From positions 1 to 36,113 of the forward strand of contig CAMZLM010000084.1 in assembly GCA_947311485.1 (NCBI GenBank): 36,113 nucleotides of DNA. Direction: 5' to 3'. Numbering within the stretch: position 1 is the first letter of the stretch; the number at the start of each line of letters is the position of its first letter. The stretch comes from an uncultured Paracoccaceae bacterium (GTDB lineage Bacteria > Pseudomonadota > Alphaproteobacteria > Rhodobacterales > Rhodobacteraceae). Made by a program: the position numbers and the translations under genes. Below the pieces are notes generated by a model. That model was not told the DNA's origin. It saw only the letters and a list, made by a program, of their open reading frames with translations, and ran no database searches. Below are positions 1 to 36,113 of this stretch, in pieces.

Positions 1-765
1 GATGTTGATCAGGTTGCGCGCCTCGGGGCGGTTTTTTAGATCGTCGAGGTTATCCGGCAACGGTTCCGGATCGGTTTTGGCCTTGCGGATTTTCTTGGCG
101 ATGGTGTCGGCGTCATCGGTCATGTTGATGCGGCTGTTGTCGGATGGATCGGATTTCGACATTTTCTTGGACCCGTCCCGCAGGGACATAACCCGTGTAC
201 CGGCCCCGTCGATCACCGGTTCGGGAAGCGGGAAAAAGTCGGTTTTGTAATCGTGGTTGAACTTGTTGGCGATGTCGCGGGTCAGTTCCACATGTTGTTT
301 CTGGTCTTCGCCGACCGGAACATGCGTGGTGTGATACAATAGAATATCCGCGGCCATCAGTGCCGGGTAGCCATACAGGCCCAGCGACATTTTTTCAGCG
401 TTTTTGCCGGCTTTGTCCTTGAACTGGGTCATGCGATTCATCCAGCCAAGGCGTGCCACACAGGAAAACAACCAGCCCAGTTCCGCATGACCGGAGACCT
501 GGCTCTGGTTGAACAGGATCGATTTTTCTGCATCCAACCCGCAAGCGATATAGGCGGCGGCCAGCTCGCGTGTGTTGTGGCGCAGCTTTTCGGGATCTTG
601 CCAGACGGTCACCGCGTGCAGATCGACCATGCAATAGATGGTCTGAATGCCTGAATTCTGCATCTCGACAAAGCGTTTTACCGCGCCGAGGTAATTGCCA
701 AGCGTCAGGTTGCCCGACGGTTGGATGCCGGAAAATACGCGCGGGGTGAATGTTGTTTCAGTCAT
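1..765 (-). CDS. trpS: Tryptophanyl-tRNA synthetase (3' end outside window)
   Basis: Reverse-strand reading from ATG at 765: [32 protein letters not shown]...; class I aaRS signatures [13 protein letters not shown] and KKMSKS. Runs off the window edge, so absent from the ORF track. Confidence 0.96.
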
Positions 766-849
766 CGCCTGAAAATCTCCGTATGGACTGGAAAGGGCTG
801 TTGCCTTATCGCGGTAAGTGAGAACGCCGTCAACAACAAGAGGCCCGCC

Positions 850-1545
850 ATGTTTGATCCTGATGCAGATGCGCCACCCGTGAACCCGTTACCCGCCGTT
901 GTCATTGTGCTGGCGCTGATGATGGGGGTGGTCGAACTGCTGTTTCAACTGGGCGAAGCCGGGTTGATTGGCGGGCCAACCGCGATTGGCTGGCGCGGCA
1001 GCATTGCCAGTACATTCGGGTTTTCCAATAATGTGGCGATCTGGATGTGGGAAACGCGGCAGTTTCCACCCGAGCATTTGATGCGGTTTGTGACCTATCC
1101 CTTTATCCATGTCAGTTTCGGGGACGCGTTGTTCAGCATTATCTTTGTTCTGGCGCTGGGCAAATTTGTGGGCGAACGTGTGAGTTCGTGGGTCTTTGTG
1201 TTGGTGTTTTTTGGCAGCGGTATTTTTGCGGCTGTGGCCAATACGGTTTTCTTTGGTACGCAAGGCGCGCTGCTGGGGGCGGATGCGCCGACCTATGGGC
1301 TGATCGGGGCCTATACGTGGATCCTGTTTGGCCGGTTGCAAAACGAGGGCGAAGACGCCTTTCAGGCCTTTCGCCTGATTGGCAGCCTCGCGGTGCTGCA
1401 TGTGATTTTCTACTTTATCTTTGGGGGCAATGACTGGCTGGCGCGGGCCAGCGGGTTTGTGGGCGGTTTTGCGATCACAACAATTTTGCGCCCCAAAGAG
1501 GCAGCGGGTATTTCCTATTTGTTGGCACGTTTGCGTAAACGGTAA
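850..1545 (+). CDS. Rhomboid-like membrane protein, probably catalytically inactive
   Basis: [20 protein letters not shown]...; multi-TM rhomboid layout ([20 protein letters not shown]..., [29 protein letters not shown]). The Ser/His catalytic positions appear substituted. Start chosen at ATG 850 rather than 721. Confidence 0.85.
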
Positions 1546-1555
1546 GCCGTGCGAA

Positions 1556-3109
1556 TTACGAGGCTTTCTTGCGTTTAAGGGCACCGCGGAGGCCCTCTTT
1601 GGGGAGGGCACCAAACACAAGCGCTGCGAGGAAAAAGCTGATGACACCTGCGCAAATGAGGGCGGCAAGGGCGGCGACGCGCCAGCCGCCGACAGCCAGA
1701 AGGCCGGACATAAATTGCGCCATGGCCCAGATCACGCCGGACATGACCACCGTTGCGGCAAGGATGCGCGGGGCCGTGTGTTTCAGGCGGGCATCTATGC
1801 GGGCGGCATTGCCCATTTTACGGGTGCCATACCAGAGCATAAAAGCCAGCAACGTCGAGGAAATCGTGGTGCCGATCGCCGCCGCCAGATAGCCCAGAGT
1901 GTAAGACAAGCCAATTGCCAGCACCGCATTGATCACCATCGAGGCAACCGCGTAATAAAACGGGGTTTTGGTGTCGCCACGGGCAAAATACACCGGTTGC
2001 AAGACCTTTTGCATCACAAACGCCGGCAGGCCCGCCCCGTAGATGGCCACGGCAGCAGAGGTTGCGAGCGTATCGGTATGGGTGAATTTCCCCCGCTCAA
2101 ACAGCACGGAAATGATCGGTTCCGGAATGATCATCAAACCGGCGGCACAGGGCAGGGTGATCAGCATTGCAAATTCGGTGGCACGGTTAAACGCATCTTG
2201 TCCGCCCGCATCATCACCGGCCCGCAAGCGGCGTGCCAGATCGGGCAGCAGCACAATACCAATGGCGATACCCACAACCCCGAGCGGCAATTGATAGAGC
2301 CGGTCAGCATAATAGAGCCACGCAATTGCACCTTCGAAATAGGAAGCCACCTGACGCCCCACCAACAGGTTTATTTGCATGACGCCGGCCGCCATACCCG
2401 CCGGCAAGGCAATGATAAACATGCGTTTCAGATCATCGGAAATATGCGGTATTTTAAAGGTGAGACGCAGGCCCGCATTCGCGGCGGCCTTCCACACCAG
2501 AACAAGCTGGCCAATCCCGGCAAGCACCACTCCCCAGCTGAGCGCAAGGCCGATGTCCATGTCCAGATAATGCGCCGTCGCAATGGTGGCAATCAGGATC
2601 ACATTCAACAACACCGGCGCGGCGGCTGCGGCGGCAAACCGGCCAGACGCATTCAGAACGCCGGATAACAACGCCGCCAGCGAAATAAAGAACACATACG
2701 GAAAACAAATGCGGGCAAAGAAAACCGCCATGTCAAAACGTTCATCGCCCAGAAAACCACTGTTCATCGACAGCACCAGAAACGGCATTGCCAATTGCGC
2801 CAGCAGGGTGAACACCAGCAAAAAGCTGGCCATCACCGAAAATGCATCGCGGGCAAACCCGAGCGGGTCTTCGTTTGCCTCGAGCTTTTTGGCGAACATC
2901 GGCACAAAGGCCATGTTGAACGCGCCTTCGGCAAAAAAACGGCGAAACATATTGGGCAGGGCAAAGGCGGCAATAAATGCATCTGCAACCGGTCCCGCGC
3001 CAAGGAAGGTCGACAGCATCATTTCACGGATCAAACCGCCCACGCGCGACAGCATGGTCCAGCCGCCCACGGTAAACACGGACGAAAGCATCTTGACCGG
3101 ACGGCTCAT
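1556..3109 (-). CDS. murJ: Lipid II flippase MurJ (MviN)
   Basis: MSRPVKMLSSVFTVGGWTMLSRVGGLIREMMLSTFLGAGPVADAFIAAFALPNMFRRFFAEGAFNMAFVP is typical MviN/MurJ N-terminus. Confidence 0.97.
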   Translation of the reverse strand: MSRPVKMLSSVFTVGGWTMLSRVGGLIREMMLSTFLGAGPVADAFIAAFALPNMFRRFFAEGAFNMAFVPMFAKKLEANEDPLGFARDAFSVMASFLLVFTLLAQLAMPFLVLSMNSGFLGDERFDMAVFFARICFPYVFFISLAALLSGVLNASGRFAAAAAAPVLLNVILIATIATAHYLDMDIGLALSWGVVLAGIGQLVLVWKAAANAGLRLTFKIPHISDDLKRMFIIALPAGMAAGVMQINLLVGRQVASYFEGAIAWLYYADRLYQLPLGVVGIAIGIVLLPDLARRLRAGDDAGGQDAFNRATEFAMLITLPCAAGLMIIPEPIISVLFERGKFTHTDTLATSAAVAIYGAGLPAFVMQKVLQPVYFARGDTKTPFYYAVASMVINAVLAIGLSYTLGYLAAAIGTTISSTLLAFMLWYGTRKMGNAARIDARLKHTAPRILAATVVMSGVIWAMAQFMSGLLAVGGWRVAALAALICAGVISFFLAALVFGALPKEGLRGALKRKKAS

Positions 3110-5910
3110 TCAAGTGCGCCTTTGGCACCGCGTTTAATGGCCTCGCACAGCATTTTTTCGATCTTCTTTTGTTTGGTCTTGGCGTGTAGTTTTAAACCGA
3201 ACATATCCTTGACGTAAAACACATCCACGGCCTGTTCCCCATAGGTCGCGATCACGGCAGAGGCAATATAGATGCTGGCGTTGTTCAGGGTTTTGGTCAG
3301 GTCAAACAACAGACCGGGGCGGTCGCGGGTGTCGACTTCGATGATGGTGTACAGATCCGAGCCGCTGTTATCAAAGGTGATTTCCGTTGGTACCACAAAA
3401 TCACGCTCGCGCTTTTTGATTTTGTCGCGGGATTTCAATGCATCGCGTGCCACCACATCGCCGGCCATGGTTTTCTTGATCATGGCGCGCAAACGGGTCA
3501 GGCGGGACTTTTCATAGGGCCGCCCGTCCATATCCTGAATCCAGAACACAAAGGAGGAAAACCCGTCGGTGCCCGTATAGGTGCGTGCATCAACGACATT
3601 GGCCCCGACCAGCGCCAATGCCCCCGCCAGCCGCGAGAAAATGCCCGGGTGGTCCTGCAACACAAAACAGGCCCGCGTGGCATCGCGGTCGAGATCGGGC
3701 TTGATATCCATCTGGATGCTGGATTCATCGGCCTTGCGCATCAGATTGGCGAAAACCTTGTGGGTTTTTGTGTCCAACCCCTGCCAATAGGCGGGGTACT
3801 GGCGTTCTACCATGGCGTTGAATTCGGCTTTGGTCCATTTGGGTAAAACTTTGCGCAGGGCGGCGATTGCTTCGTCCTGATTATGCAGGACGGCGATGTT
3901 TTCAACGCCTTCTTGCAACGCCATTTTCGTGGAGCGATACAGGTCGCGGATCAACTGGGCCTTCCAGTTGTTCCATGTTCCCGGCCCGACCCCGCGAATG
4001 TCGCAGACCGTTAGAACCGTCAGCAGCTTGAGCTTGGTTGTAGATTTTAACTGTTTGGCAAATTCACGGATGGTGACCGGATCCGACAAATCCCGTTTCT
4101 GCGCCACATCCGACATCAGCAGATGATGGCGGATCAACCAGACAACCGTCTTGGTTTCCGCTTCGTCCAACCCCAATTGCGGCGCGATGGTTTCGGCCAG
4201 ACGCGCGCCGGCGATGGAATGGTCCTCTGGCAGACCTTTGCCAATGTCATGCAGCAGCAGCGCCACATACAATACCCGCCGGTTGACGCCTTTTTCAAGG
4301 ATGCCGGAAGCAATCGGCAGGTCTTCCTTCAGCTTGCCGTGCTCGATCAAAGACAGGTTGGAAATACACTGAATGGTGTGTTCATCCACCGTATAGTGGT
4401 GGTACATGTTGAATTGCATCAAGGCCACAATTCGCCCGAATTCCGGAATAAACGCTGCCAGTACGCCCAGTTCGTTCATCCGGCGCAGCGCCCGTTCCGG
4501 GTTGCCATAGTCCAGCAGCAACGACAGGAAAATCGCGCGGGCCTCCGGATTGGCGCGCATGTCGTCATCAATCATTTGCAGATTGGCCACGATCAGACGC
4601 ATGGCATCGGGATGCAGCAGGATTTGGGATTCCAGACCGGCCTGAAAAATACGCAGGAAATTCAATGGATCGGACAGGAATTTTTTCTCGCTCGCGATCG
4701 CCAGGCGGCCATGCACTATTTTATAGCCATGCGGGGCTGCATCATCCTGACGCCGCCACGGAATGGCCCGCAACAGACGACTGCCAAACGAGGGTTGCGG
4801 CTTTACATGGCGGGCCTCGAGCGCGGTCAGGAAAATCCGGGTCAGGTCGCCCACGTGGGTGGCGTGGCGGAAATATTCCTGCATAAAAGCCTCGACCGCG
4901 CGCAGCCCTTCGCGATCCTGATAGCCAAGCGCCTCGGCTATTGCGACCTGAGTATCAAACGTAAGCTGTTCAGTGGCCCGTTTCACCGTCAGGTGCAGGT
5001 GACAGCGTACCGTCCAGAGAAAGTTTTCCGCCTCGGCAAACCGGTCATATTCGGTTTGGGTAAAATAGCCTTGTTCGATCATTTCATGGGGCGATTTGGC
5101 CCCGCCAAGGTACTTTGTAATCCAGAAAAGCGTCTGCAAATCACGCAGCCCGCCTTTGCCTTCTTTGACATTGGGTTCGACCAGAAACCGGATTTGTCCC
5201 TGACGGCGATGGCGCGCGGCACGTTCTTCGAGCTTCAGGGCCACAAATTCGGGACCGGTGCCCTTGAACAACTGCCGCCAAAGCCTGTTTTCCAGATCAA
5301 TGGCCAGTTGGATATCCCCGCCCAGAAAGCGGCTCTCGAGCAGCGATGTCCGGATGGTCAGGTCTTCGCGACCCAAGCGGATGCAATCGTCAATGGTACG
5401 TACGGAGTGGCCGACCTTGAGCCGTAAATCCCAGAGGATATAGAGCATGCTCTCGACCACACTTTCGGTCCAGGGGGAGAGCTTGTCGGGCGACAGAAAA
5501 AGTAGATCAACATCGGAAAACGGGGCCATTTCCCCCCGCCCGAAGCCGCCGATCGCCATCAGGCATACGCGTTCGGATTTGGTTTCTGCGGACAACGGGT
5601 GCAGCAGGGTTGTGGCCACGTGCAAGGCTGCCTGCACCAGATTGTCGGTCAGATAGGTGTAGGACCGGGTGACTGCACGGGTTTGAAACGGGTGTTTGCG
5701 ATAGGTCTCTGCAATCAATGTGCGGGCGGACTGATTGGCCGCACTCAGCCGCTCCGCCACCATCTTGCGCAACTCTTGACTGTCTTTGGCGGTTTCAGCC
5801 AAAGCCGTCAGTTCATCAAAGATTTTGTCGGTATTGAATATGTCTTCCGGGGCGCAAATCAGCGCCCCGGTGTCGATCCCCTCCGGGGATTTATCAGGAG
5901 CCAGAACCAC
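3106..5910 (-). CDS. glnD: [Protein-PII] uridylyltransferase/uridylyl-removing enzyme
   Basis: 934 aa; nucleotidyltransferase motif GGFGRGEMAPFSDVDLLFL, HD domain (LLHDIGKG), two C-terminal ACT-like regions. 4-bp overlap with murJ. Confidence 0.97.
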   Translation of the reverse strand: MVLAPDKSPEGIDTGALICAPEDIFNTDKIFDELTALAETAKDSQELRKMVAERLSAANQSARTLIAETYRKHPFQTRAVTRSYTYLTDNLVQAALHVATTLLHPLSAETKSERVCLMAIGGFGRGEMAPFSDVDLLFLSPDKLSPWTESVVESMLYILWDLRLKVGHSVRTIDDCIRLGREDLTIRTSLLESRFLGGDIQLAIDLENRLWRQLFKGTGPEFVALKLEERAARHRRQGQIRFLVEPNVKEGKGGLRDLQTLFWITKYLGGAKSPHEMIEQGYFTQTEYDRFAEAENFLWTVRCHLHLTVKRATEQLTFDTQVAIAEALGYQDREGLRAVEAFMQEYFRHATHVGDLTRIFLTALEARHVKPQPSFGSRLLRAIPWRRQDDAAPHGYKIVHGRLAIASEKKFLSDPLNFLRIFQAGLESQILLHPDAMRLIVANLQMIDDDMRANPEARAIFLSLLLDYGNPERALRRMNELGVLAAFIPEFGRIVALMQFNMYHHYTVDEHTIQCISNLSLIEHGKLKEDLPIASGILEKGVNRRVLYVALLLHDIGKGLPEDHSIAGARLAETIAPQLGLDEAETKTVVWLIRHHLLMSDVAQKRDLSDPVTIREFAKQLKSTTKLKLLTVLTVCDIRGVGPGTWNNWKAQLIRDLYRSTKMALQEGVENIAVLHNQDEAIAALRKVLPKWTKAEFNAMVERQYPAYWQGLDTKTHKVFANLMRKADESSIQMDIKPDLDRDATRACFVLQDHPGIFSRLAGALALVGANVVDARTYTGTDGFSSFVFWIQDMDGRPYEKSRLTRLRAMIKKTMAGDVVARDALKSRDKIKKRERDFVVPTEITFDNSGSDLYTIIEVDTRDRPGLLFDLTKTLNNASIYIASAVIATYGEQAVDVFYVKDMFGLKLHAKTKQKKIEKMLCEAIKRGAKGALE

Positions 5911-7102
5911 CGAAACCTCGCGGTGCAGGACTTACAACATAGATTTTACCATCGCGGAATTCGGCAACCGCCAGCGACCGCTGGGTGGTGCCATCCGGTA
6001 ACAGCCGGAACACGCCGTTTGCGCCGCTGAAACCGGCAGAGCGGACCAATTTGTTGCGGGTGAGCGCATCACTTGCACCGGAACTCAACAATGTGCCCAC
6101 AGCCCGCATGCCGTCATAGGCCTTGCCGGCCAGAATATGTGGAGCTTGACCGTTTTCGGTACGGTAGTTCTGGGTGAAAACTGCAGTTGCGGCGGTATCC
6201 GGCATTGCAAATATACTGCCTTGCAGGCCCGGGGTGCCCTGAACCTGAGCCGAACTCCGGTCCCAGCGGGTCAGCCCCATCAGTTGAATGGATTGTGCGG
6301 TGATACCCTGTTCAGGCAACATCTGTGCGTATACCGGCAGGGCACCCGCACTATCTGCATCCAGCACCAGCGCATTGGCACCGCCCGAAGCGATCAATTG
6401 CTTGGCTCCTTTGATGCTTGTGATGACGCTTTCTGTGTTCAGCTGATAGCGCGCGGCACCCACATAGTTTGCCCCGTTGCGTGCCGCTGCGGATTTGACC
6501 GCCTCGATGGCAACCTCGCCCGCGGCGTCGGCACGGGTAATCGCCCCGATATTGCGCCGCCCTTTGGCAACAGAATAGCCGACGATCCGGTTGGCCGCGT
6601 TTTGAAACGTATCCCCGAGGATAAACACGTTGCCGCCGGCGATATTAGGATTGTTGGAGAAGCTTAGCACGTTGATGCCTTTGGTGGCTGCAACTGTGCC
6701 GGCTGCATTGGCCGCTTCGGCAAACAACGGACCAACAAAGACTTTGGCCCCGTCTGAGAGCGCTTGCTGGGCAGCCTGTGTTGCTTTGGCTGCGTTGCCG
6801 GCGGTCGGATAAACCCGCAGGTCAATCTTGCTTTCCGGCATCTGGGATATGGCCAGTTTTGCCGCCCGGACCAGACTATCGGCGAGGGCATCCTGCTGGG
6901 CATTGCCGCTGCCCGATGGCACCAACAAGGCCACAACCACGGGCTTGGATGTGTTCACATTTGGCCCTTGAGAGGTCAAACCGGTATCAATACAAGCGCT
7001 TAGCAGTAGTGAAAAAGCAAAACCGCCGATGAGTTTTGCGAAAAATCGTTTGGTTAGATGTGTAATGGCCATGGCCCCCTCCATATCAGACTGGTCACTC
7101 AT
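5894..7102 (-). CDS. Penicillin-binding protein activator LpoA-like / periplasmic-binding-fold lipoprotein
   Basis: Lipobox-like LLLSACIDTG after a signal peptide; periplasmic-binding fold (ALLVPSGSGNAQQDALADSLVRAAKLAI...VFVGPLFAEAANAAG). Divergent from rsmI-yraN, as for lpoA in many Proteobacteria. Start may be downstream (7084 or 7072). Confidence 0.85.
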   Translation of the reverse strand: MSDQSDMEGAMAITHLTKRFFAKLIGGFAFSLLLSACIDTGLTSQGPNVNTSKPVVVALLVPSGSGNAQQDALADSLVRAAKLAISQMPESKIDLRVYPTAGNAAKATQAAQQALSDGAKVFVGPLFAEAANAAGTVAATKGINVLSFSNNPNIAGGNVFILGDTFQNAANRIVGYSVAKGRRNIGAITRADAAGEVAIEAVKSAAARNGANYVGAARYQLNTESVITSIKGAKQLIASGGANALVLDADSAGALPVYAQMLPEQGITAQSIQLMGLTRWDRSSAQVQGTPGLQGSIFAMPDTAATAVFTQNYRTENGQAPHILAGKAYDGMRAVGTLLSSGASDALTRNKLVRSAGFSGANGVFRLLPDGTTQRSLAVAEFRDGKIYVVSPAPRGFGGSGS

Positions 7103-7180
7103 GGACCTTATGTGCCAAAAGGCTAAGGTCTGGCCAGCCTGAAATCAACGGGTCTGTTTGAAATATAGGATAATGAGCGA

Positions 7181-8038
7181 ATGAATGTTGGTAAACCAGC
7201 CCCGGGATTACATCTGGTCGCAACGCCGATCGGGACGGCGCGTGACATCACATTGCGCGCGTTGGACATCCTGAAAATGGCAGATATGCTGGCAGCCGAA
7301 GATACACGGAATACCAAGAAATTACTTGATATTCATGGCGTTTCACTGGGAGATCGGCGGCTTGTTTCTTATCACGATCATAATGCACCGCGGACCAGAC
7401 CAGTGATTATGGAAGCCCTGAAAGCCGGAAAATCGGTCGCATATGTGTCGGATGCCGGCACGCCTATGCTGGCGGATCCGGGGTATGATCTGTGTCGCGA
7501 AGCAATTGTCGCAGGGGTAGATGTTTTGGCGGCTCCGGGGGCTTCTGCGCTGTTGGCGGCGCTGGTTGTTGCCGGGCAGCCCACGGACCGATTCTATTTT
7601 GCCGGATTCGCGCCGAATAAAACAAATGCGCGTAAAAAGTTTTTTGCTGAACTCGTTGATATCAATGCAACCCTTGTATTTTATGAATCCCCCAAACGGA
7701 TTCAGGGATCATTAATAGATATGGTGCATAGTCTGGGACAAGAACGGCAGGTTTCTGTTTGTCGGGAGCTGACCAAGAAATTTGAACAGGTGCATCGTGG
7801 CACTTTGCAACAGGTGTGCGCGACCTATCAGGATATCCCTAATCCGCGTGGAGAATTTGTGGTCGTATTGGGACCGCCGATCACCAAGGAGCCAGAGCAG
7901 GAGGATATTGATAGGGCATTACAAGATGCTTTGACGCACTTGCGGGTTAAAGATGCTGCCAAGGAAGTGTCCGAAAAGTTAGGTATTAGTAAAAAGCTCG
8001 CATATGCGCGGGCCTTGGAGTTGAAAGAGGCGAAATAA
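7181..8038 (+). CDS. rsmI: 16S rRNA (cytidine1402-2'-O)-methyltransferase
   Basis: GLHLVATPIGTARDITLRALDIL, AEDTRNTKKLL, SDAGTPMLADPGY, APGASALLAALVVAG: tetrapyrrole methylase-fold RsmI signatures. Confidence 0.97.
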   Translation: MNVGKPAPGLHLVATPIGTARDITLRALDILKMADMLAAEDTRNTKKLLDIHGVSLGDRRLVSYHDHNAPRTRPVIMEALKAGKSVAYVSDAGTPMLADPGYDLCREAIVAGVDVLAAPGASALLAALVVAGQPTDRFYFAGFAPNKTNARKKFFAELVDINATLVFYESPKRIQGSLIDMVHSLGQERQVSVCRELTKKFEQVHRGTLQQVCATYQDIPNPRGEFVVVLGPPITKEPEQEDIDRALQDALTHLRVKDAAKEVSEKLGISKKLAYARALELKEAK

Positions 8039-8055
8039 GCGATTTTCGTCAATTT

Positions 8056-8427
8056 GTGGACGGGATAGATATGACTGGAAAAACTTCCTATCTGAAAGGT
8101 TTGGCCGCAGAAGAAATCGTGGCACGTGCCTATGCACGGAACGGGTTCGAGGTGGTTGAGCGGCGTTGGAAGACGAAACACGGTGAAGTCGACCTTGTTG
8201 CCCGCCATCAGGACAAGCTCTATTTTGTCGAGGTCAAGAACAGCAAAACCTTTGACCGTGCAGCGGCACGTATTACGCCGCGCCAGCAAAAGCGCATTCA
8301 AAATGCAGCTTTGCAGTATTTGGCGCAAGAAGCCCAAACGCTGGATGTTGATTGCCGGTTTGATGCGGCATTGGTGGATGCGGCCGGTCGGGTAAAGGTA
8401 TTGCCGGGCGCATTTATCTGCCAATAG
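8056..8427 (+). CDS. YraN family (UPF0102) endonuclease-like protein
   Basis: KGLAAEEIVARAYARNGFEVVERRWKTKHGEVDLVARHQDKLYFVEVKNSKTFDRAAARITPRQQKRI; follows rsmI. GTG start at 8056 or ATG at 8071. Confidence 0.92.
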   Translation: MDGIDMTGKTSYLKGLAAEEIVARAYARNGFEVVERRWKTKHGEVDLVARHQDKLYFVEVKNSKTFDRAAARITPRQQKRIQNAALQYLAQEAQTLDVDCRFDAALVDAAGRVKVLPGAFICQ

Positions 8428-8538
8428 TCCATAACAGACGTTGAAACACCTTTGGGTCTAGGCCATGTATATATCAAAGGCAGCGGAACTTTGTTCAAGG
8501 CTGTCAATTGATGCTCGTGTAAATGAAGGCAAACACTC

Positions 8539-9483
8539 ATGGCTCTGAAAATCGCATTTCAAATGGACCCGATTGACGGGGTGGATATCAACGCGGACAG
8601 TTCGTTTCGGTTGGCGGAAGAGGCACAAAAACGGGGGCATAGCCTGTTTTATTACACGCCGGACAAACTGGCCTTTCAGGAAAATCGCGTAACCGCCCGT
8701 GGCTGGCCTTTGCACGTGCGTCGGGAGGTGGGGAATCACTTCACTCTGGGAGAGATGCAAGAAATTGATTTGTCGGATTGGGACGTCGTTTGGCTCCGTC
8801 AGGATCCGCCGTTTGATATGGGGTATATCACCTCTACGCATTTACTGGATATGATCCATCCGCAAACACTTGTGGTGAACGATCCAACCTGGGTGCGGAA
8901 TTATCCGGAAAAATTGCTTGTGTTGCAATTCCCGGATTTAACCCCGCCAACCACGATTGCGCGTGATCTGGAGACGTTAAAGGCGTTTAAGAAAAAGCAC
9001 AGCGATATCATTCTCAAGCCGCTTTATGGCAACGGCGGTGCCGGTGTTTTCCGTTTGGGGCCGGATGATCGCAATATGAATTCCCTGCATGAGCTGTTCA
9101 CAAGCATCAACAACGAGCCACTGATCGCGCAAAAATTCTTGCCGGATGTGTCCGCGGGTGACAAGCGTGTAATCCTTGTGGATGGCGAACCGGTTGGCGC
9201 AATCAATCGCGTCCCCGCCAAAGGTGAAACCCGATCCAATATGCATGTTGGCGGGCGGGCCGAGAAAGTCGGCCTGACTGCGCGGGATCTTGAAATTTGT
9301 GCGGCGATCGGGCCGTTGTTGCGGGAAAAAGGCCAGATTTTTGTCGGTATTGATGTGATTGGCGGGTATCTGACAGAAATCAACGTAACCTCGCCCACGG
9401 GTATTCAGGAACTGGAACGCTTTGACGGGACCAATGTGGCCGAAATGATATGGCAAGCCATCGAACGGCGGGTCGCCCGATGA
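8539..9483 (+). CDS. gshB: Glutathione synthetase
   Basis: [72 protein letters not shown]. Confidence 0.97.
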
Positions 9484-10379
9484 TGTCGTGGCAGTTGCGC
9501 GGATTTAGCTGGTTTTCCAGACATTTTGTAAAACGTTGGCTATCATCCGTTAAGGAGGTTCCCGACCTGCGCGAGGGGTTTGAACGCCATGCCCGGCGTA
9601 GCCATATTTCGCCGCCCTTGGCGGATTATCGCAACGGCCATTTGGGAAAAGCTCCGGTGAAATGGGTGTCCTGTGGGCCGGTTCAAAACAGCGATACCCT
9701 GATTTACATCCACGGTGGCGGATATGTCGCCGGCAGTCCGGACACCCACCAACACCTGGTGGCGTATCTGTGTCGCCAGTTGGGAAGCGAAGCCGTTTTG
9801 CCCGCCTATCGTTTGGCACCGGAACACCCGTTTCCCGCTGCCATCGAGGATATCATCGCCTGCTATCGCAGCCTGATTGCACAGGGGCGCGATCCGGCGC
9901 GTTTTATTATTGGCGGTGATAGTGCAGGGGGCGGTTTGGTGTTTTCGTTACTGGCCCGTCTGGCCAAAGAAGGGCTGCCCAAACCTATTTGTGCTTTTGC
10001 TCTGTGTCCGGTCGTTGATTTCACCCATGCTGGTGCCAGTATCAAATCCCACGCCGAAAGCGAAGCCGTTCTGGTGAGTACCCGCATTGCAGAGATGGAC
10101 CAGATGTATTTAAACGGGGCGGATCCGGCAGATCCGGCAGTGTCGCCCGTATTTGCCGATTTTCCGGATTGTCCGCCGGTGTTGATCCATGTCGCCGATC
10201 AGGAAATCCTGCGGGATGACACATTGGCGATGCAAACCCGTTTGCTGGATCAAGGCGCTGATGTGCTGGTGCGCAGTTGGTCCGGCGGGTTTCATGTGTG
10301 GCACATGATGGTTGGGTATATTCCAGAAGCCCGCGCTGCCTTGAAAGATGTCGCTGAATTCATCAAGGCACAGCGCTGA
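9480..10379 (+). CDS. Alpha/beta hydrolase (hormone-sensitive-lipase-like family)
   Basis: [13 protein letters not shown] oxyanion motif, GDSAGGG nucleophile elbow, [12 protein letters not shown] overlap with gshB stop. Confidence 0.9.
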
Positions 10380-11874
10380 CCAAACGATAACTGACGGCCT
10401 CGGCGATGTGCGGTTTACGGATGGTTTTTGCGGCATCCAGATCGGCAATGGTCCGCGCAACCCGCAATACCCGATGGTAGCCGCGAGCAGAGAGCTTGAA
10501 CCGGTCCGCAACCGTATTCAAAAGTTCTGTGCTCTCTTGGTCGGGGGCGGCGATTTGTTCAAGTAATGCCCCTTCGGCATCGGCATTTAACCGGACGCCG
10601 GGTGCCTCTGCAAAACGATGCTTTTGCACGGTCCAGGCCTTGGCGATTCTTTCGGCAACGGTTTGACTGGTTTCGCCCGCCGGGGCCGCAGACAAATCGG
10701 AAACCGCTACCGCCGGCACATCGACGCGCAAATCAAAACGGTCCATCATCGGTCCGGAAATTTTACCCAGATAATCCTGCCCGCAAACAGGCACGCGCGC
10801 ACAGGCCCGCGATGCATCGGACAGATATCCGCAACGGCACGGATTGGCGGCGGCGATCAACATAAACCGGCAGGGATATTTCACATGGGCATTGGCACGC
10901 GCCACCATTACGGTTCCGGTTTCAAGCGGCTGTCGCAGGGTTTCCAGCACTTGGCGGGAAAATTCCGGCAGTTCATCCAGAAACAAAATGCCGTTATGGG
11001 CCAGCGAAATTTCCCCCGGTTTTGCGCCGCGCCCGCCGCCAACGATTGCCGCCATAGAGGCCGTGTGGTGCGGGTCGCGAAACGGACGGGCACGGGAAAT
11101 GCCACCCTGGTCGAGCAAGCCGGCAAGCGAATGGATCATCGAGGTTTCTAGCGCCTCGTCCGCATCAAGCGGGGGGAGCAATCCGTGCAAACGGGCGGCG
11201 AGCATGGATTTTCCCGAACCGGGTTCCCCCACCATAAAGAAATGGTGCCGTCCGGCGGCGGCGATTTCAAGGGCACGTTTGGCGCGTTCCTGTCCTTTGA
11301 CATCGGATAAATCCCGTGTTTGCGTGGGGAGGCTCACCTCCCCCGGCTGGGCGGGGGGCAAGGTGGATTTTCCTTGGAAATGGTTCATACAGGCCAAAAG
11401 GCTGGAAGGGGCGGTGACCTTTACCGCGCCAACCCATGCGGCCTCGGCACCACAATCCTTGGGGCAGACCAAATCACAATCCGCCTGTGCCGCCGCCAAT
11501 GCAGCCGGCAAAGCCCCGATGACAGGGATCAGCTTTCCGTCGAGCGACAGCTCGCCAAGTGACACCAGCCGCTCGACCTCGTCTTTGGGAACCGCGCCGA
11601 GTTCCCCAAGCAATGCCAAAGCGATCGGCAGGTCAAAATGTGATCCTTCTTTGGGTAAGTCGGCGGGTGACATATTGACCGTGATGCGTTTGGAAGGCAG
11701 CGCTAAAGCCATTGCATTCAGCGCGGCGCGCACCCGTTCGCGGGCCTCGGAGACAGCCTTGTCCGGTAGACCAACGATTTGAAAGGCAGGCAAGCCCGGG
11801 GATAAGGCGCATTGGACCTCTACCAGACGGGCCTCGACCCCGTGAAAGGCAACTGTGTATGTGCGTGTAACCAT
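10363..11874 (-). CDS. YifB/ComM family Mg-chelatase-like AAA ATPase
   Basis: MVTRTYTVAFHGVEARLVEVQCALSPGLPAFQIVGLPDKAVSEARERVRAAL, Walker A GEPGSGKSMLAARL, LFLDELPEF, ANPCRCG. Confidence 0.95.
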   Translation of the reverse strand: MVTRTYTVAFHGVEARLVEVQCALSPGLPAFQIVGLPDKAVSEARERVRAALNAMALALPSKRITVNMSPADLPKEGSHFDLPIALALLGELGAVPKDEVERLVSLGELSLDGKLIPVIGALPAALAAAQADCDLVCPKDCGAEAAWVGAVKVTAPSSLLACMNHFQGKSTLPPAQPGEVSLPTQTRDLSDVKGQERAKRALEIAAAGRHHFFMVGEPGSGKSMLAARLHGLLPPLDADEALETSMIHSLAGLLDQGGISRARPFRDPHHTASMAAIVGGGRGAKPGEISLAHNGILFLDELPEFSRQVLETLRQPLETGTVMVARANAHVKYPCRFMLIAAANPCRCGYLSDASRACARVPVCGQDYLGKISGPMMDRFDLRVDVPAVAVSDLSAAPAGETSQTVAERIAKAWTVQKHRFAEAPGVRLNADAEGALLEQIAAPDQESTELLNTVADRFKLSARGYHRVLRVARTIADLDAAKTIRKPHIAEAVSYRLVSAVP

Positions 11875-11927
11875 CCCGCCCCGCATGTGAATTGGTTAAC
11901 GCTAGACGCGGGATGGTTTATTTTTAG

Positions 11928-12797
11928 TTAACTTCTCGCAACAAGCGCCATGAATTTTGGCCAGGCCGCCGGATCTGCAAGAGTCTTGTCACGGCAAAAC
12001 GGGTTGCAAAATCCATAAACACGGCCGTTGTACTTCAGGAAATCTGTGACATTCTCGCCAGAATAAGGGCATTGTGCGTTGATCGACGGGCCATCGCTGG
12101 CCTGTGCATCAAGCGGGGCGGGGCCGGGCCAGTCACCTTGGGGCAAATCCGTGTCATATCCCGGTTGCAGATAGTTCTGCGCATATCCCATAGCGCGCCA
12201 TTGGCGGAATTTTTCGTCCGCTAGGTGGGATTGAATATAGGCGTCGCCGAGAGGCGTGCGCGGCAAATTATAGGTGGCGAAACGGGTGGCCAAAGGCGCG
12301 AAAAAGGCGTCGGCAATCGAGTATTCACCAAACAGCCAAGGCCCACCCGCACCAAATGCATCCCGCGCCATAGCCCAAAGCGTTTCGGCGCGTTTGGCAT
12401 CCTTCAGAACGCCGTCCGATGGCTGGAAATCCGGATAATAGCGGCGCAAATTCATGGTACAGTCGTTGCGCATGTCACCGAAGCTGGAGTGCATTTCCGC
12501 CACAAGGGATCGAGCCATAGCCCGGGCCTTGGGTGCATTGGGCCACATATTTTTGTCCGGATTTTGTTCGGCGAGTGTTTCGGCCATGGCAAGGGTGTCG
12601 GTGACCACGGTGTCGTCAAATTTCATCGCCGGCACAAGGCGGGCAGGCCGAAACCCCTGCAACATTTCCGTAAATTCCGGTAAATACATGCGGGCGGAAT
12701 GGATACTTACCGGAATGTCAAACCGGGCGAACAACAGCCAGCCGCGCAGCGACCAGCTGGAGTATATTTTATCTGCGATAGCGAGTTCATAAATCAT
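11928..12797 (-). CDS. Glutathione S-transferase family protein with C-terminal YHS-like Cys motif
   Basis: MIYELAIADKIYSSWSLRGWLLFARFDIP...; GST C-terminal region GGPWLFGEYSIADAFFAPL. Tail QCPYSGENVTDFLKYNGRVYGFCNPFCRDKTLADPAAWPKF resembles a YHS/TRASH-type zinc motif. Confidence 0.88.
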   Translation of the reverse strand: MIYELAIADKIYSSWSLRGWLLFARFDIPVSIHSARMYLPEFTEMLQGFRPARLVPAMKFDDTVVTDTLAMAETLAEQNPDKNMWPNAPKARAMARSLVAEMHSSFGDMRNDCTMNLRRYYPDFQPSDGVLKDAKRAETLWAMARDAFGAGGPWLFGEYSIADAFFAPLATRFATYNLPRTPLGDAYIQSHLADEKFRQWRAMGYAQNYLQPGYDTDLPQGDWPGPAPLDAQASDGPSINAQCPYSGENVTDFLKYNGRVYGFCNPFCRDKTLADPAAWPKFMALVARS

Positions 12798-12854
12798 TCG
12801 CCCAGTATGCGCGCGAAATACGCCAAGGCAAATGCCGATTTGTGATGGCGGCAA

Positions 12855-13433
12855 TCAGGGTTTGTGATTAACGCCTTTGACGCGCCATTGCGGCGCGAGG
12901 TGGTCGAGCCGCGTGACCGAAAGGTTGTCTATGACAAAGGACATCGCCGCGGCAGGGGGCATAGTGCTGGCCTGTTGCAGCTGGGTCAGGATCACGCCCA
13001 CATGCGCCACAACGATGATGTCCCGATCGGGGTGTTCGGCAATCAGGCGGGTGACTGCGCCGTTAACCCTTGCGGCGGTCTGCGACCAGCTCTCGCCGTT
13101 TGGCGGCGCATGATCACCGGGGTTTTCCCAAAAGGCGCGGGCCCGTTTTGGGTCTGTGTCGCTTACTTGCCTAAAGTCTTTCATTTCCCAATCGCCGAAA
13201 TTCATTTCCCGAAGGGCGGGGTCATGGGGCAACCTTTTGCGTGAACCGCAAATAGCATCGGCGGTTTTGACGGCCCGCTGCAAATCCGAGGAAATCACCA
13301 GTGCTTCGGGCGGGAGGGAGGCCTCCAGTCGCGCAAGAGTGGCAGTATCAGAAAGATCAGCAGGAGCATCGCTCCAACCGACAAAGCCGTTGATATGGGT
13401 CGGGCCGTGACGCACCCACCAAAAACGGGTCAT
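12855..13433 (-). CDS. Histidine phosphatase family protein (possible alpha-ribazole phosphatase, CobC-like)
   Basis: MTRFWWVRHGPTHI (RHG motif), LREMNFGDWEMKDFRQV, VVAHVGVI. Overlaps cobU start-stop, which suggests a cobalamin role. Confidence 0.88.
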   Translation of the reverse strand: MTRFWWVRHGPTHINGFVGWSDAPADLSDTATLARLEASLPPEALVISSDLQRAVKTADAICGSRKRLPHDPALREMNFGDWEMKDFRQVSDTDPKRARAFWENPGDHAPPNGESWSQTAARVNGAVTRLIAEHPDRDIIVVAHVGVILTQLQQASTMPPAAAMSFVIDNLSVTRLDHLAPQWRVKGVNHKP

Positions 13434-13963
13434 GGCAAGGTTCCCTTGAGTGCGAGCGGAATGCCGGCGGTGACCAGAACCACCAGATCGGCGCGGGCGG
13501 CGATTTCCTGATTGAGCTGCCCCTGCGCGTTACGGAATTTGCGCCCCAATGGCGTGTCGGGAATCACGCCAAGGCCAACTTCGTTGCTGACACAAATCAC
13601 CGGACTGGTGCGTTGCGCTATGGATTTGAGCAGGTTTTCGCCGGCTTTTGCCGTATTTTCTTCTGCTATTAATAAATTTGAAAGCCATAGTGTGAGACAG
13701 TCAATTAGAACGACGTTGTTTTCGGGTTGCGACAGCAGCGCTTGACAGAGGTTTAGCGGTGCCTCTGTTGTGCGCCAGTTGTCGCCCCGATCTTGTTGAT
13801 GTTTCGTGATTTTATCGCGCATTTCGTCATCGAATGCCTGTGCCGTGGCAATGTAGCTACGGGGCAGGGTGCTGTCCGTCGCCATAGTTTCGGCAAAACG
13901 CGATTTACCGGAAGCCGCGCCGCCCAGCACCAAAGTTAATCGAGAAAGGTTCACCTTTTTTAC
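13430..13963 (-). CDS. cobU: Bifunctional adenosylcobinamide kinase / adenosylcobinamide-phosphate guanylyltransferase
   Basis: (V)KKVNLSRLTLVLGGAASGKSRFAETMA P-loop, VLIDCLTLWLSNLL, VSNEVGLGVIPDTPLGRKFRNAQGQLNQEIA. Start interpreted as GTG at 13963. Confidence 0.93.
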   Translation of the reverse strand, partial: VKKVNLSRLTLVLGGAASGKSRFAETMATDSTLPRSYIATAQAFDDEMRDKITKHQQDRGDNWRTTEAPLNLCQALLSQPENNVVLIDCLTLWLSNLLIAEENTAKAGENLLKSIAQRTSPVICVSNEVGLGVIPDTPLGRKFRNAQGQLNQEIAARADLVVLVTAGIPLALKGTLP

Positions 13964-13972
13964 ACACCCTTT

Positions 13973-14002
13973 TGATCCAATGTCGGAGTTGATCCGTAGT
14001 AA
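13973..14002 (+). promoter_or_regulatory. Candidate ECF/RpoE-type promoter of rpoH (TGATCC-N18-TAGTAA)
   Basis: TGATCC at 13973-13978, 18-nt spacer, TAGTAA at 13997-14002, about 55 bp upstream of the rpoH ATG. A second TGATCC lies at 13990-13995. Confidence 0.5.
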
Positions 14003-14056
14003 CGTGTAACCAAGGCTAAAACCAGCCATTCATATCTCGATGAGGAGGGAAAACTC

Positions 14057-14944
14057 ATGCCTTTGGACGACGTTACGACACATGACATTCGCCAAAAGGC
14101 GATGAAAGCAGAATTGCTGGACGCAGAAACAGAAATGCGGCTGGCCCGTGCCTGGCGCGATGACCGGGACGAGGCCGCGTTGCACCGACTGATCAATGCC
14201 TATATGCGGCTGGCGGTTTCAATGGCCGGAAAATTTCGCCGTTATGGCGCACCGATGCCGGATTTGATTCAGGAAGCAGGTGTTGGCCTGATGAAGGCTG
14301 CGGAAAAATTTGATCCGGAAAAAGGCTTTCGTTTTTCGACCTATGCGCAATGGTGGATCAAGGCCGCGATTCAGGATTATGTGATGCGGAACTGGTCGAT
14401 GGTGCGGACCGGATCCACCAGCAGCCAAAAATCGCTGTTTTTTAATTTGAAACGGGTGCAAGCCAGTCTGGAACGCGAAGCCGCACAACGTGGAGAAACC
14501 CTTGAGGGGCATAAACTAAGCGAAATGGTTGCCGAAGAAATTGGTGTGCCGCTACGCGATGTGGAAATGATGCAGGGGCGTTTGGCCGGATCCGATTTTT
14601 CGCTGAATGCGCGCCAATCAACCGAAGACGAAGGGCGTGAATGGCAGGATACACTGGCCGATAGCAGCCCCCAAGCCGAGGAAATGGTATCGCGTGAGCG
14701 GGATTTGGCGACCCTGCGCGGCTGGTTGAATGATGCGATGGGCGAGCTGAGCGATCGCGAAAAATATATCGTTTCGCAGCGTTTGTTGATTGAGGATCCG
14801 CGTACCTTGGGCAGTATTGGCGAGGAACTGGGCCTGTCCAAAGAGCGGATACGTCAGGTGGAATCGGCTGCTTTGGGCAAGTTGAAGAAGCTTCTGGCGA
14901 AAAACACAGGCGAAAATGCCGAACTTATGGCCGCTGAAGTATAA
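14057..14944 (+). CDS. rpoH: RNA polymerase sigma-32 type factor RpoH (RpoHII-like)
   Basis: YMRLAVSMAGKFRRYGAPMPDLIQEAGVGLMKAAEKFDPEKGFRFSTYAQWWIKAAIQDYVMRNWSMVRTGSTSSQKSLFFNLKR; region 4 LSDREKYIVSQRLL...GEELGLSKERIRQVESAALGKL. Confidence 0.95.
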   Translation: MPLDDVTTHDIRQKAMKAELLDAETEMRLARAWRDDRDEAALHRLINAYMRLAVSMAGKFRRYGAPMPDLIQEAGVGLMKAAEKFDPEKGFRFSTYAQWWIKAAIQDYVMRNWSMVRTGSTSSQKSLFFNLKRVQASLEREAAQRGETLEGHKLSEMVAEEIGVPLRDVEMMQGRLAGSDFSLNARQSTEDEGREWQDTLADSSPQAEEMVSRERDLATLRGWLNDAMGELSDREKYIVSQRLLIEDPRTLGSIGEELGLSKERIRQVESAALGKLKKLLAKNTGENAELMAAEV

Positions 14945-14982
14945 AACTTTCGGGCCTTCGGCTGGAATACTGAAACGAATTC

Positions 14983-15015
14983 GAAATGGGCGGGACGGTT
15001 GTTCCGCCCATTTTG
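14983..15015 (+). terminator. Rho-independent terminator downstream of rpoH
   Basis: AAATGGGCGGGAC-GGTT-GTTCCGCCCATTTTG: near-perfect stem followed by a T-run. Confidence 0.75.
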
Positions 15016-15074
15016 TTTGCCTTGCCGGTCCGGGCTGGCTACATCTGCGGGGAAGGTTGCTAAAGGAGTGCGAG

Positions 15075-16277
15075 ATGTTGCACGGGCGTTCGGTTTTATT
15101 GGTGATTGGTGGCGGGATCGCTGCGTTCAAGTGTCTGGATTTGATCCGCCGGTTGCGGGAACAAGGCGCGCGGGTGGTGCCGGTGATGACGCGGGCCGCA
15201 AGTGAATTTGTGACGCCGTTGTCGGTATCGGCATTGGCCGGCGAGAAGGTTTTTCAAGAATTGTTTGATCTGGATGACGAGGCCGAAATGGGCCACATTC
15301 AGTTGTCGCGCGCAGCGGACCTGGTGATTGTCGCGCCAGCGACCGCTGATTTGATGGCCAAGATGGCACAGGGGATTGGCGGAGATTTGGCCACGACGTT
15401 GTTATTGGCAACGGATAAGCCGGTGTTGATTGTGCCGGCGATGAATGTGAAAATGTGGGAACATCCGGCGACGCAGCGTAATTTGGAAACCTTGCAGGGG
15501 GACGGAATCGCTGTGGTCGGGCCGGATGTGGGTAACATGGCCTGTGGCGAGGTCGGCCCGGGACGGATGGCCGAAGTTCCCACGATTATTGAAGCCGCAA
15601 CTGATATATTGCGAAACGGCCCCTTGGCGCGCCGGCATATTCTGGTGACTTCGGGACCGACCCATGAACCGATTGATCCGGTGCGCTATATCGCTAACCG
15701 GTCGAGTGGCGCACAAGGTACGGCAATTGCACAAGCACTGGTGGCGCTGGGCGCACGGGTGAGCTTTGTAACCGGCCCCGCCAGTGCGCCGATGCCGGCG
15801 GGCTGTGACATCATTCAGGTGGAAACGGCGGCGGAAATGATGGCGGCTGTACAAGCCGCCCTGCCGGCGGACGGGGCGGTATTTGCCGCAGCTGTGGCCG
15901 ATTGGCGGGTGGCCTCGGCGTCTGACCGCAAGATCAAGAAGGATGGCAAGGGCGGGCTACCGGTTTTGGAGTTTGCCGAAAATCCGGATATTCTGGCAAC
16001 AGTGAGCCAGCTGGAAAAGGGGCGCCCCGAGCTGGTTATCGGATTCGCGGCGGAAACGGATACGGTGATTGCCCATGCTACGGCGAAATTGAAACGCAAG
16101 GGGTGTGACTGGATCGTTGCCAATGATGTGTCACCGGAAACCGGCATTATGGGGGGCAGCGAAAACGCCGTGACGGTGATTTCGGCAGATGCAGCGGATG
16201 TTTGGCCCCGCATGAGCAAGGATGATGTGGCGCGTAAGTTGGCGGGAAAAATAGCGGAGGTTTTAGGGGATGGCTGA
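15075..16277 (+). CDS. coaBC: Phosphopantothenoylcysteine decarboxylase / phosphopantothenate-cysteine ligase
   Basis: [94 protein letters not shown] at 15075 follows an AGGAG-like SD. Confidence 0.97.
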
Positions 16278-16725
16278 TTTGGTGGTAAAGGTTTCCTTTT
16301 GCAAAGATGCGGATCCGGTGCCGGCCTTGCCGGCCTATGAAACCGCCGGTGCGGCGGGAATGGATTTACGGGCGAATTTGACGGAAACACTGTTTTTGCA
16401 CCCGGGGGCGCGGGCCTTGGTGCCGACGGGGCTGCGGCTTGAAATTCCGGTGGGTTTCGAGGCGCAAATCCGGCCACGTTCCGGTTTGGCTCTCAAGCAC
16501 GGGGTGACGTTGGTGAATGCGCCGGGCACCATTGATAGCGACTATCGCGGGCCGCTTGGGGTGATTTTGATTAACCACGGGGATGTTGCGTTCGAAGTGA
16601 AACATGGCGAGCGGATTGCCCAGATCGTTTTTGCGCCAGTGGTGCAGGCGCGTTGGGAGTTGAGCGCAGCACTCGGGGATACAGAACGTGGCACCGGCGG
16701 GTTTGGCTCTACGGGGCGCGGGTAA
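16270..16725 (+). CDS. dut: dUTP diphosphatase
   Basis: [62 protein letters not shown]: all dUTPase motifs. Confidence 0.98.
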
Positions 16726-17756
16726 TGTTTTTTACACTGCTGTTGGTCGGTATCGCCTTGGTGATTTTGCGGTTTCTGGGTGCGTCGCGTGCGGCGATGG
16801 GCGCGGTTGTTGTCATTGCCCTGATGTTTGTGTTGTTGGTTCAGGTAACACTGCCAATGGACAATCCACTGCGACGGGCGACGGGTGGTTCTTTACGTGC
16901 TTGGTTGATCCTTGTCATTGTTGGTGGCGGTGTTGGTCTGTATGCCTTTGGGGTGGGGCGGCTGAAACGGCGGGCAAAACAGGATGAACCGATGAAATCC
17001 GATAAAATGAGTGATGCCGAACTGGAACGCTATGCGCGCCACATTGTGTTGCGCGAAGTGGGCGGTGCGGGTCAGAAAAAGCTGCGCAAAGCGCGGGTTC
17101 TGGTGGTCGGGGCTGGCGGATTGGGGTCGCCGGCGTTGATGTATCTGGCGGGGGCCGGTGTGGGGGCGATCGGGGTTGTGGATGACGATGTGGTCAGTGC
17201 TTCGAACCTGCAACGGCAGGTCTTGTTTGCGGAAGCCGACATTGACAAGCCCAAAGTTTTTGCTGCGCAGGAGCGGTTGAAACAGCTTAACCCATTTGTC
17301 GAGGTGCAGTGTTTTAACCGGCGGTTAGGGTCTCAAGATGCAGAGCTGTTAGTGGCTGAATTCGATCTGGTGCTGGATGGTACCGATAATTTTGCCACCC
17401 GCGCCTTGGTCAATCGCGCCTGTGTGGCCGCGGGCAAGCCGCTGATCTCTGGGGCTATTAGCCAATGGGAAGGGCAGTTGAGTGTTTTTGATCCGGCACA
17501 TGGCACGCCTTGTTATGCGTGCCTGTTTCCAGAGGAACCGGCAGTGGGGCTTGCGCCGAGCTGTGCGGAGGCCGGTGTCATGGGGGCTTTGCCCGGTGTT
17601 GTCGGGGCGATGATGGCGGCAGAGGCGATTAAAATGATAACCGGTGCGGGGCAGGTTTTACGCGGCGAAATGCTAATGTACGATGCCTTGTATAGCGAAA
17701 ACCGCAAAGTAAAGGTTAACAAACGCATGGATTGTGCGGTGTGTGGTCAGCCGTAA
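16725..17756 (+). CDS. MoeB/ThiF/HesA family adenylyltransferase with N-terminal membrane segment
   Basis: MSDAELERYARHIVLREVGGAGQKKLRKARVLVVGAGGLGSPALMYLAGAGVGAIGVVDDDVVSASNLQRQVLF; zinc Cys motifs CYACLF and CAVCGQP. In-frame N-terminal extension has about three hydrophobic helices. Confidence 0.93.
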   Translation: MFFTLLLVGIALVILRFLGASRAAMGAVVVIALMFVLLVQVTLPMDNPLRRATGGSLRAWLILVIVGGGVGLYAFGVGRLKRRAKQDEPMKSDKMSDAELERYARHIVLREVGGAGQKKLRKARVLVVGAGGLGSPALMYLAGAGVGAIGVVDDDVVSASNLQRQVLFAEADIDKPKVFAAQERLKQLNPFVEVQCFNRRLGSQDAELLVAEFDLVLDGTDNFATRALVNRACVAAGKPLISGAISQWEGQLSVFDPAHGTPCYACLFPEEPAVGLAPSCAEAGVMGALPGVVGAMMAAEAIKMITGAGQVLRGEMLMYDALYSENRKVKVNKRMDCAVCGQP

Positions 17757-17795
17757 AGGGGCGGGGGATTTTGCCCCGCTTCCCTTGAAGCCATT

Positions 17796-18782
17796 TTACA
17801 GCATTGCCGGAACAACCTGATCCGGCGGGCGGTGGCCATCGTCAAAGGTTTTGATGTTGATGATGACTTTTTCACCCATTTCAAGGCGCGATTCCAGTGT
17901 AGCGGAGGCCATATGAGGCAGGAGCATAACGTTGTCGAGCTTGCGTAAACGTGGGTTTGCTTCGTTGCCATGTTCGAACACGTCAAGGCCGGCACCGGCG
18001 AGTTCGTTGTTGCGCAGCGCACGGGTCAGGGCGTTTTCGTCGACGACTTCGCCGCGTGAGGTATTCACGACAAAAGCCGAGGGTTTCATCAACTTGATCC
18101 GGCGGGCATTCAACAAGTGAAAGGTGCTGGGGGTCGCTGGGCAGTGGATGGAAACCACGTCCATACGTGCCAGCATTTGATCCAGGCTCTCCCAGTAGGT
18201 GGCGTTGAGGGCGGCCTCTGTATCGGGGTGGACCTTTTTGCGGTTATGGTAATGCACCTGCATGCCAAAAGCATTGGCGCGCCGCGCGACGGCGGACCCG
18301 ACCTGCCCCATGCCAAGAATACCGAGGCGTTTACCGGCAAGGCGGGTACCGAGGAATGCGGTCGGTGACCAGCCGGACCAGTCGCCCTGTTGCATGTGGA
18401 TCGAACCTTCGCGCACACGGCGCATGGCGGCCATCATCAGGGCCATGGTGATGTCGGCGGTGTCATCGGAGGACACGCCGGGGGTGTTGGATACCAGAAT
18501 ACCGCGCTGGCGGGCGGTTTGGACATCGATGTGATCGACACCGGAGCCGTAATTGGCGATGAGCCGCAGGTTTTCACCGGCCTGCGCCAACAGGCCCGCG
18601 TCGATTTTATCGTTCAGCGTTGGCACCAGAATATCGGCGGTTTTTACCGCTTGCACCAGTTGTTCGCGGGTAAAGGGCGTGTCGGAATCGTTCAATTGCA
18701 CGTCAAACAGTTCAGACAGGCGGGTTTCAACGGGTTCGGGCAAACGTCGCGTTACGACAACAGAAAGTTTTTTGGCAGACAT
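17796..18782 (-). CDS. D-isomer 2-hydroxyacid dehydrogenase (glyoxylate/hydroxypyruvate reductase or glycerate dehydrogenase-like)
   Basis: VTRRLPEPVETRLSELFDV; NYGSGVDHIDVQTARQRGILVSNTPGVSSDDTADITMALMMA; LGILGMGQVGSAVARRANAFGM; VNTSRGEVVDENAL. ATG start at 18782. Confidence 0.94.
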   Translation of the reverse strand: MSAKKLSVVVTRRLPEPVETRLSELFDVQLNDSDTPFTREQLVQAVKTADILVPTLNDKIDAGLLAQAGENLRLIANYGSGVDHIDVQTARQRGILVSNTPGVSSDDTADITMALMMAAMRRVREGSIHMQQGDWSGWSPTAFLGTRLAGKRLGILGMGQVGSAVARRANAFGMQVHYHNRKKVHPDTEAALNATYWESLDQMLARMDVVSIHCPATPSTFHLLNARRIKLMKPSAFVVNTSRGEVVDENALTRALRNNELAGAGLDVFEHGNEANPRLRKLDNVMLLPHMASATLESRLEMGEKVIINIKTFDDGHRPPDQVVPAML

Positions 18783-18794
18783 GGCGGGCAATGA

Positions 18795-18837
18795 CCTCTG
18801 GATTTGTTTTCCCTATTGTGGCAAAAAAATCCAGAGG
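18795..18837. repeat. Long inverted repeat between divergent genes
   Basis: CCTCTGGATTT (18795-18805) and exact reverse complement AAATCCAGAGG (18827-18837); inner GTTTT/AAAA can extend the stem. Confidence 0.7.
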
Positions 18838-18856
18838 GGCAAGGTGAAAGACCCCA

Positions 18857-18879
18857 TGCGCAAAAAAATGCGCGTTTTT
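18857..18879 (+). terminator. Terminator-like hairpin with T-tract in the leader of the SH3-like gene
   Basis: TGCGCA-AAAAAA-TGCGCG-TTTTT ending about 20 nt before ATG 18900. Confidence 0.45.
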
Positions 18880-18899
18880 CAGAGTGGCGAGACAGGCAA

Positions 18900-19406
18900 A
18901 TGATTTTTCGGGTGATTGTAACGATAACGGCTGTACTGCTGGCCGGGGGCGCATTGGCGGGGGGGAAACCCGCCGCGGGCAAGGGGCCGGTCACAAATCT
19001 GCCTCTGCCGCGTTTTGTGTCGATGAAGGCGAGCGAGGGCAATGTACGGCGGGGGCCGAGCCTGACGCACCGGATCGACTGGGTTTACAAACACGAGAAC
19101 ATGCCGCTGCAAGTGACGGCAGAGTATGATAATTGGCGCCGTGTTCAGGATAGTGAAGGGCAAGGTGGCTGGATGCATTACTCGCTGCTGTCCGGCGTGC
19201 GCACGGTGGTAATTCTGGATAAACAGGTGCAGCTTCGCATGAAACCCACGGCGGCGGCGGCAACGCGGGCTTTTGCGGATCGGGGTGTGATTGCGCGCTT
19301 GGGAACATGCAATTTTCAGTGGTGTGAATTAAGCGTGCAGGGCGTCAAGGGCTGGGTTGAAAAGGCCCGGTTTTGGGGTGTCGGGGCGGATGAAATCCGC
19401 GAATAA
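18900..19406 (+). CDS. Secreted SH3-domain (SH3b-like) protein
   Basis: Signal peptide MIFRVIVTITAVLLAGGALAGG; FVSMKASEGNVRRGPSLTHRIDWVYKHENMPLQVTAEYDNWRRVQDSEGQGGWMHYSLLSG is a typical bacterial SH3 pattern. Confidence 0.9.
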   Translation: MIFRVIVTITAVLLAGGALAGGKPAAGKGPVTNLPLPRFVSMKASEGNVRRGPSLTHRIDWVYKHENMPLQVTAEYDNWRRVQDSEGQGGWMHYSLLSGVRTVVILDKQVQLRMKPTAAAATRAFADRGVIARLGTCNFQWCELSVQGVKGWVEKARFWGVGADEIRE

Positions 19407-19424
19407 AACGGGCCTGTTTCCCCG

Positions 19425-20135
19425 TTAGCGCCGCCGAAACGTGAGATAATGCGGTGTGCGGCCTTCGCGCAGGGCCTTTTGTTCATAGCGCGTTGACAGC
19501 CAATCATCCCATGGTTCGCGCCAATCGGTGGCGGTTTCGGCCAGCCAGTCGAATTCCGGCATGGCGGTGATCTGTTCCAGCGTTTGGCGCACGTAATCGG
19601 GAATATCGGTGGCTACGCGCAGAATGGCACCGGATTTCAGGCTACGCGCCAGCGGTTGCAGATGTTCAGGCGTTACAAAACGGCGTCGGTGGTGGCGTTT
19701 CTTGGGCCAGGGATCAGGGTAGAGCAGAAAAGCTTTGTCGATCGACCCTTCGGGCAAAACATCCATCATGTCGCGCGCATCGCCGGGATGCACCGCGAGG
19801 TTTTGCGCGCCGGCCTTGCGGATTTTACCGAGCAAGGTTGCGACCCCGTTGATGTAGGGTTCACAGCCGATAATACCCACGTCCGGATTATTGATCGCCT
19901 GATGGATCATGTGCTCACCGGCCCCGAACCCGATTTCCAGCCACACGGGGCGATCCCCGAACAGGGTCGTCAGATCAAGCGGGTTCCGGTCGGGGTTTTC
20001 TTCCCAGCTGACCCCTTTGGGCGCAAGGGCACCGAGGTCTTCTGCCAGATAACGTTTGTGGCTATCGTGCAGGCCTTTGCCTTTGAGGCGGCCATAAAAA
20101 TTACGGTGGGGGCGGGGTGTGGGTTTTTCTGTCAT
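19425..20135 (-). CDS. trmB: tRNA (guanine-N7-)-methyltransferase
   Basis: WLEIGFGAGEHMIHQAINNPDVGIIGCEPYINGVATLL; LLYPDPWPKKRHHRRRFV. Confidence 0.97.
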   Translation of the reverse strand: MTEKPTPRPHRNFYGRLKGKGLHDSHKRYLAEDLGALAPKGVSWEENPDRNPLDLTTLFGDRPVWLEIGFGAGEHMIHQAINNPDVGIIGCEPYINGVATLLGKIRKAGAQNLAVHPGDARDMMDVLPEGSIDKAFLLYPDPWPKKRHHRRRFVTPEHLQPLARSLKSGAILRVATDIPDYVRQTLEQITAMPEFDWLAETATDWREPWDDWLSTRYEQKALREGRTPHYLTFRRR

Positions 20136-20193
20136 GGGCCGAGCTTGTCGCCAAGGCTCGGCCCGGGGTCAAGCCCCTTGTTGACGAATGTGA

Positions 20194-20676
20194 TCAATCA
20201 TCTTCGAAATAGCCGCGGTCCGCGCCACGATGACAGGCAACGCAGTTGGCTTTGGAGCCGGCTTTCTTGAAGGAGCGGGCGCTGACTTCCCATTTGTTGT
20301 GCTGGCGCTGCCACCATGGCATTTCGGTGATGCGCATCGGGGTTTCCCCGCTGGAAACACCGCGCAGAAGCCAAGTGCGGCCGCCGCCGGTATCGGCTGC
20401 GTTTGCTTCAAGCCATTTGCGGATATCCTTGGCGTCCTTAGCATCCAGTGACGCATCTTCGCCAAAGTGGTTGTCGAGGTTTTTCATGATTTTGCGCCAA
20501 GAGCGTTTCGGCAGGAAAGAAGCCGAAAATGCCATGTGGCAGGCGGAACATTCTTGTTTGGCCAGCGGATGATTGACTGGCGGGAAGTATTCGTCGCTAT
20601 CGGCCATGGCTGTAGAGGCAAAACTGAACAGGCCAAAGGCGGCCATAGCGAAGATGGATTTTGTTTTAAGTGTCAT
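20194..20676 (-). CDS. Diheme cytochrome c (DHC family)
   Basis: Signal peptide; CXXCH motifs CSACH and CVACH; NHFGEDASLDAKDAKDIRKWLEANAA. Located next to SHP, as described for DHC. Confidence 0.92.
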   Translation of the reverse strand: MTLKTKSIFAMAAFGLFSFASTAMADSDEYFPPVNHPLAKQECSACHMAFSASFLPKRSWRKIMKNLDNHFGEDASLDAKDAKDIRKWLEANAADTGGGRTWLLRGVSSGETPMRITEMPWWQRQHNKWEVSARSFKKAGSKANCVACHRGADRGYFEDD

Positions 20677-20691
20677 AGGAGCGGTCCTTTC

Positions 20692-21087
20692 TTAGATGCT
20701 CAGCAAATAGGCAATGATATCGGCTTTTTCTTTGGCCGAGCATTCGCGCCCGAGAACCGATTTGCAGTTGCGACGAAACCATTTCGCCGCCTTCTTTTGA
20801 TCGGTCAGGCGGCTGCGATTGGCGGAAATTGCCATTGGATCAATGGGTTTTCCAACGCGGGTCCGGCCCATGCCCTTCAGGTTGGTGGTGTGGCAGGTGA
20901 TACAGCTCGGGGTGTCCGGCTTGCCGCCTGTATGTTTGCTGGTGAACAGTTTTTTGCCGGCAGAGGCCGATGCTTTGGACCCTGCTTGGGATTCAAAACC
21001 TTTCATCAGTTTTTGGGGGGTTGTATTGCCGGCGGCTACGGCGCTGGCAATCAACAAGGGGGCAATGACGAGGGCAATGCGTTTCAT
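20692..21087 (-). CDS. Sphaeroides heme protein-like cytochrome c (SHP; DUF1924 family)
   Basis: MKRIALVIAPLLIASAVAA signal, then 112-aa mature protein with CITCH and RRNCKSVLGRECS. Residue 88 of the predicted mature protein is Asn, matching the recalled SHP Asn88 heme ligand. Confidence 0.93.
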   Translation of the reverse strand: MKRIALVIAPLLIASAVAAGNTTPQKLMKGFESQAGSKASASAGKKLFTSKHTGGKPDTPSCITCHTTNLKGMGRTRVGKPIDPMAISANRSRLTDQKKAAKWFRRNCKSVLGRECSAKEKADIIAYLLSI

Positions 21088-21091
21088 GGGG

Positions 21092-22249
21092 TTACTCCTT
21101 GGGGATGTTGATCTGGAACGGGCTGAACAGCCCGGCTTCGGCGTCTTTGTGGCATGCAACGCAGTTTGATTTGCTGCGGATCCCTTTGCGCTCAAAGATT
21201 GTTTTATCTTCCAACAGCTCTTCGTGGCGTTCCTGCCAGAAAGGTGTGTCGGTGATGGAACCGGGCAGGCCATTGGCCTTGGGGGCCAATTTGAATACAT
21301 GCGCCGGGCGTGTGTCTGCGGTTTCTGCGGCATTGGCCATCAACCAATCGCGAATTTCCGTGGTGGTTTCCTCGTCCAGCGATGCATCCTCGCCAAAGTG
21401 GTCCTCGAGCGTATTTACAATCAGTTCCCAGTCTTTGGCCGGTAACAGGCTTGGATGATAGGCCATGTGGCAATCGGAGCATTCCTCGGCCACAAGCGGA
21501 TTTATCTGTGCCACGGGCATATTTGCGGGGATGGTCCTTGTAAGCATGGCCAGAACCAGCCCGCCGCTGCCGAGGGTCAGGGCAGCGGCGACCACTGCCA
21601 AAACGGTCTGTGCATTGCGCTTGGGAGCAATGACATCCTCGGCAGAGCGGCGTTTTTCACCTGTAATCATGGCCTGCGCCAGATTTTCCTTGTGGCGACG
21701 ACTTTCGAAAACAACTCCGCCTACGTGTGCGGTAATGAGGACCAACAATAAAATTGCCAATACTTCATGAAGCTCGCCGAAAATATCGCCCACAGCATAG
21801 GGAACCAGTGCCGCCAGGGGGCCGGTTTTCAATACACCGCCCAGCAGAAAAGTTCCCGTTGCCGTGATGCCGAGTATGGTTGCGATCAGGGCCAACACCA
21901 TGGCCCCCCCCAACGGGTTGTGGCCGATATGACGTTTGTCGGTGCCGTTTCGCAGGGCATTGAAATAGCTTAGGATAGCGCGTGGTCCCATTACAAAGCT
22001 GGAAAAGCGTGCATAGGTACCACCGGAAAACCCCCAGATAATTCGGGTAATCAACAAGGCCGCCGCGGTTGCGCCGCTCCAGACGTGAAAATTGATCCAG
22101 CTGGCATCGAGAATAAATCCCGTCGTGCCGGCAATCAGAATGGTTGCGACCAACCCCCAGTGAAACAAGCGCACAAAGCGATCCCAAACCGGGATAAGGG
22201 CCGGAGTATCGGGTTGCGTAGAGGAGGGATTCTGCACTGGTTTACTCAC
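21092..22249 (-). CDS. Cytochrome b561-like membrane protein fused to C-terminal diheme cytochrome c domain
   Basis: N-terminal b561 module (VWDRFVRLFHWGLVATILIAGTTGFIL...LHEVLAILLLVLITAHVGGVVFES); C-terminal CSDCH and CVACH with EDHFGEDASLDEETTTEIRDWLMANAAET. Confidence 0.93.
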   Translation of the reverse strand: MSKPVQNPSSTQPDTPALIPVWDRFVRLFHWGLVATILIAGTTGFILDASWINFHVWSGATAAALLITRIIWGFSGGTYARFSSFVMGPRAILSYFNALRNGTDKRHIGHNPLGGAMVLALIATILGITATGTFLLGGVLKTGPLAALVPYAVGDIFGELHEVLAILLLVLITAHVGGVVFESRRHKENLAQAMITGEKRRSAEDVIAPKRNAQTVLAVVAAALTLGSGGLVLAMLTRTIPANMPVAQINPLVAEECSDCHMAYHPSLLPAKDWELIVNTLEDHFGEDASLDEETTTEIRDWLMANAAETADTRPAHVFKLAPKANGLPGSITDTPFWQERHEELLEDKTIFERKGIRSKSNCVACHKDAEAGLFSPFQINIPKE

Positions 22250-22302
22250 ATCAAAGAAGCGCCGGGAGTCGGTCGCGTGATTGCTGTTCTAGAGCAGGCC
22301 AA

Positions 22303-22320
22303 ATGACAGAAAGCTGACAG
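22303..22320 (-). promoter_or_regulatory. Pho-box-like direct repeat (CTGTCAG-CTTT-CTGTCAT) upstream of the cytochrome b/SHP/DHC cluster
   Basis: Two 7-bp CTGTCA(G/T) repeats at 11-bp periodicity on the minus strand, 53 bp upstream of the ATG at 22249. Matches the classic PhoB box layout. Confidence 0.6.
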
Positions 22321-22336
22321 TTTAGTGCGAAGGCAC

Positions 22337-22374
22337 AAAAAATGGCGTAACATCTGCATGCTACGCCATTTTTC
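22337..22374 (-). terminator. Rho-independent terminator downstream of metK (potentially bidirectional)
   Basis: AAAAATGGCGTA (22338-22349) and TACGCCATTTTT (22362-22373): perfect 12-bp inverted repeat with T-tract. Confidence 0.88.
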
Positions 22375-22400
22375 GAGTGCAAGTTGGAGTGATCGTCGGC

Positions 22401-23567
22401 TTATACGGCCTTTGTCAGGGCCTCGATCAGATCTGTTTTCTCCCAGCTAAAGCCGCCATCCTCTGCCGGGTTCCGGCCAAAATGGCCATAGGCCGCGGTG
22501 CGGGCATAAATCGGGCGTGTCAGCTGCAAATGCTGGATGATCCCTTGTGGCGTCAGATCCATGACTTGCTCAACGGCCTTTTCAATCGCGGATTCATGGA
22601 CCTTGCCGGTACCATGTGTGTCACAATAAATCGACAGCGGTTTGGCAACGCCAATGGCATAGCTGAGCTGAATGGTGCAGCGATCGGCAAGCCCGGCCGC
22701 AACCACGTTTTTCGCCAGATAACGGGCGGCATAGGCGGCGGAACGGTCTACCTTTGTTGGATCTTTGCCGGAAAACGCGCCGCCACCGTGGGGGGCTGCA
22801 CCGCCGTAAGTGTCGACAATGATCTTGCGTCCGGTCAGACCAGCGTCACCGTCGGGCCCGCCGATCACAAATTTACCGGTCGGGTTTACGTGCCATTCCG
22901 TATCGGCAGACAGCCAGCCTTCGGGCAGGGTTTTGCGGATGTAGGGTTCGACCACGGCACGTACATCTTCGGATGTCATTGTATCGTCAAGGTGTTGGGT
23001 CGACAGCACAACAGAGGTTACACCAACCGGTTTACCGTCCACATAGCGGACCGAAAGCTGGGATTTGGCGTCCGGCCCCAGCATCGAGAGGTCGCCGGAT
23101 TTTCGGGCTGCGGCCAGATTGCGCAGGATTGCGTGGGAATACTGGATCGGGGCCGGCATCAATGCGTCGGTTTCATTGACCGCATAGCCAAACATGATGC
23201 CTTGATCGCCTGCGCCGTCATTATCAACGCCCTGTGCGATATGGGCAGATTGCGGGTGCAGGAAATTATGCACGTTCAAGGTTTTCCAATGAAACCCGTC
23301 TTGTTCATAGCCGATGTCTTGTACGCAATCGCGCACAATGCCATCTACACGGCCTAGGAATTCGTCCAGTTTGGCACGGGAAGAAAGGCCAACTTCGCCA
23401 CCAATCACAACCTGGTTGGTGGTGGCAAAGGTTTCACAGGCGACGCGGGCCATTTCTTCTTCGCTTAGGAAAGCGTCAAGAATGGCGTCGGAAATGCGGT
23501 CGCAGATTTTATCGGGGTGTCCCTCTGAAACGGATTCAGAAGTGAACAGATAGTTTTGACGGGACAT
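22401..23567 (-). CDS. metK: S-adenosylmethionine synthetase
   Basis: [67 protein letters not shown]. Confidence 0.98.
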
Positions 23568-23571
23568 GGTG

Positions 23572-23617
23572 GTGCTCCAATTGGTTATTTCGCCACGTCA
23601 GGAAGCCGTTGTGGCGC
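23572..23617 (-). promoter_or_regulatory. SAM/SAH riboswitch in the metK 5' leader
   Basis: Minus-strand GCGCCACAACGGCUUCCUGACGUGGCGAAAUAACCAAUUGGAGCACC immediately before the metK ATG. P1 stem CGCCAC/GUGGCG, conserved ACGGCUUCCUG(A/G)CGUGGC core, and the SD-containing UUGGAGCA pseudoknot strand. Confidence 0.93.
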
Positions 23618-23628
23618 ATTGATAGGGA

Positions 23629-23657
23629 TCAGTAGAAGCCCTGATACACAGGGTCAA
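23629..23657 (-). promoter_or_regulatory. Candidate sigma70-type promoter for metK
   Basis: Minus strand TTGACC (23657-23652), 17-bp spacer, TACTGA (23634-23629). Predicted start lies just before the riboswitch. Confidence 0.5.
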
Positions 23658-23665
23658 TGGCTAAA

Positions 23666-25207
23666 TTAAGGCAGGGTTATTTCCTTGGACTTGCGATATT
23701 TTAGACTCACTATTGCACCGATCAGCAAGGTTAGCAGCAGCCACGGCCATTCACCGAGGTAGGAATACAGCGTTCTGCCAAGCGGTTTTGGTAGTTTCAC
23801 GTCGAGAAATCCGGCTTTATTAAGCGGAATACGCGCCAAAATGCGGCCATAGGGATCAACCATCGCGCTGACGCCGGTATTGGCGGCGCGGGCCAACGGC
23901 AAGCCTTGTTCGATGGCGCGCGCACGGGCCTGTGCCAGATGCTGCTGTGGGCCGGCGAAATTGCCGTACCACGCGTCATTTGTGATGTGCAGCAACCATT
24001 TCGGGCGCTGGTTGCCTAGTTGGGAAAGCCCGGGAAAAATGGCCTCATAGCAAATTAGTGGCAAGAAATCGGGCAGGCCGCTGGCCTTGATGATGCGGGT
24101 GCCACTGCCCGCGGCGAAGCCATAGCCATTGGTTTCCACCATTTCACTAATGCCAAAACGCGACAGCAAGGAACCCAGCGGAATGTATTCACCGAAAGGT
24201 ACGAGGTGATGTTTGTCGTAAACTGCCAGAATGCCCCCCACTTGATCAAGATAAACCATCGAATTGTAAACACTATTGTCTTGGCGCCGCTGTATTCCGG
24301 CGATCACTTGGGTGTCGGGACCTGCGGCTTGGGACACCAGTTGCAGGGCAATGGATTCTTCTTCTAGCGGATAAGCGATGGAGGTTTCGGGCCAGATTAC
24401 CACATCGGGGCGACGTTCCTGTGCAATGGCGCGGGTCAGATCAATCGCGCGTTTGAAAAATACCGGCACCATATCGGCACGCCATTTCAGATGCTGGGGG
24501 GCGTTGGGCTGTATCAGGCGCACTTGTATATCGCTCAGCGGCTGCGGAGCCGACATGCGCCATTGCCCCCCCAACCACAGGAATGCCACCAGCAAAACCG
24601 CATAGCTGCCACCAAACCAGATATTGCGCGACACCACCAGCGGGATAAAGCCGATGATCAGGGTCAGAAACCCCAAGCCATGTGGCCCAATAAAGGCAAG
24701 GAGTTGAAAAAGCGGGGTTTCCGACCAGACATAGGCCAACAGCCCCCAAGGAAAACCGGTCAGGATATGGGCACGCAAAAATTCACCCAGTGTCCAGGCT
24801 GCGGCCAGCGCGGCCAGGCGAAGCACGGGTTTTCCCCGGGCAAAAGAGGCGAGTAAAAAACCTGTCCCCCAAAACAAGGCCAACCCGAGCGCCATGAAAA
24901 ACAATGCAAACGGGGCCATCCAGCCAAAGACATCGGCCTCGATGTAAAATGGTTCCATGATCCAGTAAATGGAGGCAGCAAAATAGGCGCTACCCGCGTA
25001 CCATCCGGTTAAAAATGCGCCTTTGCGTCCCTGATTATTTAAAAACAGCCACCCTAATGCGGGTAGGGCCGCCAACAGGCCAAAGGGCAGGGACAAAGGG
25101 GCCTGCCCCAACGCCATAACCAGCCCGCTTAGCCCCGACAGCGCGGCCAGCCGCCAGCCGGTGGTCAGGTAACGGATTACTTTGGGGCGCATGTCTTTGG
25201 GGGGCAT
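23666..25207 (-). CDS. lnt: Apolipoprotein N-acyltransferase
   Basis: 513 aa multi-TM plus nitrilase domain: VVIWPETSIAYPL, YDKHHLVPFGEYIPL, LPLICYEAIFPG, NDAWYGNFAGPQQHLAQARARAIEQGLPLARAANTGVS. Confidence 0.97.
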   Translation of the reverse strand: MPPKDMRPKVIRYLTTGWRLAALSGLSGLVMALGQAPLSLPFGLLAALPALGWLFLNNQGRKGAFLTGWYAGSAYFAASIYWIMEPFYIEADVFGWMAPFALFFMALGLALFWGTGFLLASFARGKPVLRLAALAAAWTLGEFLRAHILTGFPWGLLAYVWSETPLFQLLAFIGPHGLGFLTLIIGFIPLVVSRNIWFGGSYAVLLVAFLWLGGQWRMSAPQPLSDIQVRLIQPNAPQHLKWRADMVPVFFKRAIDLTRAIAQERRPDVVIWPETSIAYPLEEESIALQLVSQAAGPDTQVIAGIQRRQDNSVYNSMVYLDQVGGILAVYDKHHLVPFGEYIPLGSLLSRFGISEMVETNGYGFAAGSGTRIIKASGLPDFLPLICYEAIFPGLSQLGNQRPKWLLHITNDAWYGNFAGPQQHLAQARARAIEQGLPLARAANTGVSAMVDPYGRILARIPLNKAGFLDVKLPKPLGRTLYSYLGEWPWLLLTLLIGAIVSLKYRKSKEITLP

Positions 25208-25216
25208 CAGGCCTGC

Positions 25217-26074
25217 CTAACCGGTGTCAGAGCGGCAAACCCGCATGCGTTTGATCCGGCGCGGGTCGGCGTCGACGATTTCAAATTCATAACCGGATGG
25301 ATGTGGAATGATTTCACCCTTTGCCGGCACACGTCCGGCCAGCATGAAAACAAGCCCGCCAAGGGTGTCGATTTCCTCTTCGTCCGGATCATCAAGCAGG
25401 GTTGTCCCCAAAACTTTTTCAAATGCCGTTAATCCGGTGCGGGCAAGAACCAAATAAACCCCGGGGCGTTCTTCGTGCCATTGGGCGTCGTCGGCCTTGT
25501 CGTGTTCGTCGCTAATGTCGCCAAGCACCTGTTCCACCAGATCCTCGATCGTAACCAGCCCGTCCACACCGCCATATTCGTCGATCACCAACGCCATGTG
25601 AATGTGGTCTGCCTGCATTTTTTGCAGCAAAACCCCGATTTTCATCGAGGGTGGTGCAAACAGGATCGGGCGTAACATCTGTTCCATGTCGAAATCGGTT
25701 CCGCCGCCATTGAACCCGTGTTTCAGGGCCACATCCTTGAGGTGAATAAACCCTTTTGGTTGGTCCAGCGTATCGGCATAAACCGGCAGGCGGGTGTTTC
25801 CTGTATCGCGGAAGATTGAAATCAGATCCGGCAAGGAGATGTCTATCGGCACCGCGTTGATGTCGGCGCGCGGCACGGCCACGTCTTCGACCCGCATGGT
25901 ATAAAGATTGCGCAGATCACCGGTCGGCAGGTTTGCCGTTCCCATCTGCGTTGTCTGTGGAGGGGGGGTATCTGCTTTGCTGCCGCCAAATAAACGGGAG
26001 AAAAAGCTTTTGCCGTCGTCATCGCTGTGCGCGCTATGCGCTGCGATAGAAGATCCTTCGATTGTGTCGCCCAT
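25217..26074 (-). CDS. CorC/HlyC-type CBS-domain protein
   Basis: MRVEDVAVPRADINAVPIDISLPDLISIFRDTGNTRLPVYADTLDQPKGFIHLKD; HMALVIDEYGGVDGLVTIEDLVEQVLGDI; C-terminal CorC_HlyC domain. Start chosen at MGDTIEGSS. Confidence 0.94.
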   Translation of the reverse strand: MGDTIEGSSIAAHSAHSDDDGKSFFSRLFGGSKADTPPPQTTQMGTANLPTGDLRNLYTMRVEDVAVPRADINAVPIDISLPDLISIFRDTGNTRLPVYADTLDQPKGFIHLKDVALKHGFNGGGTDFDMEQMLRPILFAPPSMKIGVLLQKMQADHIHMALVIDEYGGVDGLVTIEDLVEQVLGDISDEHDKADDAQWHEERPGVYLVLARTGLTAFEKVLGTTLLDDPDEEEIDTLGGLVFMLAGRVPAKGEIIPHPSGYEFEIVDADPRRIKRMRVCRSDTG

Positions 26075-26113
26075 GGCTCCTATCCAAAAAACGGTGCCCA
26101 ATTGCACCAAGGG

Positions 26114-26617
26114 TTAATATGGGTCAGGAAACCCCATGCTGACAAGTAACATTGTCTCGATTCCCTGCATCCGTGCTGCATCTGCATCGGTTTCATGGTC
26201 ATAGCCCAGCAAATGTAGGCAAGAATGGGTTAATAGATGGCAAAGATGTTGTTCAAACGGGATATTTCCGTCGGCGGCTTCTTGCGCGCAGGTATCGTAG
26301 GACAGGGCGATGTCGCCGAGTTCCGCATCGAATTCCGGTGTGGGTAGTGGTTTTGGCGCGCCGCCATCCTGTTCCGGCAGCAGGTCAAACGCAGGCCATG
26401 ACAGCACATTGGTCGGCGTCGGCTTATCACGAAAATCCGCGTTCAATGCGGCTATTTTCTTGTCGTCACAGGCGAGAATGCTGATGCCAAAGGCCGCATC
26501 CACACCCTGATCCGCGTAAACGGTTGCAAAGCAGCGTTCGGCCAGCCCTTGCAGGTCAACTGCCTGCCAACGGCTGTCCTCGATCCGGATGTCGGGTTCA
26601 GGCATTGTGTTTGTCAT
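26114..26617 (-). CDS. ybeY: Endoribonuclease/rRNA maturation factor YbeY
   Basis: MTNTMPEPDIRIEDSRW...LSWPAFD...GDIALSYDT...HLLTHSCLHLLGYDHETDADAARMQGIE (H-x3-H-x5-H metal motif). Confidence 0.97.
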   Translation of the reverse strand: MTNTMPEPDIRIEDSRWQAVDLQGLAERCFATVYADQGVDAAFGISILACDDKKIAALNADFRDKPTPTNVLSWPAFDLLPEQDGGAPKPLPTPEFDAELGDIALSYDTCAQEAADGNIPFEQHLCHLLTHSCLHLLGYDHETDADAARMQGIETMLLVSMGFPDPY

Positions 26618-27599
26618 AGGCCCGAATAATCCGTGCCACCATCGGATGGCGCACCACGTCTTCGGCTTTGAAACGGGTAAAGCCGATGCCTTTGACCCCG
26701 TCCAGAACCTTGGCCGCTTCGACCAACCCCGATGGCACGCCGCGGGGTAAGTCAATCTGGCTCGGATCGCCGGTAATGGCCATTTGCGAACCTTCACCCA
26801 TGCGGGTCAGAAACATTTTCATCTGCATGGTGGTGGCATTCTGGGCCTCGTCCAGCAAAACAAAGGCATGGGAAAGCGTGCGCCCACGCATAAAGGCCAG
26901 TGGCGCAATTTCGATGCGTTTTTCCTCGATCAGCTTGGCCACCTGTTTGCCGGGCAGGAAATCCCCGAGCGCGTCATAGAGCGGCTGCATGTAGGGATCG
27001 ACCTTTTCTTTCATGTTACCGGGCAGAAATCCCAAACGTTCGCCAGCCTCCACTGCGGGGCGGGCCAATATGATTTTATCGACGTGCCCCTCCAGAAAGG
27101 CGGAAACCGCCACAGCAACCGCCAGATAGGTTTTCCCGGTACCCGCAGGGCCAAGCCCGAACACCAGCTCGTTGTCAAACAACTGTTCTACGTATTGTTT
27201 TTGCGTCACGGTTCGCGGTTCAACAGTTTTTTTGCGGGTGTGGATCTCAAGCCGTCCCCCCTTGAACATTTCCAGCTGGTCGCCTTTTTGTGTCGGAGTA
27301 CCATCGCCGGAACGCCCCAGACGGATGGCCCCGTCCACATCGCCGGGTTCGACTTCTTTGCCCTGCTCAAGGCGGGCATAAAGCGTGCGCAGGGCCTCGG
27401 CGGCACGATCGGCCCCTTCGGCGTCGCCAACAATGGCTATGGAATTTCCCGTGTGCAGCAGTTGCACACCAAGGGCGGATTCAATGTGGGTGAGGTTGCG
27501 ATCAAATTCCCCGCACAGATCAATCAACAGACGGTTGTTCGGGAATTCCAATGTCAGTTCCGGCACTGTGTGGGCCGAAGGCAAGGCAGTTGTCGCCAA
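26598..27599 (-). CDS. phoH: PhoH family ATPase
   Basis: FGLGPAGTGKTYLAVAVAVSAF; ARPAVEAGERLGFLPGNMKEKVDPYMQPLYDAL; LDEAQNATTMQMKMFLTRMGEGSQMAITGDPSQIDLP. Confidence 0.97.
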   Translation of the reverse strand: MATTALPSAHTVPELTLEFPNNRLLIDLCGEFDRNLTHIESALGVQLLHTGNSIAIVGDAEGADRAAEALRTLYARLEQGKEVEPGDVDGAIRLGRSGDGTPTQKGDQLEMFKGGRLEIHTRKKTVEPRTVTQKQYVEQLFDNELVFGLGPAGTGKTYLAVAVAVSAFLEGHVDKIILARPAVEAGERLGFLPGNMKEKVDPYMQPLYDALGDFLPGKQVAKLIEEKRIEIAPLAFMRGRTLSHAFVLLDEAQNATTMQMKMFLTRMGEGSQMAITGDPSQIDLPRGVPSGLVEAAKVLDGVKGIGFTRFKAEDVVRHPMVARIIRAYDKHNA

Positions 27600-27706
27600 A
27601 GAAGACTCCTCATCGCAAAAGATATTGGCCTATGGTGCAAAAACAGGCGCGCCCCCGCAAGGGGATTCGCGCAGGACAGGGCCAAAGCGGCGAAAAAGGG
27701 GATAAA

Positions 27707-28522
27707 ATGCAACTGAAAGACAAAACTGTCATCATTACCGGTGGCGCACAAGGCATCGGGGCCGCAGTTGCGCGCCGGTTTGCGACCGAGGGCGCACATG
27801 TGGTGATTGGGGATCTGGATGGCGACAAGGCAGCTGTGGTTGGTGCGGAAATCGGCGGGCTTGGCCTGCGCTGTGATGTGACGCAGGAGGCGGACATCCT
27901 GCATCTTGTCGATGAAACCCGTGCCCGTTTCGGCCCGGTCGATCTGTTTTATTCCAACGCGGGTCTGGGCCGCTGGGAGCCGGACCACGCGGCCTCTGCC
28001 AGCAATGCGGACTGGCAGTTGAACTGGGAGGTTCACGTCATGTCGCACGTCTATGCGGCGCGCGCGGTGTTGCCGGAAATGATTGAACGCAGCAGTGGGT
28101 ATCTGTTGCAGATGTCCTCGGCGGCGGGACTGTTGAACCAGATCGGCAACGCGGCTTATTCCGCCACCAAACATGCCGCTGTCGGGTTTGCAGAATCGCT
28201 GGCAATCAGTCACGCAAATGATGGGGTAAGGGTGTCGGTTGTCTGTCCGCAATATGTGGCCACGCCTTTGCTGGGGTATGAATCCGGCGAAATGCCGGCC
28301 GATGCGCCCAACGTCCTGTCACCGGACGCTGTGGCAGAGGTGATTTTGCAGGGGGTTGCACAAGAAAAATTCCTGATCCTGCCCCATCCGGAAGTGGCCC
28401 AGTTCATTCAGTTCAAAACCGCCGATTATGATCGCTGGCTGGCCACGATGGTTGATTTGCGGGGCAAAATTATCGGGCAATTGGGCAGCACCCGCGATAT
28501 CGGGATGCACAAGATGATTTAG
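27707..28522 (+). CDS. SDR family oxidoreductase
   Basis: MQLKDKTVIITGGAQGIGAAVARRFATEGAHVVIGD (TGxxxGIG), NAGLG, YSATKHAAVG catalytic YxxxK. Confidence 0.93.
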   Translation: MQLKDKTVIITGGAQGIGAAVARRFATEGAHVVIGDLDGDKAAVVGAEIGGLGLRCDVTQEADILHLVDETRARFGPVDLFYSNAGLGRWEPDHAASASNADWQLNWEVHVMSHVYAARAVLPEMIERSSGYLLQMSSAAGLLNQIGNAAYSATKHAAVGFAESLAISHANDGVRVSVVCPQYVATPLLGYESGEMPADAPNVLSPDAVAEVILQGVAQEKFLILPHPEVAQFIQFKTADYDRWLATMVDLRGKIIGQLGSTRDIGMHKMI

Positions 28523-28526
28523 CCGA

Positions 28527-28554
28527 TTGCACTGGATGAATTTTACTATATGGT
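28527..28554 (+). promoter_or_regulatory. Candidate promoter of the deo operon
   Basis: TTGCAC (28527-28532), 16-bp spacer, TATGGT (28549-28554) in an AT-rich stretch. Confidence 0.35.
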
Positions 28555-28560
28555 ATATTT

Positions 28561-28587
28561 TTCGCCAGAAGGGGGCTGGCTGGCGAA
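28561..28587. repeat. Inverted repeat TTCGCCAG-N11-CTGGCGAA upstream of the PNP gene (possible operator or leader hairpin)
   Basis: Perfect 8-bp arms at 28561-28568 and 28580-28587, just downstream of the promoter-like hexamers. Confidence 0.6.
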
Positions 28588-28621
28588 GCCCGTATTCTTT
28601 TTGACCAGACAGGAGCATCCC

Positions 28622-29425
28622 ATGGCCCAAATTGCTGCCGAATTTATCCGTTCCAAAACCGGAACCGAACCGCCCCGCTTGGCGATTGTGCTGGGGTCTG
28701 GCCTCGGGGATCTGGCGGCACGGGTGCAGGATGCCGTTGAAATTCCGTTTGAAAACCTTGAAGGCTTTCCCGTGTCCGGTGTTTCCGGCCATTCGGGCGC
28801 GCTGATTTGCGGCTATCTGGGCGGGGCGCGGGTGATCCTGTTGTCGGGGCGCGCGCATTATTATGAGCACGGCAATGCGGCCGCGATGAAAACGCCGCTG
28901 GAAACGTTGGCGGTGCTGGGGTGTTCGACCATTGCCCTGTCCAATGCGGCGGGTTCCACACGTGAACACATGCCGCCCGGAACCCTGATGGCGATCGAAG
29001 ACCACATAAGCTGGTCTGGTCCGAACCCGTTGATCGGGGTGCAGGGCGACAAACGTTTTGTGGATTTGACCGATGCTTATGATCCGGAATTGCGGGTGCA
29101 AATGCAAAATGTGGCCACCAAGCAAGGGATCACACTGGAAAGCGGCGTTTACGCGTGGTTTTCCGGCCCGACATTCGAAACACCTGCAGAAATCAATGCG
29201 GTGCGCATGTTGGGGGCAGACGCGGTCGGCATGTCCACCGCGCCGGAAACCATTCTGGCACGTTATTTTGACATGCGGGTTGCCGCTGTGTCTGCGATCA
29301 CCAATTACGCTGCCGGCATGTCGGATGTGGCGCTCAGCCATGCCCAGACCAAGGCGCAGGCGGATCGGATCAAGGACCGTTTCGTCGATTTGATTACCGG
29401 TTTTGCCGCCGGTTTTGCGGGTTAG
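28622..29425 (+). CDS. Purine-nucleoside phosphorylase
   Basis: PRLAIVLGSGLGDLAARV; VSGHSGALICGYLGGARVILLSGRAHYYEHGN; SNAAGST; YAWFSGPTFETPAEI. Confidence 0.94.
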   Translation: MAQIAAEFIRSKTGTEPPRLAIVLGSGLGDLAARVQDAVEIPFENLEGFPVSGVSGHSGALICGYLGGARVILLSGRAHYYEHGNAAAMKTPLETLAVLGCSTIALSNAAGSTREHMPPGTLMAIEDHISWSGPNPLIGVQGDKRFVDLTDAYDPELRVQMQNVATKQGITLESGVYAWFSGPTFETPAEINAVRMLGADAVGMSTAPETILARYFDMRVAAVSAITNYAAGMSDVALSHAQTKAQADRIKDRFVDLITGFAAGFAG

Positions 29426-29434
29426 GAATGCGAT

Positions 29435-30739
29435 ATGCTGGTACAGGAAGTCATCCGCAAAAAACGTGATGGACAGGCACTGAGCGAAGCTGAAATCAGC
29501 TTTATAGTGCAGGGGATTACCTCTGGCGGTGTTAGCGAAGGACAGTTGGCGGCTTTTGCCATGGCAGTGCTCTTTCGCGGGATGACGCTGGATGAACGGG
29601 TGATGTTAACCATAAAAATGCGCGATTCCGGCGATGTCTTGCAATGGGACCTGGACCGCCCTGTGGTGGACAAACATTCAACCGGCGGTGTGGGGGATAA
29701 TGTGTCGCTGATGCTGGCCCCGGCCCTTGCCGCCTGTGGTGCGGCGGTGCCGATGATATCCGGACGCGGTTTGGGGCATACGGGCGGGACGCTGGATAAA
29801 CTGGACGCCATCCCCGGCTATGCGAGCCAACCGGACATCGCGTTGTTTCGCAAGGTTATTCGTGATGTGGGTTGTGCCATTATCGGCCAGACCGGCGATA
29901 TTGCCCCTGCTGACAAACGGTTTTATGCGGTGCGCGATGTGACCGCGACGGTGGAGTCAATCGACCTGATTACGGCCTCCATTCTGTCGAAAAAACTGGC
30001 CGCCGGACTGGAGGCTTTGGTGCTGGATGTAAAATGCGGTAATGGCGCGTTTATGGCCACGGCAGAGGACGCCCGCGCGCTGGCGCAGGCTCTGGTGCAG
30101 GTGGCAAACGGGGCAGGCTGCAAAACCACCGCATTGTTGACGGATATGAACCAGCCTTTGGCCTCTGCTGCGGGCAATGCTCTTGAAACGGCCAATGCGG
30201 TGTCATTTTTGACTGGGGATGCCGTGGATCCACGGCTTTGGGATGTGACTTGTGCGCTGGGCGGAGAGCTGTTGGCGCAATGCGGCGTGGCGGCGGATTC
30301 TGCCTTGGGGGTAGGGATGATTGGGCAGGTCTTGCAATCAGGTCGGGCGGCAGAGGTCTTTGGCCAAATGGTGGCTGGCCTTGGTGGACCTGTTGATTTT
30401 GTCGAAAACCCGTCCCGCTATCTGGCGCAGGCTCCGGTGGTGCGTGATGTCTTTGCGGCAACCGCCGGCGTGGTGACAGGGATTGATGCACGTGCGGTGG
30501 GTGTGGCCGTGGTCAATTTGGGCGGAGGACGCCGAAAAGCAAGCGATACCATTGACTTATCTGTCGGGTTTCGACATCTTGCAAGTGTCGGTTCTGCTGT
30601 TGGCGATATGCCGATCGCCCAGATTCATGCCGCTTCGGAAGCTGCCTTTGAGGCCGCCAAGGCGGAATTGCTGCAAGCATATGTGATCGGTGATGGCATC
30701 CCGGCAAAAGATGCGACTGTCTTAGAGAAAATATCGTAA
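29435..30739 (+). CDS. deoA: Thymidine phosphorylase
   Basis: [79 protein letters not shown]. Confidence 0.97.
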
Positions 30740-30800
30740 ATCGTGAAAATGGATGATCTGCAGTTTTGTCTGAGATACCCAAAATAAGGAAAATAGATAT

Positions 30801-32033
30801 ATGAGCCGCGCGTTTCTATTTGTTCTGGATTCGGTTGGTATTGGCGGTGCGCCAGATGCAGCCGAATACAGGGATCTTGGTTCTGACACCGTCGGCCATA
30901 TTGCCAAGGCCTGTGCCAAAGGCCTTGGGGATCGGGCTGGATTGCGCAAAGGGCTTCTTTCCTTGCCTCATTTGACCGCTATGGGACTGGGGGCTGCTTG
31001 TGCCGAGGCTACAGGCTCCTTGCCGCCGGGGTTGGAAGCCTCCTCTGAAACGCCATTTGCTGTGGGGGTCGAAACCTCGAACGGCAAGGATACGCCATCG
31101 GGGCATTGGGAAATCGCGGGTGTGCCGGTGACCTTTGACTGGACCGTGTTTCCGGATGAAAATCCCGCGTTTCCCGAATCCCTGATGCGTGATCTAACGG
31201 CACAGGCCGATTTGCCGGGGATGCTGTGCAACCGCCACTATTCCGGCACTGCCGTGATCGAGGATTTCGGGGCGGAACACGTTAAAACCGGCGCGCCGGT
31301 TTGCTATACGTCTGCGGATTCCGTCTTGCAGATTGCAGCGCATGAGGAACACTTCGGACTGGAACGCCTGTATCAGGTCTGCGAAATCGCGCGCAAGCTG
31401 GTGGATCCTATTTCGCTTGGCCGTGTGATTGCCCGCCCTTTCATTGGCGATGCGCAGAACGGGTTCGAGCGGACCGGAAACCGGCGTGACTTTGCCATGC
31501 CGCCCCCCGGCGAAACCGTGCTGGATCGGCTGACTGCCGCAGGTCGCCACATAATCACCATGGGCAAGATCGGCGATATTTTTGCCCATCGCGGTGTGGG
31601 CGAGGTGCGCAAAGCCTTTGGCAACATGCCCTTGATGGACAAAACCCTGATCGCCATGGATGATTTGCAGGACGGCGGTTTTCTGTTTGCCAATTTCGTT
31701 GATTTCGACAGCGAGTTCGGCCACCGGCGCGATGTGCCGGGTTATGCCAACGCGCTGGAGGAATTCGACGCCCGCATGCCCGAGGTCATCGCCCGCCTGA
31801 AACCGGATGATCTGTTGATCCTGACGGCGGATCACGGCAATGATCCCACGTGGCAGGGCACCGATCACACCCGCGAGCAGGTACCGATCCTGATCCGGTT
31901 GGGCGCGGCGGAGCCGGTCAACCTTGGCAAACATCTGTTTTCCGATATGTCGGCCTCGGTCAGCGCCCATTTGGGCGTGGCAGCTGGCCCCAATGGCAAA
32001 AGTTTTCTGGATATGATAGGCCGAAAAACATGA
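30801..32033 (+). CDS. deoB: Phosphopentomutase
   Basis: [71 protein letters not shown]. Confidence 0.97.
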
Positions 32034-33019
32034 ATACTTCGATAAACCCTCACGACTTGCCGGTGGCAGGTCATCCCCGCAATCCGGGGCTGCCGCTTGA
32101 TCTGGAATGGGTCATGGATGCCCGCGCCAACCGGTCGGCAATTGAACGGCGCGCCGCCACTTATGGTGCGCGGCGTTCTGTGAAAAAGGACCATCAGGCC
32201 GCGTGGTTGATCAAGGCGATCAGCTGCATGGATCTGACCACCCTGTCGGGTGATGATACCGAACAACGGGTTAAACGCCTGTGTGCCAAGGCGCGCAATC
32301 CGGTGCGACCTGATATTTTGCACGCGCTGGGGCTGGGTGATCGGCGGATCACCACGGGGGCCGTATGTGTGTATCACGAAATGATCCCCGCTGCCCGCCG
32401 CGCGCTGGAGGGAACGAACATCCCCGTGGCCGCCGTTTCTACCGGCTTTCCGGCGGGGCTGTCCCCCTATCGGTTGCGGGTGCAGGAAATCCGCGAATCT
32501 GTAGCTGCCGGAGCGCAGGAAATCGACATCGTGATTTCGCGCCGGCATGTGTTGTCGGGCAACTGGCAGGCGCTCTATGACGAAGTGCGCGAATTTACCG
32601 AAGCTTGTGGTGATGCCCATATCAAGGCTATTCTGGCCACCGGCGAACTGGGCACCCTGCGCAATGTGGCGCGTGCGTCGCTGGTGTGTATGATGGCCGG
32701 TGTGGATTTTATCAAGACATCGACAGGCAAGGAGAGCGTTAACGCCACTTTGCCCGTCAGCCTGACCATGGTGCGCGCCATTCGGGAATATCGCGAACGC
32801 ACCGGCATTTCGGTCGGTTACAAACCTGCTGGCGGGATTTCCAAGGCCAAGGATTCGCTGGTTTATCTGTCCCTGATGAAAGAAGAACTGGGCCGCCCGT
32901 GGCTGGAACCCAACCTGTTCCGCTTTGGCGCATCGTCCTTGCTCGGCGATATCGAACGCCAGCTTGAACACCATGTAACCGGTCGTTATTCGGCCAATTT
33001 CCGCCATCCGATTGGTTAA
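32030..33019 (+). CDS. deoC: Deoxyribose-phosphate aldolase
   Basis: [81 protein letters not shown] overlap with deoB. Confidence 0.96.
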
Positions 33020-33023
33020 AACA

Positions 33024-35387
33024 ATGACAATTTCAGAGATCCTAGACAGCATGGAATATGGCATCGCCCCCGAGAGTAATAGCGAGGCAATGGCCTGGCT
33101 GGAACGCAACGACCACCGTTTCAACCTGTTCATTGACGGCGCGTTTTGCACGCCGAATGGCGGGTATTTTGACACACTCAATCCGGCGGACGGCGTGGTT
33201 CTGGCGCAAATTGCACAGGCCAACGATGCCGATGTCGACAAGGCTGTGACCGCCGCGCGCAAGGCGCAGGGGCCTTGGGCCAAAGACGGGGCCAAACGGG
33301 CGCGGGTGCTCTATGCGCTGGCGCGGCTGGTGCAAAAACACTCCCGCCTGTTGGCGGTTGTGGAAACGCTCGACAACGGCAAACCCATCCGCGAGAGCCG
33401 CGATGTGGATATCCCGCTGGTCGCGCGGCATTTTTATCACCACGCCGGTTGGGCGCAGTTGATGGACAGCGAAATGGCCGGTTATGTGCCGGTGGGTGTC
33501 GCCGGTCAGGTGATACCGTGGAATTTTCCATTGTTGATGTTGGCGTGGAAGGTTGCGCCGGCGTTGGCCATGGGGAATACGGTGGTGTTGAAACCGGCGG
33601 AAACCACCTCCTTGTCGGCGCTGCTGTTTGCGGAGCTGTGTGTGGAAGCGGGTGTCCCCAAGGGCGTTGTCAATATTGTGACCGGCGATGGTACAACCGG
33701 TGGGTTGGTGACGGAACATGACGGGGTGGACAAGGTTGCCTTTACCGGCTCCACCGCCGTTGGCCGGTTGATCCGTGAACGCACCGCCGGTTCGGGTAAG
33801 AAGCTGACGCTGGAACTGGGCGGGAAATCCGCCTTTATGGTGTTCGATGATGCCGATTTGGACAGCGCGGTAGAGGGGGTCGTGGATGCGATCTGGTTCA
33901 ATCAGGGCGAAGTCTGCTGTGCCGGTTCACGCCTGCTGTTGCAAGAGCCGATCGCCGACAAGTTTATCGCCAAGTTGCGCGCCCGAATGGATACATTGCG
34001 GGTGGGCGATCCGATGGACAAGAGCATCGATATCGGGGCCGTGGCCTCCGAGGTGCAGTTGCAGCGGATCCGCGATATGGTGGCTGTGGGTGTGGCCGAA
34101 GGCGGCGAGCTGATTCAGTCGGATCAGGTGTTGCCCAACCACGGTTGTTTTTTCCCACCAACGCTGCTGTGCAATGTCGAGAGTTCCGCCACGCTGGCGC
34201 AAGAAGAAGTTTTCGGGCCGGTGCTGGTCAGCATGACTTTCCGCACTCCGGCCGAGGCGGTGGCGCTGGCCAATAACACCCGTTACGGCCTGGCGGCGAC
34301 TTTGTGGACGGAAAACGTCAATCTGGCGCTGGATATCGCGCCGCAGGTCAAGGCGGGGGTGGTCTGGGTCAATTGTTCGAACCAGTTCGACGCCGCTGCC
34401 GGTTTTGGCGGCGTCCGCGAGAGCGGCTTTGGCCGTGAGGGCGGGCGCGAAGGGCTGTTCGAATATGTGAAACCGGCGTTTACGGCCAAGCTGAAGCCGG
34501 TGAAGCGGATTTCCCTGCCCGAGGTCAAAACACGGGCCGAGGGGCTGGACCGGACGCCGAAGAACTATATCGGTGGCAAACAGGCGCGCCCCGATAGCGG
34601 TTATTCCGCGCCGGTTGTGTCGCCCAAAGGTGTGCTGCTGGGCCATGTGGGCAAAGGCAGCCGCAAGGATATCCGCAACGCGGTGGAGGCCGCTACAGCG
34701 GCTAAAGGCTGGGCCGGTATGAACGGGCACGGGCGTGCGCAAGTGATTTACTTCATCGCCGAAAATTTGACCGCGCGGGCAGATGAATTTGCCCGCCGTA
34801 TTACGGATATGACAGGGGCCAGTGCCAAAGAGGCCGCACAAGAGGTAGAGGCCACCATTGACCGGCTGTTCACCTATGGTGCATGGGCCGACAAATACGA
34901 TGGCGCGGTTCACAGCGTGCCGCAACGTTCGGTCGCGATTGCCATGCAAGAACCGGTTGGTGTGATCGGATTAATTTGTCCCGATGAAATGCCGCTGCTG
35001 GGGTTGGTGTCGCTGATGGCACCCGCGATTGCCATGGGCAACCGGGTGGTGATGGTGCCTTCCGGGCCGCATCCGCTGGCGGCGATGGATCTGTATCAGG
35101 TGTTCAATACCTCTGATTTACCGGCGGGTGTTGTGAATATCGTGACAGGGGCCAAGGATGAGCTGGCCAAGGTTTTGGCGGATCATTACGGGGTGGATTC
35201 GGTTTGGTATCATGGTAGCGCCGAAGGGGCAGCCATGGTCGAAGCGGCCTCTGCTGCCAGTCTGAAACGGACATGGGTTAATGATGGCAAGGCGCGGGAT
35301 TGGTTGGACCGGACACAGGGCGAAGGTCGCGAGTATTTACGCCATGCCACCAATGTCAAAAATATCTGGGTGCCTTACGGGGCCTGA
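33024..35387 (+). CDS. Bidomain (ALDH16-type) aldehyde dehydrogenase
   Basis: N-terminal full ALDH domain (VIPWNFPLLMLAWKVAPALAMGNTVVLKPAE; LELGGKSAFMVFDDAD; FNQGEVCCAGSRLL). The second, truncated ALDH-like domain (EPVGVIGLICPDEMPLLGLVSLMAPAIAMGNRVVMVPS) ends before a catalytic Cys. Confidence 0.93.
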   Translation: MTISEILDSMEYGIAPESNSEAMAWLERNDHRFNLFIDGAFCTPNGGYFDTLNPADGVVLAQIAQANDADVDKAVTAARKAQGPWAKDGAKRARVLYALARLVQKHSRLLAVVETLDNGKPIRESRDVDIPLVARHFYHHAGWAQLMDSEMAGYVPVGVAGQVIPWNFPLLMLAWKVAPALAMGNTVVLKPAETTSLSALLFAELCVEAGVPKGVVNIVTGDGTTGGLVTEHDGVDKVAFTGSTAVGRLIRERTAGSGKKLTLELGGKSAFMVFDDADLDSAVEGVVDAIWFNQGEVCCAGSRLLLQEPIADKFIAKLRARMDTLRVGDPMDKSIDIGAVASEVQLQRIRDMVAVGVAEGGELIQSDQVLPNHGCFFPPTLLCNVESSATLAQEEVFGPVLVSMTFRTPAEAVALANNTRYGLAATLWTENVNLALDIAPQVKAGVVWVNCSNQFDAAAGFGGVRESGFGREGGREGLFEYVKPAFTAKLKPVKRISLPEVKTRAEGLDRTPKNYIGGKQARPDSGYSAPVVSPKGVLLGHVGKGSRKDIRNAVEAATAAKGWAGMNGHGRAQVIYFIAENLTARADEFARRITDMTGASAKEAAQEVEATIDRLFTYGAWADKYDGAVHSVPQRSVAIAMQEPVGVIGLICPDEMPLLGLVSLMAPAIAMGNRVVMVPSGPHPLAAMDLYQVFNTSDLPAGVVNIVTGAKDELAKVLADHYGVDSVWYHGSAEGAAMVEAASAASLKRTWVNDGKARDWLDRTQGEGREYLRHATNVKNIWVPYGA

Positions 35388-35428
35388 TCTGTGGGGCGGC
35401 CCCCGCACACCTTTTGCTTGTGGCCAAC

Positions 35429-35449
35429 GGTGCGTGGGAACCACGCACC
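35429..35449. repeat. REP-like palindrome / bidirectional hairpin
   Basis: GGTGCGTGG-GAA-CCACGCACC, perfect 9-bp arms with a 3-nt loop, between convergent genes; flanked by CCTACGT (minus-strand ACGTAGGGTGCGTGG...). Confidence 0.75.
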
Positions 35450-36113
35450 CTACGTAAACTTGCGGAAAAACCGTGTGCGGTCGAACATGACTTCCAGTGT
35501 TTCCATGCGTTCGCGGGTTTCAGGCCACGTGTGTTCCTGCACTTTGGCGATGACGGTTTCCAACAGCAACATATGGGTGACGTTTGAATCCCACGCTGAA
35601 GGCACCACAATCGGGCTGGCAAAGCAGATATCCGCCAGTTTGTTGATCGGCGAGCGCCACTGATCGGTGAACAGGATGATTTTCGCACCTTTGTCCGCCG
35701 CCATTTCTGCCAGTTTCAGGGTGCTGTTTTCATAGCGGCGCACATCGAAAATCACCACCACGTCGCCCTTGTCCACGTCCAGCAGGTAATGCGGCCAAGC
35801 GTTGGAAATTGACTGGATGTTTGTTACCCGTGGCCGCAACACCTGCATGTGCAGATAAAAGTAATCCGCCAGCGCCCGTGTGATCCGTCCACCTACCACA
35901 AAAACTGCACGGTCGGGATCGGCCAGCAGGGCGCAGGCGGCGTCGAATTCTTCGGGTTCGATCTGGGCCAGCGACTGGCTGATGTTTTCAATCACGGCCT
36001 CGGTAAATCGGTTCAGGATATGGCCTTCGGGGGCCTTGCCGGCCCATGTGTCGTGTTTGGCGATAGGGCCGGAAATTTTGGCTTGCAGTTCTTTGCGCAA
36101 TTCCGCCTGAAAC
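35450..36113 (-). CDS. MurR/RpiR-family transcriptional regulator (SIS domain; N-terminal part outside window)
   Basis: ...FQAELRKELQAKISGPIAKHDTWAG...; SIS-domain pattern AVFVVGGRITRALADYFYLHMQVLRPRVTNIQS...DVVVIFDVRRYENSTLKLAEMAADKGAKIILFTDQWRSPINKLADICFAS. Open at the window edge. Confidence 0.92.
   Translation of the reverse strand, partial: FQAELRKELQAKISGPIAKHDTWAGKAPEGHILNRFTEAVIENISQSLAQIEPEEFDAACALLADPDRAVFVVGGRITRALADYFYLHMQVLRPRVTNIQSISNAWPHYLLDVDKGDVVVIFDVRRYENSTLKLAEMAADKGAKIILFTDQWRSPINKLADICFASPIVVPSAWDSNVTHMLLLETVIAKVQEHTWPETRERMETLEVMFDRTRFFRKFT

Follow-up and report, generated by a model that had tools for sequence, protein, structure and literature searches.

A promoter box predicted to tie the SHP cytochrome operon of Rhodobacteraceae to the SK1 sensor-regulator trio

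A cytochrome operon between metK and trmB

The 36,113-nucleotide stretch analyzed here (the window) carries three consecutive cytochrome genes on its minus strand, between metK and trmB. The first (CytB/mDHC; 21092..22249) encodes a membrane cytochrome b561 fused to a C-terminal diheme cytochrome c domain, a protein of 385 residues with a GTG start and two CXXCH motifs. Pfam profiles (PF01292 and PF09626) assign Ni_hydr_CYTB to residues 21-197 (2.7e-24) and DHC to residues 254-375 (5e-33). The second gene (20692..21087) encodes SHP (sphaeroides heme protein, DUF1924), with 131 residues and one CXXCH (PF09086, 1.2e-33), and the third (20194..20676) a soluble diheme cytochrome c (sDHC) of 160 residues with two CXXCH (PF09626, 2.2e-37). 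These searches bear out an initial annotation that had read a b561/diheme fusion, an SHP, and a separate diheme cytochrome from this strand, with five CXXCH motifs among them: two in the fusion, one in SHP, and two in sDHC. The order fusion, SHP, sDHC, all on one strand, is kept in 16/16 family loci compared. Gaps of 4 nt between fusion and SHP and 15 nt between SHP and sDHC suggest that the three genes are co-transcribed, as judged from spacing only.

SHP has a signal peptide at residues 1-19 and a mature form of 112 residues. Cleavage after SAVAA, the resulting length, CITCH at 43-47, and Asn88 (codon 20769-20767) had all been predicted and are confirmed here. A phmmer comparison with R. sphaeroides SHP (PDB 1dw0, 112 residues; 2.3e-34) is ungapped, and N88 of the window protein therefore falls on N88 of 1dw0. 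The same alignment bears on the objection that the Asn might lie away from the distal heme position, and it places Asn88 in register. W84, N88, C89, and C97 are invariant in an alignment of 16 SHPs, and the window protein has both positions of the Cys89/Cys97 disulfide. It scores 115.8 bits against the DUF1924 profile (curated cut-off, 22.5) and is 45-63% identical to its relatives.

The two diheme proteins are similarly well conserved. Among 17 fusions, the b561 histidines H30, H55, H161, and H175 and both mDHC CXXCH motifs are invariant, and two b hemes are expected. The heme motifs of sDHC are likewise invariant in the alignment, and the protein matches R. sphaeroides DHC (PDB 2fw5) over nearly its full length at 1.7e-40. 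An AlphaFold model of the fusion has a pLDDT of 74.5, with the diheme part poorly modelled; its best PDB matches are the cytochrome b of formate dehydrogenase-N (1kqf_C) and DHC (2fwt). The likeness to the SHP (1dw0-1dw3) and DHC (2fw5/2fwt) entries over nearly full length was compared by sequence only. Gene identities and heme ligands are thus assigned from matches far above chance.

Meyer et al. described the CytB/mDHC-SHP-sDHC operon of Rhodobacteraceae in 2010, together with the Asn ligand of SHP and the reduction of SHP by DHC; in that account the SHPs of R. sphaeroides and A. vinosum bind O2, a path from quinol is proposed, and an NO dioxygenase activity is cited as reported (PMC2909971). 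The window operon agrees with the R. sphaeroides/Rhodobacteraceae type in gene order, fusion, heme number, SHP length, Asn88, Trp84, Cys89/Cys97, and the absence of adjoining regulator genes, but differs in its placement between metK and trmB. The path from quinol through b561 and DHC to SHP put forward in the initial annotation agrees with the one published for this operon type, and since both operon and path are already in PMC2909971, that reading was right but not new. Its identification, ligand, and electron path stand; what it missed is the regulatory side, namely the metK terminator, a promoter box, and an unlinked regulatory trio. The new part would be this regulatory one: a promoter motif that appears to tie the SHP operon to a sensor-regulator pair encoded elsewhere in the genome. 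Neither the box nor the unlinked partner is described in the account of Meyer et al. (PMC2909971).

A likely intrinsic terminator of metK (22337..22373, minus strand), with a AATGGCGTA/TACGCCATT stem and a T run, probably separates the SHP operon from metK; its loop is longer than the terminator scan accommodates, and it was called by reading the sequence. Upstream of metK lies a SAM/SAH riboswitch (RF01727, 23573-23620, minus strand, 58.8 bits), and trmB retains a promoter-like stretch common to the window and G060, a genome of another genus. The metK-trmB site is empty in G121, of the window's genus, and holds an SHP operon in the same place in G060 (L036, L025), a pattern that may reflect one old insertion followed by losses, or a swap via the flanks. 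Few genomes of the family have SHP (12 strong matches among 397), and it is absent from seven others of the window's genus; in the phylum sample it is more frequent (86/399). A scan of named genomes with SHP gave three loci only.

A direct-repeat box and its co-occurrence with the SK1 trio

Upstream of the fusion gene, on the minus strand, we identified a predicted regulator box, CTGTCAGCTTTCTGTCAT (22303..22320), with two half-sites in an 11-bp period, and 11 nt downstream of it a -10-like hexamer, TAGAAC (22286..22291). The 3.07-Mb genome contains a single exact CTGTCA-N5-CTGTCA, at the SHP promoter; as it was in the window that the box first came to attention, this uniqueness is partly post hoc. 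The looser GTCA-N6-TGTCA has 18 copies, of which 16 lie inside open reading frames of at least 60 residues and the other two at the SHP and SK1 promoters; a control pattern with an N7 spacer has 28 matches. With a weight matrix trained on relatives, the window box ranks fifth in 96 kb of the window genome and not first, because that matrix is too GC-rich.

We scored the box out of 12 over the 200 bp upstream of the SHP operon in 17 SHP-bearing family genomes. Nine of them, the window's included, score 10-12, a level that no more than 1 in 200 shuffles reaches, and the remaining eight score 6-9. Among the spacings considered in these 17 promoters, the 5-nt half-site gap alone stands out. The window promoter has one pair of half-sites, and relatives have up to six. 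No strong common motif was found in the SHP promoters of genomes lacking SK1. Two of these (L030 and L049) have a ACTTTGGTTTAT-like sequence in common, weaker in L026 and L029, which may mark another regulator or may be chance.

The SK1 trio consists of orf1 (a PepSY protein), an OmpR-type response regulator, and a histidine kinase. The window genome has one clear SK1, on contig C54 (42%, 6.5e-92; next best, 1e-12), beside which lie a regulator at 60% (next, 39%) and Orf1. The C54 kinase contains GLYWQ and RSRSLWD, the SK1 signature of Meyer (YWQ, RSRSLWD); its regulator is of OmpR type, and its Orf1 resembles PepSY relatives. NCBIfam gives no equivalog name for SK1, the regulator, or Orf1.

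Across a 24-genome search, SK1 is present in 9/9 SHP genomes with the box and in 0/8 without it, and it was not found in the seven SHP-less genomes of the window's genus. A sensor-domain profile run on 80 genomes repeated the pattern, with SK1 at E < 1e-60 in 1 of 43 SHP-less family genomes, in a census that covers part of the family sample. For the association of box and SK1, the Fisher p is 4e-5; counting a single genome from each genus, it becomes 6e-4. One further genome, G180, has the SK1 trio and the box (L224); SHP was not found there.

The promoters of the orf1-RR-SK1 operons contain the same element. All nine promoters read have the downstream half-site pair, seven have a four-half-site element in an 11-bp register, and in eight a hexamer starting with TA follows 11 nt past the last half-site, as TAGAAC does at the SHP promoter of the window. 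In R. sphaeroides (G051), whose SHP matches 1dw0 at every one of 112 residues, SHP lies on a 3.19-Mb contig and the SK1 trio on a 0.94-Mb contig, which we take to be chromosomes I and II, and the element is found at both promoters; that of SHP consists of CTGTCAGGCGGCTGTCAC and a four-half-site element. The placement of the trio fits RSP3510/RSP3512 on chromosome II, and its regulator would be encoded by the gene flanked by these two. Meyer et al. named these genes and stated that their functional relationship to SHP was not known (PMC2909971); our literature search found nothing on RSP_3510-3512 beyond that 2010 paper.

Box and SK1 could also have been inherited or transferred together as one block with no regulatory link, as might be expected from the six of nine box-bearing genomes in which the trio immediately precedes the SHP operon. 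We consider this unlikely. The other three (the window's, R. sphaeroides, and G557) keep the box although SK1 lies apart from SHP. The box also fronts the SK1 operons themselves, with a constant 11 nt between it and a hexamer that starts in TA, and on a tree of the fusions, where the window pairs with G060 (which has neither box nor SK1), the pattern needs at least two independent changes. Meyer et al. found no regulator genes adjoining the Rhodobacteraceae operons and took this as a sign of a possibly different function in that family (PMC2909971). Because the trio adjoins the SHP operon in six of nine box-bearing genomes, the lack of neighboring regulators described in 2010 does not hold throughout the family.

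Control by the redox system PrrBA/RegBA alone, as suggested for R. sphaeroides, where PrrBA is reported to regulate SHP partially (cited in PMC2909971), strikes us as quite improbable: it leaves the box and its link to SK1 unexplained. Such control is compatible with regulation by SK1.

The box outside the family and likeness to known sensors

In the exact form seen in Rhodobacteraceae, the motif does not carry over to other families. There, a related pattern, CTGAAM-N5-CTGAAM, is present at 11/12 or better in 14 of 18 SHP clusters with a linked SK1 or Orf1, in 0 of 6 with SK2-type regulators, and in 3 of 13 with no linked regulator, the classes having been assigned by tblastn. All three box-bearing clusters in the last group have an SK1-type sensor elsewhere in the genome. 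Counting against the link, such a sensor is also present for four of eight tested clusters that lack both the box and a linked regulator.

The textbook Pho box is CTGTCAT-N4-CTGTCAT, to which CTGTCAG-N4-CTGTCAT of the window is closely similar, and PhoB might accordingly switch the operon on under phosphate starvation. We regard this as very unlikely, as the box tracks SK1 exactly across the 17 family genomes, recurs at the SK1 promoters, and outside the family still tracks SK1 with its half-site changed to CTGAAM. Since the exact motif is single-copy in the window genome, it is not found in that form at pst or pho genes.

The modelled SK1 sensor domain (pLDDT 90) is closest to PhoQ sensor domains (E 2e-3, TM about 0.5), a weak match from which it is predicted to fold like PhoQ's. 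The best NCBIfam score of SK1 is also to PhoQ, with all PhoQ and PmrA scores below their curated cut-offs. Both PhoPQ and FeuNPQ have a small periplasmic protein encoded beside the pair, as in the SK1 trio. Read on its opposite strand, the phylum-wide box is GTTCAG-N5-GTTCAG, which agrees with the candidate FeuP motif of S. meliloti, TTCA-N7-TTCA (PMC3616915), a likeness by motif alone. UzcRS of Caulobacter (Zn/Cu/U) is another alphaproteobacterial two-component system tied to metal stress; it was rejected as the SHP regulator, as its motif, CATTAC-N6-TTAA (PMC8963506), differs from the box.

A published data set points to a possible signal. In A. vinosum, Alvin_0013-0026 are induced together on pyrite versus sulfide, and the SHP gene Alvin_0022, up 7.1 log2 units, is the second most induced (PMC11267869, Table 1). 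This block encodes Czc-type efflux, a diheme peroxidase, FieF, DHC, b561, DUF1924 (SHP), DHC, a regulator, and a kinase; PMC11267869 gives Alvin_0022 as DUF1924 only, and the SHP/SK1/Czc block is not named as such there. Together, the PhoQ-like sensor and the pyrite induction, the latter from one data set, point to metal or envelope stress as the signal. The pyrite growth was phototrophic and, as we read it, anoxic, and anoxic growth would argue against an O2-requiring role of SHP in that setting.

Proposed regulation and role of SHP

We propose, with a probability of about 0.7, that the SHP operon is regulated in trans by the SK1 trio via the box. SK1 would sense a periplasmic signal through its PhoQ-like domain and phosphorylate the OmpR-type regulator, which would bind CTGTCA-N5-CTGTCA beside a weak -10 and activate both its own operon and that of SHP, the trio being encoded elsewhere (in the window genome, on C54). 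Electrons would then pass in the window organism from quinol to the two b hemes, the fused diheme domain, the soluble diheme cytochrome, and SHP. Upon reduction, Asn88 would leave the SHP iron and a small ligand would bind, such that stress-induced, quinol-driven reduction of SHP would be followed by binding and turnover of that ligand. The last step taken alone, a role of SHP in stress-induced reduction or detoxification of a periplasmic ligand, we offer tentatively.

Reverse flow, in which b561 would act as a CybB-like superoxide:quinone oxidoreductase fed by SHP and DHC, is highly improbable: CybB belongs to the same broad b561 superfamily and sequence cannot tell direction, but the fusion model is nearest to the quinone-linked diheme cytochrome b 1kqf_C and then to hydrogenase-1 cytochrome b (6g94_B), no CybB appears among the matches listed in that structure search, and DHC is the reported reductant of SHP (PMC2909971).

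What switches SHP on, a long-open question, becomes testable through the motif and SK1 as a pair. If regulation by SK1 holds, many Rhodobacteraceae SHP operons, that of R. sphaeroides included, may have the same type of regulator as the rest of the phylum. A broader and rather doubtful reading, at which the A. vinosum pyrite response hints, would make SHP a main output of SK1 as a widespread PhoQ-like envelope sensor, acting through one conserved direct-repeat box in Rhodobacteraceae and distant Pseudomonadota alike, and also across replicons; SHP would then be a metal- or envelope-stress protein workable without oxygen, and not an O2 carrier or oxygenase.

At two loci (L031, 3226-4160; L224, 8670-8999), another PepSY-like gene lies divergent from the SK1 trio, followed in L031 by a second b561. 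These genes may be further targets of SK1.
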